Assembly (NCBI GenBank): GCA_017883205.1
Contig: JADGNZ010000037.1
Location: forward strand, 1 to 60,646
DNA length: 60,646 bases
Source of the DNA: Thermoanaerobaculia bacterium
GTDB lineage: Bacteria; Acidobacteriota; Thermoanaerobaculia; Gp7-AA8
Direction of reading: 5' to 3'
The position numbers and the translations under genes are program-made. How positions within the stretch are numbered: position 1 is the first letter of the stretch; each line of letters starts with the position of its first letter. Of the stretch, positions 1 to 60,646 are shown in pieces. The notes beneath the pieces were generated by a model, which had not been told where the DNA came from, did no database searches, and was given only the letters and a program-made list of their open reading frames with translations.

Positions 1-45
1 ACCTTCGGCTTTCAACCAGTCGAGCGTTTGGTTGAGAGGGATCAC
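1..45 (-). CDS. Possible 5' end of an unidentified gene running off the left edge
   Basis: Read on the minus strand, a GTG at 45-43 opens a frame (V I P L N Q T L D W L K A E G) that stays open to the window edge. A purine-rich AAAGGAGGT lies directly upstream, with an in-frame TGA just before it. The ribosome-binding site sits only 1-2 nt from the GTG, which is unusually close, so either the start is wrong or this is chance. Fifteen codons are too few to name a family. Confidence 0.3.
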   Translation of the reverse strand, partial: MIPLNQTLDWLKAEG

Positions 46-78
46 ACCTCCTTTTCAGATGCGCTTTCGGGCGCACGA

Positions 79-557
79 GTGCGGACGTCTCGTCCGCGGG
101 CACTTGGGCGTCTCGCCCAAGTGCTTCTGATCGCGGCTCCTGCTGAAATCTCCCCGATCGCTAGTCCTGCGCGCACGAACTGTTTTCGCATACGAGGACT
201 ATCGGAGCGGGCCAATCAAGCGCTACACAAGAACGTCACCCGGCCCGACCATTCCAGTCGCAGAAGCACTCGGGCGGGGACGCCCGCATTCCTCGGCCAA
301 CTATCCAGGCAGCCGGAGGAGTGCGGACGTCTCGTCCGCGGGCACTTGGGCGTCTCGCCCAAGTGCTTCTGCACTGAGTCTCCTGCTGAAATCTCCCCGA
401 CCGCCAGTCCCGCGCGTACGGACTATTTTCGCATGCGAAGACCATCGGAGCGGGTCAATCAAGCGCACACGAGAACGTCACCGGCCCGACGATTCCATTC
501 GCAAAGCACCCGGGCGGGACGCCCGAGTGCCCGCGGGCGAAGACGCCCGCACTCCTC
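79..557. repeat. Two tandem BIME-like units (about 240 bp each) of paired REP palindromes
   Basis: Two related units begin at about 79 and 319. Each opens with paired short palindromes (cores GGACGTCTCGTCC and GGGCGTCTCGCCC). A partly conserved middle of about 120 bp follows, containing a shared CCTGCTGAAATCTCCCCGA. Each closes with inverted palindromes (for example GGGCGGGGACGCCC near 275-290 and GGGCGGGACGCCC near 509-522). The last palindrome runs into the stop codon of the adjacent REP-associated transposase gene. This is the head-to-head REP arrangement known as a BIME. No coding sequence is evident in the interval. Confidence 0.8.
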
Positions 558-1230
558 AGACAGCAGCGGCGATGCGGTCGGGATGGATGCGGGACCAGGG
601 CCAGTCGCGGAGGCCGGCGGCTGCCGGATTTTGCGCGACGTATTCGACCGTGCGCTGCAGTTCGGCAGGGTCGCGAATGGAGTGGTCGAAGTACTCGGCT
701 TGCCAGATCGTTCCGCGCAATCCCAGAATCTTGCCGATCTCTTTGCTCGTGTAGCTCTTCCATGAGTGGAGCACTTCGTCGAGCGTGAAAGGAATGCAAC
801 TGAAGATCGTGTGCACGTGGTTCGGCATGACAGACCAGCAGTATTGCCTGCACTTCACATCATCGAAGTATTCGAGAGCACCCGCGACAAGCTTCGCGCA
901 ACGCGGATCCTTCAGTAGGCACTGACCCTCGCCCTTATCGAGTTGCTCCTCATATGCACGCCGAATCGCCGTCTCAATCGCGCGCTTCTCACCAATCAAG
1001 TAATCGCCTCGAAGGCATTCAAGCCGCTCCATTTCATAGGCTCGTTGCATGCGAAGTTCTTCGTGTACGTGGGCGGGAATGGCATCGATCAGATTCCAGG
1101 TGACGAAATAGATGCCATGCTCCACATCCCAGTGAGGCAGATGCACGCGCTTGCGAACTTCGACGGCACCGAGGTCATACTGCGTTTTCGTTTCTCTCAT
1201 GCAATCGAGGCTACCTCGGCGCATTTTCAC
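556..1230 (-). CDS. REP-associated tyrosine transposase (RAYT, IS200/Y1-Tnp fold)
   Basis: This is a 224-residue single-domain Y1 transposase of the RAYT group, which in other bacteria cuts single-stranded REP hairpins and is thought to spread or maintain REP/BIME elements. The metal-binding HUH motif is visible as PNHVH (H138, H140). The probable nucleophile is Tyr197 in the conserved VEYVAQNP segment, preceded by WQAEYFDHSIRD. The gene has no terminal inverted repeats of its own. It is flanked on its 3' side by two BIME units and on its 5' side by a single REP, the usual RAYT setting. The start is either Met1 at 1230 or Met11 at 1200; neither has a clear Shine-Dalgarno sequence. All catalytic motifs are present, so it looks intact. 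Confidence 0.9.
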   Translation of the reverse strand: MKMRRGSLDCMRETKTQYDLGAVEVRKRVHLPHWDVEHGIYFVTWNLIDAIPAHVHEELRMQRAYEMERLECLRGDYLIGEKRAIETAIRRAYEEQLDKGEGQCLLKDPRCAKLVAGALEYFDDVKCRQYCWSVMPNHVHTIFSCIPFTLDEVLHSWKSYTSKEIGKILGLRGTIWQAEYFDHSIRDPAELQRTVEYVAQNPAAAGLRDWPWSRIHPDRIAAAV

Positions 1231-1351
1231 GAAACGCGAACTCCACGATGCGTAGGCTCGTTAAGGTTTACCGCAACGCGAATGAAGCACCTCGGAGGCG
1301 AAAATCTCTACGCAGGGTGGTGAGAGTAATTTGCCCGCATGCAAAACCATC

Positions 1352-1375
1352 GGGGCGAGGACGCCCTCACTCCTT
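1352..1375. repeat. Single REP palindrome upstream of the transposase gene
   Basis: GGGGCGAGGACGCCC followed by TCACTCC is the reverse complement of the GGGCGTCCTCGCCC core seen at 42.09 kb. It resembles the REP arms at 79-557. It overlaps the stop codon of the ABC-like gene at 1367-1369. Confidence 0.6.
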
Positions 1376-2395
1376 TGGCAACAATCGGAACCGCGTCGCG
1401 TCGTACCGCAGCGCCATCAGCTTCCCCTTGTGGATCTCGGTGCTGCCCGGAAGCGTGACGCGCAGCAGGAATGCGCCGCTGAGCAATCCCCGCGCGTGCC
1501 AGGCTCCGTCGTAGAAGCTGGCCTCTTCGACGCCGAAGATCAGGTCTGACTCTTCGTTCGGACCTGCGAGGGTGAAGTCGCCCGGGCGCGCGAGAGCGAT
1601 GCCGCTTCCCTGAAACGGTGGCGTCGCCAGATCCCACGAACCGATCACTGACTCGACTACGTTCCCGCGAACGGTGACCGGAATGGCATTCACGTCACCG
1701 GTTGCCATCGCGGCCGCCTCGCTGCGCGGATCGCCGTAGATCTCGGAGGGAACACCCTGCTGGACGACGCGGCCATCGTCGAGCACGACGACGCGGTCGC
1801 TGGCACCGAGCTCGATCAGCGACGATGGCGCGCTGATCACCGTCGTGCCGAGGACGCGAAGCGTGCGGTACCACTCGTCGACGATGCTGACGCTCTCGGC
1901 GAGATTGAGCCGCTCCAGCATTCGATCGCCGAGGAGGATGGCAGGCTTCAGAATCTCGATGCGAGCGAGGTGCGCGCGCACCTCCTCCGTGGATGAAAGC
2001 GTATCGAGGCGGCGGTCGAGGAGATCGCCGAGCAGCCACTTCGACGTTGCGAGGTCGACTTCATGCTGCCGGTCTTCGCGATCGAGCGTCCGCTGCCGCG
2101 CTGCAGCGATGAGCAGATGCCGCACCGACCAGCGCCGCGGTGCGTCAATCGAAGAGGTCGCATGAAGCAACGGACGCCGCCCCCCCTTCAGATCGTTGAC
2201 GACGCGGGAGCCGATGCGCACTTCGCCTGCATCGGCCCGGATCGCGCCGGCTATGACTTGCAGCAGCGTCGAAGCGCCGCACCCCGCCGGCCCGACGACC
2301 GCCGTATGCGTCGATCTCGGAAACGTAAGCGAGACATCACGCAGGGCGAAATTGGGCCGGGCAAGCGAGAGGTTGTGGACCGAGACGTCAAGCAT
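1367..2395 (-). CDS. ABC transporter ATPase-like protein with degenerate nucleotide-binding motifs
   Basis: The 342-residue product starts MLDVSVHNLSLARPNFALRD and resembles ModC/PotA-type import ATPases, with an ABC ATPase domain (about 1-220) and a C-terminal TOBE-like region. The catalytic motifs are eroded. The P-loop reads GPAGCGAST where GxxGxGKST is expected, so the lysine is replaced by alanine. The signature LSGGQ is LSSTE. Walker B (AILLGDRML) lacks the Asp-Glu pair. The switch histidine is absent from TVISAPSS. No permease or binding-protein gene is adjacent. ATG at 2395 is chosen because the frame further upstream is encoded by a low-complexity repeat. It is divergent from the response regulator at 2723. 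Possible roles are a regulatory pseudo-ATPase or a decaying gene; the frame is intact over its length, which argues mildly for function. Confidence 0.75.
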   Translation of the reverse strand: MLDVSVHNLSLARPNFALRDVSLTFPRSTHTAVVGPAGCGASTLLQVIAGAIRADAGEVRIGSRVVNDLKGGRRPLLHATSSIDAPRRWSVRHLLIAAARQRTLDREDRQHEVDLATSKWLLGDLLDRRLDTLSSTEEVRAHLARIEILKPAILLGDRMLERLNLAESVSIVDEWYRTLRVLGTTVISAPSSLIELGASDRVVVLDDGRVVQQGVPSEIYGDPRSEAAAMATGDVNAIPVTVRGNVVESVIGSWDLATPPFQGSGIALARPGDFTLAGPNEESDLIFGVEEASFYDGAWHARGLLSGAFLLRVTLPGSTEIHKGKLMALRYDATRFRLLPKE

Positions 2396-2410
2396 TGCAG
2401 GGATTGTAGG

Positions 2411-2644
2411 CGGGTGTGGGGGGTGGGGAGTGGGGTGTGGGGTGTGGGGAGTGGGGAGTGGGGTGTGGGGAGTCGGGGGTCGGGAGTCGGGAGTCGTCGG
2501 GAGTCGGGTGTCGGGTGTCGGAGAAAAACCAAATGCCGGTTCGTCTCTCCGACTCCCGACCCCCGACTCCCGACTCCCCACTCCCGACTCCCGACTCCCG
2601 ACCCCCGACCCCCGACTCCCGACTCCCGACTCCCCGCCCCACTG
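2411..2644. repeat. S-family inverted repeat: G-rich arm of GGAGTCGG/GGGGAGTG words and its C-rich complement
   Basis: The left arm (about 2411-2520) is tandem GGGGTGTGGGGAGTG and GGGAGTCGGGAGTCGG words. The right arm (about 2550-2640) is the complementary CCCGACTCCCGACTCCC series, with a short non-repeat centre. It fills the spacer between two divergent genes and must contain or displace their promoters. The G-runs could form quadruplexes and the two arms a long cruciform. Confidence 0.85.
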
Positions 2645-2722
2645 TCCCGCACGGTATGCCACTTGCAGTCGTTCTTCCCGACCTCGGAGACTCAACTTCT
2701 TCACGCAACAGACGGAGCACAG

Positions 2723-3136
2723 GTGAGCATTCAAGCCCGGCGAACGCCGTTCAAACTGCGCAAGCTGCTCGTCATCGACGATGATGCGAAACTGCTCGCC
2801 TCGTATCGCGACCTCCTCCTCCCCTACGGTTTTCAGGTGCTCACCGCATCGAACGGCCAGGATGCGATCCCGCTTGTCGAACAGAATCCCGACATCCTGC
2901 TGGTCATCCTCGATCTGGCCATGCCGCGCATGGACGGCCGCGAGTGGCTGCGCTGGTTCCGCAGCTGCCGCAAAGAATCGCCGGTGATCATCATCTCGGC
3001 CTACAAGCTCGAGGCGAGCGATGAAGATCTGAAACCTGCGGTGATTCTGGAGAAGCCTTTCCACGTGGCCGAGCTTCTCGATCTGGTCGGTCTCTTCTGC
3101 GGCCTCGGCACGCCGATGGCCAACGAAGTAAGCTGA
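2723..3136 (+). CDS. Single-domain response regulator (REC)
   Basis: A 137-residue CheY-like receiver with no output domain. The acidic pocket is KLLVIDDD (residues 14-21), the predicted phospho-acceptor is Asp64 in VILDLAMPRMDG, and the conserved lysine is in ILEKPFH. The GTG start at 2723 is chosen because GGAG lies 8 nt upstream and the sequence 5' of it is the S-family repeat, which would encode low-complexity peptide. The partner kinase is not adjacent. The next gene starts 8 nt downstream, so the two probably form a transcriptional unit. Its role can only be given as phospho-relay or regulation by protein contact. Confidence 0.85.
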   Translation: MSIQARRTPFKLRKLLVIDDDAKLLASYRDLLLPYGFQVLTASNGQDAIPLVEQNPDILLVILDLAMPRMDGREWLRWFRSCRKESPVIIISAYKLEASDEDLKPAVILEKPFHVAELLDLVGLFCGLGTPMANEVS

Positions 3137-3144
3137 TTCGCAGC

Positions 3145-4191
3145 ATGGCACGCGTAGGTATCATCGGCACCGGTTGGGGAGCGCGCGTGCAAGCTCCCGC
3201 GTTTCGCGAGGCAGGCCTCGAGGTCGTCGCGATCGCCGGGCACAACGCCGATCGCACGCGCCGCGCGGCCGGCGAGCTCGGACTCGTGGCGTTCGATAAC
3301 TGGCGCGCACTCGTCGCGTCGAACGTCGACATCATCACGATCGTGACGCCGCCCTCCGAACATCTGGCGATGGCCACGGCTGCGCTCGAAGCCGGTAAAC
3401 ACGTTCTGAGCGAGAAACCAATGGCGCTCAACGTGGCCGAAGCAGAGCAGCTCATCGCCGCGGCACGCCGGCATCCGGATCAACTCACGCTCATCGATCA
3501 CGAGCTGCGCTTTCTCCCTTCGTTCCGTGCGGCGCGCGAGCGCATCGGCGAGCTCGGCGGAATCAGGTATGCCGAGGTGCGGTATGCAAGCCCGGGAAGA
3601 GGAGATCGGAGCAGAGCCTGGAATTGGTGGAGCGATGCGAAACAAGGCGGCGGGATCTGGGGCGCGGTCGGCTCGCATTTCGTCGACACTCTGCGCTTCC
3701 TCGGCATGGAGATCGAAGCGGCGCAAGCGAGCTTGCAGACGATCATCGACGAGCGTCCCCTCGAAAACGCGAAGCGCCGCGTCACCTCGGACGACTGCGC
3801 GCTTGTCAACCTCCGCCTCGAGGGCGGGGCCATCGCTGCCATGACGCTCAGCGCCGTCGCATCAGGTCCCGATGAGCCAGCGACGATAACGATTCACGGC
3901 GAAGATGGCGCGTTGCGGCTGATGGGAGAAGAGCTGCTGACAGCCTTGCGCGGCGAGCCGTTCACGCTGGCCGCGGGCGACGAGCTCGCGCCACGACGCG
4001 GCAACTCCGCCGGCGGCGCCTTCGGCAGCGGAACGTATTTTCTCGGCCGCGCACTTCGCGCCGCTCTCGACAACGGCGACCGCACCGCCCTGGACGGAGC
4101 CGCGACGTTCGACGACGGCCTCGCGCACCAGCGCGTGCTCGACGCTGCACGTGCATCGAGTGCTCGCGAAGGATGCTGGGTCGCGGTATGA
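3145..4191 (+). CDS. Gfo/Idh/MocA-family NAD(P)-dependent oxidoreductase
   Basis: A 348-residue protein with an N-terminal Rossmann fold (VGIIGTGWGARVQAPAF, residues 4-20) and the family's EKPMALN motif, whose lysine is catalytic in characterised members. The C-terminal alpha/beta domain binds the substrate, usually a sugar or cyclitol derivative. Length is typical. It begins 8 nt after the response regulator, suggesting co-transcription. It faces the VPS10 gene tail to tail across a T-family palindrome. The substrate cannot be read from the sequence. Confidence 0.9.
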   Translation: MARVGIIGTGWGARVQAPAFREAGLEVVAIAGHNADRTRRAAGELGLVAFDNWRALVASNVDIITIVTPPSEHLAMATAALEAGKHVLSEKPMALNVAEAEQLIAAARRHPDQLTLIDHELRFLPSFRAARERIGELGGIRYAEVRYASPGRGDRSRAWNWWSDAKQGGGIWGAVGSHFVDTLRFLGMEIEAAQASLQTIIDERPLENAKRRVTSDDCALVNLRLEGGAIAAMTLSAVASGPDEPATITIHGEDGALRLMGEELLTALRGEPFTLAAGDELAPRRGNSAGGAFGSGTYFLGRALRAALDNGDRTALDGAATFDDGLAHQRVLDAARASSAREGCWVAV

Positions 4192-4260
4192 ATCTGCGTC
4201 CATCTGCGCTCATCTGCGGATAAAAGCTTGGTCCGCAGATGGCGCAGATGGACACAGATG
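4192..4260. repeat. T-family inverted repeat (CATCTGCG words)
   Basis: Tandem ATCTGCG(T/C)C words on the left face GCGCAGATG/GACACAGAT words on the right, with AAAAGCTT in the centre. It lies between two convergent gene ends, starting immediately after the stop codon at 4191. It may serve as a bidirectional terminator. Related copies lie at 23421-23501 and 57486-57557. Confidence 0.85.
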
Positions 4261-4269
4261 AAAGATGGC

Positions 4270-7200
4270 TTACTTGATGACCGGTACTCCCGCAGCCAGT
4301 TTGTTGAACGCCGGCAGATCCGTATCCCAGATCGCCTTCAGCTTTGCCAATTGCGCGTCGATCTGCACGACCAGCTCGTCGCGCACCTCGATCTGTTGCG
4401 CGGTCGGCGCGTACGGGCCTGATGCCGCGGAGTCGCCGACACCGGCCAGCTTGTCGTTGAGCCGGATCGGATAGTTCAGCGGATCCTGCGAGCTCTTGTT
4501 CTTCGTTTGATAGAGAGCCTCTTCGACGGCCGTCATCTTCTTGTCGAGATCATTCGCGGCGGCGACGATGGCCTTGTTGTCGGAGACGCGCTTCTTCACG
4601 TCGGTGAGCTGCTTGCGCACCTCGCGGATGCGCGTGACCTGCCCGTTCACCTCGGAAAGCTTGTCGTGAACGCTGGTGACGAAGTCGAACTGCGCCTTCA
4701 GATCGGCGGGTGTGGCCGTGCTGCGCGGGTCCTGCTTCACTTCGAAGGATGTAATCGCCGTCTGATCGCCGACTGTCACCTTCGCCTGGTACGTCCCCGG
4801 CACCACGCGCGGTCCGAGCGTGCCGCCGCTCCACATGATGAGTCCGGGAAAACGCTTGGCCTCGTTCGTGCGCAGGTTCCAGACGAAACGATTGTGGCCG
4901 TTGACGACTTCGGTGAGTTTGTTGGAGTCGCTGCCGCGGCGGCCACCCTCTTCGGCGCCCGCCTCCTCAGCGGCTTCGCCAGCCGGATTTTGTTCCGCTG
5001 TTGCACCTTCTGATTGAACACCTTCCTTCTTTTCGGACGCGGCTGCGGGAACAGCCGGAGCCACCGGCGACGCCGGCGCCACACCGGTCGTTCCATTCGC
5101 CTCTACCGGTTTTGCCGGCTCCGCCTGCACGGTTCCCGTGTATTCGCGAATGACCTTGCCGTCGCCACCCAGGATGGCAAGCGAGACCTTGGTGCCCACC
5201 TTCTGGCCGTGCAGGTAGTAGTCAATGATGGCGCCGTTGGGAGGATTCATCCCCTGCCCGCCCCCACCGCCGCGCCCTCCCCCACCGGCCGTCCGCCAAG
5301 TCAGCGCGGGCGTGAAGATGTGTACCGGCTTGGAAGTGACGTCGGGCGTGAGCTGACGGAGCGGCTCGAGGTTGTCGAGCATCCAGAACGCGCGACCGTG
5401 CGTCGCCGCGATCAGTGCATCGTCGTGAACGAGCAGGTCGTGAATCGGAACGATCGGCAGCTTGTACTGGAGCGATTGCCAATGACCGCCATCGTCGTAG
5501 GAAACGTAGACGCCGCGCTCCGTGCCGGCGTAGAGCATGCCCCGCTTCTTCGGATCGGCGCGGATGACGCGCGTGAACTCCGTCGCCGGAATCCCGTCGA
5601 CGATCTTTTTCCAGGTCTTGCCGTAGTCGCTCGTCTTGTACAGATAAGGGTGAAAGTCGTCCCACTTGAAGTTCGTGGCCGCGACGTACGCCGTTCCTTT
5701 GTCGAGCGGGCTGGCGTCGATCTCATTGATCATGATCCATTCGGGCATCATCGCCTTCGGAGGGGTGACGTCATCCCAATGGCCGCCGCCGTCGCGCGAG
5801 ACGTGAACGAGTCCGTCGTCGGATCCGATCCACAGCACCCCGGCTTCGACCGGCGATTCCGCACCGTAGAAGATCGTGTCGTAGTACTCGACGCTGGTGT
5901 TGTCCTTGGTGATCGGACCGCCGCTCGCTCCTTCCTTCGACTTCTCGTTGCGCGTCAGGTCGGGGCTGATCGTCTTCCAGCTCTGGCCTGCGTTTGTCGA
6001 CTCCATCAGGTACTGCGAGGCCGCGTAGATTTTGTTTGGATCGTTCGGCGAAAAGAAGATCGGAAAGTTCCACTGGAAACGATGCTTGATGTCCGCTGCG
6101 CCCCAGCCCATCGGATTGTCAGGCCACGGATTGACGTCGCGTTGCTCGCCAGTGCGGTGGTTGTAGATCGTGAGCAGGCCGCCGTACGAACCACCGTAAA
6201 CGATGTCGGGATTCTTCGGATCGGCCACGATGTAGCCGCTCTCGCCGCCTGCGGTCTCTTCCCAATCGCGCGGACCGATACCACCGCCTCCGCTACGATG
6301 ACGGATACGCACGGCGGTGTTGTCCTGCTGCGGCCCGAGGAGACGATAGGGAAAATCGGTGTCGACGGAAACGCGGTAGAACTGCGCGGTCGGCTGGTTG
6401 TCCTGCTTCGTCCAGTTGGTGCCGCCGTCGGTGGTGACGTTCACCCCGCCGTCGTTCGCTTCGATCATCCGCTTCGGGTCGTTCGGCGCGATCCAGAGAT
6501 CGTGATTGTCTCCGTGCGGCGTGTTGATCGCGCTCCACGTTCTGCCTCCGTCTTTCGTCTTGTGGAAGCGGACGTTGACGACGTAGGCCGCGTCTTCGTC
6601 TTTCGGATCGGCATAGATCCGCGAGTAGTACCAGGCGCGCTGGCGAAGATCGGCCGAGTCGGTCGTCTTTGCCCACGTGTCACCGCCGTCGCGTGAGCGG
6701 AAGACGCCGCCTTCCTTCGCTTCGACGATCGCGTAGACGTTCTGAGGATTCGACGGCGATACGCTGACGCCGATGATGCCGAGGGTTCCTTTCGGCATCC
6801 CTTTGTTCTTGGACAGCTCCTTCCACGTGTCGCCGCCGTCGGTCGATTTCCAAAGCGCCGATCCGTCGCCGCCGCTATCAAAGAAATACGCGCCGCGCCG
6901 GAAGCGCCAGGTCGAGGCGTAGAGGATGCGCGGATTCGACGGGTCCATGTTCAGATCGACCGCGCCGGAGTCGCGATTGACGAAGAGGATGCGCTCCCAG
7001 TTCTTGCCACCATCGCGCGACCGGTAGACGCCGCGCATGTCGTTCGATCCGAAGGCATGGCCGAGCGCCGCGACGTAAACGAGATCAGCATTCGTGGGAT
7101 GGACGCGGATGCGCGCGATCTGCTGCGAATCATCGAGCCCGATGTGCGTCCACGCCTTCCCTGCGTCGGTCGACTTCCACATCCCCGCTCCGGGCGAGAC

Positions 7201-7572
7201 ATTGCCGCGAATGGTCTCTTCCCCCGTCCCGGCATAGACGACGCTCGGATCCGACGGCGCCACCGCCACCGCCCCGATCGTCCCGCCGAAGAAGGTATCG
7301 GACACCGGCTTCCAGCTCTGCCCGCCGTCGGTCGTCTTCCAGACCCCGCCACCGGTCGAGCCGAAGTAGTAAACGTTCGGCTGGTCATCGATGCCAACGA
7401 CCGCATCCGCCCGCCCGCCGCGATAGGGACCAACCTCGCGCCACTGCATCGACTTGAGGATCGAAGCGTCGGGAAGCGATGGTGCCGCTGCCTTGGGCGG
7501 CGTGGCCGCGTTGGCAAGAACAGCAAAGGAGAGAACGACCAGGAACACTCGCAGACGATGAATCATGCGCAC
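4270..7572 (-). CDS. Secreted VPS10/BNR-repeat beta-propeller protein, paralogue 1
   Basis: A 1100-residue protein with an N-terminal signal peptide (hydrophobic core VFLVVLSFAVLANA, about residues 9-22). A long series of BNR/Asp-box repeats of the form S-x-D-G-G-x-T-W follows (TTDGGQSWKP, STDAGKAWTH, SRDGGKNWER and others), as in sortilin/VPS10 and sialidase-like propellers. From about residue 800 there is a Gly/Ala/Pro-rich linker and a C-terminal helical part. Proteins of this architecture are often annotated as glycosyl hydrolases, but no catalytic residues can be assigned. Starts at 7572 or 7566 give almost the same protein. It is a clear paralogue of the gene at 23508-26540. Probable location is periplasmic or extracellular, role unknown. 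Confidence 0.85.
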   Translation of the reverse strand: MRMIHRLRVFLVVLSFAVLANAATPPKAAAPSLPDASILKSMQWREVGPYRGGRADAVVGIDDQPNVYYFGSTGGGVWKTTDGGQSWKPVSDTFFGGTIGAVAVAPSDPSVVYAGTGEETIRGNVSPGAGMWKSTDAGKAWTHIGLDDSQQIARIRVHPTNADLVYVAALGHAFGSNDMRGVYRSRDGGKNWERILFVNRDSGAVDLNMDPSNPRILYASTWRFRRGAYFFDSGGDGSALWKSTDGGDTWKELSKNKGMPKGTLGIIGVSVSPSNPQNVYAIVEAKEGGVFRSRDGGDTWAKTTDSADLRQRAWYYSRIYADPKDEDAAYVVNVRFHKTKDGGRTWSAINTPHGDNHDLWIAPNDPKRMIEANDGGVNVTTDGGTNWTKQDNQPTAQFYRVSVDTDFPYRLLGPQQDNTAVRIRHRSGGGGIGPRDWEETAGGESGYIVADPKNPDIVYGGSYGGLLTIYNHRTGEQRDVNPWPDNPMGWGAADIKHRFQWNFPIFFSPNDPNKIYAASQYLMESTNAGQSWKTISPDLTRNEKSKEGASGGPITKDNTSVEYYDTIFYGAESPVEAGVLWIGSDDGLVHVSRDGGGHWDDVTPPKAMMPEWIMINEIDASPLDKGTAYVAATNFKWDDFHPYLYKTSDYGKTWKKIVDGIPATEFTRVIRADPKKRGMLYAGTERGVYVSYDDGGHWQSLQYKLPIVPIHDLLVHDDALIAATHGRAFWMLDNLEPLRQLTPDVTSKPVHIFTPALTWRTAGGGGRGGGGGQGMNPPNGAIIDYYLHGQKVGTKVSLAILGGDGKVIREYTGTVQAEPAKPVEANGTTGVAPASPVAPAVPAAASEKKEGVQSEGATAEQNPAGEAAEEAGAEEGGRRGSDSNKLTEVVNGHNRFVWNLRTNEAKRFPGLIMWSGGTLGPRVVPGTYQAKVTVGDQTAITSFEVKQDPRSTATPADLKAQFDFVTSVHDKLSEVNGQVTRIREVRKQLTDVKKRVSDNKAIVAAANDLDKKMTAVEEALYQTKNKSSQDPLNYPIRLNDKLAGVGDSAASGPYAPTAQQIEVRDELVVQIDAQLAKLKAIWDTDLPAFNKLAAGVPVIK

Positions 7573-7608
7573 TTCCTCCGAAGGAGCGCATGTTTACCAC
7601 AAATGGAA

Positions 7609-7657
7609 AGGCCGCCCGAGGAACGACTTCACTTCGGAGCGTGGAACCGGGCGGCCT
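7609..7657 (-). terminator. Possible hairpin after the small lipoprotein gene
   Basis: AGGCCGCCCG (7609-7618) is perfectly complementary to CGGGCGGCCT (7648-7657) with a 29-nt loop. It lies just beyond the stop codon of the minus-strand lipoprotein gene. Only a weak T-rich tail follows. Confidence 0.4.
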
Positions 7658-7681
7658 GTTTCTGTGATCGCCGAGGAGGCG

Positions 7682-8008
7682 TTAATCGTGGCGGCGAACT
7701 TCTTCGGCGCGCCAGTTTCCCTTGTCCTGATGCCCGCGGACCGTGATGCGGTCCCCATTACGGATCTCGGTGTAGCGGACACCATTCCAGCGCGTAGCAC
7801 CTTCGTCGTAATAGACGTTGCGCGTGTAGTGCCTTCCGGCATCGACATAGTCGAGGTCGATGCGATGGGCAGCGGGATCGACGAACATCACGGTGCCGTA
7901 GAACTCGGGTTCCACAACAACGCGATCACCTCGGCGGGTGTGATACATCCCAACGGCGCATGAGGACGCCAGAACGACAGCAAGTAGGAGAGGCAGCAGT
8001 TTCTTCAT
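7682..8008 (-). CDS. Small lipoprotein of unknown function
   Basis: A 108-residue protein with a lipoprotein signal peptide: MKKLLPLLLAVVLASSC, lipobox ASSC with the modified cysteine at 17. The mature part is about 90 residues, mostly polar and beta-rich (FYGTVMFVDPAAHRIDLDYVD; GDRITVRGHQDKGNWRAEEVRRHD), resembling a small OB-like or YgiW-like fold. The ATG at 8008 is chosen over an upstream in-frame start because AGGA precedes it at proper spacing and the signal peptide then begins at residue 1. It lies downstream of pnp, separated by that gene's terminator. Confidence 0.75.
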   Translation of the reverse strand: MKKLLPLLLAVVLASSCAVGMYHTRRGDRVVVEPEFYGTVMFVDPAAHRIDLDYVDAGRHYTRNVYYDEGATRWNGVRYTEIRNGDRITVRGHQDKGNWRAEEVRRHD

Positions 8009-8065
8009 GATGTTTTTCCTCAATTGTGAGTTGAGCAAAGATCACGCCGACTCCACGCCAAGCAA

Positions 8066-8089
8066 AAACGCCGCCCGAAGGCGGCGTTT
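8066..8089 (-). terminator. Intrinsic terminator of pnp
   Basis: A perfect 10-bp stem, AAACGCCGCC (8066-8075) and GGCGGCGTTT (8080-8089), reads with a UUCG-type loop and a run of T on the minus strand. It lies 25-48 nt beyond the pnp stop codon. Confidence 0.85.
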
Positions 8090-8113
8090 CGTTGGTTGAT
8101 AGTGACGTCTTAA

Positions 8114-10543
8114 CTACGAGTTCCCACCCTCATCGCCGCCGCCCGTTTTCGGGGCGTCGGACGAGGACGAGGAACCGCTGTCGTTGTTGAAGCGTGGGGC
8201 TCCGCCTTCGTGACGGGGAGCACCTTCGTGGCGCGGGCCACCTTCGTGGCGCGGACCGGAATCGCGGCGCGGGCCGCGGTCGTGATCGCGGCGTGGGCCA
8301 CGATCGCCTGAGCCGCCGCGTCCGCGGTCTCCACCACCGCCGCGCGGGCCACGGTCGCGGTCGCCGAAGCCGCCGCGTCCGCCGCGGTCGCTGCCACCAC
8401 CACCCGGGCCGTCGCGGCGCGGGGCGCGCGCTGCGGCGGCTGCTTCTTCCTCAGTCGGAGGCGGGAGGAGCGGTTTACGCGACAGGCGGATCTTGCCGCT
8501 GTCCGGCTCGATGCCGACGACCTGCACTTCGATCTCGTCGCCGATCTGCATGACGTCGGTCACCTGGCCGACGCGGCCGTGCGCCATCTCGGAAATGTGC
8601 AACAGTCCGTCCTGACCCGGCAGGATCTCGACGAAGGCTCCGTACGGCTCGATGCGCTTGACGGTGCCTTTGTAGTTCTTGCCGATCTCAGCCGAAGCTG
8701 TGAGGCCCTTGATGATGTCGATGGCGCGGTTGGCCGAGGCGACGTCGCTCGATGCGATCGTGACCTTGCCGTCGTCGGCGACATCGATCTTCGTTCCTGT
8801 CTCTTCGACGATCCAGCGGATGGTCTTGCCGCCGGAACCGATGACGTCGCGGATGCGGTCTTTCGGAACCATGACCGTGTAGAGGCGCGGCGCGAACTCG
8901 GAGAGCTCGGCGCTCGGACCGGCAACGGCAGCATCCATCTTGTCGAGGATGTGCAGTCGCCCTTCTTTAGCCTGCGCCAGCGCGCGCGCCATGATCTCGC
9001 GCGGCAGACCGGCCACCTTGATGTCCATCTGCAGCGCGGTGATGCCCTTGCGCGTGCCGGCGACCTTGAAGTCCATGTCGCCTTCGTGATCTTCCATGCC
9101 GGCGATGTCGGAAAGGATCGCCACTTCGCTGGCGTGGTCGCCGGTGACGAGGCCCATCGCAACGCCAGCAACCGATGCCTTCATCGGAACACCGGCCTGC
9201 ATCAGCGCGAGCGATCCGCCGCACACCGAGGCCATCGACGAGGAGCCGTTCGACTCGAGGATGTCGCTCACGATGCGGATCGTGTACGCGAACTCATCCT
9301 CGGTCGGCAGCAACGCGGCCAGCGCGCGGCGCGCCAGGTTGCCGTGACCGATCTCGCGGCGGGCGGGGCCGCGCATGAACTTCACTTCACCCACCGAGAA
9401 CGGCGGGAAGTTGTAGTGGAGCATGAAGCGCTGGAAGGTCTCGCCTTCGAAGTCTTCGATCTTCTGCGCTTCCTGCGGCGTGCCGAGGGTCACGGTGACA
9501 AGAGCCTGCGTCTCGCCGCGGGTGAAGATGGCCGAGCCGTGCGTACGCGGCAGAACCTTCGTATCGATCGTGATCGGACGGATCTCGTTGAAGGAGCGGC
9601 CGTCCACGCGGCGCTTTTCCTTGAGCATGAGGTTGCGGAAGATCTGCACTTCCATCTCGCCCCAGGCGGCGCCGACCGCAGTGAGGCGTTCGGTGTCTTC
9701 GGCGGGAACGGATGCGACGATCTCCGCCTTGAGCGCTTTGAGCGCGGCGTAACGCGGGAACTTGCCCGTCGTCAGCATCGCGTCTTTGAGCCGTGCGCCG
9801 TACTGCGTCATGAGCTCAGTCACGAGCTCGTCGGTAAACTTCGCGGTGTAGGTCACATCGAGCTTCGGCTTGTTGCCGCAAGCCTCGCGCAGCTCGAGTT
9901 GGAGCGCGCAGAGGCGGCGGATCTCGGCGTGGGCGGCGTCGAAGGCATCGAGGACGACGCTCTCATCGACTTCCCGAGCGCCCGCTTCGACCATGACGAT
10001 CGCGTCGGGCGTACCGGCCACGACGAGGTCGAGGTCGCAGAGGTCGCGCTGCGCGTTGGTCGGATTGACGACAATCTTGCCGTCGATGGAACCGATGCGG
10101 ACGGCCGAGATGGGATTCGGGAACGGGATCTCAGAGATCACCAGAGCCGTCGATGCGGCATTGATGGCCAGGATGTCGGGATCGTTTTCGCCATCGGCTG
10201 AGAGAACCAGCGCGATGATCTGCGTCTCTTGCCGGTAGCCCTTCGTGAAAGAGGGGCGGAGGGGACGGTCGATGAGGCGGCAGGTGAGGATTTCTTTTTC
10301 GGTGGGGCGTCCTTCGCGCTTGAAGAAGCCGCCCGGGATGCGGCCGCCGGCGTAGGTGTATTCCTTGTAGTCCACCGTGAGGGGCATGAAGTCGCCGAGG
10401 ACGGCGCCATCTTTGTAGCAGGCCGTGGCCAGGACGACCGTGTCACCGTAACGGATGACGCAGGCGCCGTTGGCCTGACGTGCAACCGCACCGGTCTCGA
10501 GCGAAAGCGTACGCCCGCCGATCTGGAGCTCTTTCTTGAACAT
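8114..10543 (-). CDS. pnp: Polyribonucleotide nucleotidyltransferase (PNPase)
   Basis: This 3'-5' phosphorolytic exoribonuclease of the RNA degradosome is 809 residues long. Two RNase PH domains occupy about the first 550 residues, followed by a KH domain with the GxxG loop (VIGSGGKTIRWI) and an S1 domain (YKGTVKRIEPYGAFVEIL...GLLHISEM). After about residue 700 there is an extra tail of roughly 100 residues, dominated by Arg-Gly/Asp-Arg-Gly and His-Glu-Gly repeats and ending in Ser/Gly, longer than in Escherichia coli PNPase (711 residues). ATG at 10543 is chosen because AAAGGA sits upstream and MFKKELQIGGRTLSLETG is the family N-terminus. The gene follows rpsO, the classic rpsO-pnp order. 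Confidence 0.97.
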   Translation of the reverse strand: MFKKELQIGGRTLSLETGAVARQANGACVIRYGDTVVLATACYKDGAVLGDFMPLTVDYKEYTYAGGRIPGGFFKREGRPTEKEILTCRLIDRPLRPSFTKGYRQETQIIALVLSADGENDPDILAINAASTALVISEIPFPNPISAVRIGSIDGKIVVNPTNAQRDLCDLDLVVAGTPDAIVMVEAGAREVDESVVLDAFDAAHAEIRRLCALQLELREACGNKPKLDVTYTAKFTDELVTELMTQYGARLKDAMLTTGKFPRYAALKALKAEIVASVPAEDTERLTAVGAAWGEMEVQIFRNLMLKEKRRVDGRSFNEIRPITIDTKVLPRTHGSAIFTRGETQALVTVTLGTPQEAQKIEDFEGETFQRFMLHYNFPPFSVGEVKFMRGPARREIGHGNLARRALAALLPTEDEFAYTIRIVSDILESNGSSSMASVCGGSLALMQAGVPMKASVAGVAMGLVTGDHASEVAILSDIAGMEDHEGDMDFKVAGTRKGITALQMDIKVAGLPREIMARALAQAKEGRLHILDKMDAAVAGPSAELSEFAPRLYTVMVPKDRIRDVIGSGGKTIRWIVEETGTKIDVADDGKVTIASSDVASANRAIDIIKGLTASAEIGKNYKGTVKRIEPYGAFVEILPGQDGLLHISEMAHGRVGQVTDVMQIGDEIEVQVVGIEPDSGKIRLSRKPLLPPPTEEEAAAAARAPRRDGPGGGGSDRGGRGGFGDRDRGPRGGGGDRGRGGSGDRGPRRDHDRGPRRDSGPRHEGGPRHEGAPRHEGGAPRFNNDSGSSSSSDAPKTGGGDEGGNS

Positions 10544-10655
10544 TCGATTCCTTTGGTGCCCGAGGCCACTCATCACCTCGATGCGTTTGAATTGTCCGCT
10601 GTGGCCGGACGATGGGATCCAGCCGGAGGGGGTGCGCGCGGCGTGCCACGCGCCA

Positions 10656-10686
10656 GAAAAACTTCGGGCGCACATGACGTGCGCCC
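10656..10686 (-). terminator. rpsO terminator/attenuator between rpsO and pnp
   Basis: GGGCGCAC (10666-10673) pairs perfectly with GTGCGCCC (10679-10686) around a 5-nt loop, followed on the minus strand by GAAGTTTTTC. A second short hairpin (GGGCGC TTTC GCGCCC, 10696-10711) sits between the rpsO stop codon and this one. Together they could attenuate read-through into pnp or form a processing site. Confidence 0.75.
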
Positions 10687-10719
10687 GATTGCTGCGGGCG
10701 CTTTCGCGCCCTGATGTGG

Positions 10720-10989
10720 TTACTTGCGGATGCCCAGCTTGTCGATGATGGTGCGGTAGCGGTCCTGGTCCGTCTTCTTGAGGTAGTCCAGAAGGCGGCG
10801 GCGCCGGCCGACCAGCTTCAGGAGACCGCGGCGGCTGTGATGGTCCTTCGCGTGCGTCTTGAAGTGCTCCGTCAGGTAGGTGATGCGGTTCGAGAGGAGT
10901 GCGATCTGCACTTCTGGCGATCCGGTATCGACGTCGTGGACTCGATACGAGGTGATGAGCTCAGTTTTCTGCTCTTTGGTGGTTGGCAA
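10720..10989 (-). CDS. rpsO: 30S ribosomal protein S15
   Basis: 89 residues, the full family length, with the conserved [36 protein letters not shown] and C-terminal [12 protein letters not shown] segments. S15 binds 16S rRNA helices 20-22 and nucleates assembly of the central domain. The start codon is TTG at 10989, with AAGGAG placed 8 nt upstream. It is upstream of pnp, as in many bacteria. Confidence 0.97.
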
Positions 10990-11131
10990 ATCCGTGTCTC
11001 CTTAAGACTTAAACCCTTGTAAATGCAATCGTCCGCTTTGAAACGCGACACCATAACAGCGGCGCGGATCAAAATCAATCCCGCGACGCCTACAGCTACG
11101 TCAGTCCGCACCTGAACCGCAGGTTCTCCTC

Positions 11132-11137
11132 TAGAAT
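11132..11137 (+). promoter_or_regulatory. -10-like element TAGAAT 7 nt before the ATG of the first MNT gene
   Basis: TAGAAT ends 7 nt before the ATG at 11145, which places the predicted transcription start at or next to the start codon, suggesting a leaderless mRNA. The surrounding TTCTCCTCTAGAATTGCATC is repeated before the second MNT gene. No clear -35 box or Shine-Dalgarno is visible. Confidence 0.5.
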
Positions 11138-11144
11138 TGCATCC

Positions 11145-11462
11145 ATGGCCACGACCCGCGAGCTTGCCATCCCGATCCCTCACGAGGCCATCGCCGCGTT
11201 CTGCCGGAAGTGGGGCGTGCGGCGGCTGTCGTTCTTCGGGTCGGTGGTGCGGGATGACTTCGACCCGGAGCGGAGCGATGTCGATGTGCTGGTGGAACTG
11301 CGCCCGGATACGAAGGCACGAGGGTTGGCGTTCTTCGGGGCCGAGATCGAGCTCTCGGACATCTTCGGAGGACGCAAGGTTGAGATGATGACTGGCGTTC
11401 GCGAGGCTTACCGCAAGTCGATCGAGCCCGATCTGGTCGTTGAATATGTCGAAGAAGTCTGA
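11145..11462 (+). CDS. MNT-type minimal nucleotidyltransferase (antitoxin-like), copy 1
   Basis: A 105-residue minimal nucleotidyltransferase of the MntA/DUF4062-like group, with the motif GS...SDVDVLV (Gly32-Ser33, Asp45, Asp47) and a third acidic position in GRKVEMM. In HEPN/MNT modules such proteins AMPylate and silence the HEPN RNase. The first ~50 codons are nearly identical to the next gene; after that the two diverge sharply. It has no HEPN gene directly behind it, so it may be a duplicated orphan antitoxin or share the downstream partner. Confidence 0.85.
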   Translation: MATTRELAIPIPHEAIAAFCRKWGVRRLSFFGSVVRDDFDPERSDVDVLVELRPDTKARGLAFFGAEIELSDIFGGRKVEMMTGVREAYRKSIEPDLVVEYVEEV

Positions 11463-11477
11463 GAGTCGCTTCTCCTC

Positions 11478-11483
11478 TAGAAT
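11478..11483 (+). promoter_or_regulatory. -10-like element TAGAAT 6 nt before the ATG of the second MNT gene
   Basis: This is a duplicate of the element at 11132, inside the same 20-nt conserved upstream block (11470-11489). It predicts separate, leaderless transcription of the second copy. Confidence 0.5.
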
Positions 11484-11489
11484 TGCATC

Positions 11490-11804
11490 ATGTCCACGAC
11501 CCGCGAGCTTGCGATCCCGATCCCGCACGAGGCCATCGCCGCGTTCTGCCGGAAGTGGGGCGTGCGGCGCCTCTCGTTCTTCGGCTCGGTCGTGCGGGAC
11601 GACTTCGATCCGGCGCGGAGCGATGTGGATGTGCTGGTGCAATTCCGGCCAGGTCAGACGCCAGGGTGGGCGATTGTCAGTGCCGAAGACGAGTTGGCGA
11701 AGATATTCGGCCGCAAAGTCGACCTTCGGACATCGAACGAGCTCAGTCGCTGGATGATCAAAGACGTTATGGCGGAAGTGGTGGACGAGTATGTCGAAGC
11801 GTAA
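11490..11804 (+). CDS. MNT-type minimal nucleotidyltransferase (antitoxin), copy 2
   Basis: A 104-residue paralogue of the preceding protein with the same GS...SDVDVLV active-site motif and the third Asp in GRKVDLRT. Its last 14 nt overlap the start of the HEPN gene, the usual arrangement for MntA-HepT-like pairs, so this copy is the likely cognate antitoxin. The established role of such antitoxins is polyadenylylation of a tyrosine in the HEPN active site; whether that applies here is inference. Confidence 0.88.
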   Translation: MSTTRELAIPIPHEAIAAFCRKWGVRRLSFFGSVVRDDFDPARSDVDVLVQFRPGQTPGWAIVSAEDELAKIFGRKVDLRTSNELSRWMIKDVMAEVVDEYVEA

Positions 11805-12138
11805 CGACTTAGTGCCGATGGGCGACATGCTCGATCTGGCACGTCGCGTCGACGCAAAGGTCGCCCACGTAACAAGGGAACAATTCGAAGCTGACGAAAA
11901 CCTGCGCGTGACGGTGATGCACTTCGTTCAGACCATCGGCGAGGCGGCTCGTCGCGTGAGTGAGGAGTCGCGGAAAGCGCATCCCGAGATCGATTGGAAG
12001 GACATCATCGGCATGCGTAGCCGGCTCGTTCACGACTATACGAACATCGATTTCGATGCTGTCTGGAAAGCCGCGACCGTCGATGTCCCACGCCTCATCG
12101 CCCAGCTGCGAGCCTTCATGCCCTCCGATCCGCCATAA
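11791..12138 (+). CDS. HEPN-domain RNase toxin, HepT/DUF86 family
   Basis: A 115-residue all-helical protein with the HepT active-site motif R-x4-H-x-Y (Arg76, His81, Tyr83 in RSRLVHDY). The tyrosine AMPylated in characterised systems is therefore present. It overlaps the MNT antitoxin by 14 nt and is probably translationally coupled. Predicted activity is RNA cleavage when not neutralised; a role in phage defence or stress is inferred from the family only. Confidence 0.9.
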   Translation: MSKRNDLVPMGDMLDLARRVDAKVAHVTREQFEADENLRVTVMHFVQTIGEAARRVSEESRKAHPEIDWKDIIGMRSRLVHDYTNIDFDAVWKAATVDVPRLIAQLRAFMPSDPP

Positions 12139-12139
12139 T
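12134..12139 (+). promoter_or_regulatory. -10-like element CATAAT 9 nt before the M14 peptidase ATG
   Basis: CATAAT overlaps the stop codon of the HEPN gene (TAA at 12136-12138) and ends 9 nt before the ATG at 12149. This again fits a leaderless or near-leaderless start. Confidence 0.45.
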
Positions 12140-12148
12140 CCCCCGCGC

Positions 12149-14443
12149 ATGAAACGCTTCGTCTGCGCCCTCCTCCTCTTCGCCGCCACCACCTTCGCCG
12201 CTTCGATCCAGACGCCCTCCCAGTTTCTCGGGTTCGAAGTTGGCGCCGATCGCAAGCTCGCCGACTACCGCCAGATCGTTTCCTACTTTCACGCTCTGGC
12301 CGCTGCCTCGCCGCGCGTGAAGGTCGAATCGCTCGGCAAGACCACCCTCGGCGAAGACTTCATCATGGCCGTCGTCACGTCCGAGGGGAACATGCGCAAC
12401 CTGGAGAAGATCCGGGAGACTGCACGCAAACTGGCGGATCCTCGGGGACTCAACGACGAGCAAATCGCACAGCTCGCGCGCGACGGCAAATCGATCGTTC
12501 TCGTCACCTGCAACATCCATTCGTCCGAGATCGCGTCGAGCCAGATGGCGATGGAGTGGGCGCACGCGCTGGCCTCTGCGAATGACGTCGAGACGAAGCG
12601 CCGACTCGACAACGTCGTTCTCCTGCTCGTGCCGTCGCTCAATCCCGACGGCCAGATCATGATCACCGACTACTACCGCAAATACCTCGGCACGCGCTAC
12701 GAGGGCGGCCGGCTTCCCTGGCTCTACCATCACTACGTCGGCCACGACAACAACCGCGACTGGTTCATGCTCACGCAGCTCGAGACGAAGGAGCTGAGCC
12801 GCGCCGTGTATCACGAGTGGTATCCGCAGGTCTGGGTCGATGAGCACCAGATGGGTACCGACGGACCACGGATGTTCATCCCGCCGTTCGCCGATCCGCT
12901 CGATCCCACCGTCCATCCCCTCATCTGGCGTGAAGCCAATCTGGTCGGCACGAACATGGCCTTTCGCCTGGAGCAGCAGGAGAAGGCTGGACTGATCTAC
13001 GGCTTCTCCTTCGATGCCTACTGGCTCGGCGGCACGCGCAACACCGGCTGGTGGAAGAACATCACCGGGTTGCTGCTCGAGACCGCGTCGGCGCGTATCG
13101 CATCGCCCATCGTCATCGATCCCAGCGAGCTGCGCGGCGGACAGAAGGGCCTCATCGACTACAAAGCAACGATCAACCATCCGCATCCGTGGGCAGGCGG
13201 CACATGGCGGATGCGCGACATCATGGACTACGAGCGCATCGCTTCGGACGCATTGCTCGAGACCGCAGCCGACCGCCGCGAAGATCTCTTGCGTGATGTT
13301 GCCGTCCGAGCCCGCGCGGCGGTCGCATTCGGCGGCAAGTCCGCGTACCGCATCCCCCACGATCAGCACGACTGGCCGACTGCGCAGTTCCTGGCTGCGC
13401 TTCTGATCGAGCACGGCGTCGAGATCCAGCAGGCCGGCAACGGCGACTACTGGATCTCGATGGCGCAGCCGTATTCGCGATTCCTGGATGAACTGCTCGA
13501 GCCGCAGCGCTATCCGGAGGTCCGCCTGCAACCGGGGAAAGACATCCTCCGGCCTTACGACGTCGCCTCATGGACACTACCCCTTGCGCTGGGTGTCACC
13601 GTCGAAAAAACCGTCATGCCTCCGAAAGCAGCGTTCCCGAGAGTGACCGAGATCAAACCGGAGACGGAGGAAGTCATCAAGCGACACGCTTCGCAACCGA
13701 AGCCGCGCATCGCCATTTACAACCCATGGGGTGGCGCGCTCGATGAAGGGTGGACACGCTGGCTGCTCGATTCCTACGGCTTCACGCCGAAGTCGCTCCA
13801 TCCGCAGGAAGTCAAAGCGGGCCTGCAGAACCTGGACGTCTTCATCCTTCCCGACATCGACAAAGAGGAGATCGCTACGGGACGCCGCGCCGGAGGCGAA
13901 GGATCGATGAAGTACGTCGACGAGCTCCCGCCCGAGAATCGGGGCGCGCTCGAAAAAGAAGGCGCGCAGGCGTTGCGCACGTTCGTCGAGAACGGCGGCA
14001 CGCTCATCGCTTTCAACGCAGGCTGCGACTACGTCATCGACAACTTCAACATCCCGGTTCGCAACGTGCTGGCGAAAGCCACGCCGACCGACTTCTCCGT
14101 TCCAGGATCGCTTGCACGGGTTCACATTCGCACCGATCATCCAGTCACGGCGGGGATGCCCGAGGAGACAGCCGTCTTCATCGATCATCCCATCGCGTTC
14201 GAGACGACGCTGCCGGGAAACGAGATGCAGCGCTGGGTTCTGGCGACCTATCCCGACGACGCCCGCGACGTCCTCCTCTCCGGCTGGATCAACGGCGAGG
14301 AAAAACTGACGCGCAAGGCCGCGGCGGTCGCAATGACCTTCGGCAAAGGCCGCATCGTCCTCTTCGGCTTCCGCCCGCAGCACCGCGGCCAGACCCACGC
14401 GACCTATCCGATGGTTTTCAACGCGTTGTATTGGGGGCGGTAG
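12149..14443 (+). CDS. Secreted M14-family zinc carboxypeptidase
   Basis: A 764-residue protein with a signal peptide (MKRFVCALLLFAATTFAAS). The M14 domain has the zinc ligands His124 and Glu127 in NIHSSE, and a downstream histidine candidate in VDEHQMGTDGPR. The catalytic domain covers about residues 30-400. The remaining ~350 residues include a class I glutamine amidotransferase-like region (PRIAIYNPWGG..., DVFILPDID, TLIAFNAGCDYVI), as in other acidobacterial M14 proteins. Probable role is extracellular or periplasmic peptide trimming alongside the M3 peptidases at 27-33 kb. The start was set at the ATG before the signal peptide. Confidence 0.9.
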   Translation: MKRFVCALLLFAATTFAASIQTPSQFLGFEVGADRKLADYRQIVSYFHALAAASPRVKVESLGKTTLGEDFIMAVVTSEGNMRNLEKIRETARKLADPRGLNDEQIAQLARDGKSIVLVTCNIHSSEIASSQMAMEWAHALASANDVETKRRLDNVVLLLVPSLNPDGQIMITDYYRKYLGTRYEGGRLPWLYHHYVGHDNNRDWFMLTQLETKELSRAVYHEWYPQVWVDEHQMGTDGPRMFIPPFADPLDPTVHPLIWREANLVGTNMAFRLEQQEKAGLIYGFSFDAYWLGGTRNTGWWKNITGLLLETASARIASPIVIDPSELRGGQKGLIDYKATINHPHPWAGGTWRMRDIMDYERIASDALLETAADRREDLLRDVAVRARAAVAFGGKSAYRIPHDQHDWPTAQFLAALLIEHGVEIQQAGNGDYWISMAQPYSRFLDELLEPQRYPEVRLQPGKDILRPYDVASWTLPLALGVTVEKTVMPPKAAFPRVTEIKPETEEVIKRHASQPKPRIAIYNPWGGALDEGWTRWLLDSYGFTPKSLHPQEVKAGLQNLDVFILPDIDKEEIATGRRAGGEGSMKYVDELPPENRGALEKEGAQALRTFVENGGTLIAFNAGCDYVIDNFNIPVRNVLAKATPTDFSVPGSLARVHIRTDHPVTAGMPEETAVFIDHPIAFETTLPGNEMQRWVLATYPDDARDVLLSGWINGEEKLTRKAAAVAMTFGKGRIVLFGFRPQHRGQTHATYPMVFNALYWGR

Positions 14444-14445
14444 GC

Positions 14446-14559
14446 ACGGGGGGTGGGGAGTGGGGGGTGGGAGATCGTTGAATTGAACATTCAGCATTCG
14501 TACTCGTCAGCATTCGCCCCTCTCCCACCCCCCACTCCCCACAACCCACTCCCCACCCA
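14446..14559. repeat. S-family inverted repeat (GGGGAGTG words)
   Basis: GGGGGGTGGGGAGTGGGGGG on the left faces CTCCCACCCCCCACTCCCC and a further CCCACTCCCC on the right. It lies between the M14 gene and the next co-directional gene. Confidence 0.8.
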
Positions 14560-14594
14560 GAAACCCCGCGCATCGAACATCGTACGTAGCCCAC

Positions 14595-15359
14595 ATGCGC
14601 ACACTCGCTTCGCTCGTTCTCCTCCTCACCGCGACCACCGCCTCGGCTGATCTCTTCGGCGACTGTTCGGTCAGCGAAAAACGCAATGTGGCGGCTCCGA
14701 CGGCCGGGATCACGAGAATCGTCATCATCGGACGCGCGGGCTGGCTTCATATCAACGGGCACCGCGGCGCAACGCAGGTCACCGCGAACGGCACCGCGTG
14801 CGCGTCGAGCCGCGACCGCCTCAGCGACACGAAACTGGTCCTCACCCGCAGCGGCTCGGACATTCGCATCGAAGCCGTTACGCCCGATAACGAGATGTTC
14901 GGCAGCTCGAAACTCGACTTCGACGTCGTCGTTCCCGACACCATTCCGCTGGTGGTCGAAGATGGATCGGGCGACCTGACCATCGACAATGTCGGGGCGT
15001 CCGAGGTGACGGACGGCAGCGGAGACATGACGATCCGCAACGTCAACGGCAATCTGTCCGTTCACGATGGATCGGGCGACATGCGGCTCGAGAACGTCTC
15101 CGGCGACGTCCGCATCACCGACGGCTCCGGCGGCATCGAAGTGCTCGGCGCGGGCAGCGTGGACATCGGCAACGACGGCAGCGGTTCCGTCGAGATCCGC
15201 AACGTCAAGCGCGACGTCCACATCGGCAACAAGGGCTCAGGAAGCGTGGACGTATCCGACGTCGGCGGCAACTTCCGCCTCGGCAACAAAGGCGGCGGCT
15301 CGGTAACGTGGCAGCGCGTGGCAGGGCATGTGGATGTGCCGGAGAGGTATCGGCGGTAG
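14595..15359 (+). CDS. Secreted DUF4097/adhesin-like repeat protein
   Basis: A 254-residue protein with a signal peptide (MRTLASLVLLLTATTASA). The C-terminal two thirds contain repeats of the form DGSGDxxIxNVxG (LVVEDGSGDLTIDN, VTDGSGDMTIRN, VHDGSGDMRLEN, GNDGSGSVEIRN, GNKGSGSVDVSD). These predict a right-handed beta-helix of the DUF4097/DUF2807 type. No enzymatic residues are visible. It is flanked by S-family repeats on both sides. Function unknown; a surface or envelope role is inferred from the signal peptide and fold. Confidence 0.75.
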   Translation: MRTLASLVLLLTATTASADLFGDCSVSEKRNVAAPTAGITRIVIIGRAGWLHINGHRGATQVTANGTACASSRDRLSDTKLVLTRSGSDIRIEAVTPDNEMFGSSKLDFDVVVPDTIPLVVEDGSGDLTIDNVGASEVTDGSGDMTIRNVNGNLSVHDGSGDMRLENVSGDVRITDGSGGIEVLGAGSVDIGNDGSGSVEIRNVKRDVHIGNKGSGSVDVSDVGGNFRLGNKGGGSVTWQRVAGHVDVPERYRR

Positions 15360-15360
15360 G

Positions 15361-15467
15361 GGGGTGGGGAGTTGGGGGTGGGCAGTTGGGGGTGGGGAGT
15401 TGGGAGAGGTCACTAACGCGCTTCCCGTTCTCAATCTCCCACACCCCGCCCCCCACTCCCCACTCCC
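15361..15467. repeat. S-family inverted repeat (GGGGAGTTG/GGGGTGGG words)
   Basis: The left arm is GGGGTGGGGAGTTGGGGGTG; the right arm is CCCACACCCCGCCCCCCACTC. It lies between the DUF4097-like gene and tRNA-Val. Confidence 0.8.
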
Positions 15468-15496
15468 ATGCGCGTGCTATTCTTCGCGTCCCTCAT

Positions 15497-15571
15497 GCGG
15501 GGTTAGCTCAGCGGTAGAGCGTCTGCTTTACACGCAGAGGGTCACTGGTTCGAATCCGGTACCCCGCACCA
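15497..15571 (+). tRNA. tRNA-Val (anticodon TAC)
   Basis: A complete cloverleaf: acceptor GCGGGGT/ACCCCGC, D-arm GCTC...GAGC, anticodon stem TCTGC/GCAGA with loop TTTACAC (anticodon TAC), T-arm ACTGG-TTCGAAT-CCGGT, discriminator A and an encoded CCA at 15569-15571. Confidence 0.97.
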
Positions 15572-15626
15572 TCACCCTTCCAGGCTTAGTATTGGCGCAG
15601 TCCTTGCGCGGGCTGACACCAACGCT

Positions 15627-16001
15627 ATGTTCTTCAAAACCCGCAAACGTGTTCTCCTTCTCGAAGACGATCCCTCCATGCAGCGCCTCGTCGCCAAGAT
15701 CCTCGGGCGCGAGGGCTTTCGCGTTGATGTCTTCCTCACCGGCCGGCAGGCCATCGCCGCGGTGAAGAGCGCCGCCTACGACGTGCTCCTCCTCGACCTG
15801 ATGATGCCGCACGAAGGCGGCATGACCGTCATCCGCCACTTTCGAGTGAACGACCCGGCCATGCTCAAGCGGTCGATCCTCTTCACGGCATCGCCCGATT
15901 CGCTCATCGATGCGCTTTCCGGCGAGGTACCAACCGTGGTACAGAAGCCATTCGAACCGCAGCAGCTCATCGACGCTGTCCGGCGCATGAGCCAGCAATG
16001 A
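15627..16001 (+). CDS. Single-domain response regulator (REC)
   Basis: A 124-residue receiver domain. The acidic pair is in VLLLEDDPSM (residues 9-18), the phospho-acceptor is Asp57 in VLLLDLMMP, and the conserved lysine is in VVQKPFEP. There is no output domain. The ACT-domain gene begins 6 nt downstream with GAGG in the junction, indicating an operon. The kinase partner is unknown. Confidence 0.88.
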   Translation: MFFKTRKRVLLLEDDPSMQRLVAKILGREGFRVDVFLTGRQAIAAVKSAAYDVLLLDLMMPHEGGMTVIRHFRVNDPAMLKRSILFTASPDSLIDALSGEVPTVVQKPFEPQQLIDAVRRMSQQ

Positions 16002-16007
16002 GGTCGA

Positions 16008-16391
16008 ATGCATCCGGCATCGAGTCCAACCTTCACGCTCGTCGACGGCCACTACGCGATCGTCCGCCTTCCTGCGGATGACGCGGTTCCGTCGTGGGCG
16101 CGCGGCGCGTTCCTCTCAATCACGCGCACCAGTGAGGAGCTCTCCGTCGTCTGCGAAGAGGGTAACGTCCCCGACGTCGTCGCCGACCGCGGCTGGCGTT
16201 GTCTGAAACTGGCCGGCCCATTTCCGCTCGACCAGACCGGCGTCGCAGCTGCATTCACCCGCGTCCTGGCCGACGCCGGCGTCGCGCTCTTCGTCGTCTC
16301 GACTTACGACACTGACTACGTCCTCGTGCGCGACGGCGTGCTCGAGCACGCGTCCACGGCGCTGCGGGCGGCGGGATATATCGTGCGGTAG
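16008..16391 (+). CDS. ACT-domain protein (ACT_7/CASTOR-like)
   Basis: A 127-residue protein with two ACT-like halves. The C-terminal FTRVLADAGVALFVVSTYDTDYVLVRDG matches the conserved segment of ACT_7 proteins, which are small amino-acid-sensing regulators. It has no catalytic domain. It lies 6 nt behind a response regulator, so the pair may link an amino-acid signal to phospho-signalling; that is inference. Confidence 0.8.
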   Translation: MHPASSPTFTLVDGHYAIVRLPADDAVPSWARGAFLSITRTSEELSVVCEEGNVPDVVADRGWRCLKLAGPFPLDQTGVAAAFTRVLADAGVALFVVSTYDTDYVLVRDGVLEHASTALRAAGYIVR

Positions 16392-16393
16392 AG

Positions 16394-16496
16394 CGGGAGT
16401 CGGGAGTCGAGGGTCGGAGATAAGACCTCTTTCTCCGCGCCCTCCGCGTCTCCGCGTGAAACCGTACCCCTCTCAGTGCGAAGACCCCGACCCCCG
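16394..16496. repeat. S-family inverted repeat with an inner CTCCGCGT word series
   Basis: GCGGGAGTCGGGAGTCGAGG faces ACCCCGACCCCCG. The middle carries CTCCGCGCCCTCCGCGTCTC, another tandem word. It lies between the ACT gene and egtD. Confidence 0.75.
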
Positions 16497-16514
16497 AAAG
16501 CCGACACCCTCCGC

Positions 16515-16520
16515 TACAAT
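16515..16520 (+). promoter_or_regulatory. -10-like element TACAAT 9 nt before the egtD ATG
   Basis: TACAAT ends 9 nt before the ATG at 16530, with no Shine-Dalgarno in between. It matches the leaderless pattern of several genes here and supports 16530 over an upstream in-frame ATG at 16476, which lies in repeat sequence. Confidence 0.5.
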
Positions 16521-16529
16521 CCCGCTCCC

Positions 16530-17546
16530 ATGCAACCATCGCTCGCCGTAGCCGCGCAGCCTGTGACGCGCGAGCGATTCGCGATCCACGACGCCGCCGC
16601 CGCGCCAATCTCCAGTTTCGCCGCCGATGTCCGCCGCGGACTCACTGCCGCGCCGAAGTTCCTCCTGCCTCACTACTTTTACGATGCGCTCGGCTCGGCT
16701 CTTTTCTCGGCGATCTGCGAGTTGCCCGAGTACTACGTCACCCGCGCCGAGGATGAGATCCTGCGCGAGCGGGGGGCGGAGATTGCGGCCAGCTTCGGAC
16801 CGGCTGTGCGCCTCGTGGAGCTGGGAAGCGGAAGCGCGAGGAAGACCCGTCACCTCATCAGCGCAATCGTGGAGAGGCAAAGCACGCTCGAGTACATTCC
16901 GGTCGATGTCGATGCCGGCATCCTCACTGCCAGCGCCCACGAACTGCTGACCGATTACCCGCAGCTCTCGATCCACGCAATCTGCGGCGACTTCCGCGAG
17001 CCGGCGGCGTTGCTCCGGCCTCACCTTCCGCCCTCGGACGAACGGACGATCGTCCTCTTCCTCGGCTCGAGCATCGGCAACCTCGACCCTTCCGAATCCG
17101 GCGCGATGCTCGCCAACCTGCGCACCGCACTCGCTCCCGGCGATGCCCTCTTCCTTGGCGCTGATCTACGCAAGTCTCCGTCGATCCTCGAACCCGCCTA
17201 CGACGATCCCCTCGGCGTCACCGCAGCCTTCAACCTCAACCTACTCGGCCGCATCAACCGCGAGCTCGGCGGAACGTTTGACCTCGCTTCGTTCGCGCAT
17301 CGCGCCTTCTACAACGAAACCGCAGGACGCATCGAAATGCACCTCGTCAGCCGCAAAGCGCAGCGGGTTCTCATCGACGGCTACGAGATCGCCTTCGCCG
17401 AGGGTGAGTCGATCCACACCGAGAACTCGCACAAGTACGACGACGCCACCCTGCGCACCCTCGCCAACGCCGGCGGATTCACGATCGAGCAGCGCTGGAC
17501 GGATCGCAACGGTTACTTCGCGGATTTGCTGATGGTCGCGAGATGA
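16530..17546 (+). CDS. egtD: L-histidine N-alpha-methyltransferase (EgtD-like)
   Basis: A 338-residue SAM-dependent methyltransferase of the EgtD family, which trimethylates histidine to hercynine in ergothioneine synthesis. Recognisable segments are FYDALGSALFSAICELPEYY near the N-terminus, motif I as VELGSGSARKT, VDVDAGIL, and FLGSSIGNLDPSE followed by GDALFLGADLRK. The C-terminal substrate-binding part is present (NPLGVTAAFNLNLLGRIN-type region). No egtB or other ergothioneine gene is nearby, so the pathway may be split, or the gene may act on another imidazole substrate. Confidence 0.9.
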   Translation: MQPSLAVAAQPVTRERFAIHDAAAAPISSFAADVRRGLTAAPKFLLPHYFYDALGSALFSAICELPEYYVTRAEDEILRERGAEIAASFGPAVRLVELGSGSARKTRHLISAIVERQSTLEYIPVDVDAGILTASAHELLTDYPQLSIHAICGDFREPAALLRPHLPPSDERTIVLFLGSSIGNLDPSESGAMLANLRTALAPGDALFLGADLRKSPSILEPAYDDPLGVTAAFNLNLLGRINRELGGTFDLASFAHRAFYNETAGRIEMHLVSRKAQRVLIDGYEIAFAEGESIHTENSHKYDDATLRTLANAGGFTIEQRWTDRNGYFADLLMVAR

Positions 17547-17547
17547 A

Positions 17548-17626
17548 CGTAGGTCGGACTCTCCAGTCCGACTGCTCGTGTTGTCGCACAAACATCGGCC
17601 AGTCGGACTAGAGAGTCCGACCTACG
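17548..17626. repeat. Y-family inverted repeat (GTAGGTCGGACT arms)
   Basis: 27-nt arms at 17548-17574 and 17600-17626 match at 26 of 27 positions around a 25-nt centre. Each arm holds a nested GTCGGACT/AGTCCGAC hairpin. It lies between egtD and tRNA-His and could terminate egtD. Confidence 0.85.
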
Positions 17627-17708
17627 TAAGCCATTCGAGAATGCAACCCGCCGCCCTGCTGTTCTTACTCGCGCCTCAGAGCTTTTCTGAGTATCATTCC
17701 GCTCCTGT

Positions 17709-17785
17709 GCCGAGGTAGCTCAGTTGGTTAGAGCACCAGATTGTGGATCTGGGGGTCGCCGGTTCGATCCCGGCCCTCGGTACCA
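17709..17785 (+). tRNA. tRNA-His (anticodon GTG) with atypical acceptor end
   Basis: The cloverleaf reads: acceptor GCCGAGG/CCTCGGT, D-arm GCTC...GAGC, anticodon stem CCAGA/TCTGG with loop TTGTGGA (GTG), T-arm GCCGG-TTCGATC-CCGGC, discriminator A, encoded CCA. Position -1 is encoded T and the discriminator is A73, so the usual bacterial G-1:C73 identity pair is missing; pair 1:72 is G:T. hisS lies 1.6 kb downstream. Confidence 0.95.
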
Positions 17786-17794
17786 GCGACTTTC

Positions 17795-19294
17795 TCACTT
17801 CCGTCCGTACAACTTCGCGTCGCCGCCATCCGCGACCAGGTTGTAGCGAGCGGCGAGGCGCGACGCAAGCGGCGCACCGGCCGGCATCTTCCAGACATAG
17901 ATGTAGTCGAGTACATCCGCGTACGCGTCCGGGTTGAAATCGCCGGGATGCGTCTCAATATCGATGATCGGCGGTCTGCGCACTCCCTCGCGAAATGCAA
18001 CTGGGAAGAATCCGAAAGCTGCTTCGTAGTTGCCGAGGTCGATGAGACGCCGTTCGGCGAATGCATACGAGACCGTGTGGTTGAACACCGGAAGCAGCGA
18101 GTGCGGCGAGGAGTGATCGAAGTTCAGCGCAACAACCGTGTGAAGCGGCGCCACTGACGACAAAGACACGGTCGCGGCTGCAAGATCCTTTGCGCTCCGC
18201 TTCCAGCACTCGCGCATGAAGTAGACATTGCCGAGCGCTACGGCAGCGAAGACGACCGCCAGCAGAATGCGCGGCATCCGATGCGAGAGCCAGGGCAGGC
18301 AAATCAGATAGGGGAAGATCAGCAGCCGCGCTTTGAGTAAGAGTCCTTCTTCGACGCTGAGCGGCGCGGCCAGAAAGAGCACGATCGCGAGAATTGTGAG
18401 CAACAGAAACGCATCCCGCTCGCGCACGATCAATCGGCGCCGCTTCCAATCGATATTCTCCAACGCCAGCGTCGCCGCGATCAGCAGACCGAACAAGATT
18501 CCGATCGCCGTACCGAACGTCAACTGCCGCAGACTGAACGTCAGCAGGACGGCCACGCGAAACAACGGCTCCCATATCACCGCGCCAGCCCAGGTCCAGT
18601 GACCGCCGGGAGGCTTCGGTTGCAGAACGAACCAGAGCAACAGAGCGATCGCCGGAACGAACGCCACTCCCTGCCGCCACTCCGATTTCCACCCTCGGAT
18701 CGCCACAGAAATCGCCCAGATGACGATCGCGAACAGCAGCGCAACTGCCGCCGGCAGCGCGTGTCCGAAGTAACAAAGGACCAGCCAGAAAGCCGTCACG
18801 GCAACCGGCCGCCATCCGCCCTTGCCGCGAGCGTCCCACGCCGAAGCAATCGCAAAGAGCGCGATCGCCACGCCGATGGAGTAGTTGTAGAAGCCCATCT
18901 GCAGCAGAACGTGAAACGCCAGCGGCATCGCCAGCAGCGCGAAGACCCGGCTGCGCAGATCGACGACACCGGCAAGCCGCCAGCATCCGCCGAGAAACAG
19001 CAGGATGATCATGCTGACGAGCAGCTTCTCAGCGACCACCGGCGGAACGACGCCAAGCGCAAGCCAGAGAAACGCGTGACCGAGCCAATTGGGATACGGC
19101 CGCAGATCCGCCGCATAGACCCGCTGAAATGCAGGTGTACCGGCCGTCAACTCGCGCAGTACCGTCGCGTTGTAGACGTGCGACGCGCCGTCGACTGTGG
19201 GCAGGTACTCGACGCGCCACACCGGCAACAGGTGCAGCAACGCCACAACCACAAAGAGTGCGTGCAGCCACCACCGGCCCTTCGTTTCGTTCAC
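17795..19294 (-). CDS. Polytopic membrane protein, possible glycosyltransferase-like
   Basis: A 499-residue protein with about 10-12 hydrophobic segments in its first 400 residues and a soluble C-terminal part (DLGNYEAAFGFFPVAF... IIDIETHPGDFNPDAYADVLDYIYVW). An early acidic loop after TM1 (YLPTVDGASHVYN) resembles the first loop of GT-C glycosyltransferases. No confident family. The GTG start at 19294 is chosen because TATGAT lies 6 nt upstream and the protein then begins just before TM1. It converges with tRNA-His, ending 10 nt away, and is divergent from hisS. Confidence 0.7.
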   Translation of the reverse strand: MNETKGRWWLHALFVVVALLHLLPVWRVEYLPTVDGASHVYNATVLRELTAGTPAFQRVYAADLRPYPNWLGHAFLWLALGVVPPVVAEKLLVSMIILLFLGGCWRLAGVVDLRSRVFALLAMPLAFHVLLQMGFYNYSIGVAIALFAIASAWDARGKGGWRPVAVTAFWLVLCYFGHALPAAVALLFAIVIWAISVAIRGWKSEWRQGVAFVPAIALLLWFVLQPKPPGGHWTWAGAVIWEPLFRVAVLLTFSLRQLTFGTAIGILFGLLIAATLALENIDWKRRRLIVRERDAFLLLTILAIVLFLAAPLSVEEGLLLKARLLIFPYLICLPWLSHRMPRILLAVVFAAVALGNVYFMRECWKRSAKDLAAATVSLSSVAPLHTVVALNFDHSSPHSLLPVFNHTVSYAFAERRLIDLGNYEAAFGFFPVAFREGVRRPPIIDIETHPGDFNPDAYADVLDYIYVWKMPAGAPLASRLAARYNLVADGGDAKLYGRK

Positions 19295-19300
19295 GTCTCC

Positions 19301-19306
19301 ATCATA
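19301..19306 (-). promoter_or_regulatory. -10-like element TATGAT 6 nt before a GTG start
   Basis: On the minus strand TATGAT ends 6 nt before the GTG at 19294, consistent with leaderless transcription of the membrane protein gene. Confidence 0.45.
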
Positions 19307-19376
19307 GGCGCCGATCGCAAGGCTTGTTACGTTACTCTGCCGCTCGCTATCATGCGCGCCCGGCGTACCCGACCTC

Positions 19377-20825
19377 ATGCCAAACGAAATCCAAACCGTT
19401 GAGCCCCGCATCTCCCGCGGCCTTCGCGATCTCCTGCCCGATCAGATGCTGGCACGCCAGTCGATGATCGACACGATCCGTCACGTCTACGAGCTCTACG
19501 GATTCGTTCCGCTCAGCACGCCGGCCATCGAGTTTCTCGACGTCCTCTCCGGCAGCGCGGGACAGGAAGCGCAGCAATCGATCTTCCGCGTCAGCAATCC
19601 CGAGGAGGAAGCGCTCGGCCTTCGGTTCGATCTCACCGTTCCGCTGGCGCGCGTCATCGCCCAGTATCGCGATCTCCCGCGCCCCTTCCGCCGCTACCAG
19701 GTCTCGCCCGTCTGGCGCGCGGACAAGCCCGACAAAGGCCGCTTCCGCGAGTTCACGCAGTTCGATCTCGACTCCGTCGGCACCGAGACTGAGGTCGCCG
19801 ACACCGAGATCATGGCCGGGATGTGCGACACGCTTTCGGCGCTTGACGTCGGCCGCTATCTCGTCCGCTTCTCCAGCCGGGCCATGCTCAACCTGCTGCT
19901 CGACTTCTCCGGCATCAGCGCCAAGCAGGGCGTCGACGTTTTTCGCGTGCTCGACAAGCTCGACAAGGTCGGACTCGACAAGGTCTCGCGCGAGTTGATG
20001 AATGGCTACAAGGACGAGTCGGGCGACACGATCCGCGGCGTCGGACTGGCCGCCGATCAGGTCGATCGCATCAAGCGCTTCCTCGAGATCAAGAACGATA
20101 ATCGACGCGAAGTCGTAACACAGCTTCGCGCGCTCTTCGCAAACCTCGATCATGCCGCCGCGCAGATCGATACCGTCGAGCGAATCTCCAATCATCTCTA
20201 CGCCCTCGGCTATGACGACGACCGCGTCTCGCTCGATCTCTCCATCGCCCGCGGCCTCGCCTACTACACCGGGCCGGTCTTCGAAGCGATCCTGCTCGAC
20301 GCGCCGCAGTTCGGCTCCGTCTTCGGCGGCGGGCGTTACGACGATCTCGTCATGCGCTTCCTCGGCGAAAAAATCCCCGCCGTAGGGGCATCGATGGGTG
20401 TCGATCGCCTTCTCGCCGCTCTCGCCCACCTCGGGCGCGTCGACTCCCGAAAGGCAACCGCGCGCGTCCTCATCACGAACATGGACAAGTCGCTGACGGA
20501 CGATTACCTGCAGATGACGTGGGAACTGCGCCGCGCCGGCATCCCCACCGAGTTCTACATCGGCATGGCCAAACGCCTCGGCAAACAGCTCGAGTACGCG
20601 GATCAATACGAAATCCCGCTCGCAATCCTCTGTGGCTCGAACGAAAAAGCAAAGGGCGAGGTCACCGTGAAAAACATGGCCGCCGGCCGTGCCAAAGCGG
20701 GAGCACTCAACGACCGCAGCGCATGGCTGGCCGAGCGGCCGGGCCAGACGACGATCTCACGGGACAAGCTGGTCGATGGCATCCGCGAATTGCTCGCAGA
20801 GATCGAATCGGCACCTAACGCGTGA
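19377..20825 (+). CDS. hisS: Histidyl-tRNA synthetase
   Basis: A 482-residue class II synthetase that charges tRNA-His. Motif 1 lies in RGLRDLLPDQM...ETPAIEFLDVLSG-type sequence. Motif 2 is RRYQVSPVWRADKPDKGRFREFTQFDLDSVG, split here as RRYQVSPVWRADKP and KGRFREFTQFDLDSVG. The histidine-binding segment is ARGLAYYTG, motif 3 is in GGGRYDDL...AVGASMGVDRL, and the C-terminal anticodon domain is present. The motif-2 region resembles the divergent alphaproteobacterial/eukaryote-like HisRS type more than E. coli HisRS. A diverged copy of its last ~47 codons follows at 20929-21068. Confidence 0.95.
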   Translation: MPNEIQTVEPRISRGLRDLLPDQMLARQSMIDTIRHVYELYGFVPLSTPAIEFLDVLSGSAGQEAQQSIFRVSNPEEEALGLRFDLTVPLARVIAQYRDLPRPFRRYQVSPVWRADKPDKGRFREFTQFDLDSVGTETEVADTEIMAGMCDTLSALDVGRYLVRFSSRAMLNLLLDFSGISAKQGVDVFRVLDKLDKVGLDKVSRELMNGYKDESGDTIRGVGLAADQVDRIKRFLEIKNDNRREVVTQLRALFANLDHAAAQIDTVERISNHLYALGYDDDRVSLDLSIARGLAYYTGPVFEAILLDAPQFGSVFGGGRYDDLVMRFLGEKIPAVGASMGVDRLLAALAHLGRVDSRKATARVLITNMDKSLTDDYLQMTWELRRAGIPTEFYIGMAKRLGKQLEYADQYEIPLAILCGSNEKAKGEVTVKNMAAGRAKAGALNDRSAWLAERPGQTTISRDKLVDGIRELLAEIESAPNA

Positions 20826-20831
20826 GCGGAA

Positions 20832-20920
20832 GGGGTCAGACCGAAAGTGAAAGTGACGAAAACTGTCTGACCTCCTAAGCGACCAGCATCTTTCGTCACT
20901 TTCACTTTCGGTCTGACCCC
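20832..20920. repeat. H-family palindrome copy 1 (GGGGTCAGACC)
   Basis: Perfect 30-nt arms (20832-20861 and 20891-20920) enclose a 29-nt loop. The pairing extends into flanking GCGGAA / TTTCCGC. The 89-bp core is identical to copy 2. It begins 7 nt after the hisS stop codon. Confidence 0.95.
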
Positions 20921-20928
20921 TTTCCGCT

Positions 20929-21068
20929 GGCCGTGCCAAGGCCAGCGTGCTGAATGACCGCGGCTCTTGGCTGGCGGAACGGCCGGGTCAGACAACGATC
21001 TCTCGGGATAAGCTCGTCGAAGGGATCGAGGATTGCTCGCAGAGATTGAATCAGCACCAAACGCGTGA
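20929..21068 (+). pseudogene. Diverged, frameshifted relic of the hisS 3' end
   Basis: It aligns to hisS 20685-20825. The translation A K A S V L N D R G S W L A E R P G Q T T I S R D K L V E G I matches the HisRS C-terminus with few changes. A single missing base then shifts the frame, after which L L A E I E S A P N A stop is recovered in another frame. DNA identity is roughly 80% by eye, so it is not a recent perfect duplication. It lies between two identical palindromes. Confidence 0.9.
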
Positions 21069-21074
21069 GTGGAA

Positions 21075-21163
21075 GGGGTCAGACCGAAAGTGAAAGTGAC
21101 GAAAACTGTCTGACCTCCTAAGCGACCAGCATCTTTCGTCACTTTCACTTTCGGTCTGACCCC
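21075..21163. repeat. H-family palindrome copy 2 (GGGGTCAGACC)
   Basis: Identical over 89 bp to the copy at 20832. Its flanking bases are GTGGAA / TTCCAC instead of GCGGAA / TTTCCGC, so pairing of the outer stem is kept by a compensatory change. Confidence 0.95.
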
Positions 21164-21224
21164 TTCCACGGCACCCTGTGTCATCCTTGCCGTGAGCGAC
21201 GTTCGGCGGCGCTCCGACAAACGC

Positions 21225-22994
21225 ATGACCGAAACCATCATCCTTGACGGCCACTCCCTCACGATCGAGCAGCTCGTGCGCATCGCGCGCGACGCGAGCG
21301 TGCGCGTGGCGATCGATCCGTCGTGCGATGCGCGCGTCGCCGCCAGCGAGGCGCTCATCGCGCGCGTCGTCGCCAACTATCGACGCGCCTGGGAAGCGGG
21401 CGAGCCGGCAGCGACTGAGTACGGCGTCACCACCGGCTTCGGCGAATTCAAAGACAAACCAATAGCTCCGGCCGATCTCGAGCAGCTCCAGCGCAACCTT
21501 CTGCTCTCGCACTCCGTCGGCGTCGGCGAGAACTGCGATCCCGACGATCTCTCCAACTACTTCCCTGCCGACGTCGTGCGCGCCGTGCTGGTCACGCGAC
21601 TCAACTCGTTCCTGCAAGGCCACTCTGGCGTCCGCCGCAAACTCGTCGACATCCTCCAGGCGATGCTCGAGCGCGGCGTCATCCCGCTCGTGCCGTTACG
21701 CGGCTCCGTCGGTGCCAGCGGCGATCTCTGCCCTCTCTCTCACACCTTCGCCACCCTTCTCGGCGCCGGCCGCTTCTACATCGCCGGGACCACGGAACTA
21801 CGCGACGCATCCGAGCTCCCTGGGACCGCGGGCGTCTCGCCCGCATCGATCGAGCCGAAGACAGCGGGCGAGACGCCCGCGCTCCCAGGGTTTACTGCCG
21901 AAGATCTCAGACCGACCTTCAAGGAAGGACTCGCCCTCGTAAACGGCGTCAACTTCTCCGCATCGATGCTCGCGTTCGGCGTCGCCGATGCCGAGCGTCT
22001 CGCCGATCTCGCCGACGCCTCCGCCGCGATGACGCTCGAAGCGATGGGCGGTTGCACGCGCGCGCTCGATCCAAAAGTCCACGCCGCGCGCGGACACGCA
22101 GGCCAGATCGCCAGCGCGGCGCGCATGCGCGCGCTCATCGCCGGAAGCAAACTCGTCGAGCGTGCCGGCGCCGTGCAGGATCCGTATTCGCTCCGCTGCG
22201 CGCCGCAGGTTCACGGTGCCTCGCGCGCGGCCATCCGTTACGCACGCGAGGTGGCCGAGCGCGAGATCAACGCCGCCACCGACAATCCGCTCTTCTTTCC
22301 CGGCGAATCCGAGCCGTTCGATGTTCAATTCCGCGACAACTGGCCGCCGAACTATCGCGGCGACGAGCGCCTCGCCTACTCCGCCGGCAACTTCCACGGC
22401 CAGCCGATCGCGCTCGCCGCCGACTTCCTCAGCATCGCCCTCGCCGAACTGGCCAATATCTCCGAGCGCCGCACGCAGATGCTGCTCGACAGCGACCACA
22501 ATCGCGGCCTTCCGTCGAACCTCACCACGCGTCCCGGCGTGAACTCAGGCCTGATGATCATGCAGTACACCGCCGCCTCGCTCGTCTCCGAGAACAAAGT
22601 CCTCGCCCACCCCGCCTCGGTCGATTCAATTCCGACCGGCGCGAACGCCGAGGATCATGTGTCGATGTCGACGCACGCGGCGCGCAAAATGCGAACGATC
22701 CTCAGCAACGCGCAGAGTGTCCTGGCCATCGAGCTGATCGTCGCCGCACAGGCGATCGACTGGCGCGTAGCGATGATGCAAGGCGTGCCTGAAGCGCACA
22801 ACCTCGCCGCCGCCGAGTCGCAGGCAACGGCGTTCGAAGCCGCCGTCTCCGAACACGCCGACGACATCGCGAAACTCCTCGGCCACGGTACCGCAGAGCA
22901 CTATCTCCGCGTCCGCGCCCTCGTCGATCCTGTCTTCGCTGACCGCCCGCTCCACGAATCCATCCGTCGCATCCGCCTCGGCATCTGCCAATAG
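21225..22994 (+). CDS. hutH: Histidine ammonia-lyase with a palindromic element inserted in frame
   Basis: The enzyme deaminates L-histidine to urocanate, the first step of histidine use. With the ATG at 21225 it has 589 residues; a GTG at 21192 would add 11. The self-cyclising Ala-Ser-Gly (164-166 in GSVGASGDLCPLSH) that forms the MIO cofactor is present, as are the YGVTTGFG loop, SRAAIRYAREVAEREINAATDNP and FHGQP segments. Residues about 198-222 (LPGTAGVSPAS...TAGETPALPG) are not part of the family; they translate a 73-bp palindrome. No other hut gene is adjacent. Confidence 0.93.
   Translation: MTETIILDGHSLTIEQLVRIARDASVRVAIDPSCDARVAASEALIARVVANYRRAWEAGEPAATEYGVTTGFGEFKDKPIAPADLEQLQRNLLLSHSVGVGENCDPDDLSNYFPADVVRAVLVTRLNSFLQGHSGVRRKLVDILQAMLERGVIPLVPLRGSVGASGDLCPLSHTFATLLGAGRFYIAGTTELRDASELPGTAGVSPASIEPKTAGETPALPGFTAEDLRPTFKEGLALVNGVNFSASMLAFGVADAERLADLADASAAMTLEAMGGCTRALDPKVHAARGHAGQIASAARMRALIAGSKLVERAGAVQDPYSLRCAPQVHGASRAAIRYAREVAEREINAATDNPLFFPGESEPFDVQFRDNWPPNYRGDERLAYSAGNFHGQPIALAADFLSIALAELANISERRTQMLLDSDHNRGLPSNLTTRPGVNSGLMIMQYTAASLVSENKVLAHPASVDSIPTGANAEDHVSMSTHAARKMRTILSNAQSVLAIELIVAAQAIDWRVAMMQGVPEAHNLAAAESQATAFEAAVSEHADDIAKLLGHGTAEHYLRVRALVDPVFADRPLHESIRRIRLGICQ
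21818..21890. repeat. REP-like palindrome inside hutH
   Basis: CCCTGGGA and GCGGGCGTCTCGCCCGC on the left pair with GCGGGCGAGACGCCCGC and TCCCAGGG on the right. Each 17-nt inner arm is itself a small hairpin with the same CGTCTCG core as the REPs at 79-557 and 42.06 kb. The length and frame leave the gene open. Confidence 0.92.
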
Positions 22995-22999
22995 CAACC

Positions 23000-23416
23000 A
23001 TGCGCGACCTCGACCTCGGCGACGGCATCGTGATTCCCGGCAGCCTCCTGCGCGCTGCCACCTCGCGCGCCGGCGGCCCGGGCGGGCAGAACGTGAACAA
23101 GGTCGAGACGCGCGTCACGATCGAAGTCGACGTCGACACGCTGCCGCTGCCCGACGATCGCAAACAACGCATCCGCGAACGCCTCGCCGGCCGCATCAAC
23201 AAACTCGGCGTTCTGCGCGTCACCTCCCAAGCCGAACGAAGCCAGCTCGCCAACCGCGACCGCGCTCTCGCGAGAATGGAAGAACTGATCGCCGACGCCA
23301 TCGCAGAACAGGAAATACGCAAACCAACGCGCATCTCCCGCGCCCAGAAAACGCGGCGATTGGAAGAGAAGAAACGCCGCGCGCAGACGAAGAAGCTACG
23401 GAAGATCGAGGATTAG
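23000..23416 (+). CDS. arfB: Peptidyl-tRNA hydrolase ArfB-type ribosome rescue factor
   Basis: A 138-residue single-domain release-factor homologue. The catalytic GGQ is in SRAGGPGGQNVNKVETRV (residues 22-39), and the basic C-terminal tail (RRLEEKKRRAQTKKLRKIED) enters the mRNA channel of stalled ribosomes in the family. It lacks the codon-recognition domain of RF1/RF2. It starts 5 nt after hutH ends and may be co-transcribed with it. Confidence 0.9.
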   Translation: MRDLDLGDGIVIPGSLLRAATSRAGGPGGQNVNKVETRVTIEVDVDTLPLPDDRKQRIRERLAGRINKLGVLRVTSQAERSQLANRDRALARMEELIADAIAEQEIRKPTRISRAQKTRRLEEKKRRAQTKKLRKIED

Positions 23417-23420
23417 TTTT

Positions 23421-23501
23421 GATCCGCAGATGACGCAGATAAGACGCAGATAAACAGCCGCACGACTCTCATCTGCGTCCTATCTGCGTCATCTGCGGAT
23501 C
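23421..23501. repeat. T-family inverted repeat (GACGCAGAT words)
   Basis: 31-nt arms (23421-23451 and 23471-23501) match at 30 positions, each holding three GACGCAGAT-like words. It sits between the convergent arfB and VPS10 gene ends. Confidence 0.9.
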
Positions 23502-23507
23502 AAGGTT

Positions 23508-26500
23508 CTACTTCGGCGGAACCGGCGCCTCCCCCTTCACGCCCGCCCATGCGGTGAGCGCGGCATCGGCGGCGGGTTTTAGTTTTGCCCAGCTCGCGCG
23601 GGCGTCGGCGGTTGGGGCGGCGTCGGCGCTGTCGACGGCGCCCGCGAGCTTCGCCAGTTGCTGATTGAGGAAGCGGAGTGATGACTCGGCGGGTGGCGGG
23701 GCGGTGAAATCGTCGCCTTCGATTACGCCGGAGACTTCTGCCGCTTTCTTGCGCAACGCATCGGGAACATCCTTGCGCTTGACGAGCGCGCTTGCTTCCG
23801 CGAGCGCGGCGGCGAACGATGCTCGCTCCTGCTCGACTTCGCGCGCGAAGGCGAACTGCTCGGCGTAGGCGCTTGCGGGAAGGTTGACGCGCGGATCAGG
23901 CACGACCGTCAGCGGCTGCGTGAACTTCTGGCCGTTCACGGTCAGCACGACTTTGTAATTGCCGGGCGGGGCCCAGATGCCATCCGCGAACGCGCCGCTA
24001 CCACCGCCGCCGCGGCGTCCGGTGAGACCTGCAGGAGCGGGATAGTGCAGCGGCCAGACGAAGCGATGCATCCCAGGCGCGGCGGAGACGGTCGACGGCG
24101 TCGTGAACCACTCCGGCGCCGTGCCGAGTCTCTTCACGTCCATCGCAGACGGCACGTCGGCGCTGCTGTAGCGGCGCACGAGCGCATCAGAGGAGTCGAG
24201 GATCTCGATCGTCACCGGCTGCGATGAGGCGCTGCGGATCGCGTAGTCGATGTACGCGCCGAACGGAGGATTGGGAGCCATCGGCTCATCCTTCGGCATC
24301 GGCGAGCCGGTGAATCCCGCGGGCCGCTCGCGCACCGTGACTGCGGGCGCAAAGAGGAAATCGCCGGCCGGAACGTCCTGGCGCAGCGCCGTCACGTTGT
24401 CGAGCACCCAGAAGGCGCGGCCGTGCGTGGCGATGACGACGTCGTCGCCGTGGATATCGATATCGCGCACCGAGGTCATGGGGAGGTTCAGTTGGAGCGG
24501 GAGCCAGTGATCGCCGTCGTCGCGCGACACGTAGATGCCGCGCTCGGTGCCGGCGTAGAGCATGCCTCGGCGCACCGGATCCTCGCGCACCACATTCGCC
24601 GCGGCATAGTCCGCGATCCCGTTGACGATGAGCTGCCACGACTTGCCGCCGTCGTGCGTGCGGTAGATGTACGGGTGAAAGTCGTCGAGACGATGACGGT
24701 CGATGGCCACGTAAGCGGTCTCGCCGTCGAAATGCGAAGCGTCGATGATTCCGACCTTCGACCACGACGTCAGCGCCGCGGGCGTCACGTTCGTCCAGTG
24801 AGCCCCTTCGTCGTGCGTGCGCCAGATCTGGCCGTCGTCGGTACCGGCCCAGATGTCGTGATCGATCGTACGCGACGGCGCGATCGCGTAGATCACGCCT
24901 TGCCGCGGCCCGGGCTGGGCTTTGTCAGCGGCCGTGACCGGATCGAGAGTGGCCGGCGTTTCCGGATTCTCGCGCGTCAGATCGGGGCTGATGACCGTCC
25001 AGTGTTTCCCGCCATCCTCGGTGCGGAACATGCGCTGGTTGGCGAAGTAAAGAACGCGCGGATCGCGCGGCGAGAAAATGAGCGGCAGCGTCCAGGTGCG
25101 GCGGTCCGTGCCCGGATACGCCAGCGTCGGATCGATCGACTGCGTCTGGTGCGTGCGCGTGTCGAGCTTCTCCACGCGGCTGCCGTAGAGAATCTCCGGA
25201 TCCTTCGGATCGGGCGCGATGTTGTCGCTCTCGCCGCCTGCCGTGGTCTCGCGAAACTCCATCATCGAGATGCCGTCGATCGTGCTGGTGCGGCTGGGAA
25301 TGCCCGCGGCGCCCGAATCCTGCTGCGCGCCGTAGACCCAGTACGGAAAACGGTTGTCGGTGATGACGTGGTAGAACTGCCCGGTGGGTTGATTGAACCA
25401 ACTCGACCATGTTTTGCCGCCGTTGACCGAGATGACGGTGCCCTGATCGACGCCGAGGATGCGGCGCTCGGGATGATCGGGATCGATCCAGAGCTGGTGA
25501 TAGTCATCGCCGCCGGGGGCGCCTTTGCTGGGCACGAAGTTCTTGCCGCCGTCCGTCGACGTGTAGACATTGACGTTGATCGAGTGCACGGTATCGGCGT
25601 CCTTCGGCTCGACGGTCACGCCGCCGAAGTACCAGCCGCGCGACCAGACTCGCGCATCGCTGCTGGCGCGCGTCCAGTTCGCGCCACCGTCGTCGCTGCG
25701 GTACATGCCGCCCTCTTTGGCATCGACGACGGCGTAGACCCGCTGCGGCTGCGAAGGCGCGACGGCAATGCCGATGCGGCCTGGCTTCGCAGGGAAACCG
25801 TGTCCGACGATCTCCGTCCAGTGATCGCCGCCGTCGGTCGATTTGAATAGACCGCTGCCCGGCCCATTCGACGGCGGGTAGACGCTCCACGGCGTGCGGC
25901 GCGTCTGCCAGAGCGAGGCATAGATCACATTCGGATTGCCCGGCTCGAGAGTGAGGTCGATCGCACCGGTGTCGCCGTCGTTGTTGCGCGAGAGAATGCG
26001 CTCCCATGACGCTCCGCCGTCCTTCGAGCGGAAAACGCCGCGCTGAGCGTTTGCGGCGTAGGGATGCCCGAGGGCGGCGACGTAGACGACATCGGGGTTG
26101 GAGGGGTGAACGATGATGCGTCCGATCTGCTGCGAGTCCGCCAGGCCAATGTGCGACCACGTCTTGCCGCCGTCGGCCGACTTGTACATGCCGTTGCCCT
26201 GGGCGATGTCGGAGCGCATGTCGGCCTCACCACTGCCAACGTAGATCACCTTCGCGTTCGACGGCGCGACGGCAATCGCTCCGATCGAGCCGATCGGCTG
26301 TCCGTCGAAGACCGGCTGCCACGTGCGCCCGGCATCCTTCGTTTCCCAGACGCCGCCGTTCACGCTGCCGAAGTAGAAATGCTCCCCCTCACCCGGCACG
26401 CCGGTGACGGCGCAAACACGTCCCGCGCGAAAGGGCCCGAGGAGGCGCCAGTGGAGATCAGTGAAGAGGGTTGAATCAGCCGCGGCGAGGCCGTTAGTGG

Positions 26501-26540
26501 AAACGAGCAGAAGGACGAGCGTGCGCAAGATCATTCGCAT
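23508..26540 (-). CDS. Secreted VPS10/BNR-repeat beta-propeller protein, paralogue 2
   Basis: A 1010-residue paralogue of the protein at 4270-7572. It has a signal peptide (ILRTLVLLLVSTNGLAAAD), then many Asp-box repeats (TKDAGRTWQP, SADGGKTWSH, SKDGGASWER, STDGGDHWTE, SDDGGANWTR), and a C-terminal ~250-residue part. Shared landmarks with paralogue 1 include the start LGPFRAGR / VGPYRGGR and the RGMLYAGTERG(I/V)YVS segment. The start at 26540 is supported by TATCAT 8 nt upstream; longer in-frame extensions run into non-coding-looking sequence. Role unknown; probably extracytoplasmic protein binding or proteolysis-linked. Confidence 0.85.
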   Translation of the reverse strand: MRMILRTLVLLLVSTNGLAAADSTLFTDLHWRLLGPFRAGRVCAVTGVPGEGEHFYFGSVNGGVWETKDAGRTWQPVFDGQPIGSIGAIAVAPSNAKVIYVGSGEADMRSDIAQGNGMYKSADGGKTWSHIGLADSQQIGRIIVHPSNPDVVYVAALGHPYAANAQRGVFRSKDGGASWERILSRNNDGDTGAIDLTLEPGNPNVIYASLWQTRRTPWSVYPPSNGPGSGLFKSTDGGDHWTEIVGHGFPAKPGRIGIAVAPSQPQRVYAVVDAKEGGMYRSDDGGANWTRASSDARVWSRGWYFGGVTVEPKDADTVHSINVNVYTSTDGGKNFVPSKGAPGGDDYHQLWIDPDHPERRILGVDQGTVISVNGGKTWSSWFNQPTGQFYHVITDNRFPYWVYGAQQDSGAAGIPSRTSTIDGISMMEFRETTAGGESDNIAPDPKDPEILYGSRVEKLDTRTHQTQSIDPTLAYPGTDRRTWTLPLIFSPRDPRVLYFANQRMFRTEDGGKHWTVISPDLTRENPETPATLDPVTAADKAQPGPRQGVIYAIAPSRTIDHDIWAGTDDGQIWRTHDEGAHWTNVTPAALTSWSKVGIIDASHFDGETAYVAIDRHRLDDFHPYIYRTHDGGKSWQLIVNGIADYAAANVVREDPVRRGMLYAGTERGIYVSRDDGDHWLPLQLNLPMTSVRDIDIHGDDVVIATHGRAFWVLDNVTALRQDVPAGDFLFAPAVTVRERPAGFTGSPMPKDEPMAPNPPFGAYIDYAIRSASSQPVTIEILDSSDALVRRYSSADVPSAMDVKRLGTAPEWFTTPSTVSAAPGMHRFVWPLHYPAPAGLTGRRGGGGSGAFADGIWAPPGNYKVVLTVNGQKFTQPLTVVPDPRVNLPASAYAEQFAFAREVEQERASFAAALAEASALVKRKDVPDALRKKAAEVSGVIEGDDFTAPPPAESSLRFLNQQLAKLAGAVDSADAAPTADARASWAKLKPAADAALTAWAGVKGEAPVPPK

Positions 26541-26548
26541 GGGCGCGA

Positions 26549-26554
26549 ATGATA
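26549..26554 (-). promoter_or_regulatory. -10-like element TATCAT 8 nt before the VPS10 paralogue 2 start
   Basis: On the minus strand TATCAT ends 8 nt before the ATG at 26540, matching the leaderless spacing seen elsewhere in the window. Confidence 0.45.
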
Positions 26555-26655
26555 GCCGCGGTTTGGGAGGTCCTCCCGCCTGCTGTGGACATTTCGCCGC
26601 TCTGTGACGCAAACGGCGTGGTAGTCGGAGGTCGCAGGCATCGACGTAGCGTTTC

Positions 26656-27083
26656 GAGCCATCGATGCCTGGTTTTGTCATTATGGATGGCTTGCTCGAT
26701 GCCATCGATGGCTAGTTCGATGCCATCGATGGCATGGGTCAATACCATCGATGGCATGGCTCAATACCATCGATGGCATAGGTCGATGCCTTCGATGGCT
26801 TGGTCGATGACGTCGATGGCATGGGTCGATACCATCGATGGCATTGGTCGATGCCTTCGATGGCTTGGGTCAATGCCATCGATGGCTTGGTCGATGACGT
26901 CGATGGCATGGGCCGATACCATCAATGGCATGAGTCGATACCATCGATGGCATGGGGTGATGCCTTCGATGGCATGGGTCGATGCCATCGATGGTATCGC
27001 TCGAGGCCACCCATGGGTTGGTTCGATGCCGCCGATGAATTGGCTTCGAACCGTCGATGGCTTGGCTCTAACCATCGATGCAA
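26656..27083. repeat. Tandem array of 21-23 bp units with a CCATCGATGG palindrome core
   Basis: About 18 head-to-tail units of the form TCGATGCCATCGATGGCATGG with substitutions (ACC, CCT, GACG variants). A higher-order pattern is visible: the run CCTTCGATGGCTTGG...GACGTCGATGGCATGG occurs twice. Unit length is not a multiple of three, so short frames through it shift and are not real genes. It fills the spacer between divergent genes for VPS10 paralogue 2 and an M3 peptidase. Confidence 0.9.
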
Positions 27084-27114
27084 ACGCGTGGTGGGTCAAT
27101 TTGAAAACCCAATC

Positions 27115-27170
27115 ACCACAGAGGCACAGAGGTCACAGAGACGCCTCTGTGTTCTCTGTGTCTCTGTGGT
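27115..27170. repeat. A-family inverted repeat (CACAGAG words)
   Basis: ACCACAGAGGCACAGAGG with a further CACAGAG on the left faces CTCTGTG words ending CTCTGTGGT on the right. The arms are imperfect. It lies about 80 nt upstream of the M3 gene's predicted -10. Confidence 0.8.
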
Positions 27171-27251
27171 CCCTTACTTCGGCGACCACGATAAGCCGTC
27201 CCACCCATGAGAAAACCACCACCCGTCACAGCGCGGTAACAACTGAATGTG

Positions 27252-27257
27252 TATAAC
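27252..27257 (+). promoter_or_regulatory. -10-like element TATAAC 7 nt before the M3 peptidase ATG
   Basis: TATAAC ends 7 nt before the ATG at 27265, which supports that start over an in-frame ATG at 27247 and fits leaderless transcription. Confidence 0.5.
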
Positions 27258-27264
27258 GCTCCCC

Positions 27265-29379
27265 ATGAAATTGCACCTCACCCTCATCGCCATCGCCATG
27301 CTCCTTCCGCTCGCTGCCCTCGCCGGCGATCCGCCGGCCACGAATCCGTTCTTCGAAAAGAGCACCCTCCCCTTCCAGGCGCCGCCGTTCGACAAAATCA
27401 AGGACAGCGACTTCCAACCGGCCATCGAGGAAGGGATGAAGCGTGAGCTGGCGGAGATCCAGGCCATCGCCAACAATCCCGATGCGCCGACCTTCGCCAA
27501 CACCATTGAGGCGATGGAGAAGACCGGCGACGTGCTCCGCCGCGTGCAGCGCGTCTTCGGCGGCCTCACGCAGTCGAACACGAACCCGACCCTGCAGAAG
27601 GTTCAGCAGGCCATGGCGCCGAAGCTGGCCGCGCACCGCGACGCCATCAATCTCGATCCGAAGCTCTTCGCGCGCATCAAAGCGGTCTACGACGCCCGCA
27701 ACAAATCGGGGCTCGACGCCGAGCAGAAGTACCTCGCCGAGCGCTACTACAAGAACTTCATCCGCTCCGGCGCGCAGCTCAACGAAGCCGACAAGACCGC
27801 GCTCCGCGCCATCAATCAGGAGCAGTCGAAGCTGACCACCCAGTTCCGCGACCGCGTCCTCGCCGACACGAACGCCGCCGCGATCGTCATCGACGACAAG
27901 GCCATGCTCGACGGCCTGCCGGAATCCGACATCTCCGCGGCCGCCGATCGCGCCAAAGCAAAAGGCCTCGACGGCAAATGGCTGCTCACGCTGCAGAACA
28001 CCACGCAGCAGCCGCCGCAGACGTACTTGAAGAATCGCGACCTCCGCAAACGGCTCTTCGAAGCATCGATCGCGCGCGGCAATCACGGCGGCGACAACGA
28101 CACGAAAGCCATCATCACCCGCCTCGCCCAACTCCGAGCACAACGCGCCAAGATCCTGGGCTTCCCGAGCTACGCCGCCTACAACCTCGAAGACGAGATG
28201 TCGAAAACGCCCGAGAACGCCATCAAGCTGATGACCAACATGGTCCCGGCGGCGACGGCCAAAGCGCGCGGCGAAGCGGCCCGCATGCAGAAGCTCATCG
28301 ACGCGCAGAAAGGCGGCTTCACGCTCGAGCCGTACGACTGGCAGTACTACGCCGAGCAGGTTCGTAAAGCGGAATTCGACCTCGATGAGGGCCAGGTCCG
28401 GCCGTACTTCGAGCTCGACAACGTGCTGCAGAACGGCGTCTTCTTCGCCGCCACGAAGCTCTACGGCATCACGTTCAAAGAGCGGCACGACATCCCCGTC
28501 TATCAGCCAGACGTGCGCGTCTTCGACGTCTTCGACACGGACGGCAAGCCGCTGGCGCTCTTCTACGCCGACTTCTTCTCGCGCCCGAACAAGGCCGGCG
28601 GCGCATGGACCAGCGGCTTCGTAGGCCAGAGCAAACTCCTCGGCACCAAGCCGGTGGTCACGAACACGGAGAACATCACCAAGCCGTCCGCGGGCCAGCC
28701 GGCGCTGCTGACCTTCACCGAAGTGACGACGATGTTTCACGAGTTCGGCCACGCCCTGCATGGCATGTTCTCGAACGTAACGTACCCGTCGATCTCCGGA
28801 TCATCCGTACCGCGCGACTTCGTCGAGTTCCCGTCGCAATTCAACGAGCATTGGGCGATGGAGCCTTCGGTCTTCGCCAACTACGCGAAGGACTACAAGA
28901 CCGGCGCGCCGATGCCAAAAGAGTTGGTGGAGAAGCTCAAGAACGCCCGCACCTTCAATCAAGGTTTCGCCACCACCGAATACCTCGGCGCCGCCCTTCT
29001 CGACATGGCCTGGCACGCCATCCCCGCCGATGCGCCGCTGCAGGATGTAAATGCCTTCGAGTCGGAGTCGCTCAAGCAGTACAACATCTACATGACGCAG
29101 GTCCCGCCGCGTTATCGCTCGACATACTTTTCCCACATCTGGGGCGGCGGCTACGCGGCCGGCTACTACGCGTATTTGTGGAGCGAAGTGCTCGATGACG
29201 ACGCGTACTACTGGTTCAAGGAACACGGCGGCATGACGAGGGCGAACGGCGACAAGTTCCGCAAGATGATCCTCTCCCGCGGCGGCACCGAAGATCCCGC
29301 TGTGATGTATCGGGCGTTCCGCGGACGGGATCCGAAGGTTGAGCCGTTGCTGGAAGAGAGAGGGTTGACGGGGAAGTAG
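27265..29379 (+). CDS. Secreted M3-family zinc metallopeptidase (Dcp/oligopeptidase-like), paralogue 1
   Basis: A 704-residue protein with a signal peptide (MKLHLTLIAIAMLLPLAALAG). Thimet-like M3 enzymes hydrolyse oligopeptides inside a deep channel. The zinc site HEFGH is at 492-496 (FHEFGHALHG), with the downstream FVEFPSQFNEHW segment that supplies the third ligand region. The C-terminal YFSHIWGGGYAAGYYAYLWSE is typical of the Dcp branch. It has the full family length. A second copy lies at 30744-32879; together with the M14 enzyme they suggest a peptide-scavenging periplasm. Confidence 0.93.
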   Translation: MKLHLTLIAIAMLLPLAALAGDPPATNPFFEKSTLPFQAPPFDKIKDSDFQPAIEEGMKRELAEIQAIANNPDAPTFANTIEAMEKTGDVLRRVQRVFGGLTQSNTNPTLQKVQQAMAPKLAAHRDAINLDPKLFARIKAVYDARNKSGLDAEQKYLAERYYKNFIRSGAQLNEADKTALRAINQEQSKLTTQFRDRVLADTNAAAIVIDDKAMLDGLPESDISAAADRAKAKGLDGKWLLTLQNTTQQPPQTYLKNRDLRKRLFEASIARGNHGGDNDTKAIITRLAQLRAQRAKILGFPSYAAYNLEDEMSKTPENAIKLMTNMVPAATAKARGEAARMQKLIDAQKGGFTLEPYDWQYYAEQVRKAEFDLDEGQVRPYFELDNVLQNGVFFAATKLYGITFKERHDIPVYQPDVRVFDVFDTDGKPLALFYADFFSRPNKAGGAWTSGFVGQSKLLGTKPVVTNTENITKPSAGQPALLTFTEVTTMFHEFGHALHGMFSNVTYPSISGSSVPRDFVEFPSQFNEHWAMEPSVFANYAKDYKTGAPMPKELVEKLKNARTFNQGFATTEYLGAALLDMAWHAIPADAPLQDVNAFESESLKQYNIYMTQVPPRYRSTYFSHIWGGGYAAGYYAYLWSEVLDDDAYYWFKEHGGMTRANGDKFRKMILSRGGTEDPAVMYRAFRGRDPKVEPLLEERGLTGK

Positions 29380-29389
29380 GTTCTTTCTC

Positions 29390-29494
29390 AGCACAGACAA
29401 GAGTGTCTGTGCCACATTGCTTTTCGCATGTGGCACAGGCACCGCGTGCGGCGGTGAACCAGCTCAATGTGGCACAGACACTCTTGTCTGTGCT
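29390..29494. repeat. C-family inverted repeat, copy 1 (AGCACAGACAAGAGTGTCTG)
   Basis: An arm of about 28 nt, AGCACAGACAAGAGTGTCTG plus TGCCACAT, faces its complement ending AGACACTCTTGTCTGTGCT. Each arm has a nested CAGACA-AGAG-TGTCTG hairpin. The centre is unrelated between copies. Other copies lie at 34363, 35149 and 56250. Confidence 0.92.
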
Positions 29495-29508
29495 CCCGGA
29501 TTCCGAAC

Positions 29509-30030
29509 ATGAAAATCATCGCCATCTGCGGCAGCCTCCGCGCGCAATCCTCGAACCGCGCCCTGCTGCAGGCGGCAGTGAAGCTCGCGCCGAAGGGAAT
29601 GGAGGTCACGATCTACGAAGGTCTGGCCCGGCTCCCCCACTTCAATCCCGACGACGATGAAGAAGGCACGACTCCGCCGCCATCCGTCGCAGAACTTCGC
29701 TCGCTACTCGCCGCCGCAGACGGCATCCTCATCTCATCACCCGAGTACGCCCACGGCGTCCCCGGCTCCCTGAAAAACGCACTCGACTGGCTCGTCTCCG
29801 ACGGCGCCCTCGTCGACAAACCAATCGCCCTGATCTGCGCCTCGCCCGTCGGCGGCCAGTTCGCCCAATCCTCACTCGTCGAAACATTGAAGACGATGAA
29901 CTGGCGCGTGGTGGGCACCTGGGCATCGCCGAAGAAGGTTCGCGACGCGGATGTGGACGATGAAGTGGCGGGGACGATCCGCACGGCTCTGGCGATCCTA
30001 GCGGATACAATGTTAACCATCGGTTTCTAA
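29509..30030 (+). CDS. NADPH-dependent FMN reductase-type flavoprotein
   Basis: A 173-residue flavodoxin-like oxidoreductase. The phosphate-binding loop is ICGSLRAQSSNRALL (residues 5-19) and the FMN contact segment is ISSPEYAHGVPGSLKNALDWL, as in the azoreductase/chromate reductase group. Its likely activity is NAD(P)H-dependent reduction of flavin or quinone-like compounds. The ATG at 29509 is chosen because the frame before it is encoded by the C-family repeat. Confidence 0.9.
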   Translation: MKIIAICGSLRAQSSNRALLQAAVKLAPKGMEVTIYEGLARLPHFNPDDDEEGTTPPPSVAELRSLLAAADGILISSPEYAHGVPGSLKNALDWLVSDGALVDKPIALICASPVGGQFAQSSLVETLKTMNWRVVGTWASPKKVRDADVDDEVAGTIRTALAILADTMLTIGF

Positions 30031-30076
30031 CTGTCGCTTCTGCCAGCCGAATGCGCGAGCGAGATCTCTTCGAAGC

Positions 30077-30190
30077 GTGAACCAATCCATCAACGAGAAT
30101 CGCGTAGTCGCTGTCGACGTCAAAGTGATCACCAAGGACGCGCGTTTGGAGGCGGCCTCTTACGTGCGTAAACAGAATCAAGCGCGATGA
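30077..30190 (+). CDS. Possible short ORF overlapping the next gene by ATGA
   Basis: A GTG start opens a 37-codon frame (M N Q S I N E N R V V A V D V K V I T K D A R L E A A S Y V R K Q N Q A R). Its TGA overlaps the next gene's ATG as ATGA, a common coupling signal. It has no recognised family and no clear ribosome-binding site. It may instead be non-coding spacer. Confidence 0.25.
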   Translation: MNQSINENRVVAVDVKVITKDARLEAASYVRKQNQAR

Positions 30191-30621
30191 GCACAAAAAG
30201 TGTTGCCTTGTGGGCAGCGGGCAATCTCATTTGGATGGCGGTGGTCTTCATCGTCACACGCCTGTACTACCGTTTCAGGGATCGCCCAGCGCGCACCATT
30301 TTCAATTCACTGGGTACTGTCCTTGCCGCGACCGCCGCGTTGGCTGGTTGGGCTTGGGCGCGACCTAGACTTACAGTTCCGCCTGGAAGCGCTTCGTACT
30401 ACTTTGCTCTCATCCTCATACAATTCAGCGCGGCAGCTATGGTTGGCATCGTACTTTCTGTTAGTGTCGATAACCTTAGCGCGTTAAGTCCAGCTGACGA
30501 TAGTCACTGGGTCGGCCAGTTCCTTTTGCCATTTCACGTCTGCATAGCAATCTCGCTGCTACTGATCGTCTCGCTCGCCGTGATGACCGGATGGTCTGAA
30601 ATCGCGCACATTCACTGGTGA
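30187..30621 (+). CDS. Hypothetical four-helix membrane protein
   Basis: A 144-residue protein with four hydrophobic segments (about 8-25, 42-58, 70-92, 112-135). The second loop is short and the family is not recognised. Its base composition is noticeably less GC-rich than that of neighbouring genes (many TT/AT-rich codons), which suggests recent acquisition. It lies alone between the FMN reductase and the second M3 gene. Confidence 0.65.
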   Translation: MSTKSVALWAAGNLIWMAVVFIVTRLYYRFRDRPARTIFNSLGTVLAATAALAGWAWARPRLTVPPGSASYYFALILIQFSAAAMVGIVLSVSVDNLSALSPADDSHWVGQFLLPFHVCIAISLLLIVSLAVMTGWSEIAHIHW

Positions 30622-30743
30622 TCCGACACTCCGCTATCCTCGCAGCTCGCTGACTAGGGAGTCGGGAGGCGTTTGGGAGCGGTATCGAAGCCCTCTGCTG
30701 GATTCAGGGATGACGCCGCCCTCTTCCCTTGTTCCCCACCGTC

Positions 30744-32879
30744 ATGAAAACAAGCATTCCGACGATCCTTGCCTTAGTCATCGTGCTTACTCCACTCGCT
30801 TTGCAGGCGCAGACCGCGGACGCGGCGCGGCAGAACCCTCTCTCCACCGCCAGCCCGTTGCTGTATCAGGCCCCGCCGTTCGATCAGATCAAGGACACCG
30901 ACTATCAGCCCGCCATCGAGGAAGGGATGAAGGTTCAGCTCCGGGAGGTCGAGGCCATCGCCAACGACCCGGCAGCGCCGACCTTCGCCAACACGATCGA
31001 GGCGATGGAACGGTCGGGGGCGCTGCTGACGCGCGCGTCCAAGATCTTCTTCAACCTCACGCAGTCGAATACGAACGAGACGTTCCAGAAGATCGAGGCA
31101 GAGGAGTCGCCGAAGCTGGCGGCGCACGGGGATGCGATTTATATGAACCCGAAGCTCTACGCGCGGGTTAAGACTTTGTATGACAGCCGCGCCGCGAGCG
31201 GGCTCGACGCCGAGTCGAAGTTCCTCATCGAGCGTTACTACAAGCAATTCGTCCGCGCCGGTGCGCAGCTCAATGATGCAGATCAGGCCACGTTGCGCGC
31301 GCTCAATCAAGAAGAGTCGACGCTGACGACGAAGTTCCGCGAGCACGTTCTCGCCGACACCGACGCCTCGGCCATCGTCGTCGACACGAAAGCGGAGCTG
31401 GCCGGACTGCCCGACTCCGACATCGCCGCCGCTGCCGATCGCGCCAAAGAGCGCAAGCTCGAAGGGAAGTACGTGCTCACGCTGCAGAACACGACGCAGC
31501 AACCGGCGCTGACCTATCTCACCAACCGCGCCGTCCGCGAGCGTCTCTTCAACGCGTCGATCCAGCGCGGCAATCACGGCGGGCCGAACGACACGAAAGC
31601 GATCGTGACCCGCCTTGCTCAGCTTCGCGCCACGAAAGCTAAGCTCCTCGGCTTTCCCACTTACGCCGCCTATTCGCTCGACGATCAGATGGCCAAGACT
31701 CCCGAGAACGCCATCAAGCTGCTGAGCGATCTCGTTCCGGCATCGACGGCGAAGGCGCGCTCCGAGGGGGCGAAGATGCAGAAAGTCATCGACGCGGAGA
31801 AGGGCGGCTTCCAGCTCGGCCCGCAGGATTGGGAGCTCTACTCCGAGAAGGTGCGCAAGGCCGAGTACGACCTCGATGAATCGCAGGTGCGGCCGTACTT
31901 CGAGCTGAACAACGTTTTGCAGAACGGCGTCTTCTTCGCCGCGAATCAGCTCTACGGGCTGACGTTCAAGGAGCGGCACGACATTCCGGTCTATCAGCCG
32001 GACGTGCGCGTGTTCGAGGTGTTCGACGCCGACGGCAAGTCGATTGCGCTCTTCTACGGCGATTACTTCGCGCGCTCGAACAAGAGCGGCGGCGCCTGGA
32101 TGGACAGCTTCGTCGATCAGTCCGGCCTCCTCGGCACGCGGCCGGTCGTCTTCAACGTCCTGAACTTCACGAAGCCGGCACCCGGCCAGCCGGTGCTGCT
32201 GACCTTCGACAATGTCACCGCCATCTTCCACGAGTTCGGCCATGCGCTGCACGGCATGCTCTCGAACGTGAAGTACCCGACGCTGGCCGGCACCAACGTA
32301 CCGCGCGACTTCGTCGAGTTCCCGTCGCAGTTCAATGAGCACTGGGCGCTCGAGCCGAAGGTCTTTGCGAACTACGCCAAGCACTACCAGACCGGCAAGC
32401 CCATCCCGCAGGCGCTGGTCGATCGCATCAAGAAGTCGCGCACGTTCAACCAGGGCTACGCGACGGTCGAGTATCTCGCCGCCGCGCTGCTCGACATGGC
32501 CTGGCATACGCAGGCAGACGGCGCTCCACTGGCGGACGTGAACACCTTCGAGCCGGCGGCGCTCGAGCGTTTCAAGATCGCCATGACCACAGTGCCGCCG
32601 CGCTATCACACGACCTACTTCTCGCACATCTGGGGCGGCGGCTACTCGGCCGGTTACTACGCGTATCTGTGGAGCGAGCTGATCGACGACGACGCGTACT
32701 ACTGGTTCAAGGAGCACGGCGGGATGACGCGCGCCAACGGCCAGCGCTTCCGCGACATGATCCTCTCGCGCGGCGGCACGATGGACGAAGCCGCGCTGTA
32801 CCGCGCCTTCCGCGGCCGCGATCCGATCGTCGAGCCGTTGCTGATTGAGAGAGGGCTGAAGGAAGCGCCGGGTAAGTAG
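30744..32879 (+). CDS. Secreted M3-family zinc metallopeptidase, paralogue 2
   Basis: A 711-residue protein with a signal peptide (MKTSIPTILALVIVLTPLALQAQ). The zinc site HEFGH is at 496-500. It is colinear with the peptidase at 27265 along its whole length (for example PFDQIKDTDYQPAIEEGMK against PFDKIKDSDFQPAIEEGMK, and the identical KERHDIPVYQPDVRVF). The pair probably arose by duplication, and the genes between them were inserted or moved later. Substrate differences cannot be read from the active site. Confidence 0.93.
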   Translation: MKTSIPTILALVIVLTPLALQAQTADAARQNPLSTASPLLYQAPPFDQIKDTDYQPAIEEGMKVQLREVEAIANDPAAPTFANTIEAMERSGALLTRASKIFFNLTQSNTNETFQKIEAEESPKLAAHGDAIYMNPKLYARVKTLYDSRAASGLDAESKFLIERYYKQFVRAGAQLNDADQATLRALNQEESTLTTKFREHVLADTDASAIVVDTKAELAGLPDSDIAAAADRAKERKLEGKYVLTLQNTTQQPALTYLTNRAVRERLFNASIQRGNHGGPNDTKAIVTRLAQLRATKAKLLGFPTYAAYSLDDQMAKTPENAIKLLSDLVPASTAKARSEGAKMQKVIDAEKGGFQLGPQDWELYSEKVRKAEYDLDESQVRPYFELNNVLQNGVFFAANQLYGLTFKERHDIPVYQPDVRVFEVFDADGKSIALFYGDYFARSNKSGGAWMDSFVDQSGLLGTRPVVFNVLNFTKPAPGQPVLLTFDNVTAIFHEFGHALHGMLSNVKYPTLAGTNVPRDFVEFPSQFNEHWALEPKVFANYAKHYQTGKPIPQALVDRIKKSRTFNQGYATVEYLAAALLDMAWHTQADGAPLADVNTFEPAALERFKIAMTTVPPRYHTTYFSHIWGGGYSAGYYAYLWSELIDDDAYYWFKEHGGMTRANGQRFRDMILSRGGTMDEAALYRAFRGRDPIVEPLLIERGLKEAPGK

Positions 32880-32884
32880 ATTTG

Positions 32885-32950
32885 CGGGAGTCGGGGGTCG
32901 GAGAGAAATCTTCGACTGCTACGACACCCGACTCCCGATCCCCGACTCCC
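32885..32950. repeat. S-family inverted repeat (GGAGTCGG words)
   Basis: GCGGGAGTCGGGGGTCGGAG faces ACCCGACTCCCGATCCCCG and a final ACTCCCG. It ends 4 nt before the predicted -10 of the beta-lactamase-like gene. Confidence 0.85.
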
Positions 32951-32954
32951 GTCA

Positions 32955-32960
32955 TAGAAT
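32955..32960 (+). promoter_or_regulatory. -10-like element TAGAAT 6 nt before the serine hydrolase ATG
   Basis: TAGAAT ends 6 nt before the ATG at 32967, immediately after an S-family repeat. It is the same hexamer and spacing as before the MNT genes. Confidence 0.5.
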
Positions 32961-32966
32961 CGCGCG

Positions 32967-34355
32967 ATGCGCAGAACCGTCATCGCCCTCCTCGCACTCG
33001 CCTTCACCGCCGTCCTGCATGGGCAGGAGCTCCCCGCCGACATGCGGGCCAGCATCGACAAATCGGCAAATGAAATCCTCGCGAAGAGCGGCGCGCCGAG
33101 CGCTTCGATCGCGGTCGTGCGCGACGGCAAGATCGTTTACACGAACGCCTACGGCACGGCCAATCTCGAGACGAAGCTGGCGGCCTCGCCGAAGATGCGC
33201 TACTCGATCGGCTCGATCAGCAAGCAGTTCACGGCCACCGCGCTGCTCCTGCTCGCCGAAGAAGGGAAGCTCTCGCTCGACGACAAGGTCATCCGCTGGC
33301 TGCCCGATCTCACGCGCGCGGGCGACGTCACCATCCGCCAGATCCTCTCGATGACGTCCGGTTACCAGGATTTCTGGCCGCAGGATTACGTCATGCCGAT
33401 GATGATGCAGCCGGTCACCGCGCCTGAGATCGTCGCCGGCTGGGCGAAGAAGCCCCTCGATTTCGAACCGGGTGCGAAGTGGCAGTACAGCAACACGAAT
33501 TACGTGATCGCCGGCATGATCGCGGAGAAGGTGGCGGGTGAGCCGCTGCTGGACTTTCTGCAGAAGCGAGTCTTCATGCCGCTCCACATGACCACGGTCT
33601 CGAACACCGACGCCGCGCCACTCGGCCCCGAAGATCCGATGCGCTATCTCCGCTACGCCCTCGGACCGCTGCGCCCCGCGCCGAAAGAAGGACGCGGCTG
33701 GATGTTCGCCGCCGGCGAGCTGGCCATGACCGCGCACGATCTGGCGCTGTGGGACATCTCGATGATCAATCAGACGATCCTGAAGCCGGAGTCGTATCGC
33801 GTGCTGGAAGCCGAGGTGCCGATGTCGAATGGCGTGGGATCGCGATATGGACTCGGCGTCAGCGTCGGAATCGCCAACGGGAAGCGCATTATCTCGCACG
33901 GCGGCGAAGTCTCCGGCTTCACCGCACGCAACGAGGTCTATCCCGACGACCGCGTGGCCATCGTCGTCCTTACCAACATGGACGCCACCAGCGCCTCGGA
34001 ACAGATCGCGGGCGGAATCAGCCGGGCTCTCTTCGCATCGACCGATCCGGCCACGCCGAAGACGACCGAGCAGATGCGCAAGATCTTCGACGAGCTGCAA
34101 AAGGGCCGTCTCGACCGCTCGCAATTCACGTCGAACGCAAATGCATACTTCGACGAACAAGCCATCAAAGACTTCGCCTCGAGCCTCGCTCCCCTCGGCA
34201 CGCCGCAGGACTTCTCACAAGCCGCCCAGTCGCTCCGCGGCGGCATGACCCTGCGCCGCTACACGATCAAGTTCCCGAACAAGACCCTGCGCCTGACGAC
34301 GTTCATCATGCCGGACGGGAAGATCGAGCAGTACCAGATCGCGGCGGCGGAATGA
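32967..34355 (+). CDS. Secreted class C beta-lactamase-family serine hydrolase
   Basis: A 462-residue protein with a signal peptide (MRRTVIALLALAFTAVLHG). The nucleophile motif S-x-x-K is Ser83-Ile-Ser-Lys86 in IGSISKQFTATALLLL. The second motif is the Tyr-Ser-Asn of WQYSNTNYVIAGMI, and ISHGGEVSGF is the HGG/KTG-like third motif. An extra C-terminal ~110 residues follow the catalytic domain. Family members include AmpC, D-aminopeptidases and esterases. The substrate is uncertain, and resistance should not be assumed. Confidence 0.9.
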   Translation: MRRTVIALLALAFTAVLHGQELPADMRASIDKSANEILAKSGAPSASIAVVRDGKIVYTNAYGTANLETKLAASPKMRYSIGSISKQFTATALLLLAEEGKLSLDDKVIRWLPDLTRAGDVTIRQILSMTSGYQDFWPQDYVMPMMMQPVTAPEIVAGWAKKPLDFEPGAKWQYSNTNYVIAGMIAEKVAGEPLLDFLQKRVFMPLHMTTVSNTDAAPLGPEDPMRYLRYALGPLRPAPKEGRGWMFAAGELAMTAHDLALWDISMINQTILKPESYRVLEAEVPMSNGVGSRYGLGVSVGIANGKRIISHGGEVSGFTARNEVYPDDRVAIVVLTNMDATSASEQIAGGISRALFASTDPATPKTTEQMRKIFDELQKGRLDRSQFTSNANAYFDEQAIKDFASSLAPLGTPQDFSQAAQSLRGGMTLRRYTIKFPNKTLRLTTFIMPDGKIEQYQIAAAE

Positions 34356-34362
34356 TGGGTAG

Positions 34363-34459
34363 AGCACAGACAAGAGTGTCTGTGCCACATCACTCTCCGT
34401 AGGTCGCACACTTGTGCCACATCGCCTGGTTTGTGTGGCACAGACACTCTTGTCTGTGC
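34363..34459. repeat. C-family inverted repeat, copy 2
   Basis: The arms match the copy at 29390: AGCACAGACAAGAGTGTCTG at left and GACACTCTTGTCTGTGC at right. It starts 7 nt after the serine hydrolase stop codon and precedes the nitroreductase. Confidence 0.92.
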
Positions 34460-34515
34460 GTGCTAGCCCAGCGACACCCGACAGACCCGGTCTGCTTCAT
34501 GCAGGCATCAAGCGC

Positions 34516-35142
34516 ATGGCGAACGATCCCTGTCTCGATCTCATTTTCCGCAATGCGCGCACACATACGGCGTGGCTCGACAAGCCTGTTTCTGATGAGA
34601 CGCTGCACGAGCTTTACAACACGATGAAGTGGGGGCCGACGAGTGCGAACACGAATCCGGCGCGCTTTCTCTTCATCCGTTCGAAGGCGGCGAAGGAGCG
34701 GCTGAAGCTGAGCCTCGCACCGGGCAACATCGAGAAGACGATGGCGGCACCGGTGACGGTCATCGTTGCCTACGACCTGAAGTTCTACGACAAGCTGCCG
34801 AAGCTCTTTCCGCACGCTCCGGGGATGCGGGACAACTTCGCTTCGAATCCACAATTGATCGAGATGACGGCGCGGCGCAATTCATCGTTGCAGGGCGCCT
34901 ACCTCCTCATCGCCGCGCGCGGCCTCGGCCTCGACTGCGGGCCGATGTCGGGCTTCGACAACGCCAGACTTGATCGGGATTTCTTCGAGGCCGGCCGTGA
35001 GTGCGAGGGATGCGATCAGGAGTTCTTTCCCGAGGGCCATGTCAAATCGAACTTCCTAATCAACCTCGGCTACGGCGATGCTTCGAAGGTGCAGCCACGG
35101 AATCCGCGGCTGGCGTTCGAAGAGGCTTGCACGCTGCTGTGA
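34516..35142 (+). CDS. Nitroreductase-family flavoprotein, RutE-like
   Basis: A 208-residue FMN-dependent reductase. The N-terminal [19 protein letters not shown] and [17 protein letters not shown] segments are characteristic of the RutE (malonic semialdehyde reductase) branch, whose known role is removing a toxic product of pyrimidine catabolism. Length is close to RutE. No other rut genes are present, so the substrate is uncertain. The ATG at 34516 excludes frame encoded by the C-family repeat. The gene is bracketed by two C-family copies. Confidence 0.88.
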
Positions 35143-35148
35143 GAATGA

Positions 35149-35255
35149 AGCACAGACAAGAGTGTCTGTGCCACATTGCTTCGGGCTCTTGCGGAACTCA
35201 CTATTGTTTGTGCTTCATGCCGGTTCTATGTGGCACAGACACTCTTGTCTGTGCT
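35149..35255. repeat. C-family inverted repeat, copy 3
   Basis: It starts 7 nt after the nitroreductase stop codon and ends 7 nt before the stop codon of the convergent hybrid kinase. Arms are as in the other copies; the centre differs. Confidence 0.92.
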
Positions 35256-35261
35256 TTGGCT

Positions 35262-36848
35262 CTAGGCTCGCACTACATCTTCATCGCGCCCGCCGATCAT
35301 TCGTGCGTGCTCCACGACCGGCAGCGTCACGGTGAAGCGCGCACCCTTGCCCAGCCCCTCCGACTCCGCGTGGATGTCGCCGTGGTGGAGGTCGATGATG
35401 TGGCGGGCGATGGCGAGGCCGAGGCCGAGACCGCTTCGTTTTGCCGAAGCGTCGGCCTGGCGCAGGCGTTCGAAGACGTGCGGGAGGAACGACGGCTCGA
35501 TCCCTTCCCCTTCGTCGCTCACGCTGATCTGCAGTTTGTGATCGACGCGATCGAGGCGAAGGTCGACCTGCTTCCCTGATGGCGTGAACTTGATCGCGTT
35601 CGAGAGGATGTTGCCGATGACCTGCTGCAATCGGACGGCGTCGGCGTCGACCACGTCGTCGGGCGGGGGCACGAGGTCGAGAGTCAGGCGAACGCCGCGC
35701 TCCGTTGCATCGGGACGTGCGTTGGTCACGGCCGCTTCGACGATCTCCGACAGATGCAGGGGCCGCAGATCGACCTGGAACTTGCCGAGGATGATGCGGG
35801 AGACGTCGAGCATGTCGTCGATGAGGCGCTTCTGCAGGCGGGCGCTGTTCTCGATCATGTGCAGCGCCTCGAACAACTCGTCGTTCGAGAACTCGCCGGT
35901 GCGGAGGAACTGGACCCATCCGAGAATCGACGTCATCGGCGTGCGCAGCTCGTGCGACAGCGTCGCCAGGAAGTTGTCTTTGGCGCGGTTCTGCGACTCC
36001 GCCTCGCGGTAGCGTCGCTCGTTCTCGGCGGCGAGCGCCGCCGCGCGCTTCTCGCTGACATCGCGGAACGTGATGACGGAGCCGACGGCTTGATCGTCCT
36101 CGTCGTACATCAGCGAGACGCAGAACTCGACCGGAAAACTGGTCCCGTCGTCGCGAAAAAACGTATCGCCCATCTCGTCGCGCATGCGGTCCCCGCGAAT
36201 GGCTGCGTTCAGCGCGCAGCGCTCGATATTGCACGTGGAGACGCCGGGGAATGACGGGTGCAACAGCGAGTGGATCTGGCGTCCCCTGACCTCGTCGGCG
36301 CGGCGTCCCATCATCCTCGCGGCCGCCGGATTGACGAGCGTGGCCACGCCTTCGAGATCGACGCCAAGGACACCCTCCGCGGCAGCGTTGAGGATCAACT
36401 CATTCTGCTTGCTCAGACGCGCCAGTTCGTGCGCCTGCCGCGTGAGCGCTTGTGTTTTGCGGAACAACTCGACGAAGACGTTGACCTTCGACCGCAGAAT
36501 CTCCGGCTCGAACGGCTTGAAGATGTAGTCGACGGCGCCGAGCTCGTATCCGCGAAAGACGTGCGTCTCGCTGCGGCTCAGAGCGGTGAGGAAGATGATC
36601 GGCGTGTCGCGCGATTTATCGCGCTCGCGGATGAGACTGGCTGTCTCGAACCCGTCGAGGTCGGGCATCTGAACGTCGAGCAGAATGACGGCGAATTCAT
36701 TATCGAGCAGAGCGCGAAGCGCAGCGCGGCCCGACTCAGCCCGCACGAGGTTCTGCTCGTTGCCGAGGATCGACTCGAGGGCGAGGAGATTGTTTCGCTG
36801 GTCGTCGACCAGCAGAATATTCACTTTCTCATCAGGGAACGGCGTCAT
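35262..36848 (-). CDS. Hybrid sensor: REC-PAS-histidine kinase
   Basis: A 528-residue soluble kinase. Residues 5-125 are a receiver (phospho-acceptor Asp58 in VILLDVQMPD). A coiled linker and PAS domain (about 150-275) follow. HisKA has the H-box in ATLSHELRTPMTSILGW, and HATPase_c has N-box NILSNAIKF, G1 SDEGEGI and G2 SGLGLGLA. No transmembrane segment. The ATG at 36848 overlaps the cheB stop as ATGA, indicating coupling. It is the third gene of a cheR-cheB-kinase operon, so methylation/demethylation-like enzymes and a kinase seem to share one pathway. Confidence 0.92.
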   Translation of the reverse strand: MTPFPDEKVNILLVDDQRNNLLALESILGNEQNLVRAESGRAALRALLDNEFAVILLDVQMPDLDGFETASLIRERDKSRDTPIIFLTALSRSETHVFRGYELGAVDYIFKPFEPEILRSKVNVFVELFRKTQALTRQAHELARLSKQNELILNAAAEGVLGVDLEGVATLVNPAAARMMGRRADEVRGRQIHSLLHPSFPGVSTCNIERCALNAAIRGDRMRDEMGDTFFRDDGTSFPVEFCVSLMYDEDDQAVGSVITFRDVSEKRAAALAAENERRYREAESQNRAKDNFLATLSHELRTPMTSILGWVQFLRTGEFSNDELFEALHMIENSARLQKRLIDDMLDVSRIILGKFQVDLRPLHLSEIVEAAVTNARPDATERGVRLTLDLVPPPDDVVDADAVRLQQVIGNILSNAIKFTPSGKQVDLRLDRVDHKLQISVSDEGEGIEPSFLPHVFERLRQADASAKRSGLGLGLAIARHIIDLHHGDIHAESEGLGKGARFTVTLPVVEHARMIGGRDEDVVRA

Positions 36849-37510
36849 GAATGGCTCACGCTGGTTCGACAGACCTCGACCAGGAAGGGCGCGATCTCTT
36901 CCAAACGCAAGATCCGATCCACGTGTGATGCCGCGATGGCCGCGCGCGGCATTGCCGGCGCCTCGGCGGTCGCCGGATCCTCCGCGACGACGATGCCACC
37001 GCGCGCTTTGATCCTGGCCGCGCCGTGCGCGCCGTCGTCGTTCGACCCCGTGAGCACGATGCCGATGAGCCGGTCGCTGTAAGCATCGGCGGCTGATTCG
37101 AAAAGGACGTCGATCGATGGACGGGAGTAGTGAACGCGCTCGTCGACCGAGAGGCTGAGCTCTCCCCGAGCACCGTTGCGCTCGATGAGGAGGTGATAAT
37201 CGGCCGGCGCCAGATAGACGTAGCCGGGCTCGATCCATTGTTTGTCCTCGGCGTCGACAACTTTGAGATCGGTCTTGCGGCGGAAGTAGGCCGGCAATTC
37301 TTCATTCGATTTCTTGTGCCGGTGCTGCGCGACCACGATCGGCACGCAGAAGCCGCGCGTCAGGTTGCTCAGAATCACCTGCAACGCATGCATGCCGCCG
37401 AGGGAGCAACCGATGACGATGAGCTCGGGGGCGCGGTTGCGGAGCAGCGTGATTGCGCGGTTGCGGGGCCGCTCGATGACCGGAGACCACACTTGGCGGC
37501 GGTTAATCAT
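36845..37510 (-). CDS. CheB-type methylesterase domain protein (no receiver)
   Basis: A 221-residue protein matching the catalytic domain of CheB, which removes glutamyl methyl groups from chemoreceptors. The catalytic serine is in VIGCSLGGMHAL, the histidine in VAQHRHKKS and the aspartate in TGSNDDGAHGAARIKARGG. The usual N-terminal receiver domain is absent. It overlaps the downstream hybrid kinase by 4 nt. No methyl-accepting chemotaxis protein is present in the window. Confidence 0.9.
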   Translation of the reverse strand: MINRRQVWSPVIERPRNRAITLLRNRAPELIVIGCSLGGMHALQVILSNLTRGFCVPIVVAQHRHKKSNEELPAYFRRKTDLKVVDAEDKQWIEPGYVYLAPADYHLLIERNGARGELSLSVDERVHYSRPSIDVLFESAADAYSDRLIGIVLTGSNDDGAHGAARIKARGGIVVAEDPATAEAPAMPRAAIAASHVDRILRLEEIAPFLVEVCRTSVSHS

Positions 37511-37520
37511 TCCGCCTCCG

Positions 37521-37608
37521 GCGTTGTCGGTTGTCGGTTGATTGCGCTTCGCGCGTTGTCAGGAACGAGAACGCGGCGAAGCCGCAGCCAACCGACAACC
37601 GACAACGC
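37521..37608. repeat. V-family inverted repeat (TTGTCGG words)
   Basis: GCGTTGTCGGTTGTCGGTTG (37521-37540) pairs perfectly with CAACCGACAACCGACAACGC (37589-37608). A nested GCGCTTCGCGC lies between. It sits inside the cheR-cheB interval, so it is transcribed with the operon. Confidence 0.93.
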
Positions 37609-37619
37609 GCGCAGCGCAA

Positions 37620-38477
37620 TCATCGTATTCTCCGATACAGCCGTTCCTCGACATCGAGCTCTTCGTAGTTGTTGGATACGTTCGTGTAGCGGATCGTCTC
37701 CTTCTTACCGAGGCCGAGGATGCCGAACATCTCCAGGCTGTTCAGGAAGAGTTGCTGCACGCGCTCTTGCAACTGATTGTTGAAGTAGATGAGAACGTTG
37801 CGGCAGAAGATGACGTTGAAGTGATTGAACGATGCGTCGGTGACCAGGTTGTGTTGCGCAAAAACCACGTTCTCGCGCAATGACGGCCGGAAGAGCGCGT
37901 AGTCGTAGCGGGCCGTGTAGTACTTCGAGAACGTTCCCGTGCCGCCGGCAGCGATGTAGTTGGCCGTGTTCTCCTGCATCGTGTTCAGCGGAAAGATTCC
38001 GTCCTTGGCGCGCTGGAGCACGGTCTCGTTGATGTCGGTGGCGTAGATGCGGCTGCGATCGAGAAGCCCTTCTTCCTGCAGCAGGATGGCCATCGAATAG
38101 ACCTCTTCGCCGGTCGAACAGCCCGCGTGCCAGATGCGTACGAACGGATACGTGCGCAGAAGCGGGACGATCTTCTGGCGAAAGGCGAGATAGAACGACG
38201 GGTCGCGGAACATCGCCGTCGTGTTGATCGAGAGATCGAGAAGCAGCCGCTCCATGCACGACGGATCGTGCAGCACCTTCTCCTGCAAGCCCGAGATCGT
38301 GACCAGCCCTTCCGCATAGATCCGCTTCCAGAGCCTGCGCCGAAGCGACGGGAGCGAGTAGTCGCGAAAATCGAAGCCGTAGTGCTGGTAGATGCCTTCG
38401 GTGAGCAGATGCACCTCGACTGCTTCGAGATCGAGTTTCTGCTGCTCATCATCAGGCGGTAGTGGACGGATGCTCAT
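37620..38477 (-). CDS. CheR-type protein methyltransferase
   Basis: A 285-residue SAM-dependent methyltransferase of the CheR family, which methylates glutamates of chemoreceptors. The N-terminal helical domain is followed by the Rossmann domain with IWHAGCSTGEEVYSMAILL, IYATDINETVLQRAKDGIFP, and the conserved FNVIFCRNVLIYFN. It is the first gene of the operon with cheB and the hybrid kinase. Such receptor-less cheBR units occur in signalling pathways other than flagellar chemotaxis; its substrate is not evident. Confidence 0.92.
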   Translation of the reverse strand: MSIRPLPPDDEQQKLDLEAVEVHLLTEGIYQHYGFDFRDYSLPSLRRRLWKRIYAEGLVTISGLQEKVLHDPSCMERLLLDLSINTTAMFRDPSFYLAFRQKIVPLLRTYPFVRIWHAGCSTGEEVYSMAILLQEEGLLDRSRIYATDINETVLQRAKDGIFPLNTMQENTANYIAAGGTGTFSKYYTARYDYALFRPSLRENVVFAQHNLVTDASFNHFNVIFCRNVLIYFNNQLQERVQQLFLNSLEMFGILGLGKKETIRYTNVSNNYEELDVEERLYRRIR

Positions 38478-38561
38478 CAGTTACGGTCCCAGTTTGCAGA
38501 TTCCATGCGCATCACGTCGTCTACTAGCCCCTTTTCTCACCCTCTTATCGCAACGCTTCCA

Positions 38562-38777
38562 ATCGAGCGCCTTCTCCCCCACGCTTCTTGTGGGGGAGAA
38601 GGTGGCCGAAGGCCGGATGAGGGGGCGTTCCAACGAGTACGACATCGTTGCATTTGCCGCGTTTTCATCCAGTTCGGGACGAGGCGAGGTTGATCGTTCT
38701 GCGTATTCATTCCCCCCTCATCCGGCTTCGCCACCTTCTCCCCCCACTGAGAAGCGTGGGGGGAGAAGGCGCTCGAT
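38562..38777. repeat. Z-family long inverted repeat (CCTTCTCCCC / GGATGAGGGGG)
   Basis: ATCGAGCGCCTTCTCCCC... at the left end pairs with ...GGGGAGAAGGCGCTCGAT at the right. Each side has an inner hairpin (CCCCCACGCTTCTTGTGGGG on the left) and an arm reading CGGATGAGGGGG or its complement. It fills most of the spacer at 38478-38848 between cheR and the GT39 gene; nothing else is seen there. Confidence 0.9.
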
Positions 38778-38848
38778 GGGAGTGCATTCGAAGAAACGGA
38801 AGAGGTGTAGCAAGCAGGCGCACCAAGCACGTGAGAATGCGCCCGCGT

Positions 38849-40828
38849 TCAGGGGCCAGTGAGACGGTAGACGAAGATCGAGTATGCGGGCGTCTCTACG
38901 CGATGCGCGCCGTGGCGCGCCAGCATCGACTCCCAGTAGCCACTGCGATGGTTGGGATCGAACTCAATGCCGGCGTAGTCCGTCTGGCTGATGGCGAACC
39001 ATCCGGGCCCCTGGGGCTCGGGGAAATCGGGGGTCCGCAAGTTGCGATAGCGAATGCCATAGCTGCGCGGGTCGGCGTTGCCGAAGTAGACGAGGTTGAT
39101 CGGCTCCTTGATCCCGCTCGCCGCGTACCACTGCCCGAGGCGCTTCAGATCCTGCCCCCAGTCGAAATTCGAGTCGGAGAGCTTCAGCGCTCCCGCGCGC
39201 GGCCCGCCGCCGAATTCGTTGATGTAGGCAAGATGCTGGTTGACGACCAACGCCGGCCGCGGAAGGAGGACCACAACCGCGCCGAGAGCAAGCCACGCGG
39301 CCGCTAGGACACCAACGAGCACACGCCGTTTCCGCAGCGATGACCACCACACCCCCGCCGCGCCGCAGAGCACGTAAAGGAAGGGGAGGATGGGGAAGAG
39401 ATGGCGGTGGCCGATATTGAGGTGCGCGGCGACTGCGTACAGAGCGTAGACCGCTACAGGAATGGCCAGGACGCCCAGTCCCTCCTTCCGCCGCCGCCAC
39501 GCAAGCAGCAACCCGACGACCAGCGCGGCGATGATGGGCAGCGGCGTCTTCCAGAAGAATGTCTTGAGGAAGTAGTCGGGGAAGCCGGTGTTCGAGTAGC
39601 GGCCGTCGAGGTACGACGATCGCAGCAGCGAGCTGGAGACCGTCGAGGCGAAACCGAACAGATACGCCTCCGGCAACAGATGGTGCTCGTTGGCGAAGAG
39701 GAGCAGTCGTCCGGTCGTGCCCGGGCCGCTGGTGCGCATCTCGCGGCGCACGTCGGCCTCGCTGGCCGTGTCGGGCGACGTCTTCGCCAGGGTGTCCATG
39801 GCTGCCCAGCGGTCGACGGCGCGGCGGACGTCGAGGTGTCCTGTGGGCCAGACGTCGGGCGCGTCGAGGACGCGCTGCCGGAGCGTCTGCCGCACCGCGA
39901 CCTCTTCGCGGCGCGCCGCCTCGGGGTCGGGCACCGCCGATTCCCGGAAGCCGTAGACCGCCCAAATGACGATGACGGCGCACAGCGCGGCCGCAGCGAT
40001 CGAAGCGAGCAACGGCCACGCGCGGCGGCGGTCGCGTACGATCATGATGATCGCTACCAGCACGACGATCGGTGCCAGCAGCACTGCCGAGTACTTCACC
40101 GTCTGCGCCACGCCGAAGGCGATGGCAAACGCCGCCCCCCGCCCAACCGTCATCCGCCGCGTGAATCGCCAGAAGGCGTACATCGTCGCCGTGTACGCCA
40201 GCGCGACGGGAACGTCCGTGGTCACCAGCGTGCTGTGGGCGATGAAGTTCGGATCGAAGCAGATCAAGAGCAGCGAGAACGTCGCAGCCCATACGCCCCA
40301 TATCTCGTACGACCAGGCGAACACCAGCAGCGCCAGCACCACGCCGAGGGCCAGCATCATCAGTCGCGCGCCGCGGAACATGGCATCGGCATCGTTCATG
40401 AAGTCTGCGTGCGCGTAGGCCACTGTCGCCGGCGCGTCGAGCGGATCGACATCGAGCCGGTCGCGCATTCCGTACAGGAGCAACTGCGCCACGCGCCATT
40501 CGGAGAATCCGGGGCTGGCCAGCGACATGGCCCAGGCCTCGCGGAAGTAGGCGAAGGCGCGCGCGCCGTCAGCCGGCTCGCGGAAGCCCGCCGGCCAGAC
40601 GCGCATGCCGAGGAGCGGCAGCGCCGCGATCATTTTCACGAGCGGCGGATGCTCGGGGTTGAGGCGGTAGTCGTGGGTGATGAGGTAGGAGTATCCGGCG
40701 ACGAGGTGCACCGTCTCGTCGTAGGTCGGCGAGGTGGTCAGGAGATCGCCGAGGGCGAGGAGGATGAAGGCGATGAGCGCCGCGGCGGCGGCCAGCAGCG
40801 CCGGGGTTCGAGATGGGTTTCGGAGCAT
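38849..40828 (-). CDS. GT39/ArnT-like membrane glycosyltransferase
   Basis: A 659-residue polytopic protein with about 11 hydrophobic helices. The first extracytoplasmic loop has the acidic GT-C motif (SPTYDETVHLVAGYSYLI), followed by NPEHPPLVKMIAALPLL, as in dolichyl-phosphate-mannose mannosyltransferase-like (GT39/PMT_2) proteins. These use polyprenyl-phosphate sugars to modify proteins or lipids outside the membrane. The C-terminal ~120 residues are soluble (DSNFDWGQDLKRLGQWY). A TAAACT hexamer precedes the start by 9 nt. Confidence 0.88.
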   Translation of the reverse strand: MLRNPSRTPALLAAAAALIAFILLALGDLLTTSPTYDETVHLVAGYSYLITHDYRLNPEHPPLVKMIAALPLLGMRVWPAGFREPADGARAFAYFREAWAMSLASPGFSEWRVAQLLLYGMRDRLDVDPLDAPATVAYAHADFMNDADAMFRGARLMMLALGVVLALLVFAWSYEIWGVWAATFSLLLICFDPNFIAHSTLVTTDVPVALAYTATMYAFWRFTRRMTVGRGAAFAIAFGVAQTVKYSAVLLAPIVVLVAIIMIVRDRRRAWPLLASIAAAALCAVIVIWAVYGFRESAVPDPEAARREEVAVRQTLRQRVLDAPDVWPTGHLDVRRAVDRWAAMDTLAKTSPDTASEADVRREMRTSGPGTTGRLLLFANEHHLLPEAYLFGFASTVSSSLLRSSYLDGRYSNTGFPDYFLKTFFWKTPLPIIAALVVGLLLAWRRRKEGLGVLAIPVAVYALYAVAAHLNIGHRHLFPILPFLYVLCGAAGVWWSSLRKRRVLVGVLAAAWLALGAVVVLLPRPALVVNQHLAYINEFGGGPRAGALKLSDSNFDWGQDLKRLGQWYAASGIKEPINLVYFGNADPRSYGIRYRNLRTPDFPEPQGPGWFAISQTDYAGIEFDPNHRSGYWESMLARHGAHRVETPAYSIFVYRLTGP

Positions 40829-40837
40829 TCACCCGCG

Positions 40838-40843
40838 AGTTTA
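40838..40843 (-). promoter_or_regulatory. -10-like element TAAACT 9 nt before the GT39 start
   Basis: On the minus strand TAAACT ends 9 nt before the ATG at 40828. The same hexamer precedes the DUF433 gene at 41558-41563. Confidence 0.35.
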
Positions 40844-41021
40844 CCTATCATGACCGACGGCTGGCGGCGTCCCGTCGCCGAACCGGCAAGACTCCGAACA
40901 CTCGCCGGTAGCCTCGGCGGCGAGCCACCGGCCCTCCGGCGCGCAAGTAACTGTCTATCAACGAGTTACAACTTCCAGGAAAACGAAGGCCTGACCCTCC
41001 GCCGCCCGGAACGGCCGATTC

Positions 41022-41392
41022 CGATCATCTTTTCTTTGATCCGGATCATCTTTGGATTGATCCGGATCATCTTTTTTTCCCTTCCGGATCATCTCTGGAT
41101 TGATCCCGATCATCTTTTTTCCCCTCCGGATCAACTCTGGATTGATCCGGATCATCTCTTTCTTCCTCCGGATCAACTTTGGATTGATCCGGATCATCGT
41201 TTCTTTCCTCCGGATCAACTTTGGATTGATCCGGATCATCTTTTTTTCCTCCGCGGATCAACTTTGAATTGATCCGGATCATCTTTTTTTTCCTCGGGAT
41301 CAACTTCGGGTTGATCCGGATCAACTCTTCTTTCCTCCGGATCAAGTCTCGTTTGATCCGGATCAACTTTGGATTGATCCGAAGCCCTCCAT
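41022..41392. repeat. Tandem array of ~42 bp units with TTGATCCGGATCAA palindromes
   Basis: About nine units of the form CCGGATCAACTTTGGATTGATCCGGATCATCTTTTTTTC with variations. Each has a perfect or near-perfect palindrome (TTGATCCGGATCAA) and a pyrimidine-rich spacer. The 42-nt period keeps frame, so short frames read as 14-residue peptide repeats, but there is no sign of a real gene. It occupies half of the 740-bp spacer at 40829-41570; the rest shows nothing recognisable. A related array is at 60504 to the window end. Confidence 0.92.
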
Positions 41393-41570
41393 TCACCCTC
41401 CTTAGAAGATGTTTTTTCCTACAACGGAACAGAAGGAGCAGCCACTGGATAGCTGGTCGCCTGAACTCCTACAAACTGCTCGGATCGTGCTCGGAACCAA
41501 TCGAACGTCCAGCCTCACAACCGATCGGCAGGATGCGCGACCCTTTCGGTAGTACGCTAAACTTCCGTCC

Positions 41571-41870
41571 ATGAGTGCCGATGCCGCAGCCCTTTTGAAT
41601 GACGTGCTCCGTCTACCGGAAAACGAGCGGCTGGAGCTGGCCTCTCGCCTCTTCGCGCAGGAAAGCTCCGTGATCTCCGCCGAACCTGGCGTGATGAGCG
41701 GCGCGCTGGTCTTTAAAGGAACTCGCGTCCTCGCTCAAACCCTCATCGAATATCTCGAAGCCGGCGACTCCATTGACGACTTCCTTGAAGGCTTTCCCTC
41801 GGTCAGCCGGGAGCAAGTCATCGCTTTTCTGGAAGAAACCAAAGCCAGAGTGCTGGCATACGTCGAATGA
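41571..41870 (+). CDS. DUF433-family antitoxin
   Basis: A 99-residue protein with an N-terminal helix pair and the DUF433 helix-turn-helix core (ISAEPGVMSGALVFKGTRVLAQTLIEYLEAGDSIDDFLEGFPSVSREQV in outline: PGVMSG, FKGTR, LIEYLEAG, FLEGFPSV). DUF433 proteins are normally paired with PIN-like DUF5615 toxins. Its TGA overlaps an ATG as ATGA, and a truncated toxin reading frame starts there. A TAAACT at 41558-41563 lies 7 nt upstream of the start. Confidence 0.88.
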   Translation: MSADAAALLNDVLRLPENERLELASRLFAQESSVISAEPGVMSGALVFKGTRVLAQTLIEYLEAGDSIDDFLEGFPSVSREQVIAFLEETKARVLAYVE

Positions 41871-41970
41871 AGTTGTTAGTTGACGAATGCGTCGACTGAA
41901 GATTCCTGCGCGATCTGCGCGAGGCTTTGTTTCAGATCTGGGCTGTTTCAAATCATTGGAGTTATCAGGC
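41867..41970 (+). pseudogene. Broken DUF5615 PIN-like toxin
   Basis: The frame reads M K L L V D E C V D, the typical DUF5615 N-terminus with the first active-site acids, then hits TGA (codon 11). The TGA stands where TGG (Trp) would be expected. Read past it, R F L R D L R E A L continues plausibly for a short way, then resemblance is lost at a REP-like repeat from about 41986. The gene is therefore inactivated and shortened. Confidence 0.7.
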
Positions 41971-41985
41971 CGGATACCAACCACC

Positions 41986-42110
41986 GAGGCGGGACGCCTC
42001 GATGGCCGCGGTCGAGACGACCGCACTCCTCAGCGCTGCGAGGCAAGGACGTCGGGAAGGAGTGCGGTCGTCTCGACCGCGGGCACTCGGGCGTCCTCGC
42101 CCGAGTGCTG
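41986..42110. repeat. BIME-like REP pair (GGTCGTCTCGACC and GGGCGTCCTCGCCC cores)
   Basis: GAGGCGGGACGCCTC and GGTCGAGACGACC lie on the left in one orientation; GGAGTGCGGTCGTCTCGACC and CACTCGGGCGTCCTCGCCCG lie on the right. The right half aligns to the REP pairs at 79 and 319 (same GTGCGG-CGTCTCG-CCGCGGGCACT order). It separates the broken toxin from the 3' end of the giant kinase gene. Confidence 0.88.
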
Positions 42111-42173
42111 TCAGTTGCGCAGGTCGAATTTCGTCGACGGCAAACAACATTCGACCCCCGACCCGCGACACCC

Positions 42174-49442
<7,269 letters not shown>

Positions 49443-49635
49443 TACGCGCTGTCCTCCTGAACCCGGCATTGAAGCCGCCGAGCGAGTTTGCAGCTTTCAG
49501 ACCATGGATGAGGGCGGTGTGCGGTCTCGCGGGCGTGCTGGAAGATGCCGACTCAGCCTCGATCTTGCGGTTCAAGGCACGCGCGGCAGGCCACTCCGAG
49601 ACCGCGCAACTGCGCGACCGCGAAACCCTGACGGC

Positions 49636-50688
49636 TTACTCCGACTCCCGACCCCCGGCTTCCGACCCCCGCATCGGCAGCTTGAATCCGATGTAGGTCC
49701 CGGAGCTGATCCCCATCAGCGCCAGCATCGTGGCGCTGAACTCGGGCATGGTCAGATCCCACAACACGGCTGTCAGGAAGATCCCGCCGAGGACGAGCGT
49801 CCAGACGACGACCTGGAGGCGGTCGAACGCGACAATGCCGCTGTCGCCGGTGACGAGATCGCGCCAGAAGCCCTTCGTCGTGAACGTCCGCCGGCCCGCG
49901 GGCGTCACCGCAACCGCGGCAAGCGCCGTGGCTGCGCTGATCCCGACAAGCCCGAGGAGCGATGGAGCGATTGAGTCGCGCTCGCCGGTCACGATCCAGA
50001 TGAAGACGTAGCCGACGACAAGGAGGAAAAACCACCACGCCATCTGCACGCGCGCCAGACTGTACGGCTGCCGTGCGCCATCGATCGGCGGACCATCGCG
50101 CAACATGTCGCTGCGGCGCGCAAGCATAACCAACGCAATGGCCACCAATGTCAGGAGAGCCAGGAAGGCATAGATCGTGTTGTCGAGGTAGAGCTTCTTG
50201 AGCTTCAACGTCATGTTCGCGCCGTCCGCGCGCCGGAGCGGCCGGTCGCCGTGAATGCCGACGCTCATGCGCATGGCCGCGTACGGATCGAAGAGCGGGT
50301 CGTACAGGAACTGCTGCCAGATCGCTTTGTTCTTCTCCGTTCGTTCGAGGATGAACGTCAGCGTCCCGCTCTCCAGATCCATCCCCGAAGGCTCCACACC
50401 GCTGTCGAGCCCTTCGATGAAAAGCGTGATCGGCTGCTGCTGCGCCTCGGCCTCATGAAGGAGCACATCGAGATTACAAACAGAAACGACGATCCAGTCG
50501 GTGAGGTAGACCTGATGAGGATCCTCGTGGACACCCGCCACGCCCGCAACCGCAGTCCCGGAGCCGCACGGCGCAGGTTTGACTCGTCGCCGCGCGGCGC
50601 CAAGCTGATCTGCTTCCTGCCGATCGAAGCAGGAGGCAAATGCGACGAGCACAAGAACGGAGCCGAGAATGCGGAGCCGCGCTGACAT
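49636..50688 (-). CDS. Membrane lipoprotein of unknown function with 4-5 C-terminal helices
   Basis: A 350-residue protein with an N-terminal lipoprotein signal (MSARLRILGSVLVLVAFASC, lipobox cysteine 20). A ~140-residue extracytoplasmic domain follows, then hydrophobic helices at about 170-190, 220-240, 250-270, 290-315 and 320-340. No family recognised. The last residues (GSEAGGRESE) are encoded by S-family word sequence (GACTCCCGACCCCCGGC), so the repeat has extended into the coding end. A TATACT lies 10 nt before the ATG. Before the island insertion it was probably the next gene after nuoF. Confidence 0.75.
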   Translation of the reverse strand: MSARLRILGSVLVLVAFASCFDRQEADQLGAARRRVKPAPCGSGTAVAGVAGVHEDPHQVYLTDWIVVSVCNLDVLLHEAEAQQQPITLFIEGLDSGVEPSGMDLESGTLTFILERTEKNKAIWQQFLYDPLFDPYAAMRMSVGIHGDRPLRRADGANMTLKLKKLYLDNTIYAFLALLTLVAIALVMLARRSDMLRDGPPIDGARQPYSLARVQMAWWFFLLVVGYVFIWIVTGERDSIAPSLLGLVGISAATALAAVAVTPAGRRTFTTKGFWRDLVTGDSGIVAFDRLQVVVWTLVLGGIFLTAVLWDLTMPEFSATMLALMGISSGTYIGFKLPMRGSEAGGRESE

Positions 50689-50740
50689 GGAGGCCGCAAG
50701 TATATGGAATGAAGCCCGCGCGCGACCACACGACTGCGCT

Positions 50741-50798
50741 ACCGCAAACCTAATGCGCCGCGACCGTGCGATCCAACGTGCGAAACCGCACGGTCTCG
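50741..50798 (-). pseudogene. Relic of a nuoF 3' end
   Basis: On the minus strand it translates E T V R F R T L D R T V A A H stop, against E T V R Y R R L D R A V A A H stop in nuoF at 53051-53099. Similarity stops abruptly on its 5' side, so only the final 15 codons, the stop codon and a short downstream stretch remain. Confidence 0.88.
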
Positions 50799-50815
50799 AT
50801 GGCGCAGAGGGCAAC

Positions 50816-51226
50816 TCAGCGATCGTGAATCAGCGTGCCTTGAAGAAGGCGGACGTAGGGATACGCGCGGATCTTCTCGTCGCACGTCGCGAGTGGCAGA
50901 TCGCAGATGCGTGAGGTTGCCACGATGATCTGATCTGCCGGGTCGCGATGAAACTTCCCCGGAAGCCGGGCGCTGGCCATGGCGATCTCCGGCGAGATCG
51001 GAATGAGGCTCACGCCCGAGGGATGGAGCGCAAGATCGAGCCATTCGTCAAGATCCTTCGCAAGCTCCAGCCGTCCGCGCTCAACGAGCATCGAGACTTC
51101 CCAGCATGAGATCGCGCTCACCGCCAATCCCTCCGCTGCCCCGTACTCGATCGTCATCCGCAATCCGCCCGGCATCGGGTCGTCCTGAACCCACCAGATC
51201 CAGACATGCGTATCCAGCAGGATCAC
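50816..51226 (-). CDS. vapC: PIN-domain ribonuclease toxin (VapC-like)
   Basis: A 136-residue PIN-domain protein. With the GTG start at 51226 the acidic active-site residues are Asp5 (ILLDTHVW), Glu43 (SCWEVSML), Asp98 (DPADQIIVATS) and Asp116 (ATCDEK). VapC toxins cleave tRNA or rRNA when their antitoxin is lost. The GTG overlaps the antitoxin stop codon as GTGA; an in-frame start at 51241 is also possible. It lies within the island next to the nuoF relic. Confidence 0.88.
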   Translation of the reverse strand: MILLDTHVWIWWVQDDPMPGGLRMTIEYGAAEGLAVSAISCWEVSMLVERGRLELAKDLDEWLDLALHPSGVSLIPISPEIAMASARLPGKFHRDPADQIIVATSRICDLPLATCDEKIRAYPYVRLLQGTLIHDR

Positions 51227-51432
51227 TTCAAAGCATCCCACTCCGACGGATCAACGGCTGGCTCAAACGGCTCGATGTAGCGGAACGGAAGGCCAAAAAG
51301 CGGATATGTGACCGGCACGGGATCAGGGATCCCAATCGTAACCTCCACTTCCTGCCCTTCGGTCACCGGCACGCCGTCAACGACGACCCGCCCGTCCCTC
51401 AGCACTACAACTTTGAACTTGTGCTCCTTCAT
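51223..51432 (-). CDS. VapB-like antitoxin
   Basis: A 69-residue acidic protein upstream of and overlapping vapC by 4 nt. The N-terminal half (FKVVVLRDGRVVVDGVPVTEGQEVEVTIG) is beta-rich like small DNA-binding antitoxins. The C-terminal YIEPFEPAVDPSEWDALK resembles the toxin-wrapping tails of VapB proteins. It was identified mainly by position, size and composition. Confidence 0.8.
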   Translation of the reverse strand: MKEHKFKVVVLRDGRVVVDGVPVTEGQEVEVTIGIPDPVPVTYPLFGLPFRYIEPFEPAVDPSEWDALK

Positions 51433-51633
51433 GACAACTCCTCAAACCGAGGGTACCTCGGAAAGACGCGGAAGAAAAGGGGGGGGGAAACAGCGCTCTC
51501 GCATCCACTCGGTTCGGGGCAGTCAGGGGCGAAAGCGGCGCCACTTTCGACGGTCGGCTAACTGCAATCGCTTCACACAGACTCATTGATCGGCAAGCGC
51601 GCAGCGAACACCGTCGCGATCTGCGCATCCTAC

Positions 51634-52884
51634 CTATAGTTCGAAACATCTGCACAGCGACACCGTTGACGCTGTCGCAATATCGTCCATCGGCGTCGAG
51701 CGAAAGTGTCGAACATATCCAGAATAGCCTGACCACGTCTCTATCGAACTTGAGCCTCCATGAATCAGCTCGTTCCTGAGATCAATCAAGTGACGAATCC
51801 TGCTCACCCAAGCCCGATCACCTGCAAAGAGTTGCTCCACGCCGGTGACTATCGACGATTCAACGGAGCCTCGCACGCCGAACAGCGCGTCGAGGACGAT
51901 AAAGAAATGAATGAAGCGCTCGATGCCATCAGCCATGAACCCGAAGTGCAGGAACTGCGACGCAACGATGGCTCTCCGACTCATCTCATCAGAAGCACTC
52001 TCCCGTCTGGAATACCAAGATTGCACGCCAGAGAGGAGATCGGGAGTAACTTCGATCTTGGCAAACGTCAGTGGTACGAGACCATCCACGCAGCCAAATA
52101 GTTGAGCGGACCGACCGGTACTGCTCAACGCTGCGAACTGGTTATAACCAAGCAGAGCTTCGTCGCGCGTCCTGATCAGCAACCACGGTAGCGATGCTGG
52201 TGAAAATGCAAACAGCAGTGCGACAAGCGTTTTGATTCGTTCGAATGCTCCTTTGTTAGCGCCACGCTCGGTCCCGGAGGTACGGCACACCGCCCAAAGA
52301 TCTGGCGGAATTGATCCGTAAACATTTGGATCACTATCGTCGGTCACGCCGGTTCGAGGGTTCCAGCGCGAGGATCTTTGAAAGTCTGCCGAGACTGAAC
52401 GCCAAGCATCGAGGTCGGTCGCATTGATAAGGGTCAAGCCGTCGCTCCCCACCTCAATGGAGGGAGATGAGATTTTCAGGAGCGGAACTACAACCAACCA
52501 ATCTGTGACGGTAGACACGACGGCGCCTTGAAGGATTGACCATAATTTCGTCGCAAATTCGCCTGCGGATCCAGCTCGACCATCGAACATGGTGCAAATC
52601 TCAGTGAACCAAGAGGATTGAAGAATCTCTCTGTTGTCAGCATTCTTTTGTAACGTTTCTTCAATCGTCTCGACAACCGTTTCGATGTCGAGCGGAAGGT
52701 GATTGAGCCGAGAGATAATCATGCTCGCAAGTTCGTCCCGTGTTTGGGCACCCTTCCGGGTCAGCCACCAACTCAAGCCCACATAGCGAGCCGAGAACCT
52801 TCGAACGAACGAGTCGGCAACTTCACGCGAGTGATAGCACTTTGTTAGAGCGATGATTTTGCCGAGAATCTTGGCATCCTTCAC
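51634..52884 (-). CDS. HEPN-domain protein, Apea-like C-terminus
   Basis: A 416-residue protein. The C-terminal part has FIVLDALFG, GVEQLFAG and LIDLRNELIHGG with the RNase motif R-x4-H (Arg370, His375), as in Apea-like HEPN domains, some of which act in antiphage abortive infection. The N-terminal ~250 residues match no family I recognise. Codon usage and base composition (roughly low-to-mid 50s % GC, with AT-rich stretches) differ clearly from the neighbours. It lies inside the putative island at the nuoF 3' end. The start MKDAKILGKIIAL has no strong ribosome-binding site. RNase activity and defence role are inference. Confidence 0.7.
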   Translation of the reverse strand: MKDAKILGKIIALTKCYHSREVADSFVRRFSARYVGLSWWLTRKGAQTRDELASMIISRLNHLPLDIETVVETIEETLQKNADNREILQSSWFTEICTMFDGRAGSAGEFATKLWSILQGAVVSTVTDWLVVVPLLKISSPSIEVGSDGLTLINATDLDAWRSVSADFQRSSRWNPRTGVTDDSDPNVYGSIPPDLWAVCRTSGTERGANKGAFERIKTLVALLFAFSPASLPWLLIRTRDEALLGYNQFAALSSTGRSAQLFGCVDGLVPLTFAKIEVTPDLLSGVQSWYSRRESASDEMSRRAIVASQFLHFGFMADGIERFIHFFIVLDALFGVRGSVESSIVTGVEQLFAGDRAWVSRIRHLIDLRNELIHGGSSSIETWSGYSGYVRHFRSTPMDDIATASTVSLCRCFEL

Positions 52885-53050
52885 ACCGAAAGGTTACCGC
52901 ACTTGATCGCAGAGATGGACGATGGTTACGGTTCCGCAGGGGATTCCTCGCCCGCCCGCCGCCCCGCCCTCTCGGAATGACAGTTGCGGGCTTGCGGATT
53001 TGGCTGGGCTTCTGCGCGACAGCGCTACTGCGCGAACGAGTACCGCAACT

Positions 53051-54361
<1,311 letters not shown>

Positions 54362-54375
54362 GTGTTTGTTGTGAT

Positions 54376-54448
54376 CAGAGATTAGAGACTAGAGATCAGG
54401 GATAGCCAGCGTTTGGCGAGTTTTCCGATCTCTTGTCTCTGATCTCTG
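54376..54448. repeat. D-family inverted repeat (AGAGAT/C words) in the nuoE-nuoF spacer
   Basis: CAGAGATTAGAGACTAGAG on the left faces CTCTTGTCTCTGATCTCTG on the right, imperfectly. It lies in the transcribed spacer between nuoE and nuoF, and its last two bases approach the nuoE stop codon. Confidence 0.75.
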
Positions 54449-54449
54449 C

Positions 54450-54980
54450 TTATTTCAACTCCGCCAGCAGCGCGTCCATCTTCGTGACGTCCATGTTCTC
54501 GTGATACTCGTTATTGACCTGCACGACCGGGGCAGTGCCGCAGGAGCCGAGGCATTCCACTTCGACGACGGTGTACTGACCGTCTTTGGTCGTCGCGCCC
54601 GGCTGAACATCGAGCTTGTCGCAGAGATGGTCGTAAATGTCGTACGCGCGGCGGACCATGCAGCTCAGATTCGTGCAGACCTGCAGGTGGTATTTGCCCA
54701 CAGGCTTCTGGTTGTACATGTTGTAGAACGAGACGACGCCGAACACGGTCGCCGGCGAGAGATCCAGCAACTCTCCCACGTACAACACGGCCTCGGGTGA
54801 GATCCAGCCCCACACTTCCTGGACGAGATGGAGTGTCGGCAGCAGCGATGCTTCCTTCGTCGGATACCTCGTCAGGATGTAATCGAATTTCTTCTTCGCT
54901 TCGGGCGGAAACACGACGGGCTTGTTGCGATCGGGGAAGCGATCGGGAGCGTAGGGATTATCGGGATGGAGATCAGCCAT
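54450..54980 (-). CDS. nuoE: NADH-quinone oxidoreductase subunit E
   Basis: A 176-residue 24-kDa subunit of complex I that carries the [2Fe-2S] cluster N1a. The four cysteine ligands are in CTNLSC and CLGSC, spaced as in the thioredoxin-like family. An N-terminal extension (ADLHPDNPYAPDRFPDRNKP) precedes the conserved helical domain. It starts 2 nt after the nuoA stop codon and precedes nuoF, so the three form an operon. Confidence 0.96.
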   Translation of the reverse strand: MADLHPDNPYAPDRFPDRNKPVVFPPEAKKKFDYILTRYPTKEASLLPTLHLVQEVWGWISPEAVLYVGELLDLSPATVFGVVSFYNMYNQKPVGKYHLQVCTNLSCMVRRAYDIYDHLCDKLDVQPGATTKDGQYTVVEVECLGSCGTAPVVQVNNEYHENMDVTKMDALLAELK

Positions 54981-54982
54981 GG

Positions 54983-55351
54983 CTAAAAGTCGAATGCTTT
55001 CTTTTTCCAGACGTAGACGTAGCCGACAGCGAGGAGAACGATGAAGACGAGCATCTCGCCGAAGAGGAACATGCCCTGTGCGCCGGTGGACGCCTCGCGG
55101 TAGATGACCGCCCAGGGGTAGAGGAACGCCGCCTCGATGTCGAAGAGGATGAACAACATGGCGATCTGGTAGAAGCGGACGTTGACGCGCTTCCGGTTCT
55201 CATCGAGCGACGGCACCCCGCTCTCGTACGGCTCCTGCTTCGACGCGGTGCGGGCATGCCCGCCGACGAACCAGGCCAGCGCAAGCATCACGACGCCGAC
55301 GACGACGGCGATGAGCATCATGATCAGGACGGGAAGGAGTGTGTGGGTCAT
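54983..55351 (-). CDS. nuoA: NADH-quinone oxidoreductase subunit A
   Basis: A 122-residue membrane subunit of complex I with three transmembrane helices. The conserved YESGVPSLDENRKRVNVRFY loop (Cys/Gly region near the quinone site) and LFILFDIEAAFLYPWAV are present. It is first in the nuoA-nuoE-nuoF cluster. nuoB, C and D, which usually follow nuoA, are missing here. Confidence 0.96.
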   Translation of the reverse strand: MTHTLLPVLIMMLIAVVVGVVMLALAWFVGGHARTASKQEPYESGVPSLDENRKRVNVRFYQIAMLFILFDIEAAFLYPWAVIYREASTGAQGMFLFGEMLVFIVLLAVGYVYVWKKKAFDF

Positions 55352-55396
55352 GAACGGCGGTGAATGCTAGTCGCAAAGGTGGTGCCGGGCAAGGGT

Positions 55397-55439
55397 CGCC
55401 GCCGGGCCGGCGGCGGTACAGCCGGCGGGCCGCCGGCGC
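55397..55439. repeat. GC-rich paired palindromes (GCCGCCGGGCCGGCGGC)
   Basis: Two adjacent hairpins, GCCGCCGGGCCGGCGGC and GCCGGCGGGCCGCCGGC, are separated by GGTACA. They lie between the STAS gene end and nuoA. Confidence 0.8.
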
Positions 55440-55448
55440 TACACTCGA

Positions 55449-55799
55449 TTACGCCGCGGTATCGGTGAGGTACTCCATCGCCGTCTCGCGTGAGTCGAAG
55501 ATCTTGAAGACGGTGTCGAGCTTGGTGATCTTGAGGAGGGCCAGGATGCGGTGAGATGGTTTGACCAGCGCCATCTTGCGCTGGCGGTCTTCGAACTTCT
55601 GCAGGTAGCCGATCAGCTCGCCGAGGCCGGTCGAGTCCATGTAGTTGATCGCTTCGAAGTTGATCATCACCGGGCCGGTCTCATCGTTGAGGACCTTCTC
55701 GAGGTAGCTCGAGAACTCGCGCGCGCTCTCCCCCAGCTTGATCACGCCCTGGATGTCGAGCACTGTCACGTCGTCAACGCGGTTCTTGATGATGTTCAA
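55449..55799 (-). CDS. STAS-domain anti-sigma-factor antagonist
   Basis: A 116-residue single STAS-domain protein of the SpoIIAA/RsbV type. The likely phosphorylated serine is Ser56 in MDSTGLGELIGYL. Proteins of this group bind anti-sigma kinases and release sigma factors when dephosphorylated. No kinase or sigma-factor gene is adjacent. It starts 75 nt from the YvlD-like gene's stop and precedes nuoA. Confidence 0.9.
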   Translation of the reverse strand: MNIIKNRVDDVTVLDIQGVIKLGESAREFSSYLEKVLNDETGPVMINFEAINYMDSTGLGELIGYLQKFEDRQRKMALVKPSHRILALLKITKLDTVFKIFDSRETAMEYLTDTAA

Positions 55800-55874
55800 A
55801 GCAAGGCTCCCTTTTCGAATCGGCGATGGCCCTAGTGTACGGGATTGGCTTCCGTGTGTCAGCTTGCCTGCGCT

Positions 55875-56228
55875 TCAGCGCTCCTTCTCGGGTTTGCGGC
55901 CGATGCGGTTCGTGATCCACGAGATGATGGCCAGCACGATGGCGCCGATGAGGGCGGCCACGAAGTCGTCGATACGGAATCCGGGAGCGAAGAAGGCCGT
56001 CAGCTCGAGCATGACTGCGTTGAGGACGATGAGAAACAGCCCGAGCGTGACGATCGTCAGCGGCATCGTGAGCAGCACGAGGATCGGCCGGACGATGGCG
56101 TTCAGCAGGCCGAGGATCAGGGCGGCGATGGCAAGCGACACGATCGATCGGTAGTGAAACCCCGGCACGAGCGTGACGACGACGAAGAGCGCGAGTGTGT
56201 TCAGTGCCCAGCGCAGGATCAGATGCAT
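55875..56228 (-). CDS. YvlD/phage-holin-family small membrane protein
   Basis: A 117-residue protein with four predicted helices: WALNTLALFVVVTLVPGF, VSLAIAALILGLLNAIVRPI, VLLTMPLTIVTLGLFLIVLN and FVAALIGAIVLAIISWI. The NAIVRPIL segment and pattern match the YvlD family (mycobacterial-type superfamily IV holins by name only). Its true role is envelope-related and poorly known. No lysis genes are nearby, so a holin role is unlikely. Confidence 0.85.
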   Translation of the reverse strand: MHLILRWALNTLALFVVVTLVPGFHYRSIVSLAIAALILGLLNAIVRPILVLLTMPLTIVTLGLFLIVLNAVMLELTAFFAPGFRIDDFVAALIGAIVLAIISWITNRIGRKPEKER

Positions 56229-56249
56229 GGGGACATTATCCTCCCGAGG

Positions 56250-56342
56250 AGCACAGACAAGAGTGTCTGTGCCACATCAAGCCCACCTCGCAAGCCTCGC
56301 ACAGGACGAGCATTTTGTGGCACAGACACTCTTGTCTGTGCT
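56250..56342. repeat. C-family inverted repeat, copy 4
   Basis: Arms match the copies at 29-35 kb (AGCACAGACAAGAGTGTCTG and its complement). It ends 1 nt before the stop codon of the saccharopine-dehydrogenase-like gene. Confidence 0.92.
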
Positions 56343-56343
56343 C

Positions 56344-57468
56344 TCACGACACGTGAACCACGATCTTCCGCCTCGCCAGCTCCTGCATGAACAGCTCCGG
56401 CGGGATGCAACGCTCCTGCGGGAGGGCGCCCTTTTGCGTTGTCTGGCCGCGGGCCATCATCAGGGCGACGATCGACGCCGGGAACGCGGTCGTGCGCATC
56501 ATTGCGGAGAGGCCGGTCGTCTCGTCGTAACTGTCGATGATGTCGTAGCGGAGGCGCTTCCCGTCCCCGACGAATTCGACGCGGACGAGGACGACGTCCG
56601 GCTCGTCGGCGGGGAGATTGCGGACGAGGAGATCGCCGAGCAGGCGGCGCGGCGCTACCTGCACGCCGTCGACCGTCATCTTCTCGCTGCTGCAGAGGCC
56701 GATGTCGATCATGGTCTTGAATTTGGCGCAGTGGCCGGGATAGCGGATCGTCTTGTAGTCGAGCTCGCGCACTTTGCCGACGAACGTTTCGGGTAGCGTC
56801 GACGTGCCGCCGGAGGTCTGGAACGCCTCCATCCTCCCAAACGGTGCCGGAAAATCGATCTCCTCCACCTCGGTCATCGAGTCGACCATCGTGATGCGGC
56901 CGTCGCGGATGACGCGGGCGCGCTCGATGTACTCGTTGATGAGACCTTCGACCGAGAAGACGAGCTGGTAGTCGAGCGGCGGCTTCGGATTCTGCGGCAG
57001 GCCGCCGACGCGGATATGGATCTCATCGAGCGTCTCGAACTGCGCCGCGCCATGCGCGACGAGCACGGCCACCATGCCGGGCGCGAGGCCGCAATCGGGG
57101 ACGATGTTGACGCCTCGGGCGCGCGCCTCCGCGTCGAGGGCGAGCTCGGCATCGACGACGTCGTTGTTGCCGCCGAGGTCGCAGAAGTTTGTGCCGGCCT
57201 CAATAGCGGCGCGGGCCAGACGCTCATTGAGCCAGTAGTTGACGCAACTGATAGCGCTGTCGTGACCGCGCATGAGTGCGACGACGTCCGCGTGATTGCT
57301 GACGTCGACCGCGTGCGGCGTGACGTTGCCGTCGACGACGGACGCGACATGGTTGGCGCGATCGGCGGCGACGTCGGCAACGGTGACTTCATCGACGTCG
57401 GGCTGTTGGATGAGATCGTAGACGGCGCCAAAGCCCATGCGGCCGGCGCCCAGAACGAGTATGCGCAT
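56344..57468 (-). CDS. Saccharopine dehydrogenase-family oxidoreductase
   Basis: A 374-residue NAD(P)-dependent enzyme. The Rossmann motif is VLGAGRMGFGAVYDL (residues 4-18), followed by CDLGGNNDVVDAEL and VNIVPDCGLAPGMVAVLVAHGAA, which are typical of the saccharopine reductase/lysine 6-dehydrogenase group. The reaction is probably oxidative or reductive C-N chemistry in amino-acid (lysine) metabolism; no neighbour clarifies it. The start at 57468 (MRILVLGAG) is preferred to 57480. Confidence 0.88.
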   Translation of the reverse strand: MRILVLGAGRMGFGAVYDLIQQPDVDEVTVADVAADRANHVASVVDGNVTPHAVDVSNHADVVALMRGHDSAISCVNYWLNERLARAAIEAGTNFCDLGGNNDVVDAELALDAEARARGVNIVPDCGLAPGMVAVLVAHGAAQFETLDEIHIRVGGLPQNPKPPLDYQLVFSVEGLINEYIERARVIRDGRITMVDSMTEVEEIDFPAPFGRMEAFQTSGGTSTLPETFVGKVRELDYKTIRYPGHCAKFKTMIDIGLCSSEKMTVDGVQVAPRRLLGDLLVRNLPADEPDVVLVRVEFVGDGKRLRYDIIDSYDETTGLSAMMRTTAFPASIVALMMARGQTTQKGALPQERCIPPELFMQELARRKIVVHVS

Positions 57469-57485
57469 GAGGAGGCGCATGGTAG

Positions 57486-57557
57486 TTTATCTGCGTCTGT
57501 CTGCGTCATCTGCGGAGCCGTTTCTATCCGCAGATGACGCAGATGGACGCAGATAAA
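57486..57557. repeat. T-family inverted repeat (GACGCAGAT words), partly coding
   Basis: TTTATCTGCGTCTGTCTGCG... (57486-57516) faces ...GACGCAGATGGACGCAGATAAA (right arm 57527-57557), matching at nearly all positions. Its right arm encodes the first residues of the cytochrome b gene, and its left arm lies just before the divergent saccharopine-dehydrogenase-like gene. Confidence 0.9.
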
Positions 57558-58547
57558 CCCGCGGATGAAGCGCCGGTCGTTGCTGATCCGCAGATAGACG
57601 CGGATGAACCTGCGGACGATGCAAAGGCTCTTGTTGAAAACGCCGCCGGCGCAGTCGAGGAAATGCCTGTCGAGGCAGTAGCGGTCGTCCAGAAGCCGAT
57701 CGAGGAACTGCCGGTTGAGAAACTTCCGGTCAAGGAAGTCGTCGTCGATCCACCTCGGATCTCCGACCCCCCACACCCGACTCCCCACCCCCCAAACACA
57801 CGCCTCGTCGTCATCAAGCATCACGCCCTCGTGCGGCTGTCGCACTGGCTGAACGTGCCGATTCTCTTTGCGCTCGTCGTCAGCGGCTTGTCGATCTACT
57901 GGGCCTCGCCGGTCTTCCTGCACAAGCCTGATCCGGTCACGCACAGCCGCGACTACCTCGCTGACCTCGGCATCGCCATCGCCCAGCACATTCCCGGCGC
58001 CAAGGCCGACGGCTTCTGGTTCTACGATCACTTCGGCCTCGGCGTGTTCAATCTGGCCGGAGCGCTGCGCTGGCACTGGCTCTTCGTCTATCTCTTCCTC
58101 GCCACCGGCGTCCTCTACATCCTCGGCCTGCTCCTCGGCCGCGGCTATCGCGCGCTGCTGCCGCGCCGCGGCATGATCGCCGACGGATTCGCAATGATCC
58201 GCTACTACGCCGGCGTCGTCCCGATGAAGATCCTGCGGCGACCGTGGGCACATCCGCACATCACGACGAAGTACAACGCCCTGCAGCGCGGCGCGTATGC
58301 GTCGATGCCCATCGCGGGCGCGCTCGCCCTCGCCAGCGGCTGGGCGATGCACAAGCCGGTGCAGTTCAGGTGGCTGGAGCGGCTCTTCGGCTCGTACGAC
58401 GGCGCGCGCATCGTCCACTTCGCCGTGATGATCTACTTCATCCTCTTTCTCGTCCCGCACGTCGTGCTCGTGCTGGTCGATGGATGGGACACGATGCGCT
58501 CGATGATCGTGGGATGGTCGGACCGCATCGGAGGAAGCCATGACTGA
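57534..58547 (+). CDS. Cytochrome b-type membrane protein with repeat-derived N-terminus
   Basis: A 337-residue protein. From about residue 92 it is a diheme cytochrome b561/hydrogenase-type b subunit: HHALVRLSHWLNVPILFALVV, WFYDHFGLGVFNLAGALRWHWLFVYLFLATGV, LLGRGYRALL, GWAMHKP, IVHFAVMIYFILFLVPHV. Candidate heme ligands are the histidines in these helices. The first ~88 residues are acidic, Pro-rich and low-complexity, translating a T-family arm and an S-family word tract. The true start may be internal (Met at 57663). It overlaps the downstream molybdoenzyme gene by 8 nt, so it is probably that enzyme's electron partner. Confidence 0.85.
   Translation: MTQMDADKPADEAPVVADPQIDADEPADDAKALVENAAGAVEEMPVEAVAVVQKPIEELPVEKLPVKEVVVDPPRISDPPHPTPHPPNTRLVVIKHHALVRLSHWLNVPILFALVVSGLSIYWASPVFLHKPDPVTHSRDYLADLGIAIAQHIPGAKADGFWFYDHFGLGVFNLAGALRWHWLFVYLFLATGVLYILGLLLGRGYRALLPRRGMIADGFAMIRYYAGVVPMKILRRPWAHPHITTKYNALQRGAYASMPIAGALALASGWAMHKPVQFRWLERLFGSYDGARIVHFAVMIYFILFLVPHVVLVLVDGWDTMRSMIVGWSDRIGGSHD
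57758..57802. repeat. S-family C-rich word tract inside the cytochrome b gene
   Basis: GGATCTCCGACCCCCCACAC followed by CCGACTCCCCACCCCCCAAA encodes the proline-rich stretch RISDPPHPTPHPPN. Only the C-rich half is present. Confidence 0.75.
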
Positions 58548-59397
58548 AGAAACGGCTGGCGAGCTGCCTGAGCGCTTTGTCGATGAGAAAAAGCTGCGCC
58601 GCCAGTCGCGCCGCGATTTCATCCTCTTCGGCACCGGCGCGTTCGCGGCGCTGGCAGGACTCTGGTGGATCGCGCCGCTGGGATCGAAGAAGAAGATCTT
58701 CGGCGACCACACCACCGACGCACTCGACACGCTTGCCGCCCGTCTCGGCGCGACGCGCGCGCGCAGCGAGCGCTTTCAGAATCGCGCGCTGACGTTCGAC
58801 GACGACATCGCCGAGGCGTTGTATTCGCCGAATCGCACAGTCCGAACCTACCGCCGAAGCGACATCACGCCGCTTCGCAACAACTACGAAGGGCGCACCC
58901 CGTCGCCCGATTACATCAAAGAGTGGACGTTGACATTGACCGGGCTGGCCTCCGGCAACGACGTCGTTCTGCGCCTGCCCGGCCTGTCGTCCCTCGCGCA
59001 GCACGAGCAGGTCACGCGGCTCTGCTGCGTCGAAGGATGGAGCGCAATCGCCGACTGGAGCGGCGTCCGCTTCGCCGACCTGCTTCGCGCCTATCCTCCG
59101 GCCCCGGGCGCGAAGTGGGCGGCCATCGAATCGGCGGTGAACCTCGACGGCAACGGCAATCTCGATCCTTACTACGTCTCGATCGATCTGCCGACGGCGC
59201 GGCATCCTCAAACCCTGCTGGCCACGCACCTGAACGGCACCCCCCTCGGCGCTGACCACGGCGCCCCGCTACGCCTCGTAGCCCCGATGAAGCTCGGCCT
59301 CAAAAACATCAAAGCGATCACGAAGATCGCCTACACCGCCGGCCAACCGCGCGATTTCTGGGGCGAGCGCGGGTATTCGAAGTACGACGGACTGTGA
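58540..59397 (+). CDS. Tat-exported molybdopterin-dependent oxidoreductase (YedY/sulfite oxidase family)
   Basis: A 285-residue protein with a twin-arginine signal (QSRRDFILFGTGAFAALAGLWW, residues 23-44). The sulfite-oxidase fold has the molybdenum-ligating cysteine in VTRLCCVEGWS, followed by ADLLRAYPPAPGAKW and the APMKLGLKNIKAIT region. MsrP/YedY-type enzymes reduce methionine sulfoxide using electrons from a membrane cytochrome b (MsrQ/YedZ). The upstream overlapping cytochrome b could fill that role. The substrate is not certain. Confidence 0.9.
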   Translation: MTEETAGELPERFVDEKKLRRQSRRDFILFGTGAFAALAGLWWIAPLGSKKKIFGDHTTDALDTLAARLGATRARSERFQNRALTFDDDIAEALYSPNRTVRTYRRSDITPLRNNYEGRTPSPDYIKEWTLTLTGLASGNDVVLRLPGLSSLAQHEQVTRLCCVEGWSAIADWSGVRFADLLRAYPPAPGAKWAAIESAVNLDGNGNLDPYYVSIDLPTARHPQTLLATHLNGTPLGADHGAPLRLVAPMKLGLKNIKAITKIAYTAGQPRDFWGERGYSKYDGL

Positions 59398-59400
59398 GAT

Positions 59401-59579
59401 TGCGCGGCCTGGCGGCCGCGCGTTGTCGGTTGTCAGTTGTCGGTTCGTTTGCGCGATTTTGTCGCGCTTTGGCGATGACGCTGCGAGGCGCTCAACACTT
59501 GCGGGTCCGGTTCTGACAACGCGGCGCGCAGCGCCGCAACCAACCGACAACCGACAACGCGTGGCCGCCAGGCCACGCA
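59401..59579. repeat. V-family inverted repeat (TTGTCGG words, long form)
   Basis: TGCGCGGCCTGGCGGCCGCG then GTTGTCGGTTGTC on the left faces GACAACCGACAAC then GTGGCCGCCAGGCCACGC on the right. It fills the convergent spacer after the molybdoenzyme gene. Confidence 0.88.
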
Positions 59580-59633
59580 GCACCGGAAACCGCCGCCCCC
59601 CACCCGGCCAATGGGGGGCGGCGGATACGGGGG

Positions 59634-60335
59634 CTACTTCTTGGTCACGTCGTCGAGGGCTTTGTCGAAGAGGTCGGCGACGCTTTCCGGCTCGGCGGTT
59701 TTGGCCGCGGCCGGACGGGGCGCCAGGAGACTCTTCGCGCCGGGCGGCAGTTCGGCCGGGGACGGGGCGGGGGTCGGGGTTGGCGTCGGGGTGGGAACCG
59801 GGGCGGGGCGCTTGCGACGGTTGATCACCTTCTTCACAGAGCGCTCCATCTCGGCGACGTAGGGGTCAAGCTCCGCACCCTCGGGCTGTTTGGCGGCGTG
59901 CTGCGCCCACTTGTGCGACTGGAGCGCTTGCACCGAGGAGGCGGCCGCCTTGCTGTCGATCGTGAACAGCCCGTCGGCAGCAAGCGAGGCCAGTTGTTGA
60001 AACAGCGGGGTGATCTGACTGCGCAACTCCAACGCGAGCTCGCCGTCATACACATTGAACAGGTTCCGCTCCTTCGCCAGCGAAGCGGAGGTGACCATGG
60101 CGATCGTCGGCTCGATCAAGGCGGACGCGAACTTCGCGCTGGCGGCGACGCGCCTGGTCTGCCGCGAGTCGAACTTCAGCAGAGGCATGATCGTCTGCAG
60201 CCCCGCGATGGCATCGCGGTACTGCTGGGCGATCAGCTCCACTGCCTTCGCGGCCGCCGCGGCGGGGCCGTCCGGGTTGGTGCCGTCAGGGGTGGTTGGG
60301 GTGGATAGAGAGGGGGAAGTATCCTTCACAGACAT
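59634..60335 (-). CDS. Hypothetical protein with helical core and Pro/Ala/Lys-rich tail
   Basis: A 233-residue protein starting MSVKDTSPSLSTPTTPDGTNPDG. AAGGAG lies 7 nt before the ATG at 60335, which decides the start over a longer frame. Residues about 30-160 are predicted helical (AKAVELIAQQYRDAIAGLQTIMPLLKF). A TPTPTPTPAPSP tract and a basic/acidic tail follow (VADLFDKALDDVTKK). The TP repeat resembles a linker. No homologue is recognised and no signal peptide is seen; it is probably cytoplasmic. Confidence 0.7.
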   Translation of the reverse strand: MSVKDTSPSLSTPTTPDGTNPDGPAAAAAKAVELIAQQYRDAIAGLQTIMPLLKFDSRQTRRVAASAKFASALIEPTIAMVTSASLAKERNLFNVYDGELALELRSQITPLFQQLASLAADGLFTIDSKAAASSVQALQSHKWAQHAAKQPEGAELDPYVAEMERSVKKVINRRKRPAPVPTPTPTPTPAPSPAELPPGAKSLLAPRPAAAKTAEPESVADLFDKALDDVTKK

Positions 60336-60503
60336 CGTCAAGCTCCTTGCTACAGCATCGTCAATCAACTGCCCGCAGGCCTGTCTACTCACCCGGCAGC
60401 GGACGCGTTGCCGGGCGGTCTGATTTCTCTCAGACATATCTTTGACGCAAGAATTTTCTGAAGGTTACGGAAAGGTATTTTCCGAGGGGTGAAAAGGGGG
60501 GGG

Positions 60504-60646
60504 TCGGATCAATCCAAAGTTGATCCGGATCAGTCCAAAGATGATCAGGATCAAAGAAAAGATGATCCCGATCAATCCGAAGATGATCCGGATCAAAGAA
60601 AAGATGATCCCGATCAATCCAAAGATGATCCGGATCAAAGAAAAGA
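60504..60646. repeat. Tandem GATCCGGATC-type array at the right edge
   Basis: Repeated units of about 42 bp such as GATCCGGATCAAAGAAAAGATGATCCCGATCAATCC continue to the last base, so the array is truncated by the window. It is the same family as the array at 41022-41392 in the opposite orientation. Confidence 0.9.

Follow-up and report, generated by a model that had tools for sequence, protein, structure and literature searches.

A second hisS gene end between two identical palindromes: a possible scar of allele recombination in a Thermoanaerobaculia bacterium

Why does an intact gene for histidyl-tRNA synthetase (hisS) stand in front of a second, broken copy of its own 3' end, and why does the same palindrome follow both ends? 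The locus lies in a stretch of 60,646 nucleotides (the window) from a Thermoanaerobaculia bacterium, a soil-type organism with a genome of 6.37 Mb in 105 contigs. The original prediction, made from the sequence of the window, described a frameshifted copy of the hisS 3' end, an identical 89-bp palindrome behind each end, and outer stems that read GCGGAA/TTTCCGC in one case and GTGGAA/TTCCAC in the other. Our alignments agree with this description. Positions 20924-21068 match 20680-20825 (146 bp of hisS, TGA included) with 82% identity, a single one-base deletion and a BLAST E value of 1.8e-35, the palindrome cores do not differ at any of their 89 positions, and the outer stems are as given. 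The features of the locus are listed below.

19377..20825, + strand: hisS, intact histidyl-tRNA synthetase gene, 482 amino acids (Pfam tRNA-synt_His and HGTP_anticodon)
20680..20825, + strand: 3' segment of hisS that recurs downstream (from the alignment)
20826..20927, + strand: palindrome PAL1, immediately 3' of the hisS stop codon (core 20832-20920, outer stem GCGGAA/TTTCCGC)
20921..20928, + strand: junction of the PAL1 foot with the relic (from the sequence; CCGC at 20924-20927 matches both the palindrome end and hisS codons)
20924..21068, + strand: relic of a second hisS allele (its final ~48 codons with the TGA), with one base missing and without a start codon
21069..21169, + strand: palindrome PAL2, immediately 3' of the relic TGA (core 21075-21163, equal to the PAL1 core; outer stem GTGGAA/TTCCAC)
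21225..22994, + strand: aromatic amino acid lyase gene (Pfam Lyase_aromatic), presumably hutH-like

Palindromes and RAYT-like genes

The hisS protein is 88-90% identical in amino acids to those of two congeners. The lyase gene follows hisS in 12/12 related genomes whose loci reach far enough (tblastn on hisS loci; two further genomes end too soon), with a gap of roughly 10 to 330 bp. The unit of hisS end and palindrome recurs at a spacing of about 243 bp, and in the whole 6.37-Mb genome the relic has no second match besides hisS. The 89 bp of the PAL1 core form an inverted repeat around a loop of ~29 bases, the outer stem of PAL1 holds one unpaired T, and each of the two cores folds as a single long hairpin (-73.5 and -74.4 kcal/mol).

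Judged by their sequence, PAL1 and PAL2 belong to a family of RAYT-associated palindromes whose arms begin with GGGGTCAG, whose stems carry matching changes on both sides and whose loops are variable. A script found 69 members in the stretches read; the usable number is 67, since window 2476-2605 is G-rich sequence of low complexity and L111 has too little flank. None occurs in 400 kb of control stretches. At E 0.001, the PAL sequence matched none of 59 relatives. The 25-base PAL1 arm (GGTCAGACC...) was absent, with up to one mismatch allowed, from a sample of 395 other genomes taken from a larger set of the phylum, in a search for this one arm variant of the family.

Within an element the outer arms pair with each other. 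In 24 copies, which include L054 with a truncated arm and the non-independent PAL1 and PAL2, the elements' own pairs beat all 5000 re-pairings, and for the 12 copies without GGAA 10/5000 re-pairings were as good as the own pairs. Since outer arms match within elements more than between them, the compensatory pair of PAL1 and PAL2 is one case of a family habit. The claim that pairing is maintained by compensation fits this pattern, which can also stem from template copying from arm to arm and is no proof of selection.

RAYT-type matches with family palindromes on both sides were found on C41 at 63815-64216 (72.5 bits) and 71396-71797 (70.8 bits), both of which miss the family cut-off of 80, and on C73 at 76825-77226 with 84.5 bits, which passes it. 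Another of the several RAYT-like genes of the genome lies in the window and adjoins a different type of palindrome:

556..1230, - strand: RAYT-like Y1 transposase gene (Pfam Y1_Tnp; NCBIfam REP_Tyr_transpos 70.8 bits, cut-off 80)

Beside this gene, a unit with the other palindrome (GAGTGCGGACGTCTCGTCCGC) is present twice in tandem with 89% identity (window 77-286 and 319-525). On C37, two palindromes of stretch L064 (2543-2639 and 3157-3253) are 98% identical including their loops and lie in the same orientation ~0.5 kb apart; this pair could be a composite unit.

Age of the palindromes and origin of the relic

The ends of hisS and relic are 18% apart in their coding sequence, while the palindrome cores behind them do not differ. 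At the divergence of the coding ends, the chance of 0/89 core differences is about 2e-8, and it is 0.003 for the 29-base loop alone. Copying from arm to arm cannot repair a loop. The absence of any difference in 89 bp means that the copying of the palindromes postdates the split of the alleles, and because PAL1 is only 83-85% identical to its best full-length matches elsewhere in the genome, PAL1 and PAL2 share a local and recent source. These comparisons show the two, as far as their sequences go, to be recent copies of one another.

The 26 differences between hisS and relic are distributed over the three codon positions as 3/2/21, and 20 of them are synonymous and six are not. The share of third positions (21/26) exceeds an expectation of one third with p about 9e-7, and it exceeds an expectation of one half, which is our own approximation for a dead copy and a live gene that diverge in place, with p 0.0012. 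In a dead copy, changes are spread evenly over the codon positions, and a live/dead pair should differ at third positions in about half of the cases; since 21/26 lies above both, the relic is the end of a once-working allele. The third-position excess implies that both hisS and the relic evolved as working genes, so that the relic is not a decayed local duplicate but, by its codon pattern, the 3' end of another hisS allele that was functional as a gene until recently. A dead duplicate formed in place was among the candidates for the relic, and for hisS it was rejected on these codon-position differences.

Over the common codons, the relic is 81.5% identical to its own hisS, 73.0% to that of congener G002 and 67.4% to that of congener G001, and 39/45 residues are alike in the hisS end and the relic. 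Several relic codons carry the states of congeners where the own hisS differs, and the relic is therefore not simply derived from it. In a tree of 46 codons, the relic pairs with its own hisS (weak support of 62) and has the longer of the two branches. Such a tree had been proposed as a way to find the donor; it places the relic beside the intact gene, and the donor lineage is not among the genomes searched. The proposed search of related genomes for hisS followed by the palindrome found none in the 59 relatives at E 0.001. Both this arrangement and the donor allele were absent from every genome searched, a donor search in phages gave no match, and a scan of the genome collection did not find the relic's allele at 7 loci of relatives (best identity 90%). 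The relic's allele probably came from, or once belonged to, a close sister lineage outside the genomes searched.

We consider it probable, with moderate confidence, that the hisS locus is the scar of an allele recombination between closely related lineages at a RAYT-type palindrome behind the stop codon. The joint between PAL1 and the relic, read from the alignment, is shown to sit at the foot of the palindrome and to be non-homologous, and CCGC at 20924-20927 is a possible 4-bp microhomology there. An incoming hisS allele together with its palindrome may have replaced the resident allele or may have been added before it; one side would have recombined through homology in hisS, the other side would have been joined illegitimately at the palindrome foot, and the resident hisS 3' end would have been left downstream as a displaced relic. 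Two orders of events are conceivable. The gene end and palindrome may have been duplicated in tandem, after which the upstream copy took the other allele by homologous recombination. Otherwise, a homology anchor in hisS and an illegitimate end may have acted in one step, similar to homology-facilitated illegitimate recombination, and the palindromes would then have been converted to identity. Duplication as the initial step explains the identical palindromes more simply. A long hairpin can stall a replication fork or be cut at its foot, which would explain the position of the joint, and the hairpin may thus promote an illegitimate joint during hisS exchange between relatives. The original suggestion that a donor hisS end plus palindrome was added by recombination is supported in part by two results, namely the different, functional hisS allele indicated by the third-position excess and the palindromes that are younger than the split of the alleles. 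Clusters of REPs reiterated in tandem with flanking DNA, and REPs near the 3' ends of ORFs, are described in PMC3733652.

Recurrence at other gene ends and rival explanations

Each of the 67 palindromes was searched for a direct repeat between its two flanks (700 bp). At four of them, a truncated copy of the 3' end of the adjacent gene lies on the far side of the palindrome; in addition to hisS, the genes concerned are as follows.

C73, L066 560-1115: relic of a RAYT gene, 94% identical in the coding sequence; both copies are followed by a palindrome, in tandem
C72, L127 1155-1673: relic of a SpoIIE-domain gene, a 92% copy beyond the palindrome
C68, L104 828-1526: relic of a thioesterase-superfamily gene, an 89% copy in the order gene end, palindrome, array, relic

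At the RAYT gene, the gene-proximal palindrome is shorter and has lost most of its loop. Recurring stretches like CTCCATGGTAGACGTGAA lie beyond the SpoIIE relic, and an array of GAGTCTTTTGCGAAAGACCCC units of about 0.4 kb separates the palindrome from the thioesterase relic, which lies directly against the 3' end of an ORF in convergent orientation. No second family palindrome stands behind the SpoIIE and thioesterase relics within the stretch read, and thus the four loci are not identical in layout. The joint is at the palindrome foot for hisS and RAYT, the SpoIIE relic begins ~30 bases off the core, and the thioesterase relic does not adjoin it.

Differences by codon position are 2/2/6 for RAYT, 3/2/10 for SpoIIE and 2/3/6 for thioesterase, whose relic has more non-synonymous (7) than synonymous (4) differences. 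Summed with hisS, the four loci give 10/9/43, that is 43/62 at third positions (p 7e-9 against one third and 0.0016 against one half). Without hisS, the share is 22/36 (p 0.12 against one half), and judged by these counts the RAYT, SpoIIE and thioesterase loci do not reject divergence in place after local duplication.

The control, 400 kb chosen regardless of palindromes, contained no clean 3' relic among 326 mechanical ORFs; set aside were tandem arrays recognised by periodic hits (L136, L138, L145, L150, L154, L155, and the window at 26800 and 41067), one G-rich hit of 41 bp in L143 and weak hits of 66-70% at 5' ends (L138, L153). Comparison of 4/67 with 0/326 gives p 0.0008, or 0.003 with L143 counted (1/326), and these values are rough because palindromes with 700-bp flanks and ORF ends with 2500 bp are different units and because we placed the control stretches at rounded positions of contigs on which hits had been seen before. 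Flank repeats that were not counted are C41 64767-64859 (76-80%) and a 69-bp repeat around L045 4419, which are both parts of an internally deleted RAYT unit, as well as short matches 27-35 bp long, of which L045 has two and L053, L109 and L132 have one each.

The original prediction saw in hisS and nuoF a possible recurring way of adding foreign DNA at gene 3' ends. Three more loci of similar layout and a control without clean cases speak for recurrence, whereas the nuoF case lacks the palindrome:

50720..50798, - strand: repeat of the nuoF 3' end, ~2.2 kb downstream of the gene (nuoF at 53051-54361), without a GGGGTCAG palindrome

The copy itself is real, as the last 49 bp of nuoF recur here with 88% identity together with some sequence from behind the stop codon (source side 53014-53099). 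Lacking the palindrome, it is a looser parallel to hisS, and on this alignment it shows that a gene-end relic can arise without a GGGGTCAG palindrome. The neighbours downstream of the nuoF, SpoIIE and thioesterase genes did not turn up in the congener flanks (about 1.5 kb), so that synteny gave no orientation of the event, and nothing in the congener flanks read aligned with the interval between nuoF and its copy.

Repeats of other kinds were also seen. Degenerate copies (73-77%) of a gene start lie at about 10120-10343 of the control stretch L151, upstream of an ORF (10457-11374) that by eye we take to be ABC-transporter-like, and form a 5'-side counterpart of the gene-end relics. In the window, the beginning of a short gene, presumably nucleotidyltransferase-like by eye, is present in two neighbouring open copies with 84% identity (11124-11368 and 11470-11710). 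Arrays of a ~21-base GATC-rich unit occur in both orientations (window 41017-41396 and 60493-60646, L053 3228-3568), and the ORF at 42174-49469 (2431 amino acids) contains a 276-base repeat 14 times at 45105-49040, with 60-69% identity to the reference copy.

How do other explanations compare with these data? Template switching at the palindrome could have copied the hisS 3' end plus palindrome in tandem, with subsequent decay of the relic in place. Such a purely local duplication would explain together why the palindromes are identical and why the units are spaced by about 243 bp, and the RAYT locus on C73, with 94% identity and a palindrome after both copies, fits it well. For hisS we regard it as unlikely, given that the coding ends are 18% apart and 21 of their 26 differences fall on third positions, against 0/89 differences in the palindrome cores. 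Both alleles would have evolved as genes if gene transfer had produced two full tandem hisS genes, from which a deletion then removed the interval between the PAL1 foot and codon ~434 while the palindromes were homogenised. The 4-bp CCGC overlap at the joint suits such a merodiploid, and tandem duplications made by transformation are known (PMC3784515). However, the relatives' loci read contain no tandem hisS, the 3' end alone remains at four loci, and three of four relics begin at or within about 30 bases of the palindrome core, a pattern not expected of random deletions; we find this course of events improbable.

An assembly artefact, in which two coexisting strains were merged at a shared palindrome, deserves attention because the genome is in 105 contigs, the congeners are metagenome assemblies and coexisting strains would supply two hisS alleles. 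Yet merging hisS-PAL with hisS'-PAL gives no link from the PAL1 foot to the middle of hisS', a link that needs real molecules. The direct orientation of the relic means that a hairpin turn-around cannot produce it, and similar layouts exist at three other loci, all of which makes an artefact quite improbable in our view. The RAYT-like genes inside palindrome clusters on C41 and C73, and the C37 palindromes that enclose ~0.5 kb of other sequence, would suit a transposase that mobilised a unit of palindrome, hisS' end and palindrome and placed it downstream of hisS. The unit would have had to hit by chance the very site after the gene that it matches, and the same chance would have had to occur at three further genes; we give this explanation very little credence.

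Meaning and comparison with known systems

Recombination between hisS alleles of close relatives at the palindrome is the reading that we retain. How REP-like palindromes spread, and why they frequently stand behind coding regions, is not settled. A layout that recurs, with a gene end, a palindrome and then the displaced end of another allele, would tie these palindromes to allele exchange between close relatives, and it gives a countable scar to seek in other genomes. We put forward as a tentative and rather doubtful extension that RAYT/TIRYT palindromes spread between relatives as passengers of gene-end exchange. A fragment of gene 3' end plus palindrome, cut off at the foot, would place itself by homology in the gene and join illegitimately beyond the palindrome, and each arrival would displace the end of the resident allele. 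If true, this would explain palindromes behind stop codons without a transposition for every copy. Our findings further suggest that gene-end displacement touches housekeeping genes, whose relics can mislead annotation and recombination studies.

REPINs are, according to PMC3116915, RAYT-associated and dispersed pairs of inverted arms with a variable spacer and compensatory changes between the two sides. The present family shares with them the inverted arms, the hairpin, the variable spacer, the dispersed copies, the compensatory changes and the RAYT genes; it differs in arms that begin with GGGGTCAG and in the displaced gene ends, which the text consulted does not describe for REPINs. The GTAG tag of classical REPs was seen by eye at none of the stem ends of 24 copies, which commonly end with GYGGAAGGGGTCAG. 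Koribacter versatilis is an acidobacterium. TIRYT transposases, reported in this species too, have TIR repeats of GGGGWSAS type that form dispersed families and are in some cases self-complementary (PMC3733652). GGGGTCAG fits the published motif GGGGWSAS, and the palindromes flank RAYT-like genes (C41, C73) as such repeats do; gene-end relics are not described in the text of PMC3733652 that was consulted.

Homology-facilitated illegitimate recombination, which involves transformed or conjugated DNA, was proposed for T6SS cargo genes, to account for genes and an effector 3' end that lie shifted in T6SS clusters of Vibrio (PMC5361080). The hisS locus resembles it in a single non-homologous joint between the PAL1 foot and hisS codon ~434 with 4 bp (CCGC) shared, and in that, as in PMC5361080, older genes or a gene 3' end moved downstream. 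Sequence of another lineage is indicated by the third-position excess between the two hisS ends, either of which may be the foreign one. The locus differs in that hisS is a housekeeping gene, that a palindrome lies at the joint and that its homologous side is a presumed one. Merodiploids can form in transformation by alternative pairing, in which incoming homologous DNA and a repeat lead to a tandem duplication; the units there lie at IS repeats and measure about 100-900 kb, unlike the hisS unit of 243 bp (PMC3784515).

No report of displaced gene ends at REP-like palindromes was found in the open-access literature. In rhs genes, C-terminal displacement reportedly keeps the 5' part and replaces the 3' end, and the old end stays downstream. 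The hisS locus is similar in that a gene 3' end appears to be replaced and the former end left downstream; rhs 3' ends differ in kind, whereas the hisS end and the relic encode nearly the same protein. Gene-end displacement is known from toxin genes; here it probably affects a housekeeping gene as well as a transposase gene and lies at palindromes of RAYT type.
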